This document shows, one piece after another, positions 1 through 42,453 of a stretch of DNA of 42,453 bases (positions are counted from its first letter, which is position 1; every line of letters starts with the position of its first letter). The DNA lies in NCBI GenBank assembly GCA_913057645.1, contig CAJXOU010000025.1, positions 1 to 42,453 of the forward strand, written 5' to 3'. A model generated the notes under the pieces. That model did not search any database and had not been told where the DNA came from. It saw nothing but the letters and a program-made list of their open reading frames with translations. The translations under genes and the position numbers were made by a program. The stretch is from an uncultured Rhodobiaceae bacterium (lineage in GTDB: Bacteria; Pseudomonadota; Alphaproteobacteria; Parvibaculales; Parvibaculaceae).

Positions 1-65
1 AGGCGGGGGGCGGCATACGAGGTTTCGGCCTGTCTCGTGGGCTCGGAGAGGTGTATAAGGGACAG
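1..65 (+). other. Illumina P7 / Nextera adapter left at contig end
   Basis: This stretch is sequencing adapter, not genome. Positions 1-23 match the Illumina P7 flow-cell primer with six differences (2, 5, 7, 8, 10, 22), every one A read as G. Positions 24-31 (TTCGGCCT) fit the i7 index TTCTGCCT (N703) with one T-to-G change. Positions 32-46 match the Nextera read-2 linker GTCTCGTGGGCTCGG exactly. Positions 47-65 match the 19-bp Tn5 mosaic end with two changes (50, 60), both to G. All nine mismatches are to G, as expected from low-signal calls in two-colour Illumina chemistry. Genomic sequence therefore begins at 66 and the gene on the minus strand is cut there. Confidence 0.97.
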
Positions 66-534
66 ACATGGTGACGAGCGCCTTTTCGGGCCCGACGATC
101 CGGGGCAGGCGCTGCGTGCCGCCGGCGCCCGGCAGCAGGCCGAGCTTCACTTCCGGCAGTCCGCATTTCGCCGACGGCACCGCGACGCGGTAGTGGCAGG
201 TCAGGGCCACTTCGAGGCCGCCGCCCAGCGCCGTGCCGTGGATCGCGGCGACGACCGGCTTCGTGCCGAACTCGATCATCTGCAGCGCGTCGAACAGGCT
301 CGGGCCCTTCGGCGCCTTGCCGAACTCGGTGATGTCCGCGCCGGCGATGAAGGTCTTGCCCTCGCAGATCAGCACGATCGCCTTCACGGCGTCATTGTCG
401 ATCGCGGCCTTCACGCCGTTGGTGATGCCCTCGCGCACCGGCGCGGAAAGGGCGTTCACGGGCGGCGAATTGAGCGTGACGACGGCGATTTCGCCGTCGA
501 TCTCAAGCGTGGTGACATCGTTGATCGCGGTCAT
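66..534 (-). CDS. FadB-like enoyl-CoA hydratase / 3-hydroxyacyl-CoA dehydrogenase, N-terminal part only
   Basis: About 156 N-terminal residues of a crotonase-fold enzyme remain. The start at 534 has an AGGGAG ribosome site just upstream. Seen: the oxyanion-hole segment [12 protein letters not shown] near residues 60-72, the [15 protein letters not shown] helix near 98-112 and [20 protein letters not shown] near 124-143, which carries a family catalytic glutamate. The PVNALS and IAGADI style matches the hydratase half of the roughly 700-residue multifunctional beta-oxidation proteins better than single-domain hydratases, but the dehydrogenase half lies beyond the adapter, so this is inference. 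It would hydrate trans-2-enoyl-CoA in cytosolic fatty-acid degradation. It is divergent from the TetR gene at 713, a common arrangement for a repressor and its fatty-acid catabolic target. Confidence 0.9.
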
Positions 535-578
535 GGGCGCTCCCTGCCTTTTATCGTTCTGGATTGTTGTTGGCGGGG

Positions 579-584
579 ATTATA
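579..584 (-). promoter_or_regulatory. Putative -10 box for the FadB-like gene
   Basis: A perfect TATAAT on the minus strand lies 45 bases upstream of the start at 534. No clear -35 is visible 17 bases further up (the sequence there is GC-rich), so the promoter may need an activator. Confidence 0.4.
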
Positions 585-648
585 GCGCCGCCCTCGCGCG
601 GCGCCACCGGCAGTCATGTGCAGCGGCGTTCGGCCCCCGGTCCGGGCC

Positions 649-676
649 TGAACAGGCGGGTGCGGTGTGCTAGGCT
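649..676 (+). promoter_or_regulatory. Putative promoter of the TetR gene
   Basis: CTGAAC (649-654) and GCTAGGCT (669-676) are separated by 14 bases, resembling the alphaproteobacterial housekeeping pattern TTGAC/GCTA. A short dyad GCCTG-AA-CAGGC (646-657) overlaps the -35 and could be an autoregulatory site. Both calls rest on pattern only. Confidence 0.35.
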
Positions 677-712
677 CCGGGCGGTGCTTTATATGCAGAC
701 GAGGCGAAACGG

Positions 713-1411
713 GTGAAGCGGGAGGAAGAAAAGGCGAGAGGCGAGGGCGGAGCAAAGCCCGTCGGCCGGCCCCGCAGCGGCGAGGCCCCGGCATCGGACG
801 ACACCCGCGCCGACATCATCGCCGCCGCCGCGCGGCTCTTCCGCGCCAAGGGCATCGCGGGCGCCTCGGTGCGCGAGATCGCGGCGGAAGCGGGCCTGCG
901 CAAGGCCTCGCTCTATTATTACTTCCCCGCCAAGGAGGACATCGTCTACGCGATGATCGAGGGCGTGCTCGCGCCCGCCCTCGCCATGCAGAAGAAGCTC
1001 TCCCGGGCCCGCCTCTCGGAAGCCGCGCGGCTTTACCTCTATCTCCGCTTCGATGTGGAGATGCTCTGCGCCGCACCCTACGACTGCACTTGGCTGCTTT
1101 CCCACGGCGATCTGAGCGACAAGCGGCTCGCCGCGCACTGGAAGGAGCGCGAAAAACTGCTCGGCTGGCTCCGGGCGCGGCTCCGCGAAGGGCAGGCGAA
1201 GCGCGAGTTTGCCGCCTGCGACGGCGCGACCGTCGCGAAAGCCATGCTTGCCGCTACGGAATACTCCGTCACCTGGGCCGAGCGCGAGGACCGCGCGCGC
1301 ATGCGCAGGAATGCGGAGGAAGTGGCATCGCTCCTCGTTCGCGGCGTGCTCGCGGAGGGAAGAAGCATCGACGATGTGAAGGCCGAAGCCGCGAGGCTGA
1401 CTCACGCGTAA
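713..1411 (+). CDS. TetR/AcrR-family transcriptional regulator
   Basis: A 232-residue one-component regulator that binds DNA as a dimer and is usually released by a small ligand. The TetR HTH covers about residues 30-78: an ADIIAAAARLFRAKG first helix, then VREIAAEAGLRKASLYYYF, whose LYYYF is the typical end of the recognition helix. The remaining 150 residues are the helical ligand domain. The start is GTG with only a weak ribosome site; the first 28 residues are charged and low-complexity, so the true start may be further in. It is divergent from the FadB-like gene and precedes CYP153, so an acyl-CoA or alkane-derived ligand is plausible but inferred. The operator upstream of the Rieske gene (3253-3274) could be one of its targets. 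Confidence 0.9.
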   Translation: MKREEEKARGEGGAKPVGRPRSGEAPASDDTRADIIAAAARLFRAKGIAGASVREIAAEAGLRKASLYYYFPAKEDIVYAMIEGVLAPALAMQKKLSRARLSEAARLYLYLRFDVEMLCAAPYDCTWLLSHGDLSDKRLAAHWKEREKLLGWLRARLREGQAKREFAACDGATVAKAMLAATEYSVTWAEREDRARMRRNAEEVASLLVRGVLAEGRSIDDVKAEAARLTHA

Positions 1412-1420
1412 CGTCACTTC

Positions 1421-1588
1421 CACCCTCCCCTCGAGGGAGGGTCAAACGGCTGCAAGCCGTTTGGGGCGGGGGCGCAGAGAAAACTCCAGGTACATTCGTT
1501 GGCGACTTCATCGCCGCTCACACGGCGACCCGCCCCGAAATTTGTTCGTTGCACGCGCAAATTTCGACCCTCCCTCAAGGGGAGGGTA
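1421..1588 (+). repeat. Four-hairpin intergenic repeat, copy 1
   Basis: About 168 bases with four inverted repeats in order: CCCTCCCC/GGGAGGG (about 1423-1441), CAAACGGC/GCCGTTTG (about 1444-1464), CGAAATTT/AAATTTCG (about 1536-1567) and CCCTCCC/GGGGAGGG (about 1568-1586). The ends mirror each other. A second copy in the same orientation lies at 3034-3195, on the other side of the P450 gene. No protein is encoded. It lies between the tetR stop and the P450 start and could act in transcript ends or as a dispersed repeat. Confidence 0.85.
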
Positions 1589-1658
1589 AAGTGTCGCTCT
1601 GGATTCTTTCCGGCAGCGCAATACATTGATGGAAAGCGGCAAACGAGGGAGAAGCTCG

Positions 1659-2978
1659 ATGTGCGAAGACAATGTGGCGATCGGCCGGGACTATACCCGC
1701 AAGAATGCGGAGATGGCGGCTCGCTGGAAGATCGACGTCAACCGCGATCCCGGGTCGATCCCGCTTGAGGAACTCGATCCCGCGCATGACGATCTCTTCG
1801 GCGCCAACAAGGTACTGCCCTATTTCGAGCGGCTGAGAAAGGAAGACCCGGTTCACCTGAACGAGACCGGGCCTTACGGACGCTACTGGTCGATCACGAA
1901 ATATGAAGACATCATGTTCGTCGATACGAACCACAAGCTCTTCTCCTCCGACATCCGCAATGGCGGCATCCGCCTCGGCGGCTTGCCGCTCGAAGGCGAG
2001 CCCGATCCGCTCACCTATCTGCCGATGTTCATCATGGAAGACCCGCCCAAGCATGACGAGCAGCGCAAGGTCGTGCAGCCCATGTTCACGCCGCAGAACC
2101 TCGCCGATCTCGAACCGGTGATCCGCGAGCGCGCCGGACAGATTCTCGACGAGCTGCCGCGCGGCGAAACCTTCAACTGGGTGCGCGAGGTTTCCGTCGA
2201 ACTCACCGGCCGCACGCTCGCCACGCTGTTCAACGTGCCGCAGGAAGACCGGCACAAGCTCATCCACTGGTCGGACACGGTGGAGCGCATCGGCGATCCG
2301 GAATATTTCGAGACGCCGGAAGACGCCTTCAAGGAACTCTGGAACTGCTGGGAATATTTCGACGGCGTCTGGAAGGACCGGCTGGAGAACCCCGGCTCCG
2401 ACCTCATTTCGATGCTCGCGCATGGCGAGTCGACGAAGAACATGCCGCCCAACGAATATCTCGGCAACATGCTGCTGCTCATTGTCGGCGGCAACGACAC
2501 GACACGCAATTCGATCACCGGCGGCGTGCTCGCGCTCAACCAGCATCAGGACGAATACAGGAAACTGAAGGACAATCCGGACGTCATTCCCAACATGGTG
2601 TCGGAGATCATCCGCTGGCAGAGCCCCGTCGCGCATATGTGCCGCACCGCGATGGAGGATGTCGAGGTGCGCGGCAAGACCATCAGGAAGGGCGACAAGG
2701 TCGCCATGTGGTACGTCTCGGGCAACCGCGACGACGAGAAGATCGACCGCGCCAACGAGTTCCTGATCGACCGCGAGGGCGCGCGTCACCATCTTTCCTT
2801 CGGCTTCGGCATTCACCGCTGCATCGGCAACCGCGTCGGCGAGATGCAGCTCCGCATCCTCTGGGAAGAGATCATGAAGCGGTTCAGCAATGTCGAGGTG
2901 GTGGCAGAGCCGAAATATCTCCGCTCCAACTTCATCCGTGGCATCACGGAACTGCCCGTGGTGGTTCACGCCAAATAG
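1659..2978 (+). CDS. Cytochrome P450, CYP153-type alkane hydroxylase
   Basis: A soluble 439-residue bacterial class I P450 expected to hydroxylate the terminal carbon of medium-chain alkanes or fatty acids, using electrons from a ferredoxin and reductase. Seen: I-helix oxygen-activation segment GGNDTTRN (277-284), ExxR pair E316-R319, and heme ligand C388 in FGFGIHRCIGNR (381-392). The motifs LLLIVGGNDTTRNSITGG and HHLSFGFGIHRCIGNR are characteristic of CYP153A. I chose the ATG at 1659 because GAGGGA lies eight bases upstream; in-frame TTG 1626 and ATG 1629 have no such site. No ferredoxin or reductase gene follows, so its redox partners are encoded elsewhere. Hairpin repeats flank the gene on both sides. 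Confidence 0.95.
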   Translation: MCEDNVAIGRDYTRKNAEMAARWKIDVNRDPGSIPLEELDPAHDDLFGANKVLPYFERLRKEDPVHLNETGPYGRYWSITKYEDIMFVDTNHKLFSSDIRNGGIRLGGLPLEGEPDPLTYLPMFIMEDPPKHDEQRKVVQPMFTPQNLADLEPVIRERAGQILDELPRGETFNWVREVSVELTGRTLATLFNVPQEDRHKLIHWSDTVERIGDPEYFETPEDAFKELWNCWEYFDGVWKDRLENPGSDLISMLAHGESTKNMPPNEYLGNMLLLIVGGNDTTRNSITGGVLALNQHQDEYRKLKDNPDVIPNMVSEIIRWQSPVAHMCRTAMEDVEVRGKTIRKGDKVAMWYVSGNRDDEKIDRANEFLIDREGARHHLSFGFGIHRCIGNRVGEMQLRILWEEIMKRFSNVEVVAEPKYLRSNFIRGITELPVVVHAK

Positions 2979-3002
2979 AGCGACTGAGAAGACCGTGCTG
3001 TC

Positions 3003-3028
3003 ATCCCGGGCCTCGTGCCCGGGATTTC
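3003..3028 (+). terminator. Putative terminator after the P450 gene
   Basis: ATCCCGGGC (3003-3011) pairs perfectly with GCCCGGGAT (3017-3025) around a 5-base loop, followed by a short T-rich run (TTTCTCCC). It lies 25 bases past the P450 stop. The U tract is weak, and the hairpin also resembles common alphaproteobacterial intergenic hairpins. Confidence 0.5.
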
Positions 3029-3033
3029 TCCCT

Positions 3034-3195
3034 CACCCTCCCCCTGTGGGAGGGTCAAACGGTCGAAGACCGTTTGGGGAGGGGTGCTCCGTTTGCCCCG
3101 ATTTGCGCGCCATCGACGTCGTTCCGCCGCAACCCCTCCCCGAAATTTCCTCCGCTCGCGCTCCGCAAATTTCGACCCTCCCACAGGGGGAGGGT
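3034..3195 (+). repeat. Four-hairpin intergenic repeat, copy 2
   Basis: Same arrangement and orientation as the copy at 1421-1588: CCCTCCCC/GGGAGGG, CAAACGGTC/GACCGTTTG, CGAAATTT/AAATTTCG, CCCTCCC/GGGAGGG. The second hairpin differs between copies in both arms so that pairing is kept (GGC/GCC against GGTC/GACC), and the internal spacer is diverged. That pattern favours selection on structure or duplication with compensatory change. Confidence 0.85.
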
Positions 3196-3227
3196 GGTGA
3201 AGCAGGCCTCATTTGCGAACGGGACAT

Positions 3228-3280
3228 TTGACACTCATGCGCTCATGCCCTAATTTCGACCGAACGGTCGAAATAGGAAA
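3228..3280 (+). promoter_or_regulatory. Rieske-gene promoter with overlapping TetR-type operator
   Basis: TTGACA (3228-3233), a 17-base spacer and TAATTT (3251-3256) form a promoter candidate. A near-perfect dyad with 10-base arms, ATTTCGACCG-AA-CGGTCGAAAT (3253-3274), covers the -10 and the likely start site, and AGGAAA (3275-3280) is the ribosome site before the ATG at 3287. Length, symmetry and position are typical of TetR-family repressor sites. Which repressor binds is not shown; the regulator at 713 is the nearest candidate. Confidence 0.7.
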
Positions 3281-3286
3281 CCCGCC

Positions 3287-4420
3287 ATGCCCGCCTCGCT
3301 CTCAACCCTGATGGAAGAAGGCCGCCGCGCCGTCCTGCGCCCGCTTGCGCAGGCCTCCACGCTGCCGCCCGGTTTCTACACCTCGCCCGAAATCTTCGAG
3401 GCGGAGCGGGAGCGCGTCTTCCGCCGCAACTGGGTCTCCGTCGGCCGCGCCTCGGAAATCCCGCAACCCGGCGACCGCTTCCGGATCGACGTTGCGGGCG
3501 AGCCGCTCATGATCGTGCGCGGGAAGGATGCGCGGATCCGGGCGCTCTCCGCCGTCTGCCGCCATCGCTGGATGCTGCTCGGCGAGGGCGCGGAAAGCGC
3601 GGGCACCATCGCCTGCCCCTATCACAAATGGACCTATGCGCTGGACGGCGCGCTCATGGCCGCGCCCCTGATGGACAAGGCCGAAGGCTTCGAGCGCGAC
3701 GCCTGCGCGCTTCCCTCCTTTGCCTGCGAGGTCTGGAACGGTTTCATCTTCGTCAATCTGGGCGGCGATGCCGAACCGCTTGCGCAAGCGCTCGCGCCGC
3801 TTGCGGCCGAATTCGCGCCCTGGAAGATGGACGAGCTCGAAATCGCCGGCCGCGTCGAATTCGACCAGCCTTACAATTGGAAGGTGCTCGCCGACAATTT
3901 CATGGAGGCCTATCACCATTTCGCCATCCATCCGGAGACCTTCGAGCCGAACTACCCGGCGGCGATCTCCCGTGCGGAAGAGACGAACGCGCCCTGGGCC
4001 GCGCTGCGCATGCCGCACAAGGATGGCGCGCTTTCGGAAACGCTCTTCCAGCCGCTCGACGGGATTCCGGACGGCGCGCGGCGGGGTTTCTCCGTTTTCA
4101 ACGTCTACCCCTCCATGCTGCTCGCCGTGCTCGCCGACAGCGTCATCTGGTACCGCATGGAAATCGACAGCGTCGACCGCTTCAAACTCACCATCTATCT
4201 GCTGGTTCACCCCCAGGCGCTCGACGTGCCCGACGCCGAAGCCCTCAAGACCTTTCTCCGCGAGGGCGCCTACGCCGTGCACATGGAAGACATCGCCGCC
4301 TGCGACGGCGTGCAGCGGGGCCTCATGAGCGGCTCGGCGCGGGCCGGCCGCCTCAGCCATCTCGAAGGCGCGATCCACGAACACCAGAAGTGGCTCATGG
4401 CTGAACTCGCCCGGCCGTGA
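3287..4420 (+). CDS. Rieske non-heme iron oxygenase, alpha subunit
   Basis: A 377-residue aromatic-ring-hydroxylating-type oxygenase subunit. The Rieske [2Fe-2S] ligands are C91, H93, C110 and H113 (CRH, 16 residues, CPYH). The mononuclear iron site is seen in DNFMEAYHHFAIHP, with H210 and H215; an acid in HMEDIAACDG (332-341) fits the third ligand. The length and single-chain form resemble the group that includes carnitine, choline and stachydrine oxygenases as well as aromatic dioxygenases, so the substrate is open. No beta subunit, ferredoxin or reductase gene is adjacent. Its 3' end overlaps the convergent gene at 4395 by 26 bases. Tight repression until a ligand appears is suggested by the operator over its promoter. 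Confidence 0.92.
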   Translation: MPASLSTLMEEGRRAVLRPLAQASTLPPGFYTSPEIFEAERERVFRRNWVSVGRASEIPQPGDRFRIDVAGEPLMIVRGKDARIRALSAVCRHRWMLLGEGAESAGTIACPYHKWTYALDGALMAAPLMDKAEGFERDACALPSFACEVWNGFIFVNLGGDAEPLAQALAPLAAEFAPWKMDELEIAGRVEFDQPYNWKVLADNFMEAYHHFAIHPETFEPNYPAAISRAEETNAPWAALRMPHKDGALSETLFQPLDGIPDGARRGFSVFNVYPSMLLAVLADSVIWYRMEIDSVDRFKLTIYLLVHPQALDVPDAEALKTFLREGAYAVHMEDIAACDGVQRGLMSGSARAGRLSHLEGAIHEHQKWLMAELARP

Positions 4421-6305
4421 CCGGCGCCGCTGGCCCGCGCGGATCGCCCGGCGGATAGAGAAAACCGCGGCCATAGGGCAGGGCGAGCTGCGGCACGAAG
4501 CTCGCGTGACAGACGTTCACGGCTTGCGCCGGCGCCGTGCCCTTGCAGGCGGCAAGGCAGGCATCGCGATTGGCGTCGTTCTGCCGCGCGTCGCAGCTTG
4601 CCGCCGCCGCCGCGGGATCGGCCTGCCATTTCGATGCCGCCATGGCCGCCCAGCCGGAACCGGCCTCGTCGATCAGGCGGTCGATCTCCTTTTCCAGAAA
4701 CCGGTTCCGCGCCTCGAGGTCGGCCAGCATCATGCGCTCGCCGGGATAAAGCTCGCCGCCGGCCGTACCGGCGAAGCGGAGCGGCGGATGCGGCGTGAAG
4801 GGCTTGCCGTAATGACGGATCACGGTATCGGTGTTCTCGTTGACATAGATGCTGACGACGCGCTTCGCGGCGCCGGCCTTGATGCCGGCCATCCGCTCCT
4901 TGTTCGCCTCGATTTCGGCCAGCATCCGTTCCGCTTCCTTCTCGCTTTCCGTTCCGGAGGCATCGGCGACGCGGCGGATATGGCTCTGCGCCAGATCGCC
5001 GAGCGCGAGATTGTGTCTGCCCTGTTGCCAGTTGCCCTCGCAGCGCGCCGCGCAATCGGTGAGCGAGGGGCCCTTGCGGCAGATCGCGAGAAAGCCCGAC
5101 AGTTCGCGCATGCAGGCGCCGCGAAACTCGTCCAGCAGAACCGAACAGACCTTCGCCGGATCGAGACCGCAGGGATCGGCGCGCATGTCGGCGAGCGGAC
5201 CGCTTGCGGGCGCTTCGATACGGGGGAGATTTGCCGCCGGTACACCGTAGGAGGACGGGTCCGGCAAGGCAGCATCGGTATTCGGCACCGCCGTCATCGG
5301 ACCGGCGGGATAGGCCGCTTCCGGTTCGGGCAGCGCGGCGGCTTCTACCGGCGGCGCACCTGCCGGGATTTCCTCGACCGCCGCCTCGAAGGCGTCATTC
5401 AGGCGCCTGGCTCGCGCTTCCATCTCCGCCACTTCGCCTTCGAAGGTGTCAAGCGCTTCGCGTTGCGCTTCGAGCACCTCATCGTCATCGGCCGCGGGCG
5501 GCGGAAGGCCGGCCTCACCGTCCTCCTCGCACTCTTTCGGGAAACGCGGATAACCGGCCGTGTCGATGATCTTCTCGATGCGCGCGAGCGTGTCCTTCCA
5601 GTGAGCCTCATAGACCAGCCCCATGATGCGGGCGCGATGCGTCATGCTGAGGCGCGACCAGATTGTCTTGATGTCCTTGACGGGATCGCCTTCGTTCGAC
5701 GCGATGTTCTGCAGAAGGCTCGCCCAGAAGATCGACCATCGGTAGCGCGCTTCCATGCCTATGCCGAGCACCGGGGCATCCGTCATGATGTCTTTCTGCA
5801 GACCCACCGTCGCCAGCATGAGCGCGTGGAACTGGTCCATGTTGCGCTGGATGTAAAGCGATGCTTCGACATAGGCGCGGATCAGACGATTGAGCGCGGC
5901 CTCGTATTCCCCGCGGTCGCAAGCGCGCGCCGCCGCCTCGACTTCCGCCAGCCGCACATTGACGGTCCTGATACGCCTTTCGGTCGCTTCGTTGAACTCC
6001 TTTACCAGAGGTTGGAGATCGTCGTAGCTGACCCATTTCTCTACGCGATTGGCCGCCTGGCTCTCCTGGAATTTGTCGAGGCTTTCGAACAGATCGTAGG
6101 CATGGTCAATCCACGGCCGGTCGGCCGCCGCCATCTCCTTCGACTTTTCAAGCGCCTTTTGCGGCGTCATTTCCTCGAGGCGCGGTGTTTCGAGGCGCGG
6201 TGCCTCGCTGGTGCCGGCCGCGCCGTCACCCGATGGCTCGGCACGCGGCGAAGGCGGCATGACGGCAAGAAGAGGCACCACAAGGAGAGCAACATGAAAG
6301 CGCAT
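4395..6305 (-). CDS. Large secreted protein of unknown function
   Basis: A 636-residue protein with a signal peptide (MRFHVALLVVPLLAVMPPSPRA, cleavage near residue 22); GGAG precedes the ATG. I do not recognise the family. Residues 45-260 are charged and mostly helical; about 285-320 looks like a short coiled coil; about 320-385 is a Pro/Ala-rich linker. The C-terminal part holds cysteines in loose pairs (DPCGLDPAKVCS, CMRELSGFLAICRKG, DCAARCEG, then CDARQNDANRDACLAACKG), which suggests disulfides in the periplasm or outside. It starts 11 bases after the OmpA-like gene and is probably in one operon with it and the barrel protein. Tryptophan and methionine content is compatible with a surface or envelope assembly role, but no function can be assigned. 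Its tail overlaps the convergent Rieske gene. Confidence 0.85.
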   Translation of the reverse strand: MRFHVALLVVPLLAVMPPSPRAEPSGDGAAGTSEAPRLETPRLEEMTPQKALEKSKEMAAADRPWIDHAYDLFESLDKFQESQAANRVEKWVSYDDLQPLVKEFNEATERRIRTVNVRLAEVEAAARACDRGEYEAALNRLIRAYVEASLYIQRNMDQFHALMLATVGLQKDIMTDAPVLGIGMEARYRWSIFWASLLQNIASNEGDPVKDIKTIWSRLSMTHRARIMGLVYEAHWKDTLARIEKIIDTAGYPRFPKECEEDGEAGLPPPAADDDEVLEAQREALDTFEGEVAEMEARARRLNDAFEAAVEEIPAGAPPVEAAALPEPEAAYPAGPMTAVPNTDAALPDPSSYGVPAANLPRIEAPASGPLADMRADPCGLDPAKVCSVLLDEFRGACMRELSGFLAICRKGPSLTDCAARCEGNWQQGRHNLALGDLAQSHIRRVADASGTESEKEAERMLAEIEANKERMAGIKAGAAKRVVSIYVNENTDTVIRHYGKPFTPHPPLRFAGTAGGELYPGERMMLADLEARNRFLEKEIDRLIDEAGSGWAAMAASKWQADPAAAAASCDARQNDANRDACLAACKGTAPAQAVNVCHASFVPQLALPYGRGFLYPPGDPRGPAAPVTAGRVQP

Positions 6306-6316
6306 CGGTTCGTCTC

Positions 6317-7363
6317 CTACTGCCGCACCAATTCGACGCGGCGGTTGAGCGCGCGGCCTTCTTCGCTGTCATTGCTGGCGACCGGTGCCAGAAGGCCGAC
6401 GCCGGCCGGTTTGAGGCGTGCGGCGGCGATGCCGTAAGCCGCCGTGAGTTCCGCTGCCACGCTTTCGGCGCGGCGCGCCGAGAGCGAGGTGTTGTAGTCA
6501 TAGGCACCCTGATTGTCGGTGTGGCCCACGACATAGAGTTTCAGCTCCGCATCCGCGTTCAGAAGTTTCGCGATCTCGTCGAGCGTCTCCTTCGACTCGG
6601 GCTTTACCGCCGCGCTGTCCGTGTCGAAATAAATGCCGTAAAGCGCGATGCGGCCGGTCTCCGTCAGCGCCTTTGCCATCGCCTCCGCCTCGACGAGAAC
6701 CATGCGCTGTTCCATCTCGCCGGTTTCGACCACGTCCAGCAGGACGAGCGCGCGCTTCGCGGTTTGCGGAAATTGTTCGAAGCCCTCGATGGCGATGGCA
6801 AGGGAGACATAGACGGCGCCTTCGGGACGGTCGAGCTTCGCCGACAGGTAGCGGACATCCTGCGGCTCGGAGAACGCGTATTGCGTGACCCTGCCCATAT
6901 TCTCGAGCGGGGCGCGCGGCAGCAGGGCGCGGCTGATGAGGGTGGAACCGGCGCGCGGCACATCGGGACCGGCGCCGCATTCGGCGCCCTTGCATTCGAA
7001 GATCGCCGTGAAGCCCTTGTCCGCCAGTTCCTTCTGGTAGTTGCGGAAAACCTCCAGCGTGCTGCGGCCTTCGGGCGCCGCATAGAGGAGGCGCGTCAGT
7101 GCCCCTTCGACCGTCTGTCTTTCGGTCAATGTCGCGTCGAAGCTCCTGTGCGGGCCCGTCGCGATATCGAACTCGCCATAGGCCGAGGTCCGGTAGCCGA
7201 TGATGAGCGAGCCCTCGTAGCGCTTGATCAGCGGGTGATCGCGCGCGCCCTCCACATCCGCTGCCCGCGCGTCGCTCGCCGCCACGAGACAGAAGATCGT
7301 TGCCGCCAGGACGACGAGATATCGCCCCGGCAACAACTCCATCCGGCGGGTGAACGCGCTCAC
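6317..7363 (-). CDS. OmpA-family protein with DUF4892-like N-terminal domain
   Basis: A 348-residue exported protein. The N-terminus has basic residues then a hydrophobic stretch ending SDARA (cleavage near residue 34). The middle domain (DHPLIKRYEGSLIIGYRTSA... to about 210) resembles the DUF4892 proteins found joined to OmpA domains. The C-terminal 115 residues are a clear OmpA/MotB peptidoglycan-binding domain: YGIYFDTDSAAVKPES, VVGHTDNQG, LSARRAESVAAEL and LNRRVEL. It would anchor to peptidoglycan in the periplasm. The GTG start at 7363 overlaps the stop of the upstream gene as GTGA, which suggests translational coupling; an ATG at 7342 is the alternative and neither has a strong ribosome site. 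Confidence 0.88.
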   Translation of the reverse strand: MSAFTRRMELLPGRYLVVLAATIFCLVAASDARAADVEGARDHPLIKRYEGSLIIGYRTSAYGEFDIATGPHRSFDATLTERQTVEGALTRLLYAAPEGRSTLEVFRNYQKELADKGFTAIFECKGAECGAGPDVPRAGSTLISRALLPRAPLENMGRVTQYAFSEPQDVRYLSAKLDRPEGAVYVSLAIAIEGFEQFPQTAKRALVLLDVVETGEMEQRMVLVEAEAMAKALTETGRIALYGIYFDTDSAAVKPESKETLDEIAKLLNADAELKLYVVGHTDNQGAYDYNTSLSARRAESVAAELTAAYGIAAARLKPAGVGLLAPVASNDSEEGRALNRRVELVRQ

Positions 7364-8208
7364 CAGCGCACGCCGAGGCGCGCGAAGCCGCTGAATTCGA
7401 ACGACTCGTCGCGCGAGAAGCGATAGCTGAACGAAGGCGAGGTGCCCATCGCGGAGGCTTCGGGCAGGAAGTCGCCCTGGATGCCGACGCCGAAGAACAT
7501 GTCGTCGTGGCCGTCCAGAGGCACGTCCACATTCAGGCCGACGCTCGGGCCGACACGCGTGACGTCCTCCGAGAAGTGACTGACCGTGCCGAGCTCGTCC
7601 GTCGTCATGCTGAGTTCGCCGCGCTGCACCGTCACGCCGGCCCAGGGCGTAAACGCCAGGGGGTTGTTCGCGAACTCCGTCTGGAGCATCAGCATGTAGC
7701 CGAGATAAAGCGTCAGCATCCACTGTGCCTCGTACCCGATAGACGTCAGCGCGCTCGGAAAGGGATGGATGGCCTGCCGCGTCGTTCCCTCACCGTCTAC
7801 CGGCAGGCGGCCGCGCACGCCGATCACCGGGCCCTTGCACGGCGTCTTCCTTATCTCCCGCAGCGCCTGGTCGGTAACTTCCTGGGGCGGCGGCGCGACA
7901 TTCGTCATGCCGCCCATTCCCTCGCCGAGCCGGTCGACGCGCACGCCGGCGTCGATGCCGACTATGGCTTGCGTGAAGCTGTCCCCGCCGCTTGCCGGAG
8001 GGCCGTAATTGCCGCTCACCCCGAGGTCGCCGGTCGCCGATCCGGCGCCGACTTCCAATGCCGCCCAGCCTTCGGTGCAGAACGGCCCGGCCGCTGCCTC
8101 CCCGGTGCCGAGCGCGCCCGCCGCCGAAAGGGCGACGAAGGCCGCCGCAATCTTTCCCCGTCCCGCGCGCCGCGGCGCGCCTGTCTGCCTGTTCTGTCTC
8201 GATGTCAT
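7360..8208 (-). CDS. Outer-membrane beta-barrel-like protein
   Basis: 282 residues, with GAGGG eight bases before the ATG. An Arg-rich n-region and Ala-rich core (AAAFVALSAAGALGTGEAAA) form a signal peptide cut near residue 40. The mature part alternates short hydrophobic strands with Gly/Asp turns and ends FSGFARLGVRW, an aromatic C-terminus typical of barrels inserted by BamA. Strands such as AQWMLTLYLGYMLML, WAGVTVQRGELSMTT and VGPSVGLNVDVPL fit amphipathic transmembrane strands, resembling transporter-like porins of the phenol-degradation type, though I cannot name the family. It is first in an operon with the OmpA-like gene (4-base overlap) and the large secreted protein, and is divergent from the pseudo-hydrolase/LuxR regulator, its likely controller. 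Confidence 0.8.
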   Translation of the reverse strand: MTSRQNRQTGAPRRAGRGKIAAAFVALSAAGALGTGEAAAGPFCTEGWAALEVGAGSATGDLGVSGNYGPPASGGDSFTQAIVGIDAGVRVDRLGEGMGGMTNVAPPPQEVTDQALREIRKTPCKGPVIGVRGRLPVDGEGTTRQAIHPFPSALTSIGYEAQWMLTLYLGYMLMLQTEFANNPLAFTPWAGVTVQRGELSMTTDELGTVSHFSEDVTRVGPSVGLNVDVPLDGHDDMFFGVGIQGDFLPEASAMGTSPSFSYRFSRDESFEFSGFARLGVRW

Positions 8209-8300
8209 GGACCAGCCCTCTTTGTCTGCTGAATGCCTTGCCGAAAGACGGCGCTGCCGCCCCTCCCTACGGGGGTAAAGCGGGTAGGGTTGCTCTGTCC

Positions 8301-8316
8301 TCATCACTAGTGATGA
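8301..8316. promoter_or_regulatory. Perfect 16-bp palindrome, probable operator of the divergent LuxR-type regulator
   Basis: TCATCACTAGTGATGA is perfectly symmetric and sits in the 153-base divergent intergenic region, 45 bases before the regulator start at 8362 and 92 bases before the barrel gene start at 8208. On the plus strand, weak TTGCTC (8290-8295) and ATGATA (8313-8318) with 17-base spacing would place the palindrome over the spacer and -10, as for autoregulation. A looser repeat CCCTAC/GTAGGG (8265-8270, 8284-8289) lies nearer the barrel gene. The binding protein is inferred from position. Confidence 0.6.
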
Positions 8317-8361
8317 TAGGATCGGTTTTGCCGGGTGTTATTCGAGGCTCCGGAGGGCGAA

Positions 8362-9945
8362 ATGGACCAGTCGGCCGAGGCAGGGGAAAACCGGCGAAAA
8401 GGGGAGGGGTTTCCCCGTCCCGCCGTCTGGTGCGGCGAGGCGCCGGAGGGCGAGGCCTCTCCGGTGATCCTCTATGTCTATGGCGGCACCTTCGCCATGA
8501 ATCGCGGCCCCATGCACCTCGTCGTCGCGGAAGCCGTCGCTCGCCACGCGCGGGGCCGGGTCCTCATCCCCGAGTACCGGCTGGCGCCGGAACATCCCTT
8601 TCCGCTCGCGATCGAGGATGTGGTCGCCGTCTACCGCGCGCTTCTCGCGCAAGGCATCCCGCCCGGGAAGCTCGTCGTGATGGGCGATACGGCGGGGGCG
8701 GGCATTGCGCTTGCCGCGCTCATCGTGCTCCGCGACGAAGGTGCGCCGCTGCCGGCCGGCTTTGTCGCGCTCACGCCCTGGGCCGACCTCACCATGTCGG
8801 GCGGCTCCTATGTCGAGAACATCCGGCCCGGCCGCTTCGCTTCCGACGTCGAGGTGCTGGCGATGCTGACGCTCGATTATCTGCAGGGCGCCGATCCGCG
8901 TCACCCGCTTGCTTCCCCCGTCTTCGGCGATCTCTCCGGGCTTCCCGAGACGCTCATCCATGCGGGCGCGGACGACATCCTGCTCGACGATGCGAAGCTT
9001 CTCGTCGAGGGGTTGCGCCGCGCGGGCGGCCGCGCGCATCTCCATGTCTGGCAGGGACTTCCGGACACCTGGCAGCGCCTGCAGCCGCTCTCGCCGCAGG
9101 CGACGGCCGCGCTTGCGAGCATCGGCCAGTTCGTCAAGCGCCGTACCGGTGCGCCCGTACACAGCGCGGCCGAAAAGCAGCAGATCAGCGACGCCTACGC
9201 GAAGGGCATCTCGGAGTTCGTGCAGCCCCACATGACGGAGCGGTTCGACCAGCTCTTCGAATGGGCGCGGGACCACGATCCGGACTGGATCTGGCACTTC
9301 ATGGAGCGCAGGCTCGAATTCGGTGCGCTCGTCACGCAGGAGCAGATCGAGCATGACTGGCTCGCCATGCTCTTTGCCGACGCCCCCGATCCGATGGTGC
9401 TCCTGAGCGCGAGCCGCCACGTCATTCTTGCGAACCGGGGCGCGCGGCAGCTCTTCGACAAGGGCAATGTGCTGCTGCACCGGAACGGCAGGCTGGTCGG
9501 CGCCGATCCGGGAGGCGAGGCGGTGCTCGGCACGCTGATCGGCCAGGCTTTCGGACTTGTCAGTAGGGGAGCCAATTTCGGCCCCGCGGACCGCTATGCG
9601 CGGCTTGCGGGCGGAACGGCAGGCGACCTCCTGATGCGCTGCGAACGCATCCAGCCACCGGTGGACGGTTCGGGCGCGCCGCCGATCGCGCTCTTGCGCA
9701 TTTTCGAAGAGGAGAGAAAGCGGCGGATCGACCGGGACGCGCTCGTCGCTTGGTACGGCCTCTCGCCACGCGAGGCGGAACTTGCCGCCGCGTTTGCGGA
9801 AGGGCAGCCGCTTGCCGCTTTCGCGCGCGAGAACGGGCTTTCGATGCCGACCGTGCGCACGCATTTCTCGCATATCAAGGCGAAGCTCGGTGCGGCGGAT
9901 CAGGCGGCCGTCGTCGGCAAGATCATCCGCGCCGCTTTCGGCTGA
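8362..9945 (+). CDS. Degenerate HSL-type alpha/beta hydrolase fused to PAS-like segment and LuxR HTH; probable ligand-sensing regulator
   Basis: 527 residues; ATG at 8362 chosen for GGAGGG five bases upstream (an in-frame GTG at 8335 lacks one). Residues 15-260 follow the hormone-sensitive-lipase fold: LYVYGGTFAMN (37-47) at the HGGG position, YRLAPEHPFP (72-81), GDTAGA (108-113) at the GDSAGG elbow, DDILLDD (204-210) and GLPDTWQ (232-238) at the catalytic-His loop. The nucleophile Ser is Thr110, the His is Asp235 and the HGG His is Tyr40, so ester hydrolysis is unlikely. Residues about 340-400 (DAPDPMVLLSASRHVILANR) look like a PAS domain. Residues 464-527 are a LuxR HTH (YGLSPREAELAAAFAEG, TVRTHFSHIKAKLGA). 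I infer a one-component sensor whose former active site binds a ligand, controlling the divergent exported-protein operon and itself. Confidence 0.88.
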   Translation: MDQSAEAGENRRKGEGFPRPAVWCGEAPEGEASPVILYVYGGTFAMNRGPMHLVVAEAVARHARGRVLIPEYRLAPEHPFPLAIEDVVAVYRALLAQGIPPGKLVVMGDTAGAGIALAALIVLRDEGAPLPAGFVALTPWADLTMSGGSYVENIRPGRFASDVEVLAMLTLDYLQGADPRHPLASPVFGDLSGLPETLIHAGADDILLDDAKLLVEGLRRAGGRAHLHVWQGLPDTWQRLQPLSPQATAALASIGQFVKRRTGAPVHSAAEKQQISDAYAKGISEFVQPHMTERFDQLFEWARDHDPDWIWHFMERRLEFGALVTQEQIEHDWLAMLFADAPDPMVLLSASRHVILANRGARQLFDKGNVLLHRNGRLVGADPGGEAVLGTLIGQAFGLVSRGANFGPADRYARLAGGTAGDLLMRCERIQPPVDGSGAPPIALLRIFEEERKRRIDRDALVAWYGLSPREAELAAAFAEGQPLAAFARENGLSMPTVRTHFSHIKAKLGAADQAAVVGKIIRAAFG

Positions 9946-9960
9946 GCTTTCATCGACCGA

Positions 9961-10269
9961 TCAGGCCGGTGTCTTTTCATCCCGGTCTTCGAGCGCTTCC
10001 CGCACCGCTTCGGGCGCGCGCATGATAAGCGTGATGAGCGTTCGCGCCGCGCCTCCTGGTTGCCGCTTTCCCTGTTCCCATTTCTGCAGGCCTGAAACGC
10101 TGGTGCCGACAAGCCGCGCGAAATCGGGCTGCGTCATCTTCAGCGCCTTTCGGGCCTTCTTCACATCCACAGGCTCTACCGAGTGAACGCGGACACCCGT
10201 CTTGCCGCCCTTGGCATGTTCGAGCGCCTCTTCCATGGAAGAGATCAGTTCCCTGGCAAAATCGCTCAT
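9961..10269 (-). CDS. HTH (XRE/NadS-type) antitoxin
   Basis: 102 residues; GAGGAG precedes the ATG by eight bases. The HTH lies in KMTQPDFARLVGTSVSGLQKWEQGKRQP (about residues 40-67), the XRE form seen in NadS/HigA-type antitoxins, including the WEQGKRQP end and a C-terminal tail with EAVREALE. It follows the toxin gene by 16 bases in the same operon, toxin first, as in higBA systems. It should bind the toxin and repress the operon, probably at the two CCCAWTGGG sites (10638-10679). It is convergent with the regulator ending at 9945. Confidence 0.88.
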   Translation of the reverse strand: MSDFARELISSMEEALEHAKGGKTGVRVHSVEPVDVKKARKALKMTQPDFARLVGTSVSGLQKWEQGKRQPGGAARTLITLIMRAPEAVREALEDRDEKTPA

Positions 10270-10285
10270 CGTCGATACTCCTCTT

Positions 10286-10624
10286 CTACTTTCTCTGCCT
10301 TGCCGCTTTCTTGATTGCGGCGGCAAGTGCCGAAACCACTTTTCTCTCTGCGGCGGAGAGGTCGGCTTTTTCGTTCTTGCCGTAGATCATCAGCGCATAA
10401 AGCGGGATGCTTTCGGCGTAGTAGTAATAGATGACCCGGACGCCACCGCTTTTGCCTTTGCCACTGGCGGCGAAACGAACCTTGCGCACGCCGCCCGTTC
10501 CCACGATTTCATCGCCGGCCTCCGGGTTCCCGGCAAGAAACGCGATCAATTCGCCGTATTCGTCCTCGCTCAACAGGGCCGCGGCGCGTTTCTGGAAGAT
10601 GCTGGTCTCGGCCACCGTCTGCAT
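10286..10624 (-). CDS. RelE/HigB-type toxin
   Basis: 112 residues, matching the small RelE-like toxin fold: TSIFQKRAAALLSEDEYGELIAFLA (substrate-facing helices), GTGGVRKVRFA, then GGVRVIYYYYAESIPLYALMIYGKNEKADLS, whose strands and YGKNEK motif are typical of the PF06296-type toxins paired with NadS-like antitoxins. Members inhibit translation, usually by ribosome-dependent mRNA cleavage; activity here is inferred. The start at 10624 is chosen over an ATG six codons upstream because it matches family length. The candidate operators lie just upstream, one overlapping the longer version of the reading frame. Confidence 0.88.
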   Translation of the reverse strand: MQTVAETSIFQKRAAALLSEDEYGELIAFLAGNPEAGDEIVGTGGVRKVRFAASGKGKSGGVRVIYYYYAESIPLYALMIYGKNEKADLSAAERKVVSALAAAIKKAARQRK

Positions 10625-10637
10625 AGCGGAAATATAA

Positions 10638-10679
10638 CCCAATGGGCGACATTTTCAAAGGAAAACTAACCCATTGGGT
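10638..10679. promoter_or_regulatory. Paired operator candidates for the toxin-antitoxin operon
   Basis: CCCAATGGG (10638-10646) and CCCATTGGG (10670-10678) are inverted copies of the same 9-base near-palindrome; the second extends to a perfect ACCCA-T-TGGGT. Their centres are 32 bases apart, about three helical turns, so two antitoxin dimers could sit on one face of the DNA. They lie immediately upstream of the toxin start, the expected place for autoregulation. Confidence 0.6.
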
Positions 10680-10866
10680 GAGTTTCGGCGAGAAGGCTCG
10701 CGACGCCCCCGATGGTTCGATTTGTTCAGGCGCGTTCAATATGGCCGTGACCTATGTACAGGATGGGCAGGCTTTGACATGGCGTCGGCCTTCTCCCGCT
10801 GTGCTAGGTTGCCCCCAACGAAAATCATGAAATCAGGGAAGGGGCGCCTCGCGCCTCTCGGGTTAG

Positions 10867-11811
10867 TTGAGCACGGACGAAAAAGGCGCCACCGGCGACA
10901 TCGAGGCCATTCGCAAGGGCTTCGAGACGCGCGGCTATATCTGCAACGCGCATATCGCGACTTCCATCTTCCTCTCGGAGAAGCTGCAGAAGCCGCTTCT
11001 GGTCGAAGGGCCTCCCGGCGTCGGCAAGACCGAGCTCGCCAAGGCGACGGCGGAACTTGTCGGCAAGCCCCTCATCCGTCTGCAGTGCTACGAAGGGCTC
11101 GACGAGGCGAAGGCGCTCTATGAGTGGAAATACGGCAAGCAGCTTCTCTATACGCAGGTGCTGAAGGAGAAGCTCGGCGATCTCATGTCCGGCGCGCAGG
11201 GCCTGAAAGAGTCCATGACGCGGCTGCACGATTTCGACGACACCTTCTTTTCCGAAGAGTTTCTGGAGCCGCGCCCGCTTCTGAAGGCGTTGTGGCAGCC
11301 GGGCGGCGCGGTGCTGCTGATCGACGAAATCGACAAGTCGGATGACGAGTTCGAGGCCTTTCTGCTCGAACTTCTGTCCGACTACCAGATTTCGGTGCCG
11401 GAACTCGGCACGATCAAGGCGCGCACCACGCCCATCGTCTTCCTCACCTCCAACAACACACGCGAGATCGGCGATGCGCTGAAGCGGCGCTGCCTGCATC
11501 TCTACATTCCGTTTCCCGACACGGATCTTGAGCAGCGCATCATCGCGGCGCGCGTGCCGGAAATGGAAGTGCGGCTCAGGACGCAGCTCGTCGCCTTCGT
11601 GCAGGGGCTCCGCCAGCTCGACCTCAAGAAACTTCCGGCGGTCAGCGAAACCATCGACTGGGCGCGCACGCTCGTTCTGCTTCACGCGCGCGAACTCGAC
11701 GCCGATCTCGTCCGCAACACGCTCAATGTCCTCCTGAAGTTCCAGGACGATATCGACAATGTGGACGGCGAAGTGAACGCGCTTCTGGCAAAGGCCGTGC
11801 AGGCGGGGTAG
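10867..11811 (+). CDS. MoxR-family AAA+ ATPase
   Basis: 314 residues with Walker A GPPGVGKT (48-55), Walker B VLLIDEID (149-156), a sensor-1 Asn in FLTSNN and arginine-finger region LKRRCLHLYIPFP. The CoxD/MoxR style (NAHIATSIFLSEKLQKPLLVEGPPG) marks the subgroup that works with a VWA partner in maturing metalloenzymes or envelope complexes. The start is a TTG at 10867 with no good ribosome site, so the true start may differ by a few codons. A TTGACA lies at 10774-10779, but no -10 at normal spacing follows. The VWA gene at 11988 is its evident partner; the two are separated by an intergenic repeat. Confidence 0.92.
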   Translation: MSTDEKGATGDIEAIRKGFETRGYICNAHIATSIFLSEKLQKPLLVEGPPGVGKTELAKATAELVGKPLIRLQCYEGLDEAKALYEWKYGKQLLYTQVLKEKLGDLMSGAQGLKESMTRLHDFDDTFFSEEFLEPRPLLKALWQPGGAVLLIDEIDKSDDEFEAFLLELLSDYQISVPELGTIKARTTPIVFLTSNNTREIGDALKRRCLHLYIPFPDTDLEQRIIAARVPEMEVRLRTQLVAFVQGLRQLDLKKLPAVSETIDWARTLVLLHARELDADLVRNTLNVLLKFQDDIDNVDGEVNALLAKAVQAG

Positions 11812-11850
11812 TAGGAGGCGGAAGTCGTGACAATCTGTGAAAACAGAATC

Positions 11851-11940
11851 GTCATGACCCGCTTTATGCGGGTCATCCACGCCTTCCTTTCCAGCGTCGC
11901 CGTAAAGACGTGGATGGCCCGGACAAGCCGGGCCATGACG
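11851..11940. repeat. Intergenic hairpin-pair repeat
   Basis: Two perfect 9-base stems, ATGACCCGC/GCGGGTCAT (11854-11876) and ATGGCCCGG/CCGGGCCAT (11914-11936), enclose CATCCACG (11874-11881) and CGTGGATG (11909-11916), which also pair. The whole unit can fold as a cruciform. The GACAAGCCGGGCCATGAC wording is a familiar dispersed alphaproteobacterial repeat. It sits between the MoxR and VWA genes and may attenuate readthrough. Confidence 0.75.
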
Positions 11941-11987
11941 GCGAGAGAGCATGGTTTTCACCTTTTCCACATGTACTGGTGTGCGCG

Positions 11988-13424
11988 ATGAGTGAAGTTC
12001 TCGGCGATTTCATCCGTGCGCTCCGGTCGGCCGATATCCGCGTCTCGACATCGGAGTCGATCGACGCGGGTAACGTGATCGACCTTGTCGGCTTCGACGA
12101 CCGGCAGACGCTGAAGGACGCGCTCTCCCAGGTGCTTGCGAAGAGCGACGACGAGAAACAGGCCTTCGCCGAGACCTTCGACACCTATTTCTCCTTCGAG
12201 CAGTTCAAGGAACGGCCCGCCGCCGCGAACGAAAACGATGAGCGTGAGCGTCAGGAGAGCGAGGAAGACGGCGGCGACGGCGAGGATGGCGATCCCTCGC
12301 AGTCCGGCAGCGCCTCGGCGCCGGGTGGCGGGGGCATGAGCGGCGAGCCGCAGGGCGAACCGTCTTCCGCGAACATGGACCTCGCCGCACTTCTCGAACG
12401 CGGCGATCAGGCCGAACTCCAGATGGCGCTCGCGGAAGGCGCGCGGCAGGCGCGGCTCAACCGCATCCGGCTTTTCACGCAGCGCGGCATGTTCACGCGC
12501 CGCATCATGGAAAACATGGGTCTCGACGGTCTCAACGAGGAGATCGAGCGCCGCGAGGCGTCCGGTAATCAACGCGGCGCCGAAAGTCTGGGCCAGGCGC
12601 GCGAGGAGTTGCGCGGTCAGGTGCGCGACTATGTCGAGAAGCAGCTCGAAATCTTCACCGCGAATTCAGGCCGCCAGCTTCGCGAGGAAGTGCTGGCGCA
12701 GATGCGCCTTTCCAATGTCGACCGCTCCGACATGAAGATCATGCGCGAGCTCGTGCGCAAGATGGCGAAGCGTCTGATCGCGCTCCATTCGCGCCGCAAG
12801 AAAGTCGCGCGGCGCGGCACGCTCGATATCCGCCGCACGATCCGCGCCAATATCGAATTCGACGGGTTGCTCTTCCACACGGTCTGGAAGAAGACGAAAG
12901 TCGACCGGCCGAAGGTCATGGCGGTCTGCGACGTGTCGGGCTCGGTCGCGCAGGTCTCGCGTTTCCTGCTGATGTTTCTCTACAGCCTGCAGGAAGTGCT
13001 GCCGGCCGTTCGCAGCTTCGCCTTTTCCGGTCATCTCGGCGAGACGACGGATCTCTTCAAGCGAGAGAAGCTCGAAGAGGCGCTTGTGGAGGTGCTGCGC
13101 GACTTCGGCGGCGGCTCAACGGACTACGGTCAGGCGCTGATGGATTTCGAGGAACTGGCGCTCGACGACATCGACCACCGCACCACCATTCTCATCCTCG
13201 GCGATGCCCGTTCCAACTACGGCGATCCGCGCGGCGACATCCTGAAGAAAATCCATGCCCGTGCGCGCCGCGTCATCTGGCTCAACCCCGAGCCGCGCAC
13301 GATGTGGAACTCGGGCGACAGCGAGATGCGCCGCCTCTCCCCCTATTGCGACAAGGCGGTCACCTGCGCCTCGCTCAAGGACCTCGAACGCGTCGTCTCC
13401 GAGCTTCTCCGCAGCGCCGTCTGA
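11988..13424 (+). CDS. VWA-domain protein, CoxE-like, partner of the MoxR ATPase
   Basis: 478 residues. The N-terminal 75 residues (FIRALRSADIRVSTSES...) are the CoxE-type lead-in; residues 75-130 are an acidic/Ser-Gly linker of low complexity; 130-300 is helical and basic; the VWA domain follows with MIDAS DVSGS (315-319), GGGSTDYGQAL carrying the MIDAS Thr, and ILGDARSNYGD. The protein should bind Mg2+ and a substrate while the MoxR ATPase remodels it. CoxDE serve Cu/Mo insertion in CO dehydrogenase, but no coxMSL genes are near, so here it is an orphan pair of unknown client. ATG at 11988 fits the family N-terminus; its ribosome site is poor. Confidence 0.92.
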   Translation: MSEVLGDFIRALRSADIRVSTSESIDAGNVIDLVGFDDRQTLKDALSQVLAKSDDEKQAFAETFDTYFSFEQFKERPAAANENDERERQESEEDGGDGEDGDPSQSGSASAPGGGGMSGEPQGEPSSANMDLAALLERGDQAELQMALAEGARQARLNRIRLFTQRGMFTRRIMENMGLDGLNEEIERREASGNQRGAESLGQAREELRGQVRDYVEKQLEIFTANSGRQLREEVLAQMRLSNVDRSDMKIMRELVRKMAKRLIALHSRRKKVARRGTLDIRRTIRANIEFDGLLFHTVWKKTKVDRPKVMAVCDVSGSVAQVSRFLLMFLYSLQEVLPAVRSFAFSGHLGETTDLFKREKLEEALVEVLRDFGGGSTDYGQALMDFEELALDDIDHRTTILILGDARSNYGDPRGDILKKIHARARRVIWLNPEPRTMWNSGDSEMRRLSPYCDKAVTCASLKDLERVVSELLRSAV

Positions 13425-13680
13425 GCTGTTTCGCGCCGGTCATTTTCCGGGGATTACTTTTCTCGCGGCGCGGGCCGGTGCCTTTCATGACGTTTCAGTG
13501 ACAGTTCGATGACAGCCGGCGCGCGCTCTAGGCAAGTTATCCCCGCGCCGATAGACTTTCCGTCTCATTCTGGGGCGATGGGGCCGGTTTCGCACGGGCA
13601 CGTCTGCTGCAACGAAGGGGCGGAGCGGTCCCCTTGGCGCGTACAAGATGTGCCAAAACGGGCCACGGAATCAGTGTGTT

Positions 13681-14694
13681 ATGAGTTCTGGGGGCGGTAT
13701 GGCGGGGCGCGCCATCGCAAAATCGGAGAGAGGAAGCGGGCAGCACCGTGTGCTTTTGCTCGTCTTTTTTGTGCCCCTCTTTGTGCTCTCCTGGACGTAC
13801 GCCCGGGCCGAACCGCTGCGGCTCGCGCCGCCGTCCGTGGAGAGCGTCGCGCTCACGCGGGATTTGCCTGTTGAATCAACATCTTCCGAGGCGCCACCCG
13901 CGCCCGTGAAGCGCGAGCGCTACAACGTCGTCGTGCTCGGCGACTCGCTCGGCGACGGCACCTGGGCGGGTCTCTATCACGTGCTCCGCAAGGACAAGCG
14001 CTTCAACGTCATCAAGAAATCCAAGGTGGCGACAGGCTTCTCGCGTCACGATTATTACGACTGGAACCAGGCGGTGCGCGAGATCGCGGCGGAAACGCGC
14101 ATCGACATCGCCATCGTCGTGATGGGCACCAACGACCGTCAGGCCATCGTCGAAAACGGACAGCGCCATGCGCTCTTCGACGACAACTGGCGCGCGGTCT
14201 ACAAGCAGCGTGTCGACGATTTCACAACGACGCTGAAGAACACCGGCGCGCATATCTACTGGCTCGAACTTCCCGTCATGCGCAGCCCTCGCTTCGGCGG
14301 CGACATGGAACAGTTCAACGAGATTTTCGAGGAACGCGCGCGCCTCAACAACATCACCTTCGTGCAGACCGACGGCCTCGCGACCGGCGCCGATGGCGGT
14401 TACACCGCCTATGGCGAAGACCGCTTCGGCCGCACGCGATTGCTGCGCGCGGAAGACGGTATCCACTTCACGATGGCCGGATACGAACTGCTCGGCGAGC
14501 GCATTGCCGATGCAATGCTTGCCGATCTCGACGGCGCGGCGATTGCGGTGACGCCACCCGGTTCGCCGGAAACCGTTGTATTGAAGGGCAGCGATACGCC
14601 CGCGGAAGAGCCAGAAAAGGCTGTAAACTATGACATGGCGGACAGGCGCCCCGGCCGGTCGGATGACTGGCTCTGGCTCGGCGCCACCAACTGA
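13681..14694 (+). CDS. SGNH-hydrolase-like (DUF459-type) exported protein
   Basis: 337 residues with a signal anchor or peptide (VLLLVFFVPLFVLSWTYARA, end near residue 43). SGNH blocks: VVLGDSLGDGTW with Ser89, VVMGTNDRQ with the block III Asn, and EDGIHFTMAGY with the catalytic Asp/His. DUF459-type proteins of this form are found beside MBOAT acyltransferases and may transfer or remove O-acyl groups from surface glycans in the periplasm. The ATG at 13681 and one at 13699 are both possible. The next SGNH gene starts inside its 3' end. The 256 bases before it (13425-13680) hold no gene or motif I can name. Confidence 0.87.
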   Translation: MSSGGGMAGRAIAKSERGSGQHRVLLLVFFVPLFVLSWTYARAEPLRLAPPSVESVALTRDLPVESTSSEAPPAPVKRERYNVVVLGDSLGDGTWAGLYHVLRKDKRFNVIKKSKVATGFSRHDYYDWNQAVREIAAETRIDIAIVVMGTNDRQAIVENGQRHALFDDNWRAVYKQRVDDFTTTLKNTGAHIYWLELPVMRSPRFGGDMEQFNEIFEERARLNNITFVQTDGLATGADGGYTAYGEDRFGRTRLLRAEDGIHFTMAGYELLGERIADAMLADLDGAAIAVTPPGSPETVVLKGSDTPAEEPEKAVNYDMADRRPGRSDDWLWLGATN

Positions 14695-15937
14695 CGTTTG
14701 GCGTGTCTTGCGCCGTCTCTTCCCTGCCGCCGCGCCTGTCGTTTTCGCCGTTCTTCTTGTTGCGCCCGTTCGCGCCGACGATTGCAGTCCGGTGTCCGTA
14801 CCGCAAGGACTCGAGCGCTTCCATGCTGCAATGGAAGAGGTCGAAGCAGGTGAGCGGTCGAAGCCGCTTACCGTTCTTCATCTCGGCGACAGCCATATTC
14901 CCCTCGACACGTTCACGCGCGGTTTGCGTCAGCGCTGGCAGGCGCGTTTTGGCGATGCCGGCCGCGGGCTCATGCCTGGTGTGCCGTTCCGCTATTACGC
15001 GCCGGATGGATATGACATCGAAATGGAGGGCGCGTGGAACATCGCATCGAGCCTGCCGCGAGACGCCTCCGGCCCGTTCGGCATTCAAGGCTTCCGGGTC
15101 AGCAGCGGCGATGACGACGCCACCATCTCCCTGCGCTCGGACAATCCGGTTTCCGCCGTCGAGATCGAAGCCTATGGCGGACCGGATACGGGCGCCTTGC
15201 TTCTGAAACTCGGAGAGGCCGCACCGCTCAAGCTGCCGACGCGTCAGGCGGTGCCGGGCCTCGTCCGTTTTCGCGTGCCGGCAGCGAATGTGCATGAGAT
15301 TCGTCTCGTGCCCGCCGGAACGGGCACGGTTCATCTTCTCGGATGGGCAATCCTCTCTCCCGCGAAGCCGGGTGTGCGGTACGACAGCCATGGCGTTGTC
15401 GCCGCCACCGCGTCGATCACCACGCGGTGGGACAAGGATGCGGTGCGCGCGCAGGTCGCCGCGATGAACCCCGATCTCGTCATTCTCGGCTTTGGGACGA
15501 ATGAAGGTTTCAACAACGGTCTCGACATCGCGGCCTACGGCGCCGAGCTTGCCGGCTTCATCGATCTTCTCATGGCGGCGGCACCCGGTTCCTCGCTCGC
15601 CCTTCTCGGACCGTTCGACGGGGCGCGGCAGGGCGCGGGCGAAACATGCGGCGGAGGCTGGACGACACCGCCGAAACTTGATGCGGTGCGGAGCGTTCTC
15701 GCAAACCTTGCCGCCGCGCGCGGCGCTTTCTTCTGGGATGGCGGTGCAGCGATGGGCGGACGCTGCTCGGCGGATGAATGGGCGCGGGCCGAGCCGCCGC
15801 TCATGTATGCGGACAGGGTACACCTTCGCGCGGCCGGAGCCGAACGGCTCTCGGCGCAGCTATGGAACTCGTTGATGGGACTTGAAGAAAACGTGGCTGA
15901 AAGCGGTGCCTGTCACGCAGATGACGCGCCGGATTAA
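14663..15937 (+). CDS. Second SGNH/GDSL-like exported protein
   Basis: 424 residues from ATG 14663, overlapping the previous gene by 32 bases; an ATG at 14630 is in frame too. Signal peptide LFPAAAPVVFAVLLVAPVRA ends near residue 38. Block I is VLHLGDSHIP (Ser77), block III VILGFGTNEG, block V YADRVHLRAAGAERL, giving a Ser-Asp-His set. Between blocks I and III lies a roughly 150-residue beta-rich insert (AVEIEAYGGPDTGALLLKLGE...), like the carbohydrate-binding or jelly-roll inserts of larger SGNH O-acyltransferases. It would act in the periplasm with the MBOAT protein at 16070. The first protein has the same catalytic blocks without this insert, so the two are not simple duplicates. Confidence 0.86.
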   Translation: MTGSGSAPPTDVWRVLRRLFPAAAPVVFAVLLVAPVRADDCSPVSVPQGLERFHAAMEEVEAGERSKPLTVLHLGDSHIPLDTFTRGLRQRWQARFGDAGRGLMPGVPFRYYAPDGYDIEMEGAWNIASSLPRDASGPFGIQGFRVSSGDDDATISLRSDNPVSAVEIEAYGGPDTGALLLKLGEAAPLKLPTRQAVPGLVRFRVPAANVHEIRLVPAGTGTVHLLGWAILSPAKPGVRYDSHGVVAATASITTRWDKDAVRAQVAAMNPDLVILGFGTNEGFNNGLDIAAYGAELAGFIDLLMAAAPGSSLALLGPFDGARQGAGETCGGGWTTPPKLDAVRSVLANLAAARGAFFWDGGAAMGGRCSADEWARAEPPLMYADRVHLRAAGAERLSAQLWNSLMGLEENVAESGACHADDAPD

Positions 15938-16069
15938 CCAAGAATACAGGCAGAGATTGAGCTTTTCGGCCTCAGCGGGGATGATGCGGGCAATGCCGTC
16001 ATGCCCCCCTGATGGTTAGTTTGGGCGACATGTGTGTGCGGGTAACGCTCGCGCGAGTATCGGGGCGGC

Positions 16070-17521
16070 ATGCTTTTTCCGACGATCGAGTTCGGGATTT
16101 TCTTTCTGATCGTTTTTGCGGTCAGCTGGGCCATGCGCGGCGCGCCGGAGCTGCGCAAGTTCATCCTGCTCGGCGCGAGCTATTTCTTCTATGGCTGGTG
16201 GGACTGGCGGTTCCTCGGACTTCTTTTCCTCTCGACGCTGATCAACTACCTGGCAGGCCTCGCTGTCGCCCATGTCCGGAGCGAAGGTCTGCGCAAGTTC
16301 ATCGTCGGTATCGCCGTTGTTGCCGGGTTGTCGATCCTCGGCTTCTTCAAGTATTACGGCTTCTTTCTTACGTCATTCGCGACGCTGCTGGAGACTGCGG
16401 GTCTGGAGCGGGACTTGCCGTTCATGCAGGTGATCCTGCCGGTCGGCATATCCTTTTTTACCTTCCAGGGCATTTCCTATGTGGTCGATGTCTATCGCGG
16501 CCACGCGACGGCAGAGAAATCGCTCCTGAACGTGATGCTCTACATCTCCTTCTTCCCGCAGCTCGTGGCGGGGCCGATCGTGCGCGCGGCGGATTTCCTG
16601 CCGCAGCTTCACCGTGCGCCTGCGCTGACGCGCGCTCATATCGGTGTCGGAGTGGTGCTGATCCTGTCCGGTCTTGCGAAGAAGATGGTGATCGCGAATT
16701 ACCTGGCGACCGAGCTTGTCGATCCGGTTTTCTTCGATCCGACGGCGGTGGGCGCGCTGGACCTGCTGATCGGCGTCTACGGATATGCCGTCCAGATCTA
16801 TTGCGACTTCTCGGGATACAGCGACATCGCCATTGGCGTTGCGGCGTTGCTCGGTTATCGCTTTCTCGAGAATTTCGACCAGCCCTATCGCGCGTCGAGC
16901 CTTCAGGACTTCTGGCGGCGCTGGCATATCTCGCTCTCTACCTGGCTCCGCGACTATCTCTATGTTCCGCTTGGCGGCAACAGATACGGAGAAGCGAAGA
17001 CCTATCGCAATCTCTTCCTCACCATGTTTCTCGGCGGCATCTGGCACGGCGCCGCATGGACTTTCGTTTTCTGGGGTACGTTCCACGGGGCGATGCTCGC
17101 CGTGGAACGTTATGCGCGGAAGAAGCTCGACGAGTTCGCCCCGCCGCATAGCGATCCCGGCGGTGTGATGACGGCGTTCGGAAACGGTGCGCAGCACATT
17201 GTAGGCATCGTCTGGACATTCCATCTGGTGTGCTTTGCGTGGATATTCTTCCGCGCCGACAGTTTCTCGACGGCGGGGAGCTATCTCGCCGGCTTTGCGC
17301 GCTGGTCGGAGCCGAGCCAGTATGTCACACCGTTCGCCGTCGGCCTGATCGTCCTCGCCATGTTCTTCCAGTTCACGCCGCGCAATCTCGGGCGATGGCT
17401 TGCGCAACTCATACAGTGGCTGCCGTCGCCGATGCTCGGGCTTTTGCTTGGCGGGGGTATCTGGTTCATCTGGGCCGTCGCGCCCGAGGGTGTCGCACCC
17501 TTCATCTATTTCCAGTTCTGA
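16070..17521 (+). CDS. MBOAT-family membrane O-acyltransferase
   Basis: 483 residues with about ten to twelve membrane segments. Family signatures are clear: SYFFYGWWDWRF, FFTFQGISYVVDVYRG, MLYISFFPQLVAGPIVRA, QIYCDFSGYSDIAIG, LQDFWRRWHISLSTWLRDY-type region, and the catalytic His in GGIWHGAAWTF. AlgI, PatA and DltB relatives move an acyl group across the inner membrane to a periplasmic acceptor; the flanking SGNH proteins would finish transfer to a polysaccharide. No polysaccharide synthase genes lie in the window, so the acceptor is unknown. It starts 132 bases after the second SGNH gene and is followed seven bases later by a small membrane protein. Confidence 0.95.
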   Translation: MLFPTIEFGIFFLIVFAVSWAMRGAPELRKFILLGASYFFYGWWDWRFLGLLFLSTLINYLAGLAVAHVRSEGLRKFIVGIAVVAGLSILGFFKYYGFFLTSFATLLETAGLERDLPFMQVILPVGISFFTFQGISYVVDVYRGHATAEKSLLNVMLYISFFPQLVAGPIVRAADFLPQLHRAPALTRAHIGVGVVLILSGLAKKMVIANYLATELVDPVFFDPTAVGALDLLIGVYGYAVQIYCDFSGYSDIAIGVAALLGYRFLENFDQPYRASSLQDFWRRWHISLSTWLRDYLYVPLGGNRYGEAKTYRNLFLTMFLGGIWHGAAWTFVFWGTFHGAMLAVERYARKKLDEFAPPHSDPGGVMTAFGNGAQHIVGIVWTFHLVCFAWIFFRADSFSTAGSYLAGFARWSEPSQYVTPFAVGLIVLAMFFQFTPRNLGRWLAQLIQWLPSPMLGLLLGGGIWFIWAVAPEGVAPFIYFQF

Positions 17522-17528
17522 GGCGCCG

Positions 17529-17930
17529 ATGCTTGATCTCCTGCATCACGAACGGGACGACGACGAGTACGCCGAGGAGGCCCAAGCCCTTCAGGAGGCC
17601 GAGACGCGGCGTTCCGTCATGCGGATGTCGTTTGCGCTCGTTGTCGCGGCGGCGCTGCTTCTCGCTTTCAACAGCCAGAGCCTCGTCACCTGGGTCAACG
17701 GTTTCGAGGTCGGCCCGGTGCAGGATACGATCGTCTCGCTCGCGGCCCGCTGGAACGGTCAGATGGAGGAACAGGGTCTCGATACCCCGGCGAAGACCGT
17801 TCGCGGCGAGGTCAACGAAGCGCGGAACATGGACTGGGCGGAGGTGGAGCGCTGGCTCGAGAACGAGCAGGCGCGCTCGCGCGAGGGTGCGCGGCTTCTA
17901 CGCGGCATGCTGAGCGAAGACCGCGGTTAG
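17529..17930 (+). CDS. Small single-pass membrane protein of the MBOAT cluster
   Basis: 133 residues, start just past the MBOAT stop with GAGGCG before the ATG. An acidic cytoplasmic N-terminus (DDDEYAEEAQALQEAE) precedes one membrane helix (MSFALVVAAALLLAFN, about 33-48); the rest is helical, with VRGEVNEARNMDWAEVERWLENEQ. I do not recognise a family. Its position suggests an accessory subunit of the acylation complex, holding the MBOAT and SGNH proteins together across the membrane (inference). The stop overlaps the convergent Coq4-like gene by four bases. Confidence 0.8.
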   Translation: MLDLLHHERDDDEYAEEAQALQEAETRRSVMRMSFALVVAAALLLAFNSQSLVTWVNGFEVGPVQDTIVSLAARWNGQMEEQGLDTPAKTVRGEVNEARNMDWAEVERWLENEQARSREGARLLRGMLSEDRG

Positions 17931-18925
17931 GCGGCGGCGCTGCGCAATTGTTCGACAAGGTCCGCCGGATAGATGCTCGTGAAAGCCTCGATGCCGTATT
18001 GCGTGCGGATATCGGCGATGGGGCGGTGCCACTCCTGCTCCCACTCGATCGCCATGAATGACGGTGTCATGCGTCCGTGCTGCCAGCCTTCGATGATCAA
18101 TTGCATGACGACGGGAAAGGCGTCGGGCGCATTGAAGAGGGTCGATGTCGCCGCCGTCGCGATCAGCATGCCCGAATAGCTGTGATCGAACTGCGCCAGC
18201 GAAAAGGCCGAGATGCCGACTTCCTGAAGTGCCGTCGTGCGGTAACCCGCCATCAGGTGCCAGACGTCGTGCATTTGCAGGATGCGCGTGTTGAGGTAGC
18301 GAAGGGCGGGCGGCATATCGGACAGGCCCGTTTCCTCCCGGTCGAGCACTTCGAGGTGAAAGTCGTTGTCGACGATCAGCCGGTAGAAGTCGTGACCCAG
18401 CGATCCTTCGGGTTGTGCGCCCAGAACATCGAGGGTCAGCTTCGGCGGTAGCGCACGGTTTTCGGCGCCTGCCGTACCCGGATGGGCGATGGCGGCTTTC
18501 TCCGCGCGGCCGACAAAGCTCGCAGGCAGGTTCGAGGCGAGACCCGCGACCCTTGCCGTCACTTCTTCGCCGCTCATATTGCCGTCGCGATTGTCGATAA
18601 AGCTCCAGAACCGATCCCAGAAGGCGGCGTCCGGACGTTCGGCCTCGCCCAGCCGCGCCAGCATCTCCAGCTGAGCGGGCGGTGTTCCAGGCAGGGCCGC
18701 GCTCTCGCCGACCCAGCCACGGGTGAGGTTGTCGAGTACGGCCATGGACGCACCGGGACTCACAAAGGCGACATGAGCAATGGCTGCCGCCATTTCCCGC
18801 ATGGCCGCCGGATCGCCCGCCTTCGCATTCGCTCCCAGGGTTTCGATGTCGGTGGCGCCGATGCCGTCTTGGCCGAACCGGCCCGTCAGCCGCTCGAATT
18901 CCTGCTGCTCTTCAGTGCGTTTCAT
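17927..18925 (-). CDS. Coq4-family protein
   Basis: 332 residues, longer than the usual 220-270. The Coq4 metal-binding signature is exact: H219-D220-V-W-H223 followed by 11 residues and E235 (HDVWHLMAGYRTTALQE). In eukaryotes Coq4 organises ubiquinone synthesis and has been linked to C1 decarboxylation; bacterial members are less studied. The N-terminal 100 residues, DPAAMREMAAAIAHVAFVSP and following, are an extra helical part. The ribosome site (AGAGAT) is weak. No other ubiquinone gene is adjacent, so its role in quinone metabolism is inferred from family. Confidence 0.88.
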   Translation of the reverse strand: MKRTEEQQEFERLTGRFGQDGIGATDIETLGANAKAGDPAAMREMAAAIAHVAFVSPGASMAVLDNLTRGWVGESAALPGTPPAQLEMLARLGEAERPDAAFWDRFWSFIDNRDGNMSGEEVTARVAGLASNLPASFVGRAEKAAIAHPGTAGAENRALPPKLTLDVLGAQPEGSLGHDFYRLIVDNDFHLEVLDREETGLSDMPPALRYLNTRILQMHDVWHLMAGYRTTALQEVGISAFSLAQFDHSYSGMLIATAATSTLFNAPDAFPVVMQLIIEGWQHGRMTPSFMAIEWEQEWHRPIADIRTQYGIEAFTSIYPADLVEQLRSAAA

Positions 18926-18984
18926 TCTTGCATCTCTGTTTCACGCTCGTTTGGAGCAGGATAAGCATAAAAATGTACCGAAGT

Positions 18985-19317
18985 CTAATTTACTATCCAG
19001 CCGATCAGCCAGAGCGAGGCCATGCCTGCGGCAAGCGTTGCGACGACGCTCTTCGTGAGCCAGGCAATGAGCGCGGCGACAGCTGCCGCCGCGAGGCGGG
19101 GATTGTCGATCCCGAAATAGAGGTCGCTCGCCGGTCCATGCCGCAGAACGGCGGGAACGATGATGGCGCTCAGGACGGCGGGTGGCAGGAAGCGGAGCGC
19201 CCTCGTCATGCTCTCGGGAAGCGCCATGCGTCCTGCGAGTTCGATAAAGGAGAAGCGCAGCGCGAAAGTGCCCGCTCCGATAGCGAAGATGCAGAGCCAA
19301 ATCGTTGCGGCGTCCAT
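18985..19317 (-). CDS. azlD: AzlD-family branched-chain amino-acid transport subunit
   Basis: 110 residues with three or four membrane segments (IWLCIFAIGAGTFALRFSF, FLPPAVLSAIIVPAVL, LAAAAVAALIAWLTKSVVATLAAG). The TFALRFSF and LPPAVLSAII motifs are AzlD signatures. Together with AzlC it forms an inner-membrane exporter for branched-chain or related amino acids (LIV-E class). The ATG overlaps the azlC stop by one base (TGATG), indicating translational coupling. Confidence 0.9.
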   Translation of the reverse strand: MDAATIWLCIFAIGAGTFALRFSFIELAGRMALPESMTRALRFLPPAVLSAIIVPAVLRHGPASDLYFGIDNPRLAAAAVAALIAWLTKSVVATLAAGMASLWLIGWIVN

Positions 19318-20045
19318 CAGTTCGGCTCCTTGCGATGCTGGGAGAAATGTCTGTCTGCGAGATAGCCTGCCGCGACACCGCAAACCGCTGCCGCGAAGAG
19401 GCCCATATTGAAGGGAAGGGTCCAGGCGAGCGCGACCACCACGCCGCCCGTCAGTGCGGCCGCCGCCATCGGAGTTTCGCGAATGCTAGGTACGAGGAGC
19501 GCGATGAAGCTCAGCGGCACGAAGAAGTCCATCGACCAGTCCGGCGGAATGCTGTTGCCGAGAAAGTATCCGGCGGCGGTCGCCGCCGCCCAGACGACCC
19601 ACATCAGACTGGCGTTGCCCATATAGAAGCGGAGCCGCGCGGCCTTAGACATCTCCGGCCGCATGTTGAAGCGCGTGACGCTGAGCGCATAGGACTGGTC
19701 GGTCATCAGATGGGCGATGAGCGCGCGCATCCACACGCTTCGACGCTCGAAATGCGGGGCGAGCGACGCGCCATACATGGCGAAGCGCAGATTGATGACG
19801 AGGCCTGTCAGAATGACGACAAGCGCGGGTGCCGCATCGGCGATGAGCTGAAGCGCAGCGATCTGCGAGGCCCCTGCGAAAACAATCATGGACTGGCCGA
19901 TGCCGGCCCATGCATCGAGTCCGGCTTCGGACGCAGCAACGCCCGCGATCATGCCGAAAGGAAGCACGCCGGGGATGAGCGGAAGCATGACGCTTATTCC
20001 GTCGATCCAGTCCTGCCTTGCAGATGTTTCCGTCATTTCCATCAT
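19317..20045 (-). CDS. azlC: AzlC-family branched-chain amino-acid exporter
   Basis: 242 residues, with MLPLIPGVLPFGMIAGVAA, MIVFAGASQIAALQL and NLRFAMYGASLAPHF being AzlC hallmarks; about seven membrane segments. It is the large permease subunit of the LIV-E exporter, working with AzlD downstream. Three ATGs (20045, 20042, 20036) could start it. Only a handful of bases separate the strong gltD terminator from these starts, so its promoter position is odd (see findings). Confidence 0.92.
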   Translation of the reverse strand: MMEMTETSARQDWIDGISVMLPLIPGVLPFGMIAGVAASEAGLDAWAGIGQSMIVFAGASQIAALQLIADAAPALVVILTGLVINLRFAMYGASLAPHFERRSVWMRALIAHLMTDQSYALSVTRFNMRPEMSKAARLRFYMGNASLMWVVWAAATAAGYFLGNSIPPDWSMDFFVPLSFIALLVPSIRETPMAAAALTGGVVVALAWTLPFNMGLFAAAVCGVAAGYLADRHFSQHRKEPN

Positions 20046-20051
20046 CCAATG

Positions 20052-20085
20052 AAAAAGGCCCCCGCGATCTTCTCACGGGGGCCTT
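20052..20085 (-). terminator. Rho-independent terminator of the gltBD operon
   Basis: On the minus strand AAGGCCCCCG and CGGGGGCCTT form a perfect 10-base GC-rich stem around an 11-base loop, followed by TTTTTC. It starts about 20 bases after the gltD stop. Confidence 0.9.
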
Positions 20086-20106
20086 GCTTCGACTTTTGGC
20101 GCTCTG

Positions 20107-21528
20107 TCAGCGCGGAAGTCTCGTTTCCCCCATCAGGAACAGGTCTACCTCGCGGGCAGCCTGACGGCCCTCGCGAATGGCCCATACGACAAGCGACTGG
20201 CCGCGACGCATGTCGCCTGCCGCGAAGACCTTGTCGAGGTTCGACTTGTAGGTCGCCGTGTCGGCCGCGACGTTGCCGCGCTGGTCGAGCTGGACGCCGA
20301 GTTCCTTCAGCATGCCCTCATGCACGGGATGAACGAAGCCCATGGCCAGCAGCACGAGATCGGCCTTGATCTCGAACTCCGAGCCTTCGATGGGCTGCAT
20401 CTTTTCGTCGACCTTCACGCATTCGATCGCGGTGACGTGACCGTCCTTGCCGATAACGCGCCGTGTCATGACTGCGAAGTCGCGCGTCGCGCCTTCGGCC
20501 TGGCTCGAAGAGGTGCGCATCTTCAGCGGCCAGTCCGGCCAGGTGAGGAGCTTGTTTTCCTTCTCCGGCGGGGCGGGCATGATTTCGAGCTGCGTCACCG
20601 AAACCGCTCCCTGACGGAACGAGGTGCCGATGCAGTCCGAACCCGTGTCGCCGCCGCCGATCACGACGACATGCTTGCCGTTGGCGAGGATCGGTTCGAC
20701 CTGGCCGATGGGCTCGTCGGAAACACGGCGGTTCTGCTGTGGCAGGAACTCCATCGCGAAGTGAACGCCGGATAGGTCGCGCCCCTCGACGGGAAGATCG
20801 CGCGGCTTTTCCGAGCCGCCGGTCAGGATCACGGCGTCGAACGCGTCCGTCAGTTCCTTCGCGTCCTTGTTCACGCCGATATGCGTGCCGTAGTGGAAGG
20901 TGACGCCTTCGTCTTCCATCTGCTCGACGCGGCGGTCGATAAGGTGCTTTTCCATCTTGAAGTCCGGAATGCCGTAGCGGAGCAGGCCGCCTGCCTTCTG
21001 GAACTTCTCGAAGAGATGAACGTCGTGGCCGCGCCGGGCAAGCTGCTGCGCGGCGGCGAGACCGGCAGGACCGCCGCCGACGACGGCGACCTTCTTGCCG
21101 GTCTTCTTCTCCGGCACCTGTGGCGTAATCCAGCCTTCCTTCCAGCCGCGATCCACGATCGTGCATTCGATCGTCTTGATGGTGACGGGCTGGTCGGTCA
21201 GGTTCAGCGTGCAACTCGCCTCGCAGGGCGCGGGGCAGATGCGGCCCGTGAACTCCGGAAAGTTGTTCGTCGAATGGAGGTTGCGGCAGGCCTCTTCCCA
21301 GTCCGAATGATAGACGAGGTCGTTCCAGTCCGGGATCTGGTTGTTCACCGGGCAGCCGTTGTGACAGTACGGAATGCCGCAATCCATGCAGCGCGCAGCC
21401 TGATCCTTCACCGCTTCTTCGGCGAGCGGAATCACGAATTCCTTGTAGTTGCGAATCCGGTCGGCGGCCGGGAGGTACTTTCGATCCTGCCGGTCGATTT
21501 CCAGGAAGCCTGTAATCTTGCCCAACAC
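20107..21528 (-). CDS. gltD: Glutamate synthase (NADPH) small subunit
   Basis: 473 residues. It passes electrons from NADPH through FAD and Fe-S centres to GltB for synthesis of glutamate from glutamine and 2-oxoglutarate. Cysteines C47, C50, C55, C59 and C98, C102, C106 ligate the [4Fe-4S] clusters; the FAD loop is GGGPAG (151-156) and the NADPH loop GGGDTGSD (291-298). The start is a GTG at 21528 with AGGAG five bases before it inside the end of gltB; gltB stops at 21529, so the two are directly adjacent. Length matches the family (about 470). A strong terminator follows. Confidence 0.97.
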
Positions 21529-24500
21529 TTACTCTCCTGCTGCGGCCATAGCTTGCGCAGATTCTTCCTGCGCCCGCTGCATTTCCCGAAGGGCGCGGCG
21601 GTACTCCACCGGCATTACCTTGCGGAATTTGGGCAGCATGGCCTCCCAATTGTCCAGAATGCTCCGCGCACGAGCCGAATTGGTGTAGTGCGCGTGATTT
21701 TCGATGAGCTGGTGCAGCCGCTCGGCATCGAAGCGCGTCATGTCACTCATGACGTCGACGCGGCCGTGGCTTTCGAGGTCGCCCGTCTGGTGGCGGTGCC
21801 GCTCCATCAGGTCGTGCTCTTCCTTCACCGGCTCGAGGTCGACCATGGCGAGGTTGCAGCGCCGTTCGAACATGCCGTCCTCATCCAGCACATAGGCGAT
21901 GCCGCCCGACATGCCGGCCGCGAAGTTGCGGCCCGTCTCGCCGAGAACGACAACGATGCCGCCCGTCATGTATTCGCAGCCATGATCGCCCGTGCCTTCG
22001 ACGACGGCGATGGCGCCGGAGTTGCGCACGGCGAAGCGTTCGCCTGCGACGCCGCGGAAGTAGCATTCGCCGCTGATCGCGCCATAGAGCACCGTGTTGC
22101 CGACGATGATCGACTTCTCGGGCACGATGCTGCTTTGCTTCGGCGGATAGACGATCAGGCGGCCGCCGGAAAGGCCCTTGCCGACATAGTCGTTCGCTTC
22201 GCCTTCGAGTTCGAGCGTCACGCCGGCCGCGACCCAGGCGCCGAAGCTCTGTCCCGCCGTGCCGGTCAGCTTCACATGGATCGTGTCGTCGGTGAGGCCC
22301 GCATGGCCATAGCGCTTCGCGATCTCGCCCGAGAGCATGGCGCCGGTCGTGCGATCCGTGTTGCGAATCGGCAGTTCGATCTGCACGGGCTTCCTGTGCT
22401 CGATGGCGTCCTTCGCCTTCTCGATCAGGATGCGGTCCATGATGTCGTGGATCTTGTGATCCTGGGTTTCGCTGTGATGGATCGCGACATGCGCCGGCGC
22501 CACGGGCTTGTGGAAGAGCTTCGAGAAGTCGAGGCCCTTCGCTTTCCAGTGTTCCACGACCTTGCGCTTGTCGAGCATCTGCATCTGCCCGATCATCTCG
22601 TCCATCTTGCGATAGCCCATCGCCGCCATCAGCTCGCGCACTTCCTCGGCTACGAAGAAGAAATAATTGATGACGTGTTCCGGCGTGCCGACGAAGCGCT
22701 TGCGAAGTTCGGGGTCCTGCGTCGCAACCCCGACGGGGCAGGTGTTCAGGTGACACTTGCGCATCATGATGCAGCCGGCCGCGATCAGCGGCGCAGTCGC
22801 AAAACCGAACTCGTCCGCGCCGAGCAGTGCGCCGATCACGACGTCTCGGCCCGTACGCAACCCGCCATCGACCTGCACGGCAATGCGGCCGCGCAGATGG
22901 TTCATGACGAGCGTCTGATGCGTTTCGGCGAGGCCGATTTCCCAGGGGGAACCCGCATGCTTGATCGAAGTCAGCGGCGAGGCGCCCGTGCCGCCTTCAT
23001 AGCCTGAAATCGTCACGTGGTCCGCGCGGGCCTTGGAGACACCTGCGGCGACCGTACCGACGCCGACTTCCGAGACGAGCTTCACGGAGACGAGCGCGTC
23101 CTTGTTCGTGTTCTTCAGGTCAAAGATGAGCTGCGCCAGGTCCTCGATCGAATAGATGTCGTGGTGCGGAGGCGGGGAGATAAGACCCACGCCCGGCGTC
23201 GAGTGACGCACCTTGGCGATCACCGCATCGACCTTGTGGCCGGGCAGCTGGCCGCCTTCGCCGGGCTTCGCGCCCTGCGCCATCTTGATCTGGATCATGT
23301 CGGAGTTGACGAGATATTCCGTCGTAACGCCGAAACGGCCGGACGCCACCTGCTTGATGGACGAGCGCATGCTGTCGCCGTTCGGCAGCGGCTTGAAGCG
23401 ATCGACTTCCTCGCCGCCTTCGCCCGTGTTCGAGCGGCCGCCGATGCGGTTCATGGCGAGCGCAAGCGTCGTATGCGCTTCACGGCTGATCGAGCCGAAG
23501 GACATGGCGCCGGTCGCGAAACGCTTCACGATGTCGACGGCGGGTTCGACCTCGTCGATGGAGATCGGCTCGCGGCCGTCATCCTCGGCGGTCTTGATGT
23601 CGAACAGGCCGCGGATCGTGAGCAGGCGTTCGTTCTGCTCGTTGATCTGGCGCGCAAAGGCCCGGTACTTGTCTTCGCTGTTGCCACGCACGGCATGCTG
23701 CAGGTCACGCACGCTGTCGGACGTCCAGGCATGGTCTTCGCCGCGGATGCGCAGCGCGTATTCGCCGCCCACGTCGAGGGCGCTTCTCAGCACCGGGGCG
23801 TCGGAATAGGCGAGGTTGTGGCGCTCGAAGGTCTCGCGCGCGATTTCGGCGATGCCGACACCCTCGATCATCGAGACCGTGCCCGTGAAATAGGCGTCGC
23901 AGAAACTCGTGGCGAGGCCGACTGCGTCGAAAATCTGGGCGCCGCAATAGGACTGGTAGGTCGAAATGCCCATCTTGGACATGACCTTCAGAATACCCTT
24001 GTCGATTGCCTTGATGTAGCGCTTCTCGGCTTCCTTCCGGGTCAGCCCCTCGTCCAGATGCGGAAGCAGCTCGCTCAGCGTCTCGAAGGCGAGATAGGGG
24101 TTGATCGCCTCGGCGCCATAGCCCGCGAGACAGCAGAAATGGTGCACTTCGCGCGCTTCGCCGGTTTCGACGACGATGCCGACCTTGGTGCGCAGGCCCT
24201 TGCGGATCAGGTGGTGATGCACGGACGAGGTTGCGAGCAGCGCCGGAATGGCGATGCGCTCGGCCGAGATGAGCCGATCCGACAGGATGACGATGTTGAA
24301 GCCCTGGTCGACGGCTTCCTCCGCGCGCTCACAGAGCCGCTCCACCATTTCAGCCATCGTCTCTTCGCCGCGTTCCACGGCAAAGGTGATGTCGAGCGTC
24401 TGCGTGCGGAAATGGTTGTCGGCCACCTCGCCGATCATGCGGATCTTTTCGAGATCCTCGTTGGTCAGGATCGGCTGGCGCACTTCGAGGCGCTTCACCG

Positions 24501-26226
24501 ACGACATGCCTTCGAGGTCGAGCAGGTTCGGGCGTGGGCCGATGAAGGAGACCAGCGACATCACGAGTTCCTCGCGGATCGGGTCGATCGGCGGATTCGT
24601 GACCTGCGCGAAGTTCTGCTTGAAATAGGTGTAGAGCAGCTTCGACTTCGAGGAGAGCGCGGAGATGGGTGTGTCCGTGCCCATCGAACCGATCGCCTCC
24701 TGACCGTCCATCGCCATGGGCGACATCAGGAACTTGATATCTTCCTGCGTGTAGCCGAAGGCCTGCTGCGTATCGAGCAGCGAGCCGTAGCCGGGCGTCG
24801 TGACCGAGCCGCGCGGCGAGGGCATTTCCTCCAGCTGAATCTGTGTTGCGTTGAGCCACGACTGATACGGATGCAGCTTGGCGAGGTCGGCCTTGACCTC
24901 GGCGTCGGAAACGATCCGGCCTTCCTCAAGGTCGATAAGGAGCATCTTGCCCGGCTGCAGCCGCCACTTCTCGACGATCTTGTCTTCCGGCGCCGGCAGC
25001 ACGCCCATTTCGGACGCCATCATCACATCGCCGTCGTCGGTGACGTAGTAGCGTGCGGGGCGCAGGCCGTTGCGGTCGAGCGTGGCGCCGATCTGGCGGC
25101 CGTCGGTAAAGGCGACGGCGGCGGGGCCGTCCCACGGCTCCATCAGGGCCGCGTGATACTCGTAGAAGGCGCGACGCTCGTCATCCATCAGCGGGTTGCC
25201 CGACCAGGCTTCCGGAATGAGCATCATCATCGCATGGGTCAGCGAGTAGCCGCCCATGACGAGAAGTTCGAGCGCATTGTCGAAGCAGGCCGTGTCCGAT
25301 TGTTCGTGAACGGCGATCGGCCAGATCTTCTTCACGTCGTCGCCGAGAAGCTCCGATTCCATCGTCGCATAGCGTGCGGCGAGCCAGTTCACGTTGCCGC
25401 GCTTCGTGTTGATTTCGCCGTTGTGGCAGATCATGCGGAAGGGGTGCGCGAGCGACCAGGTCGGGAAGGTGTTGGTCGAGAAGCGCTGATGAACGAGGGC
25501 GAGCGCCGTCGTCATTTCCGGGTCCGTCAGGTCCTTGTAGTACTGGCCGACCTGCGCCGCGAGCAACATGCCCTTGTAAACGATGGTGCGCGAGGAGAAG
25601 GACGGAATATAGAGTTCCTCCGGCACATGGCCTTCTTCTGCCAGCAGCGTGTTGAAAATGCGCTTGCGGATCACGAAGAGCTTGCGCTCGAAGACGTCCT
25701 GATCCGGGCAGTCAGCCGAACGCGCAACGAAAACCTGCATGTGATGCGGCTCCGTCGGCTTCACGCTCTCGCCGAGATCGGTATTGTCGACGGGCACGTC
25801 GCGCCAGCCGAGAAGGGTCTGGCCTTCCTCGGCGACGATCTTGTTCACCAGCTCGACGATCTTCGCGCGCGCGGCTTCCGCCTTCGGCATGAACAGCATG
25901 CCGACGCCGTAATGGCCTTCGGCGGGAAGTTCGATGCCGAGCTTTGCCGCTTCCTTGCGGAAGAACCCGTCGGGCATCTGGATGAGGATGCCCGCGCCGT
26001 CGCCGGCCTTCGGGTCCGCACCAACGGCGCCGCGATGCTCGAGGTTCTCGAGAATCTTCAGGCCGTCCTGAATCATCTTGTGGGATTTTCGGTTGTGGAT
26101 ATTCGCAATGAAGCCGATGCCGCAGGCATCGTGCTCGTTACGGGGATCGTAAAGGCCCTGCGCGGCGGGGAGTCCCGCCACGTGCCAGGCCGTCTTCCGG
26201 CCGTATTCGTCCCGCTTTTGCGTCAT
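21529..26226 (-). CDS. gltB: Glutamate synthase (NADPH) large subunit
   Basis: 1565 residues, normal for the family. The N-terminal Ntn amidotransferase uses Cys35 (HDACGIGF), exposed after removal of a 34-residue propeptide; it releases ammonia from glutamine and channels it to the FMN domain. Middle and FMN domains include [15 protein letters not shown] and [18 protein letters not shown]; the [3Fe-4S] cysteines lie in [19 protein letters not shown]; the C-terminal beta-helix domain has repeated G-x-x-G units ([38 protein letters not shown]). The ATG at 26226 has GGGAAGG just upstream and gives the standard N-terminus. It forms an operon with gltD for ammonium assimilation. Confidence 0.97.
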
Positions 26227-26374
26227 AGCCTTCCCATCCTTCACCCTGACCCGCGCCGCCGTTTCTTTCCGGCCAGATGCGCGCGCCGCCTCTTGCCTTC
26301 TCACCCCGACAACCCGCGCGCCGCCCCTCCCCCTGAGCCGTTCCGGCCGGAGCCCCGATTCCTCGGGGCGGGGG

Positions 26375-26403
26375 ACGCTAGCGGACCGCACGCGTTATCG
26401 CAA
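26375..26403 (-). promoter_or_regulatory. Putative gltB promoter
   Basis: On the minus strand TTGCGAT (26403-26397), 14 bases, then GCTAGCGT (26382-26375) fit the alphaproteobacterial TTGAC-N10-14-GCTA pattern. The transcript would have a leader of about 140 bases starting with a small hairpin, CCCCGA-loop-TCGGGG (26353-26368). No riboswitch that I recognise is present. Confidence 0.35.
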
Positions 26404-26846
26404 AAGTCCCGTCCGGAAAATCCGGCGAGACTACTCACCGCTGGACCGTTTTCGCGATCCGCTTCCCGGCACGCCCGGGCGCCGTGCCGTCAAACCGGCC
26501 TTCGGCGCTCTTGCATACCCTTGCAGTGCCGCCATCTCCGACGGAGCTTTCTGCTGGGTGCCCCCTATTGCCCGGAGCACAGGCTTACAGGCAGGCCCGA
26601 CCGCCTCTTTCCGGCCGACCTTCTATACCGGAAAAGCGATGCTTTCCCAGCACGTGGATCATGCCAAACCCGGTCCCGTGAATCAAGCAAATAAGACAGG
26701 AATACTGACCTATAGTTTCGAACCGTTCGCAATTTTCATTATGGGTAATGTTTGGGCGGTTTCCCTGCCGCCGCGCCTCTGCCATCCTGCCGGAAAAGCC
26801 GGAATCCGCCGTTTTGCGCGGCCGGCATAGCGAATGGGAGACGCTC
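26404..26846. other. Intergenic region between the gltB promoter and the VOC gene
   Basis: About 440 bases without a convincing gene. Short open frames here lack ribosome sites and recognisable motifs. The segment 26695-26760 is clearly richer in A and T than its surroundings and holds the dyad CGAAC-C-GTTCG (26719-26729); it may carry the promoter of the VOC gene. The rest shows no repeat, tRNA or stable terminator. Confidence 0.6.
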
Positions 26847-27713
26847 ATGCTCAGCAGGATCGACCGGATTCAGCTTGCGGTGCCGGATGCGGGCGCCGCG
26901 TCTCGGGGCTGGATCGATTTACTTGGTGCCGAACCTGCCGGTGAAGACCGGATCGGCGGGCTCGCCGCGCGGCATCACCGGCTTCGCGTCGGCACGGGCT
27001 GGGTCGAACTGCTGGTACCGGACGGAAGCGGACCAGTCGCCGACGCGGTGGCGGCGCGGGGCGCACATCTTTATGCGGCCGGGGCGGCAACGCCTGACCT
27101 TGCCGCGCTTGAGGTGCATCTCGAAGACAAGGGCGTTTCGCCGCTCAACGAAGGCGGTCAGCTTCATCTCGACATGGGCGACACCGGCATCGAGGGGCTT
27201 CGGGTCGTCGTCAGCGAGGACGAGGCGCTGCCCGCGGTGGGTGGTATCGACTTCTTCTATGAAGCGACGCTGCTTTCGGACGACACCAGAGGCGTCACGC
27301 GCGCGCTCAACGCGCTGTTCGGCCTCGACGACAGGAACTACACCGAGATCGTCTCCGACGTCTTCGGTTATCGCGGCACGCTGACGCTCTTCGAGAAGGA
27401 TCAGCTGCATCGCCTCGAGGTGATCGAGCCGACCGTCGCAGGGACGACCATGGACCGGTATTTCCGGAAGTTCGGCCAGAGCCTCTACATGGCTTTTGCA
27501 GAAACGTCCGATATCAATCTCATCCAGGAGCGGGCGGAGGCCGCAGGCGCGGGCTTCACTGTCGACCGGCCGGATGATCGCCCGGCGCATCTTCCCTCCG
27601 ACCAGCTCTGGCTTCATCCCAAATCGCTCGGTGGCATGATGCTCGGCCTTTCGCGGCCCAGCATGGCTTGGGCCTGGTCCGGCAACCCCGATCGCGTCGA
27701 AGCGGTGGCTTGA
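26847..27713 (+). CDS. VOC-superfamily protein (glyoxalase/dioxygenase fold)
   Basis: 288 residues; GGGAG lies six bases before the ATG. Two VOC half-modules are visible: IDRIQLAVPDAGAASRGWIDLLGA at the N-terminus and IDFFYEATLLSDDTRGVTRALNALFG from about residue 133, with a metal-site-like DQLHRLEVIEP region near 185-200. VOC proteins bind a divalent metal and include glyoxalases, extradiol dioxygenases and 4-hydroxyphenylpyruvate dioxygenase-like enzymes; the substrate cannot be read here. It is followed 66 bases later by the aldolase gene, and the two may be co-transcribed. Confidence 0.8.
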   Translation: MLSRIDRIQLAVPDAGAASRGWIDLLGAEPAGEDRIGGLAARHHRLRVGTGWVELLVPDGSGPVADAVAARGAHLYAAGAATPDLAALEVHLEDKGVSPLNEGGQLHLDMGDTGIEGLRVVVSEDEALPAVGGIDFFYEATLLSDDTRGVTRALNALFGLDDRNYTEIVSDVFGYRGTLTLFEKDQLHRLEVIEPTVAGTTMDRYFRKFGQSLYMAFAETSDINLIQERAEAAGAGFTVDRPDDRPAHLPSDQLWLHPKSLGGMMLGLSRPSMAWAWSGNPDRVEAVA

Positions 27714-27779
27714 AGCAGGCGGCGCTTCTCTGTCCTCCCGTGCTTCTGTACGATCCCGGCTTTGGAGCAGGAGCCGCCG

Positions 27780-28817
27780 ATGGATTTCACGAGCGATAAC
27801 GCGGCGGGTGCCGCGCCGGAGATACTTGAGGCGCTGGCGCGCGCGAATGGCGGCACCGCTGCGTCCTATGGCGCGGACGAGGTTACGGCGCGCCTGCAAA
27901 GGCGTCTTTCGGATATTTTCGAGCGCGAGATCGAGGTCTTTCCCGTCGTTACGGGCACGGCCGCGAACGCATTGTCGCTTGCCGCGTTGACACCGCCTCA
28001 TGGAGCGGTCGTCTGCCATGAGCTCGCGCATGTCCATCTCGACGAATGCGGCGCGCCGGAAATGTTTTCGGGTGGAGCGAAGCTCCTTACTTGCAGTGGT
28101 GCGGGGGCGAAAATCGATGCGGCAGCCTTCGCCGCGATACTGGATGCCTATCCCGCGGGCATCGTGCATCATGTTCAGCCTGCCGCACTGACGCTGACAC
28201 AGTCGACCGAGCTTGGTGCTGTTTATTCGCAGGACGAGATCGGCGCACTTGTCGAGATCGCGCGCGGGCGGGCCCTCCATGTCCATATGGACGGCGCCCG
28301 TTTCGCGAATGCGCTTGTGCGTCTCGGCTGCACGCCCGCAGAAGCCACATGGAAGGCCGGTATCGACATCATGTCCTTCGGCGCGACGAAGAACGGCGCG
28401 ATCGCTGCGGAGGCGGTCATCGTCTTCAATCCCGATATCGCGCGGGACCTCGCCTTCCGGCGCAAGCGGGCTGGACATCTGCTTTCCAAGATGCGGTTTC
28501 TCTCCGCCCAGCTCGAAGCCTATCTCGCCGACGATCTGTGGCTCCGGCTTGCGCGGCACGCCAACGAGATGACGGAGAGGCTTGCATCGGGGCTCTCGGA
28601 TGTCGCCGGCGCCTCGCTTCAGACCTTGCCCGAAGCGAACGAGATATTCGTGCGCCTGCCATCCGCTGCCATACGGCGGCTGAAGGAGGCGGGCGCGCGG
28701 TTCCATCCCTGGCCCATGCCCGGCGACGGCGCCGATGGCCGGACCGTCCGCCTTGTCACCTCGTTTCAGACCGCGCCGGAGGAGGTCGACCACTTCCTGG
28801 GGCTCCTGAAATCCTGA
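27780..28817 (+). CDS. Low-specificity threonine aldolase / beta-eliminating-lyase family
   Basis: 345 residues, a fold-type I PLP enzyme that splits L-threonine (and allo-threonine) to glycine and acetaldehyde. Seen: N-terminal FTSDNAAG, H80 stacking on PLP (CHELAHVHLDECGAPE), HMDGARFANA with Asp171, and Schiff-base Lys204 in SFGATKNGA. The start at 27780 follows GGAGCAGGAG and gives the family MDFTSDN start. It could serve glycine supply or serine/threonine catabolism. Its neighbours do not refine the substrate. Confidence 0.93.
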   Translation: MDFTSDNAAGAAPEILEALARANGGTAASYGADEVTARLQRRLSDIFEREIEVFPVVTGTAANALSLAALTPPHGAVVCHELAHVHLDECGAPEMFSGGAKLLTCSGAGAKIDAAAFAAILDAYPAGIVHHVQPAALTLTQSTELGAVYSQDEIGALVEIARGRALHVHMDGARFANALVRLGCTPAEATWKAGIDIMSFGATKNGAIAAEAVIVFNPDIARDLAFRRKRAGHLLSKMRFLSAQLEAYLADDLWLRLARHANEMTERLASGLSDVAGASLQTLPEANEIFVRLPSAAIRRLKEAGARFHPWPMPGDGADGRTVRLVTSFQTAPEEVDHFLGLLKS

Positions 28818-28897
28818 ACACCTTCAGCGTTCATTAACATGCCCGCCTTTACGATTTGGCCAGAGTTATCGTGCCGCTTCCGGCATGAGGTGGGGAT

Positions 28898-29323
28898 ATG
28901 GCCATTCCGAAAGACGACAAGTCGCCCGATTTCGAGAGCCTGATTGCGCAGGCGGAAGCCGCCGTGGAAGCGCTTCGCGACACTTATCGCGTCCAGCTTT
29001 CCTCGGATGTCGCCGAGCTGTGCGATATCTGGTCGCGCATCGAAACGGAAGGTGTGTCTTCGGATCTCCTCGACGCGCTCCACGGTGTCGCCCACAACGT
29101 GAAGGGACAGGGTGGCTCGTTCGGCTATGAGCTCGTCACCGAAATCGGGGCATCCTTCTGCGACTACCTGCGCAGCGGCAAGCGTGTCTCGGCGGACGAA
29201 CTCAACATCGTCCACATGCATATCCGCATGCTGAAGCGCGTTTCCGATGACGATATTTCGGGTGACGGTGGCGACACGGGCGCGCGGATCGTCGAGAAGC
29301 TCCGGCTTCTGACCGGCAACTGA
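28898..29323 (+). CDS. Stand-alone Hpt (histidine phosphotransfer) protein
   Basis: 141 residues, mostly helical. The Hpt motif is HNVKGQGGSFGY with phospho-accepting His66, followed by the helix ELVTEIGASFCDYLRSG. No kinase or receiver part is present, so it must shuttle phosphate between separate proteins. The gene is convergent with the hybrid kinase ending at 29336 (12 bases between stops), which has a receiver but no Hpt, making the two likely partners. A clear ribosome site (GAGGTGGGG) precedes the ATG. An AT-rich stretch with TTAAC lies about 55 bases upstream. Confidence 0.85.
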   Translation: MAIPKDDKSPDFESLIAQAEAAVEALRDTYRVQLSSDVAELCDIWSRIETEGVSSDLLDALHGVAHNVKGQGGSFGYELVTEIGASFCDYLRSGKRVSADELNIVHMHIRMLKRVSDDDISGDGGDTGARIVEKLRLLTGN

Positions 29324-29335
29324 CCTTCTCAGTCT

Positions 29336-31876
29336 CTATCCCGCCATCCGCTGAAGTTCGTTCAGCATTTCCCGGAGCGCACCCTGCTTCTCCGGCCCGA
29401 GCGGCGTGTTGCCGTCTCGCGCGGTGCCGGTGTCATCCGGCTTCCGCGGCAGAGAGCCCGCTCCCGACATTGCCTTCGCCATTTCCGAAACCAGCACTTC
29501 GACCTTGAAGGGTTTCGAGACGAAGCCGTTCATGCCCGCTGCGCGATAGATGTCGCTGTGCCCTTCCATCGCATGCGCCGTCAGCGCGACGATCGGAATG
29601 TTTCGCCACGGTTCGTCGACGGCGCGGATTACCTTCGTGGTCTGGATGCCATCCATGAGCGGCATCTGAATGTCCATCAGGATGATGTCGAATGTTGCTT
29701 CTCTGAGCTTGCGGATTGCCTCGACGCCGTTATCGGCAATGGTGACGCGATGGCCCAGGCGCTCCATGACGGCCGACATGAGCTTCTGGTTGACCGGCTG
29801 ATCCTCCGCCAGCAGCACATCGAGCGGTCGCGCCGGCAGGGCGGTTTCAGGCAGGGTCCCGGCGGGCGCGTGATGTTCCGCCGGAGCGCCTGCCGCTATG
29901 GCGACGGGCAACCGGATCGTGAATGTGCTGCCTTCGCCTTCCGTGCTCTCGACATCGACGGTGCCGTTCATCAGCGTCGTCAGCTCGCGCGTGATGGCAA
30001 GGCCGAGCCCCGTGCCGCCATAGGTGCGTGAGATGGAGGAGTCTGCCTGCTGGAAACGGGTGAAGAGGCGCGGGATCATGGTTTCGGGAATACCGATACC
30101 GGTGTCGCGAACGGTAAAGACGAGTTCGACGCGCTCCGGTTCCTCTCCGGGATGCGCGCCGAGCGACACGTTGACCTCGCCGCGCGGCGTGAACTTGATC
30201 GCATTGCCGATGAGATTGAACAGAATCTGCCGCAGTCGCGTCGGGTCGCTCATCACGCTCGGCGGTACGGTCTCGTCGATGTGCTTCGTCAGTACCAGTC
30301 CCTTTTCGGTGGCGTTGGCGCGCAGCACCTCGACAACCGTTTCGAGAATGCCGCGCGGTGAAGTCGGTTCCGGTTCAAGTTCCAGGCGTCCCGCTTCGAG
30401 CTTCGACAGGTCGAGAATGTCGTTGAGGATGGTGAGCAGGCATTCGCCCGATTCCCGGATGGTCGAGATGCGGTCGTGCTGCTCGGCGGTGAGGTCGCTC
30501 GACAGCAGAAGGTCTGCCATCCCGATCACGCCGTTCATCGGCGTGCGCAATTCGTGGCTCATGGTGGCGAGAAAGGCGGATTTGGCGCGGTTCGCGTTTT
30601 CGGCCGCTTCCTTCGCAAGCGAGAGGTCGTAGGCGGTACGGGCGAGCTTGGCGCGTTCCTGTTCCAGCTGGATCGAGGTGTGCTGCAGGTCGATGACGCG
30701 GTCCTGCAGTTCGAGCTGACTGCGCTTCAGCTTGATCTCTGTCTGCTTGCGCTGGCTGATATCCGTCTCGACGAGAATGTAGTTGCGGATGGCGCCGCGC
30801 GTGTCGCGGATCGGTCGGGCCTCGATCGAGGCCCAGTACTGCGTTCCCTGCCGGGTCAGGCTGATCGTTTCGACGATGCGGGCCTCGCCGTCCGCTGCGC
30901 TTTCGGCGAGAACCTTCATTGCGCCGATGCCGCCAAAGCGCGCCAGAATGTCGGGCGGGAAGCGGCCTTCGATCTCAGTGCGGTCGAAGCCGGTCATGCG
31001 CAGATAGGAGGCGTTCACCCAGAGGATGCGGCCGGCGCGGTCGGCGATCAGCACGCCGGAGTCCGTTCCGTTCGCGACCAGTGCGAGCTGTTCATTGTCG
31101 CGCAGGCTGTATTGCAGGCGGCCGAATACCTGACCGAAGAGCTGCGAGAGATCGCTCAGTTCGCCTTTCGGAATATCCGTGGGTGGATCGTAACGGCCCC
31201 CGCCGCTGCCGCGAATGGCGCTTGCAAGCCGTTCGATAGGACCGATCACCGCGCGGTGCAGCAGCACGAAGAGCGCACCCAGCAGGATGACGGTCGTGAC
31301 GACGCGGCGGAAGACCGAAGAAAGAATGGAAGCCGTGAGCTCCGCCCTTGCAGGCCGAAGGTCGACGAAAGTGATCGTGCCGATCTTTTCCCCGGGGACG
31401 GCCGCCGCGTAGACCCAGCCGTCGATATCCGCGAACGTCATCTCGAAACTCTGCGGCCGCTCCAGCAGCAGGCTCGCATTGATCGCCGTTCGCACGTCCG
31501 GTTCGTTCAGGAAGGCGTCTGTATTGCCAAGTTGCGAGGTCTCGTCGCCCTTGAGCAGGCGGCCGGACTGATCGATCAGATAGATTGCCAGAAAATCGTC
31601 GTTCCAGACCGCTTCCCGGGTGACGGCCTGCGCGGCTTCGGTTGCGCCGAAGTCGTTGTCCAGTTTCGAACGCATCGCGAGATGTTCGCTGATGGCCGCC
31701 GCGCGCTGCTCGACCTTCGAGAACATCACGTCGCGGAGCTGGTAGTAGTCGACGACGGATTGGCCGCCTGTGAGAATCAGAAGCAGCAGGCACATCTTCA
31801 GAGCGAGATCGCGCGCCGTCGGCCCGACGAGCGAGCGAAGGCGGTCGATATCGAATGCACGGGCGAAGTCGCGCAT
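29336..31876 (-). CDS. Membrane hybrid sensor histidine kinase (HAMP-PAS-HisKA-HATPase-REC)
   Basis: 846 residues from ATG 31876; a GTG at 31933 would add 19 residues but has no ribosome site. A first membrane helix (about 24-41), a periplasmic sensor of about 150 residues and a second helix (about 190-208) precede HAMP (about 210-265), a PAS domain with PAC end (about 265-385: TDSGVLIADRAGRILWVN), a coiled coil, then HisKA with His441 (FLATMSHELRTPMNG), HATPase (NLIGNAIKFTP with Asn558, DTGIGIP, GGTGLGL) and a REC domain with Asp735 (IILMDIQMPLMDG). No C-terminal Hpt is present; the neighbouring Hpt protein could complete the relay. The ligand is unknown. Confidence 0.93.
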   Translation of the reverse strand: MRDFARAFDIDRLRSLVGPTARDLALKMCLLLLILTGGQSVVDYYQLRDVMFSKVEQRAAAISEHLAMRSKLDNDFGATEAAQAVTREAVWNDDFLAIYLIDQSGRLLKGDETSQLGNTDAFLNEPDVRTAINASLLLERPQSFEMTFADIDGWVYAAAVPGEKIGTITFVDLRPARAELTASILSSVFRRVVTTVILLGALFVLLHRAVIGPIERLASAIRGSGGGRYDPPTDIPKGELSDLSQLFGQVFGRLQYSLRDNEQLALVANGTDSGVLIADRAGRILWVNASYLRMTGFDRTEIEGRFPPDILARFGGIGAMKVLAESAADGEARIVETISLTRQGTQYWASIEARPIRDTRGAIRNYILVETDISQRKQTEIKLKRSQLELQDRVIDLQHTSIQLEQERAKLARTAYDLSLAKEAAENANRAKSAFLATMSHELRTPMNGVIGMADLLLSSDLTAEQHDRISTIRESGECLLTILNDILDLSKLEAGRLELEPEPTSPRGILETVVEVLRANATEKGLVLTKHIDETVPPSVMSDPTRLRQILFNLIGNAIKFTPRGEVNVSLGAHPGEEPERVELVFTVRDTGIGIPETMIPRLFTRFQQADSSISRTYGGTGLGLAITRELTTLMNGTVDVESTEGEGSTFTIRLPVAIAAGAPAEHHAPAGTLPETALPARPLDVLLAEDQPVNQKLMSAVMERLGHRVTIADNGVEAIRKLREATFDIILMDIQMPLMDGIQTTKVIRAVDEPWRNIPIVALTAHAMEGHSDIYRAAGMNGFVSKPFKVEVLVSEMAKAMSGAGSLPRKPDDTGTARDGNTPLGPEKQGALREMLNELQRMAG

Positions 31877-32145
31877 GTCCCTGTCGTTCCCGCCGGAGGA
31901 GCCCCCCGGCCAGCAGTTGTCGGGGTACCCCACCGGTCCCCCGCTTCACCCTTTCGGATGTCCCGGTTTCATAGCAGGGGGAGGGTTAAGGGGTGCCTAA
32001 ACCGGGAATCGGGTAAATTTCGCACGATGTAAAATTTTGTATTAATTTCAAAAGCTTGGAGCGAGGGGCCGCTGGAGGCGTTCGGTGGTCATGCGTTCGC
32101 GGCATTTGCCACCTAGGCTCTCTCAAGACCACTTCGAGGAACCCG

Positions 32146-34824
32146 ATGTCGATCCGTAATCTCGACCGCATGTACGCTCCCCGTTCCGTCGCCCTGGTCG
32201 GCGCCACCGCCAAGCCGGGGGCCGTCGGCAACGTCCTCCTGAACAATCTTCTGGGTGCCGGGCTGCCGGGGCCTGTCTGGGCGGTCAATCCGAAGGGCGG
32301 GCAGATCGCCGGGCTCGACGTTTACAGGGACATTGCGAGCCTGCCGGAAGCACCGGATCTCGCCGTCGTCGCGACGCCGCCCCAGACGGTCCCCGGCATC
32401 ATCGACGAACTGGGATGGCGCGGCACCAGGGCCGCCGTCGTCATCACGGCGGGTTTCGGCGAACTCGGTGAGGAAGGCCGCGCGCTTCAGACGAAGATGC
32501 TCGAAGCGGCGAGGCCACATCTGCTGCGCATCGCGGGGCCCAATTGTCTCGGCATCATGGCGCCGGGGAACGGGCTCAACGCCTCTTTCGGCCATGTTCA
32601 ACCCGGCAAGGGCAATGTCGCCTTCGTCTCGCAGTCGGGCGCCATTGTCACGGCCGTGCTCGACTGGGCGACGAGCCGCGGCATCGGCTTCTCCCACGTT
32701 GCCTCGCTCGGCGGCATGTCCGACGTCGATTTCGGTGACATGCTCGATTATCTCGCCGCCGACCCGCAGACGAAGAGCATCCTGCTCTATATCGAATCGA
32801 TCACCGACGCGCGGAAGTTCATGTCGGCCGGCCGTCAGGCCGCGCGTCTCAAGCCGGTCATCGTCATCAAGTCCGGCCGTCACGAGGCGGGCGCGAAAGC
32901 TGCCGCTTCGCATACAGGCGCGCTGGCGGGATCGGACGCCGTCTATCAGGCCGCCTTCCGCCGCGCGGGCATGCTGCGCGAACTCGGCATCGAGGACCTT
33001 TTCGATGCGGTGGAAACGCTTTCGGCGCGTTCCGAGCGCCGGCCGATTCTCGGCGAGCGGCTGGGCATTCTCACCAATGGCGGCGGCGTCGGTGTGCTCG
33101 CGACCGATTTCCTCGTCGACGAGGGCGGACGGCTTGCGGAAATATCACAAGAAACGATTGCCGCGCTCGACAAGGTGCTGCCACGCACCTGGAGCAAGGC
33201 GAACCCGGTCGACATCATCGGCGATGCCGGTGCCGAGCGCTACGCGCATGCCATGGAAGCGCTGCTCGAGGACAAGGGGACGGATGCCGTTCTCGTCATG
33301 AACTGCCCAACCGCCGTCGTGAACAATCTTTCTGCCGCTCACGCCGTCATCGAGAAGGCGGAAGCGTCGAACAAGCCCGTTTTCACCAACTGGCTCGGCG
33401 ACAAGGGCGCGCGCGATGCGCGGGCAGCCTTTCAGGAGCACCGCATTCCGACCTACGACACGCCGACAGGCGCGGTCCGAGCCTTCATGCTGCATGTCCG
33501 CCACAACCGGAACCAGCGGCTTCTTCTCGAAATCCCGCAGGCCGGGCCCATGCGGCCCGAATACGATCTCAAGACGGCGCGATCGCTCGTCGAGAAGGCG
33601 CTGACAGACAAGCGCGAATGGCTGAGCGAGGCGGAGGCGAAGCATCTCCTTGCCGCCTATGGCATTCCCGTGGTCGATACGCGGATCGTCTCGTCGGGCG
33701 CGGAAGCGGCGAAGATCGCCGACGAACTCGGTTATCCGGTCGCGCTCAAGATCCTCTCACCCGACATCACCCACAAGAGCGATGTCGGCGGTGTTGCGCT
33801 CGGCCTCGAAAGCGCCGAAGCCGTGTCGGAAGCGGCGTCCCGCATGCTCTCGCGCGTCGCGCGGTTCCATCCGGGCGCCGATATCGATGGCTTCACCGTG
33901 CAGCAGATGGTGCGCAAGCCCGATGCTTTCGAGCTCATTCTCGGCATTGTGGACGATGCGACCTTCGGGCCCGTCCTCCTGTTCGGGCAGGGCGGCACCG
34001 CGGTCGAGGTCATTCGCGACAAGGCGATGGCGCTGCCGCCGCTCAACAAGGTGCTTGCCGACGACCTCATCTCGCGGACGCGGGTATCGCGTCTCCTCGA
34101 AGGCTATCGCGGTCATGCGCCGGCCGACCGCGATGCCATTGCCGCCGCGCTGATGGCGCTTGGCGATCTCGCCGCCGACAACCCGGAAGTCGCCGAACTC
34201 GACATCAATCCGCTCTGGGCGGATGGAGACGGTATCGTCGCGCTCGATGCACGTGTGCGCATTGTGGCCGCCAGGAGCAAGGGGACCTCACGCTTCGCCA
34301 TCCGGCCCTATCCGGTCTCGCTCGAAGGCACACTGACGGATCGTGACGGCCGTAGCTACCCGCTGCGGCCGATCCGGCCGGAAGACGCGCCGCTCACCGA
34401 CGAGTTGCTCGCGCATACGGATCCCGAAGATGTCCGTCTCCGCTTTCTTTCACCGCTCAGGAAGCTGCCGCGCCAGCTTGCCGCGCGTCTGACGCAGATC
34501 GACTATGACCGAGAGATGGCCTTCGTCGTCTTCACCGACGAAACGCGCAGGGAGTTCGGCGCCGTCGGCCGCCTGTCCGAAGACCCGAACCGCGAGCGCG
34601 CCGAATTCGCGATCATCGTCCGCAGCGACCTGCATGGTCACGGGCTCGGTTATGCGCTGATGCAGAGGCTGATCGCCTATGCGAAGACGCGCGGAATCGG
34701 TGAGATTTTCGGCCATGTGCTGCGCGAAAACCGCGGCATGCTCAATATGTGCGACGATCTCGGCTTCACGCGGCATCCGATCCCCGGCGACCCATCGCTC
34801 GTCGAAACGCGGCTCTCCATCTAA
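32146..34824 (+). CDS. Pat/PatZ-type protein lysine acetyltransferase (acyl-CoA synthetase-like domains plus GNAT)
   Basis: 892 residues; GAGGA precedes the ATG. Residues 1-460 match the CoA-binding and ligase parts of ADP-forming acyl-CoA synthetases (VALVGATAKPGAVGNV, GPNCLGIMAP, VSQSGAIVTAVLDW); residues 490-710 are an ATP-grasp domain (AKHLLAAYGIPVVDTR, HKSDVGGVALGL); residues about 730-890 are a GNAT acetyltransferase with the acetyl-CoA loop RSDLHGHGLGYALM. This order is that of Pat/PatZ, which acetylates metabolic enzymes such as acetyl-CoA synthetase. His256 in SHTGALAGSD, at the phospho-His position of active ADP-forming synthetases, is retained, so a working synthetase cannot be excluded. 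The gene is divergent from the hybrid kinase. Confidence 0.9.
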   Translation: MSIRNLDRMYAPRSVALVGATAKPGAVGNVLLNNLLGAGLPGPVWAVNPKGGQIAGLDVYRDIASLPEAPDLAVVATPPQTVPGIIDELGWRGTRAAVVITAGFGELGEEGRALQTKMLEAARPHLLRIAGPNCLGIMAPGNGLNASFGHVQPGKGNVAFVSQSGAIVTAVLDWATSRGIGFSHVASLGGMSDVDFGDMLDYLAADPQTKSILLYIESITDARKFMSAGRQAARLKPVIVIKSGRHEAGAKAAASHTGALAGSDAVYQAAFRRAGMLRELGIEDLFDAVETLSARSERRPILGERLGILTNGGGVGVLATDFLVDEGGRLAEISQETIAALDKVLPRTWSKANPVDIIGDAGAERYAHAMEALLEDKGTDAVLVMNCPTAVVNNLSAAHAVIEKAEASNKPVFTNWLGDKGARDARAAFQEHRIPTYDTPTGAVRAFMLHVRHNRNQRLLLEIPQAGPMRPEYDLKTARSLVEKALTDKREWLSEAEAKHLLAAYGIPVVDTRIVSSGAEAAKIADELGYPVALKILSPDITHKSDVGGVALGLESAEAVSEAASRMLSRVARFHPGADIDGFTVQQMVRKPDAFELILGIVDDATFGPVLLFGQGGTAVEVIRDKAMALPPLNKVLADDLISRTRVSRLLEGYRGHAPADRDAIAAALMALGDLAADNPEVAELDINPLWADGDGIVALDARVRIVAARSKGTSRFAIRPYPVSLEGTLTDRDGRSYPLRPIRPEDAPLTDELLAHTDPEDVRLRFLSPLRKLPRQLAARLTQIDYDREMAFVVFTDETRREFGAVGRLSEDPNRERAEFAIIVRSDLHGHGLGYALMQRLIAYAKTRGIGEIFGHVLRENRGMLNMCDDLGFTRHPIPGDPSLVETRLSI

Positions 34825-34833
34825 TAGGCAAGC

Positions 34834-34860
34834 AAAAGGGGCGCCGCACGGGCGCCCCTT
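34834..34860. terminator. Bidirectional terminator between the Pat-type gene and hsp20
   Basis: AAGGGGCGCC (34836-34845) and GGCGCCCCTT (34851-34860) form a perfect 10-base stem with a 5-base loop. On the minus strand it is followed by TTTTGC, a good end for hsp20; on the plus strand the T run is short (CTTCATC). It lies between the two convergent stops. Confidence 0.8.
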
Positions 34861-34880
34861 CATCGTCGTTCGATCCGGCC

Positions 34881-35345
34881 TTAGTCGGCGGCGGTCGCGA
34901 GATTGCCTTCCAGCGTCTTCGCACCGGCATTCTTCGAGGAAATCTCGATCCGGCGCGGCTTCAGCTCTTCCGGCACGCGGCGCACGAGATCGACATGCAG
35001 GAGCCCGTTTTCGAGATGGGCACCGCTCACTTCCACATGATCGGCAAGCTGGAAGCGGCGCTCGAAGCTCCGGCCGGCAATACCGCGATGGAGGTAGTTC
35101 GCTTCCTCGTTCTCGCTGCGCTTGCCGGAGATGGTGAGCACGTTCTGCTTCACCTCGATGTCGAGATCGGCTTCTCCGAAGCCCGCCACCGCAACGGTGA
35201 TGCGGTAGTCGTTCTCGCTGGTCCGCTCGATGTTGTAGGGCGGATAGGTCGGGTTGGTGTCGCGCGTCACGGAATCAAGCAGCGACTGGAGCTGGTCGAA
35301 GCCGACGGTCGAACGGTAAAGGGGGGAAAAGTCGAAATTTCGCAT
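34881..35345 (-). CDS. Small heat-shock protein, Hsp20/IbpA family
   Basis: 154 residues. It keeps unfolding proteins soluble as an ATP-independent holdase. The N-terminus MRNFDFSPLYRSTVGFDQL and PPYNIERTSENDYRITVAVAGF are IbpA-class features; the alpha-crystallin domain covers about 35-125 (ENGLLHVDLVRRVPEELKPRRIEI). The start at 35345 has AGGA eight bases upstream; upstream ATG codons (35354, 35363) overlap that site and are less likely. A ROSE thermometer and a heat-shock promoter candidate lie upstream, so it should be controlled by both RpoH and temperature. It is divergent from livK. Confidence 0.95.
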   Translation of the reverse strand: MRNFDFSPLYRSTVGFDQLQSLLDSVTRDTNPTYPPYNIERTSENDYRITVAVAGFGEADLDIEVKQNVLTISGKRSENEEANYLHRGIAGRSFERRFQLADHVEVSGAHLENGLLHVDLVRRVPEELKPRRIEISSKNAGAKTLEGNLATAAD

Positions 35346-35450
35346 GGGGTACATCCTCTTCAAGCGATGTGTTTGTCCTTGGAAAGCGTGTTCGCCGCCA
35401 TGTGGCCGGCTGTGCCGCTTCCCGCCCCGGACCCGATTCCACGGCGCCCG
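35346..35450 (-). promoter_or_regulatory. ROSE-type RNA thermometer in the hsp20 leader
   Basis: The last hairpin before the start (35369-35352, minus strand) is CAUCGCUUGAAGAGGAUG. In it the conserved ROSE pentamer UCGCU (UYGCU; 35367-35363) pairs with the Shine-Dalgarno AGGA (35357-35354), leaving the G bulged, exactly as in characterised ROSE elements; the loop is GAA. The roughly 100-base leader length also fits. At normal temperature the ribosome site is masked; heat opens it. The 5' limit is estimated from the promoter candidate. Confidence 0.82.
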
Positions 35451-35457
35451 GTAGTGG

Positions 35458-35488
35458 ATATTTGGGAATTTCGCGTTCCGCCTTCAAG
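35458..35488 (-). promoter_or_regulatory. Putative RpoH (sigma-32) promoter of hsp20
   Basis: On the minus strand CTTGAA (35488-35483) is followed after 16 bases by CCCAAATAT (35466-35458), close to the alphaproteobacterial RpoH pattern CTTG-N17-CYTATNT. It lies at the right distance to produce the roughly 100-base ROSE leader. Confidence 0.55.
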
Positions 35489-35540
35489 ATGGGTATAAGG
35501 TCTCGCAAACGGTAAATTCCGGCGGATTTCGGAGGGGGAT

Positions 35541-36758
35541 ATGACGAGGCACCTGGTTTCCGGCCTGCTTCTCGGGGCCATGCTTGCGTTCGGCGGGCCT
35601 GCGGGGGGGGCAGAGGACCCGGGGACGATCCGGCTCGGTGCAGCGGTCTCCCTCACAGGAAAATATTCCTCGAATGGTGCCTTCACCCGCAACGGCTACG
35701 ACCTGGCCGTCAAGCGCATCAACGACGAGGGCGGTGTCACCGTCGCGGGCAGGCCCTACCTGCTCGAAATCGTCTATTACGACGACGAGTCGACGCCCGC
35801 GCGCGGCGCGCAGCTTGTCGAGCGGTTGATCCGGCAGGATGGCGTGAAGTACCTCCTTGGGCCTTATTCCTCCGGCCTCACGGAAGCCATCGCCCCCGTC
35901 ACCGAGAAATACGGCGTGCCGATGGTCGAAGCGAACGGCGCCGCAATCTCGCTTTTCCGCAAGGGCTATCGCTACCTTTTCGCCGTGCTGTCGACGACAG
36001 ACCAGTATCTCAGAGGTGCGGTCGAACTCGCCGCCGCCGTCAATGAAGATCCCTCGAAGCTCCGCGTTGCGATGGCCTTCGAGAACGATCCCTTCTCGCA
36101 GGATGTGCGCGAGGGCGTCATGGAGGACGCAGCCAAACACGGCATGAAAATCGTCATCGACGACAAGCTGCCGCCGGAACTGAACGACATGTCGGCGACG
36201 CTCTCCAAGGCGAAGGTGCTGAAGCCCGATCTTCTGCTCGTCTCGGGTCACGACAAGGGGGCAGCGCTCGCCGTGCGCCAGGTCGCCGATCAGCGCCTCG
36301 ATCTGCCGATGATGGCGCTCACCCATTGCGACAGCGCGCAGATCGCGGAGAAGTTCGGCGCCGCCGCCGAATACACGCTTTGCGCCGCACAATGGGCCTC
36401 GACGCTCAAATACGAGGACGCGCTTTTCGGCAGCGCGTCGGACTATGCCGCACTCTACGAGGAAACCTACGACCATGCCGCGCCCTATCAGGCGGCGGAA
36501 TCGAGCGCGGCCGTGCAGGTCTTCGCCGATGCCTTCGAGCGCGCAGGCTCGCTTGAGCCGGATGCTGTCCGCGATGCGCTTTCCGAAACCGACATCATGA
36601 CCTTCTACGGCCCCATCAGGTTCGACGAGACGGGCAAGAACGTGTCGAAGCCGACCGTTCTCTTCCAGGTGCAGGACGGGAAATATGTCGTCGTCTATCC
36701 GCGGGAATTCGCGGAAGCAGAATTCCGCTGGCCGACGCCCGCCTGGTCCGAACGCTAG
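35541..36758 (+). CDS. livK: ABC transporter substrate-binding protein, LivK-type
   Basis: 405 residues, first gene of a five-gene importer operon. A signal peptide (LVSGLLLGAMLAFGGPAGGA) ends near residue 24. The periplasmic-binding type 1 fold is seen in IRLGAAVSLTGKYSSNGAFTRNGYDLAVKRIN, YYDDESTPARGAQLVERLI and YLLGPYSSGLTEAIAPVTEKYGVPMV. LivK-like proteins of this length bind branched-chain amino acids, but the family also takes amides, urea and aromatic acids, so the symbol marks the type, not the substrate. GGAGGGG precedes the ATG. Confidence 0.9.
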   Translation: MTRHLVSGLLLGAMLAFGGPAGGAEDPGTIRLGAAVSLTGKYSSNGAFTRNGYDLAVKRINDEGGVTVAGRPYLLEIVYYDDESTPARGAQLVERLIRQDGVKYLLGPYSSGLTEAIAPVTEKYGVPMVEANGAAISLFRKGYRYLFAVLSTTDQYLRGAVELAAAVNEDPSKLRVAMAFENDPFSQDVREGVMEDAAKHGMKIVIDDKLPPELNDMSATLSKAKVLKPDLLLVSGHDKGAALAVRQVADQRLDLPMMALTHCDSAQIAEKFGAAAEYTLCAAQWASTLKYEDALFGSASDYAALYEETYDHAAPYQAAESSAAVQVFADAFERAGSLEPDAVRDALSETDIMTFYGPIRFDETGKNVSKPTVLFQVQDGKYVVVYPREFAEAEFRWPTPAWSER

Positions 36759-36778
36759 TCCGCCCGGAAGGGAGTTTC

Positions 36779-37681
36779 GTGCTCGATAACCTGTCGCTTT
36801 TCGTCCAGTACCCGCCGCTCGCGCTCGACGTCGTCCTGAACGGGCTTCTGATCGGCGCGATCTTCGCGCTCGCCGCCTATGGCATGGCGCTGGTCTGGGG
36901 CGTACTCAACATCGTCAATGTCGTGCAGGGCGAACTCGTCGTGCTCGGCGGTTACGTCACCTTCGTCGCCGTGCAATGGGGCCTGCCGCCGCTTTTCGGG
37001 TTGCCGCTGTCGGCGGCGGTGATGTTCTGCGTCGGCTGGCTGATCTACCGTGCCGTCATCTTTCGCGTCGTCGACCGCGACATCTTCATTTCCATCCTCG
37101 CCACCTTCGGCCTGTCGATCCTGATCCAGCAGCTTGCGAACGCGCTCTTCGGCTCGGATGTCCGCACGGTCGATGCCGATCTCGGCTCGGTTCATCTGCT
37201 CAACGGCATGGTGACGCTGGCGGGTATCAAGCTCCTCGCGTTCGGGCTCGCGATCGGGGCGGGTGGGGCGCTCTGGTTCTTTCTGCGCAAGGCACGGCTC
37301 GGACAGGCGATCCGCGCCACGGCGCAGGACCCGCGCGCCGCGCGCATTCTCGGCATCGACACGGATCGCGTCTTTGCCATGACCTATGGGCTCAACGCGG
37401 CGCTTTGCGGCGCGGCGGGCAGCCTCGCCGTCATGGCATGGACGATCCATCCCTATCTGGGGCTCCCCTACACGGTGCGCTCCTTCATGGTCGTGGTGGT
37501 GGCGGGTGTCGGCAATGTCGCGGGCGTGGTCGCCGCCGGGCTCGGTCTCGGCGCTCTCGAAAACGTGGCGGGCTTCGTTTTCGGCGTCGAGTTCCAGATC
37601 GCCTTCGTCTTCGCGCTGATGGTGATCATTCTCGTCTGGCGGAACGCGATGGCCGCGCGCAAGCGGAGCCACCTCGAATGA
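36779..37681 (+). CDS. livH: ABC transporter permease, LivH-type
   Basis: 300 residues, GTG start with GGAAGGGAG five bases upstream. About eight membrane helices, with the LivH marks LNGLLIGAIFALAAYGMALVWG, NIVNVVQGELVVLGGYV and LRKARLGQAIRATAQDPRAA, the last carrying the EAA-like loop that contacts the ATPases. It forms the inner-membrane channel with LivM. Its stop overlaps the livM start (ATGA). Confidence 0.93.
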   Translation: MLDNLSLFVQYPPLALDVVLNGLLIGAIFALAAYGMALVWGVLNIVNVVQGELVVLGGYVTFVAVQWGLPPLFGLPLSAAVMFCVGWLIYRAVIFRVVDRDIFISILATFGLSILIQQLANALFGSDVRTVDADLGSVHLLNGMVTLAGIKLLAFGLAIGAGGALWFFLRKARLGQAIRATAQDPRAARILGIDTDRVFAMTYGLNAALCGAAGSLAVMAWTIHPYLGLPYTVRSFMVVVVAGVGNVAGVVAAGLGLGALENVAGFVFGVEFQIAFVFALMVIILVWRNAMAARKRSHLE

Positions 37682-38631
37682 ACCGCGTCACCGACTGGCA
37701 TATCATGGGCGCGATCGCGCTTGCGGGCCTTGCGGGGCCGCTTCTGCTGCCAGGTCTCGCGACACAGATCGCCTTTCTCTGGCTCATGGTCGTCTTCGCC
37801 CTCACCTGGGACATGCTGGGCGGGCGCATGGGCTACAATTCCTTCGGCAATATCGTCTTTTTCGGCATCGGCTGTTATGCCGCCGCCGTCGTGCAGCGCG
37901 ACACGGGGCTTCCCTATTTCGAAGGACTTGCGCTCGGGCTTCTCGCCGGCACCGTGTGCGCCGTGCTTGCCGCCATTGTCTTCGGCGCGGCCATGCTCGG
38001 CATTCGCGGGCATTACTTCGCCATCGGCACGCTCGGCCTCGGTATCGCAGCGGGCGAGGTCGCCGCGGGCTGGGACTATGTCGGCGCGGGCTCCGGCATG
38101 GCGCTGCCGCTCTATCCTGGCGAGCTCGGACAACGCGAGATCTTCTTCTGCTATTCGCTCTTTGCGCTGGCGGCGGTCTGCTTTCTCGTTTTCCGCTGGC
38201 TTTACGGGACGCGCTTCGGCCTTGCGCTCAACGCGATCCGCGACGATCACGACAAGGCGGATGCGATGGGTTTGCGCACAACGCCGATCAAGATTTTCGC
38301 CTGGGCGCTCTCCGCCTTTTTCCTCGCAATCTCCGGCGGGCTTGCCGCCAACATGATCGGCTTCATCGACCCGCGCGATGTTGCCTTTGCGGGCGCGACT
38401 TTTGGCGTCTGGATGGTGCTGATGGCCATTCTCGGCGGCAAGGGAACGCTCTGGGGGCCGGTGCTGGGCGCCTTCGTCTTCCATGTCACGCAGGAGCTCT
38501 TCTGGACTTACCTGCTCGGCTGGCAGCGCGTTGCGCTCGGGTTTCTCATCGTCGTCATCGTCGTCTTCTTTCCGCAAGGCATCATGGGCTGGCTCGCCGA
38601 GCGCCGCGCGCGGACGGAGGCGGGCTCATGA
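37678..38631 (+). CDS. livM: ABC transporter permease, LivM-type
   Basis: 317 residues, second channel subunit. Marks include WDMLGGRMGYNSFGNIVFFGIGCY, IRGHYFAIGTLGLGIA and GLALNAIRDDHDKADAMGL, the cytoplasmic ATPase-contact loop. Start ATG overlaps the livH stop and its own stop overlaps livG by four bases, so the operon is translationally coupled. Confidence 0.93.
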   Translation: MNRVTDWHIMGAIALAGLAGPLLLPGLATQIAFLWLMVVFALTWDMLGGRMGYNSFGNIVFFGIGCYAAAVVQRDTGLPYFEGLALGLLAGTVCAVLAAIVFGAAMLGIRGHYFAIGTLGLGIAAGEVAAGWDYVGAGSGMALPLYPGELGQREIFFCYSLFALAAVCFLVFRWLYGTRFGLALNAIRDDHDKADAMGLRTTPIKIFAWALSAFFLAISGGLAANMIGFIDPRDVAFAGATFGVWMVLMAILGGKGTLWGPVLGAFVFHVTQELFWTYLLGWQRVALGFLIVVIVVFFPQGIMGWLAERRARTEAGS

Positions 38632-39371
38632 GCGTGCTTCTCGACGTGCAGAATGTGACCAAGCGCTTCGGCGGCGTCGTTGCGAATGAGCGTGTCTCGC
38701 TCACGGTCAGGCAGGGTGAGATCGCGGGGCTGATCGGGCCTAACGGCTCCGGCAAGACGACTTTGTTCGGCAGCATTGCGGGCGCCCATGCCGTCGATGG
38801 CGGCGACATCCTGTTCGAGGGCCGCTCCATCCGGCATCTCCGCTCCGCGCCCATCGCGCGCCGCGGGTTGCTCCGCACCTATCAGCAGACACGCATCTAT
38901 GACGACATGACCTGCACGGAAAATATGGCGATCAGTGCGCGCGAGGCGCAGGGGAGCCTGTTGTCGCTTCTCCGCCCGGTGCCGCCGGCGACGAATGCCC
39001 ATGCGGGCGATCTTCTCGGTTTCGTCGGTCTCTACGAGAAGCGCGGTGACAAGGCGGGAAGCCTCAGCTTCGGGCAGCAGAAGCTCCTTGAATTCGCGAT
39101 GGCGCTGATGAACGAGCCGAAGCTCCTGCTGCTGGACGAGCCGACGGCGGGCATCAACCCGACGCTCATCAACGGTCTTATCGACCGTCTCCGCCGCGCG
39201 AACACCGAGCTTGGCGTGACGCTCCTCGTCATCGAGCACAATATGCGCGTCATCATGAACCTCGCGCATCGCATCACCTGTCTCGCGCATGGCCGCGTGC
39301 TGGCCGAAGGCGCGCCGGAAGAGGTGCGCGAAGACAAGCGCGTGCTCGACGCCTATCTCGGGGTGGCGTGA
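38628..39371 (+). CDS. livG: ABC transporter ATP-binding protein, LivG-type
   Basis: 247 residues. Walker A GPNGSGKT (37-44), signature LSFGQ (146-150), Walker B LLLLDEP (166-172) and switch His in VIEHNMRVIM are present. The signature is LSFGQ rather than LSGGQ, as is usual in LivG. The C-terminal tail GRVLAEGAPEEVREDKRVLDAYLG is LivG-typical. It pairs with LivF to power import. Confidence 0.94.
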   Translation: MSVLLDVQNVTKRFGGVVANERVSLTVRQGEIAGLIGPNGSGKTTLFGSIAGAHAVDGGDILFEGRSIRHLRSAPIARRGLLRTYQQTRIYDDMTCTENMAISAREAQGSLLSLLRPVPPATNAHAGDLLGFVGLYEKRGDKAGSLSFGQQKLLEFAMALMNEPKLLLLDEPTAGINPTLINGLIDRLRRANTELGVTLLVIEHNMRVIMNLAHRITCLAHGRVLAEGAPEEVREDKRVLDAYLGVA

Positions 39372-40234
39372 TGGCGGAGGGAAAGGACAAGAGCTTCGCG
39401 GGCGGCTATGGCGACGGCTCGGTCGATACGGTTCTCTCCGTCGGTGATGTCGCGCGCGAGGCCGAAGCGCTTGCCCGTACCGTCCCGCGCGAGGAAATCC
39501 TTTCGCTCGCGAAGGGCGCGCCTTTCGTCTCGCTCGAAGGTCTTCGCGCGGGCTACGGCGCGATGGAGATTCTCCACGGCGTAGATCTCGCCGTCGGCAA
39601 GGGGCAGAGCCTTTGCCTCGTCGGGCCGAACGGGGCGGGCAAGTCCACCATCCTTCATTCGATCTTCGGCTTCACGAAAATCTCCTCCGGCCGCATCGTC
39701 GCGGACGGGCGCGATGTCACGCGCCTCACGCCCAGCGAGAAGCTCCGCGACGCGGGCATTGCCTATATCCTGCAGAACAATTCCGTCTTTCCGGACATGA
39801 CGGTCGAGGAAAACCTGCTGATGGGCGGTTATCTTCTCGCCGATCAGTCGAAGGCGCGAGAGGCGGCCGAGCGTGTCTTTGCGCGCTACGACCGTCTCGC
39901 CAAGCGCCGCTCCGAGCGCGCCCGCGTGCTGTCCGGCGGGGAGCGGCGTCTCCTCGAGATCAGCCGCGCCCTCATCATGGACCCGGACGTCCTGCTGGTG
40001 GACGAGCCCTCCATCGGCCTCGAACCGCGCATGATCGACATGGTGTTCGAGATTCTCGCCGACCTTCAGAAGGCGCAGGGCAAGACCATTCTCATGGTCG
40101 AGCAGAACGCGAAGCGCGGACTCGACTTCGCCGATATCGGCTATGTGCTGGTCGCGGGGCGCGTCGCGCTCGCGGGCGAGGGCGGTGCGCTCCTCGAAAA
40201 CCCCGATGTCGGCCGCCTCTTCCTCGGCGGCTGA
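39371..40234 (+). CDS. livF: ABC transporter ATP-binding protein, LivF-type, with N-terminal extension
   Basis: 287 residues against the usual 233-240. The first 52 residues (MAEGKDKSFAGGYGDGS...REEILSLAKG) have no LivF counterpart; the normal start would be near VSLEGLRAGYG. Walker A GPNGAGKS (85-92), signature LSGGERRLLE and Walker B VLLVDEPS are intact, as is the switch His replacement region MVEQNAKRGL (LivF normally has Q/N here). The ATG at 39371 overlaps the livG stop (TGATG). The extension is in frame and fully coding, so it is not an obvious start error. No gene of this operon follows it. Confidence 0.9.
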   Translation: MAEGKDKSFAGGYGDGSVDTVLSVGDVAREAEALARTVPREEILSLAKGAPFVSLEGLRAGYGAMEILHGVDLAVGKGQSLCLVGPNGAGKSTILHSIFGFTKISSGRIVADGRDVTRLTPSEKLRDAGIAYILQNNSVFPDMTVEENLLMGGYLLADQSKAREAAERVFARYDRLAKRRSERARVLSGGERRLLEISRALIMDPDVLLVDEPSIGLEPRMIDMVFEILADLQKAQGKTILMVEQNAKRGLDFADIGYVLVAGRVALAGEGGALLENPDVGRLFLGG

Positions 40235-40270
40235 CCCTTTCGAAAATCCGCAGAAATCCTCACCCGAAGC

Positions 40271-40307
40271 TGAACGCCAGATGAACGGCGCCGCCATGAG
40301 CCGTTCA
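40271..40307 (+). promoter_or_regulatory. OmpR-type response-regulator box upstream of the His-rich protein
   Basis: TGAACG occurs at 40271-40276 and 40282-40287, an 11-base period typical of tandem OmpR-family half-sites. The second repeat, as TGAACGGC (40282-40289), is matched by an inverted GCCGTTCA (40300-40307) ten bases on. The cluster lies about 63-99 bases before the ATG at 40370. Binding by an OmpR-family regulator is inferred from pattern. Confidence 0.5.
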
Positions 40308-40369
40308 GTAGCGAAGTTCCATTCTTCATGCCGGGTACGGGGTCGGAACGGAATTGAAAGGACAGCACC

Positions 40370-40780
40370 ATGAAGAAGTTTGTTGTTTCGGCCGGTCTTG
40401 CCGCCGCACTCGGGTTCGCTTTCCCCGCCGCTGCGAATGCGGTGACGCTGGCGCCGGCGGTCAATGTAGAGACCGGCGTGCAAGTCGAACTCGCGCATGG
40501 CTACAAGAATCGTCATGGCCACGCCTACGGGCATAACCGCCACTACGCACCGCCGCCGCGCGCGGTGCATCGCTATCATCATCGCCAGATCCGGCCGTGG
40601 AGGCACTGGCGGCCCTACGTGGTCCAGCACCACTATCACAGCTTCGGTGCGCCGGTTTACTACTCGTCGCACCCGACCTACGGACCTTATTACCGCGTTC
40701 GCGCGCATGACCGTTCCGATGTCGCGCTCTGGCTCGGCATCAGCGCGATCACCGGCGCGATCATCTTCTCCCAGTACTGA
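40370..40780 (+). CDS. Histidine-rich exported protein of unknown function
   Basis: 136 residues with a clear signal peptide (MKKFVVSAGLAAALGFAFPA, cleavage after AANA). The mature part is rich in His, Tyr, Arg and Pro (NRHGHAYGHNRHYAPPP, HRYHHRQIRPWRHWRPY), resembling the RcnB-like and His-rich envelope-stress proteins of alphaproteobacteria, which are thought to bind metals or act at the envelope. A hydrophobic C-terminal segment (VALWLGISAITGAIIF) may anchor it. AAAGGACAGC precedes the ATG. The OmpR-type box upstream suggests control by an envelope or metal-stress two-component system. Confidence 0.85.
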   Translation: MKKFVVSAGLAAALGFAFPAAANAVTLAPAVNVETGVQVELAHGYKNRHGHAYGHNRHYAPPPRAVHRYHHRQIRPWRHWRPYVVQHHYHSFGAPVYYSSHPTYGPYYRVRAHDRSDVALWLGISAITGAIIFSQY

Positions 40781-40804
40781 TCGGGAGGGGAAGCCCGCGA
40801 GGGG

Positions 40805-40832
40805 AGGGGTCCTGCCCGGGCAGGGCCCTTCT
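40805..40832 (+). terminator. Putative terminator after the His-rich gene
   Basis: Arms AGGGGTCCTG and CAGGGCCCTT around CCCGGG pair with one or two mismatches and are followed by CTTCTTCCTT. It lies between two convergent stops and may serve both. Confidence 0.5.
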
Positions 40833-40840
40833 TCCTTGTG

Positions 40841-42397
40841 TCAGGGCCGCATCGTCGTGAGGTAGGGGCCGAGGGCGATGCCGCGCCGCGGCTCCACCCA
40901 GTCGAGCCAGTCGCAGAGTTTCGCGCGGGTCTCGCGCGGGTCGATCAGCTCATGCACGGAAAAGCCTTCCGCGCGCGGGAAGGGCGACTGGCCGGCCGCG
41001 AGCTTCGCCTCGAGTTCCGCGCGCAGCGCCTCCGGGTCTTCCGCTTCCGCGATCTGCCGCGCGAAGGCGACCGCGACGCCGCCTTCGACGGGAAGCGCCC
41101 CCGTCGCCGCGCTCGGCCAGGAGAGGACATAGCCGTCCGGGCCGAAATGTGCCGCGCCCGCCACGCCGAACACCTTGTGCACGATCACGCTTGCCCAGGG
41201 CACGCGGCTCTGCATGACGGCAGCAATTGCCGCCGTGCCATGGCGAATCGTCGCCGCCTTTTCCGATGCCGAACCGATCATGAAGCCGGGCTCGTCCACG
41301 AAGGAGAGGATCGGCAGGTGGAACGTGTTGCACATGTCGGCGAAGCGCTGGAGCTTCTGCGCCGCCTGCGCGGTCATGGCGCCCGCGTAGAAAGTGCAGT
41401 CGTTCGCGATCACGCCGACGCTCTTGCCGTTCAATCGCGCAAGCCCCGTGACGAGCGATGGTCCGAAGCGCTTCGTCATTTCGAAGAAACTGCCCTCATC
41501 CAGCACCGCCTTCAGGATTTTCCGCATGTTGAACGGCTTGCGCCGGTCCTTCGGCACGATGTCGCGCAAGCTTTCCTCCGCCCGGTCGCGCGGATCGCTC
41601 GTTTCCGCATCGGGCGGCAATTGCCAGACATTGTCCGGCAGGTAGGAGAGGAAGCGTGCAATGTCGGCAAGCGCGGCCTCTTCCGTCTTCGCCACATTGT
41701 CGATCACGCCGGAGCGCGAATGCACCTCCGCGCCGCCGAGTTCCTCCTTGGTCAGGTTCTCGTCCAGCGCACGGGCAACCACCTTTGGCCCCGCGATCAG
41801 CACCTGCGCGTCCTCCACCATCACCGAGAAGTGAGAGGCGACGAGGCGCGCCGCCGGCATGCCCGCCACAGGGCCGAGCGCCGCGGTCGCGACCGGCACC
41901 TCGCCCAGCACCTGCGTGATGGAGCGGAAGCGCGGCGTTGAAAATACGGGGTCGCCGAGCGGCCGCGCATTGCCCTTGCCGGCGGAGCCCGCGACCGAGC
42001 CGCCGCCGCCTTCGTGGAGGCGCACCAGCGGCACCTTGTAGGTCAGCGCCAGTTCCTCCGCATAGACGCTCTTGCGCAAGCCCGCCGGGTTCGGTGAGCC
42101 GCCCTTCATGGTGAAGTCCTCGCCGCCTATGGCGATTCGCCGCCCGTTCACCTTGGCGAAACCGAGCACGTAATTCGCAGGCTCGAAATCGACGAGATTT
42201 CCTTCCTCGTCGAAATGCGGGACGCCGGCGCCTTCGCCCATCTCCGCGAACGAGCCCTTGTCGGCCAGTGCCGCGATCCGCTCGCGCACGGTGAGGCGGC
42301 CCTTCTCGTGCTGGCGCTTCACCGCGTCCTCGCCGCCCTGGCGTTTTGCCAGGTCGCGGCGGCGTCTGATCTCGTCGGTTTCCTTTTCCCAGCTCAT
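40841..42397 (-). CDS. Acyl-CoA carboxylase carboxyltransferase (beta) subunit
   Basis: 518 residues of the propionyl/methylcrotonyl/geranyl-CoA carboxylase type. It transfers CO2 from biotin to an acyl-CoA. Seen: N-terminal KGRLTVRERIAALADKGSF, GGEDFTMKGGSPNPAGLRKS, HEGGGGSVAG (acyl-CoA oxyanion region), and in the second half FAGAM-like FYAGAMTAQAAQKLQRF, FVDEPGFMIGSASE and GAAHFGPDGYVLSWPSA. GGGAGGA precedes the ATG. The biotin-carrying alpha subunit is not in the window and may lie beyond the right end or elsewhere. Substrate is open between propionyl-CoA-like and branched or unsaturated acyl-CoA. Confidence 0.92.
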   Translation of the reverse strand: MSWEKETDEIRRRRDLAKRQGGEDAVKRQHEKGRLTVRERIAALADKGSFAEMGEGAGVPHFDEEGNLVDFEPANYVLGFAKVNGRRIAIGGEDFTMKGGSPNPAGLRKSVYAEELALTYKVPLVRLHEGGGGSVAGSAGKGNARPLGDPVFSTPRFRSITQVLGEVPVATAALGPVAGMPAARLVASHFSVMVEDAQVLIAGPKVVARALDENLTKEELGGAEVHSRSGVIDNVAKTEEAALADIARFLSYLPDNVWQLPPDAETSDPRDRAEESLRDIVPKDRRKPFNMRKILKAVLDEGSFFEMTKRFGPSLVTGLARLNGKSVGVIANDCTFYAGAMTAQAAQKLQRFADMCNTFHLPILSFVDEPGFMIGSASEKAATIRHGTAAIAAVMQSRVPWASVIVHKVFGVAGAAHFGPDGYVLSWPSAATGALPVEGGVAVAFARQIAEAEDPEALRAELEAKLAAGQSPFPRAEGFSVHELIDPRETRAKLCDWLDWVEPRRGIALGPYLTTMRP

Positions 42398-42453
42398 GCG
42401 ACCGCCAATCCTCCCGCCGGTTCTTTCTGCCGCGACGCACCGAACCCTAAAGG
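42394..42453 (-). CDS. C-terminal end of an upstream gene (partial)
   Basis: Frame reading PLGFGASRQKEPAGGLAVA then TGA stays open to the window edge, and its stop overlaps the carboxyltransferase ATG as ATGA, the operon style used repeatedly here (livH/livM, livM/livG). Nineteen residues are too few to name a family. If real, it is the preceding gene of an acyl-CoA catabolic operon. The GGGAGGA ribosome site lies within it. Confidence 0.35.
   Translation of the reverse strand, partial: PLGFGASRQKEPAGGLAVA

Follow-up and report, generated by a model that had tools for sequence, protein, structure and literature searches.

We report here a gene of an uncultured Rhodobiaceae bacterium that probably encodes a switch evolved from an enzyme. 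The gene lies on the forward strand at positions 8362..9945 of the 42,453-nucleotide stretch that was analysed (the window), and its 527-residue product joins an HSL-type hydrolase that has lost catalytic residues to a LuxR-type DNA-binding domain. Fusions of the same origin are conserved in other genomes, with a palindrome upstream and outer-membrane-type genes as divergent neighbours. These comparisons make it likely, if far from certain, that the protein is a one-component regulator of the LuxR type, that a former HSL esterase serves as its sensor, and that it descends from an esterase-HTH operon; we infer both its DNA binding and its ligand.

The gene is a single uninterrupted frame running from the ATG at 8362 to the stop codon at 9943-9945, with no frameshift. 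An alternative GTG start is present at 8335, and a GGAGGG sequence is found at 8352-8357, 4 nucleotides upstream of the ATG. The protein consists of an HSL-type alpha/beta hydrolase domain (residues 20-262, 8419..9147), a helical linker (residues 263-334, 9148..9363), a PAS-like segment (residues 335-455, 9364..9726) and a LuxR (GerE) HTH region (residues 456-527, 9727..9942), all encoded on the forward strand. Abhydrolase_3 (PF07859) matched residues 36-234 (E 5.4e-44) and GerE (PF00196) matched residues 467-517 (E 5.6e-7, 29.5 bits against a cut-off of 23.5) in Pfam, both above cut-off, in agreement with the original prediction of one intact HSL-LuxR fusion gene made from the sequence of the window. 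The prediction of a PAS-like segment leading into a LuxR HTH stands for the HTH, but the PAS-like segment is weak: PAS_8 matched residues 335-366 at E 0.029, below cut-off. A profile of the PAS and HTH region (positions 76-259 of 266) matched a LuxR protein at E 1e-24, which in turn shows a weak match to the PAS family PF00989 in Pfam (E 0.0011, likewise below cut-off). The secondary structure of the segment is predicted, with low confidence, to be PAS-like. We use the PAS label as a weak one, weak directly and transitive through the matched LuxR protein. The autoinducer-binding domain of AHL-type LuxR receptors is absent among the five Pfam families that matched the protein at E <= 1. Directly downstream of the fused gene, the reverse strand at 9961-10642 carries genes that look by eye like an XRE-type antitoxin and a RelE/HigB-like toxin.

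Among solved structures, HSL esterases (E40, EstE5 and EstD11, for example) are closest in sequence to the hydrolase part. The hydrolase domain modelled on its own (mean pLDDT 76.7, pTM 0.81) had HSL-type esterases as its best structural matches, with Aes72, EstD11 and EstE5 first; the pocket loops 43-48 and most of 146-174 in this model are at pLDDT < 50. The full-length AlphaFold model has a mean pLDDT of 56.4 and served only for secondary structure and for the hydrolase part, which superposed on EstD11 (7auy_B) with a Z score of 26.0 and an rmsd of 2.6 over 208 residues, EstD11 entering the alignment only from its residue 32 on. The structural comparison with HSL esterases that had been suggested thus gave the expected fold. 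Alignment to HSL esterases also confirmed that the three replacements at the active site are real. HGG is changed to YGG, with Tyr40 (8479-8481) in place of the oxyanion His within the remodelled loop YVYGGTFAMNRGPMH (residues 38-52, 8473..8517, forward strand); GDSAG is changed to GDTAG, with Thr110 (8689..8691, forward strand) in the place of the nucleophile Ser; and ..MPH.. is changed to ..LPDTW, with Asp235 (9064..9066, forward strand) in the place of the catalytic His. The acid-loop Asp (Asp205, 8974..8976, forward strand) is kept.

Relatives were collected from the window genome with 60 relatives, from 40 genomes of the order and from wider samples, leading to the identification of 24 distinct full-length fusions in three genera: 6 in Parvibaculum (the genus of the window), 14 in a second genus of the same family (g3) and 4 in a genus of another order (g125). 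Full-length fusions are found in 6 of 27 Parvibaculum genomes, a contig-edge fragment in G026 being excluded from all counts. Five of the seven g3 genomes have them, always as two or three paralogues, which are adjacent in G028, G032, G035 and G062 and lie on separate short contigs in G063. All four g125 genomes carry one fusion each. This genus was the only addition from 385 genomes sampled across the class; 398 genomes sampled across the phylum yielded none besides that of the window. In both samples at most six candidates were scored per genome, with a profile that would miss independent HSL-HTH fusions with an unrelated C-terminus. The fusions form one clade (support 100/100). A plasmid origin of the fusion was rejected: in a tblastn search of 72,556 plasmid records, 97 had a match at E 1e-20 but in none did it reach 80% coverage of the query, and the 15 of these 97 that were listed concern the hydrolase part only. 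Viral-contig scans returned no relative in two cases and one distant hydrolase each in two others. Several Parvibaculum genomes also carry a reverse fusion (L048:2054-3826, L069, L070, L082) in which a PAS-like segment and an HTH precede an alpha/beta hydrolase. The L048 protein matches Abhydrolase_1 (PF00561) and has a GerE score of 22.3 bits, just below cut-off in Pfam, and the other three were assigned by eye, their catalytic motifs looking intact.

We then compared the fusions with 30 non-fused HSL proteins, 16 from the two-gene (split) modules described below and 14 others. All 30 keep the catalytic residues and the HGG His. Across the 24 fusions, Tyr always replaces the HGG His (motif YGGT, with one row YVGT) and Thr always occupies the nucleophile position; the acid position is kept as Asp or Glu, and where the catalytic His would stand there is Asp, Glu, Ser or Thr and in no case His. 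To the question in the original prediction of whether the three replacements are conserved, the answer is yes for Tyr40 and Thr110 and no for Asp235, which varies. None of the 24 has an intact triad and the frame shows no frameshift, so that two of the three findings named beforehand as able to overturn the prediction, the two that can be read from sequence, did not turn up. Eight positions (Y40, T43, N47, G49, P50, T110, G148 and T236) hold the same residue in all 24 fusions and never hold it in the 30 intact relatives, and all eight fall inside five loops around the old active site that make up 60 of 233 positions, these loops having been picked from HSL motifs after the alignments were viewed and not from structure. 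Mean column entropy in the fusions is 0.56 in the active-site loops against 0.98 elsewhere; in the split enzymes the values are 0.57 and 0.92, a contrast nearly that of the fusions. By the Nei-Gojobori method, over 12 pairs of which several have dS near or above 1, the hydrolase domain has a dN/dS of 0.09-0.15 among Parvibaculum fusions (5 pairs) and of 0.01-0.08 among g3 fusions (7 pairs), within the range of the linker and HTH. The former active site thus appears to have been remodelled and frozen and not to have decayed, and it looks as if it is under selection for something other than hydrolysis. As to the claim of a shortened N-terminal cap, the stretch before the HGG loop is indeed short in residue count, although the cap itself is modelled only at low confidence. 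The Tyr or His stands at position 31-78 in the 24 fusions (upper bounds, counted from the first possible start), at 96-144 in the 16 split relatives and at 74 or beyond in the 14 others, so that the fusions are shorter than every split relative and their range just overlaps that of all the non-fused proteins.

The same data bear on an improbable alternative in which the protein would be a bifunctional enzyme-regulator with an unusual activity, Thr acting as nucleophile and an acid residue in the place of His. Thr110 and the acid-loop Asp or Glu are conserved, and His-to-Asp and His-to-Glu variants of an HSL esterase have been crystallised (Est1 H274D and H274E, from the titles of the PDB entries). 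We found these structures without a paper on their activity, and a change of His to Asp or Glu is therefore by itself no proof of inactivity. The variation of the His position among Asp, Glu, Ser and Thr is however unlike that of a catalytic residue, and the HGG His is Tyr in all the fusions.

The sister clade of the fusions is made of two-gene modules in the family of the window, in which an HSL gene with an intact triad is followed by a gene for a small HTH protein of 129-148 amino acids. The clade of fused and split forms is moderately supported (90/82), and the two split groups, split1 and split2, come together at 94/91. In 8 of 8 split1 and 7 of 8 split2 modules the small gene can open within a narrow span around the last sense base of its hydrolase partner, from 4 nucleotides before it to 8 nucleotides after it; these starts were chosen by hand, and four of those in split2 lie just past the stop codon, meaning that the genes abut and do not overlap. 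The HTH profiles of fused and split proteins are 46% identical over 67 columns, and homology extends to the fused linker, which matches the N-terminal portion of the small protein (hhalign probability 95.7, E 8.7e-9 over 39 columns, against E 0.14-0.46 for three column-shuffled controls). Two of 11 small proteins were scanned in Pfam and matched GerE and no PAS family. Full-length matches to the small protein are confined to the family of the window in a 289-genome class sample with at most 14 candidates scored per genome. The shared linker and HTH, together with the intact triad of the sister modules, indicate that hydrolase and HTH were probably associated before they were fused, and the loss of catalysis probably maps to the fused branch. 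Two genomes, G017 and G032, contain both the fused and the split version.

Because the sister modules are pairs of abutting or overlapping genes, one could suppose that the fusion is an accidental read-through of two genes, or else an ordinary enzyme in decay. Either seems extremely improbable in view of 24 fusions in three genera that form one clade, with dN/dS of 0.01-0.15 and a conserved palindrome. We rejected a frameshift or two-gene artefact given the intact frame in the window and the full-length frames of the 24 fusions, and random decay given the low dN/dS and the fusion-specific invariant residues in the active-site loops.

Which part of the protein senses is less clear-cut. The frozen and remodelled pocket favours the hydrolase as the sensor, and the PAS-like segment could be another sensor, possibly the only one. 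Were it the only one, the dead hydrolase would be a scaffold, a dimerisation platform or a protein docking surface, a proposal that we regard as unlikely although it deserves weighing. The PAS-like segment adjoins the HTH in the 14 fusions aligned, and PAS-LuxR proteins that have no hydrolase are found beside outer-membrane-like genes (L049 and L111, see below). Against a mere scaffold, the fusion-specific invariant residues are all in the loops of the former active site. Against sensing by the PAS-like segment alone, dN/dS among the four regions peaks in this segment for 10 of 12 pairs, and the small split HTH proteins scanned match no PAS family while still having a hydrolase as neighbour.

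The palindrome TCATCACTAGTGATGA is located at 8301..8316 of the window, has no strand of its own and is proposed as the operator. A counterpart is present upstream of all 24 fusions, with its centre 24-74 bp before the chosen start codon, and is of the type CATCA-N4-TGATG (in full, TCATCA-N4-TGATGA) in 20 of them and CATCACCAAATTTGGTGATG in the four of paralogue g3b. None of 11 control upstream regions, taken from 11 of the 14 other HSL genes, contains it. Split modules have palindromes of their own in 15 of 16 cases: ATCAYCAAAAYTGGTGAT or a near form in 8 of 8 split1 modules, nearly equal to the g3b site CATCACCAAATTTGGTGATG, and CATAC-N4-GTATG in 7 of 8 split2 modules. The palindrome core is expected 0.01 times per window. 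The 16-mer TCATCANNNNTGATGA at 8301-8316 is the sole copy in the window genome; it is likewise single in G024, G022, G012 and G001 and present three times in G017, hence once per genome in five of the six Parvibaculum fusion genomes. The core CATCA-N4-TGATG occurs at 8 sites in the window genome (G000), the other seven being inside open frames (six) or near a contig end (one), and in this genome the site at 8302-8315 is the only one that we claim as a putative operator.

The 16-mer is also found in 11 of 18 genomes that have no fusion, in 1-4 copies each, whereas the reversed pattern used as a control is present in only 2 of 33 genomes, so the 16-mer is common in these genomes for whatever reason. 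Of the further copies in fusion genomes, nine were inspected. Eight are inside open frames (L149, L153, L156, L157, L159, L175, L182 and L183), that of L175 (G063) having the exact g3a palindrome sequence, and the ninth (L181) is intergenic. Since further copies lie inside frames and in genomes devoid of fusions, the motif alone does not mark a target, and the case for an operator follows from its placement before 24 of 24 fusions and not from the number of motifs. The occurrence in fusion-less genomes would suit an account in which the fusion is a real regulator and the palindrome is the site of some other factor, such as one that regulates outer-membrane genes more widely. This is in our view quite improbable given the palindrome before every fusion, its single copy in five of six Parvibaculum fusion genomes and the paralogue-specific variants that coexist within one genome.

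On the upstream side of the regulator, a divergent outer-membrane, autotransporter or barrel-like gene is found for 23 of the 24 fusions, that of G347 (L114) being the exception, and for all 16 split modules. In the window this gene, at 7360..8208 on the reverse strand, encodes 282 amino acids with a signal-like N-terminus and the ending ...FARLGVRW, and is guessed to be an outer-membrane barrel protein; it has no Pfam match. Its frame reaches back to a GTG at 8307, and the ATG at 8208 was preferred because the G024 homologue starts there. Among the loci compared, it occurs in the window genome and G024 only. Next in the divergent direction is a gene for an OmpA-family/DUF4892 protein (6317..7342, reverse strand, start estimated by homology), whose homologue at L034:8825-9877 matches PF00691 and PF16234. 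It stands on the divergent side of the fusion in all six Parvibaculum loci, with the 282-residue gene intervening in the window and G024. The divergent genes of g3 and g125 are of the autotransporter type (PF03797 in the three scanned, the others by similarity to them), and those of the split modules look barrel-like by eye, with no Pfam match in the four of 16 that were scanned. In the g3 loci L026, L027, L028 and L116 the pair of regulator and autotransporter genes is repeated in tandem 2-3 times, each copy with its own palindrome variant. The conserved palindrome together with the divergent outer-membrane gene indicates a probable operator and a probable target for the regulator. The reading of the protein as a regulator in the original prediction is thus supported by these two features and by the eight fusion-specific invariant residues in the active-site loops.

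Some palindromes precede genes that face no regulator. One at L026 15618 lies before an autotransporter gene (15701-17515, PF03797 match) with no regulator opposite, and another, at L177 2001, is some 90 bp upstream of what by eye is the likely ATG (2095) of an autotransporter frame (1903-3924, PF03797 match) that also faces none. In three g125 genomes (L176, L178 and L179) a palindrome adjoins a gene of the secreted-VWA type (VWA by Pfam in L176 only), whose opposite neighbour looks by eye acyl-CoA-ligase-like in two and antiporter-like in one; this gene is a possible further target in g125. A MoxR-like ATPase gene and a VWA/CoxE-like gene (by eye) follow the fusion in the window (10867-13424) and in g3 (L028:13472-15949), and in G159 (L177:353-1882) a VWA gene similar to the latter faces an autotransporter gene with the palindrome. 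PAS-LuxR regulators without a hydrolase were seen next to outer-membrane-like genes that look like those in split modules (L049:12801-15347 and L111:3-2640), and in L049 the PAS-LuxR gene (14229-15347) adjoins such a gene at 12801-14117. This juxtaposition suggests that those outer-membrane-like genes may travel with LuxR regulators.

A single origin from an operon coupling an HSL esterase to a small HTH protein would account for these features. On the fused branch, the catalytic residues would have been lost and the N-terminus shortened, a PAS-like segment would have ended up between linker and HTH, and the loops of the old active site would have been rebuilt and then fixed. The remodelled pocket may bind a small ligand (an ester, a carboxylate or a lipid-like molecule) without turnover, alone or with the PAS-like segment. 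Ligand binding would then set how the HTH dimer sits on the palindrome (TCATCA-N4-TGATGA) that separates the regulator gene from the divergent outer-membrane genes; the dimer would control these genes and probably its own. More tentatively, as a reading more likely wrong than right, we propose that HSL-LuxR modules are an undescribed regulator family existing in two states within one family of bacteria. In the split state, a live esterase would sense and destroy the signal and convey its own state to an HTH partner that has no sensor; in the fused state, with turnover abolished, the protein would be left as a stable receptor for that molecule or one related to it. What the signal reports on may be the outer membrane, or else lipid or ester substrates of the divergent barrel and autotransporter proteins.

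The case for a transition from enzyme to receptor usually has to be built on distant relatives. In the present system the linker, the HTH, palindromic sites and a divergent outer-membrane-type gene are common to intact-triad and dead versions, and these are found in close relatives and even within a single genome (G017 and G032). The sequence of events (association, fusion, loss of catalysis, remodelling of the pocket) thereby becomes directly testable. The palindrome and the divergent genes also provide a named candidate DNA site and named candidate targets for a ligand search.

Several known systems resemble parts of the fusion. The HSL (family IV) esterases E40, EstE5 and EstD11 have the same fold and are 36-40% identical to it over the hydrolase domain, but they are esterases with Ser and His intact, whereas the fusion has neither, has a short N-terminus and carries an HTH. 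PAS-LuxR regulators of Alphaproteobacteria match it by profile in the PAS-like segment and the GerE HTH; they have no hydrolase domain, and their matches start past most of the linker (at position 71 or later). The L048:2054-3826 protein likewise has an HTH and an alpha/beta hydrolase in one chain, in the reverse order, with a hydrolase of another family (PF00561) and catalytic motifs that look intact by eye. Among the titles and the starts of abstracts listed from the open-access literature, we found no HSL-LuxR fusion regulator.

The original prediction likened the protein to the plant hormone receptor GID1. GID1 keeps Ser and Asp and loses only the His (to Val or Ile), has its own N-terminal lid, and binds the hormone in the old substrate site (PMC5709395). 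The parallel stands as far as an HSL fold with the catalytic His lost and turned receptor, a role that is putative in the fusion, but it fails for the same route, since GID1 keeps its Ser and the fusion has lost the Ser and the HGG His too. The window protein has only 39 residues before Tyr40, too few for such a lid as judged by length and not by structure. GID1 acts through DELLA proteins, whereas the fusion carries its DNA-binding domain in the same chain. GID1 is absent among the 50 structure-search matches listed, which excludes nothing, and we take it as the closest in idea but a partial analogy only. In BzdR, an HTH is joined to a shikimate-kinase-like effector domain that is derived from an enzyme and has lost its enzymatic activity (PMC3602430). 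BzdR, which is backed by experiment, shares with the fusion an enzyme-derived effector domain joined to a DNA-binding domain, and differs in the enzyme fold and in the reversed domain order; a shikimate-kinase-like domain is absent among the five Pfam families matched by the window protein at E <= 1. BzdR is the nearest proven precedent that we met for an enzyme turned regulator. One-component regulators with an enzyme-derived sensor are already known, and the fusion would be a variant of them.
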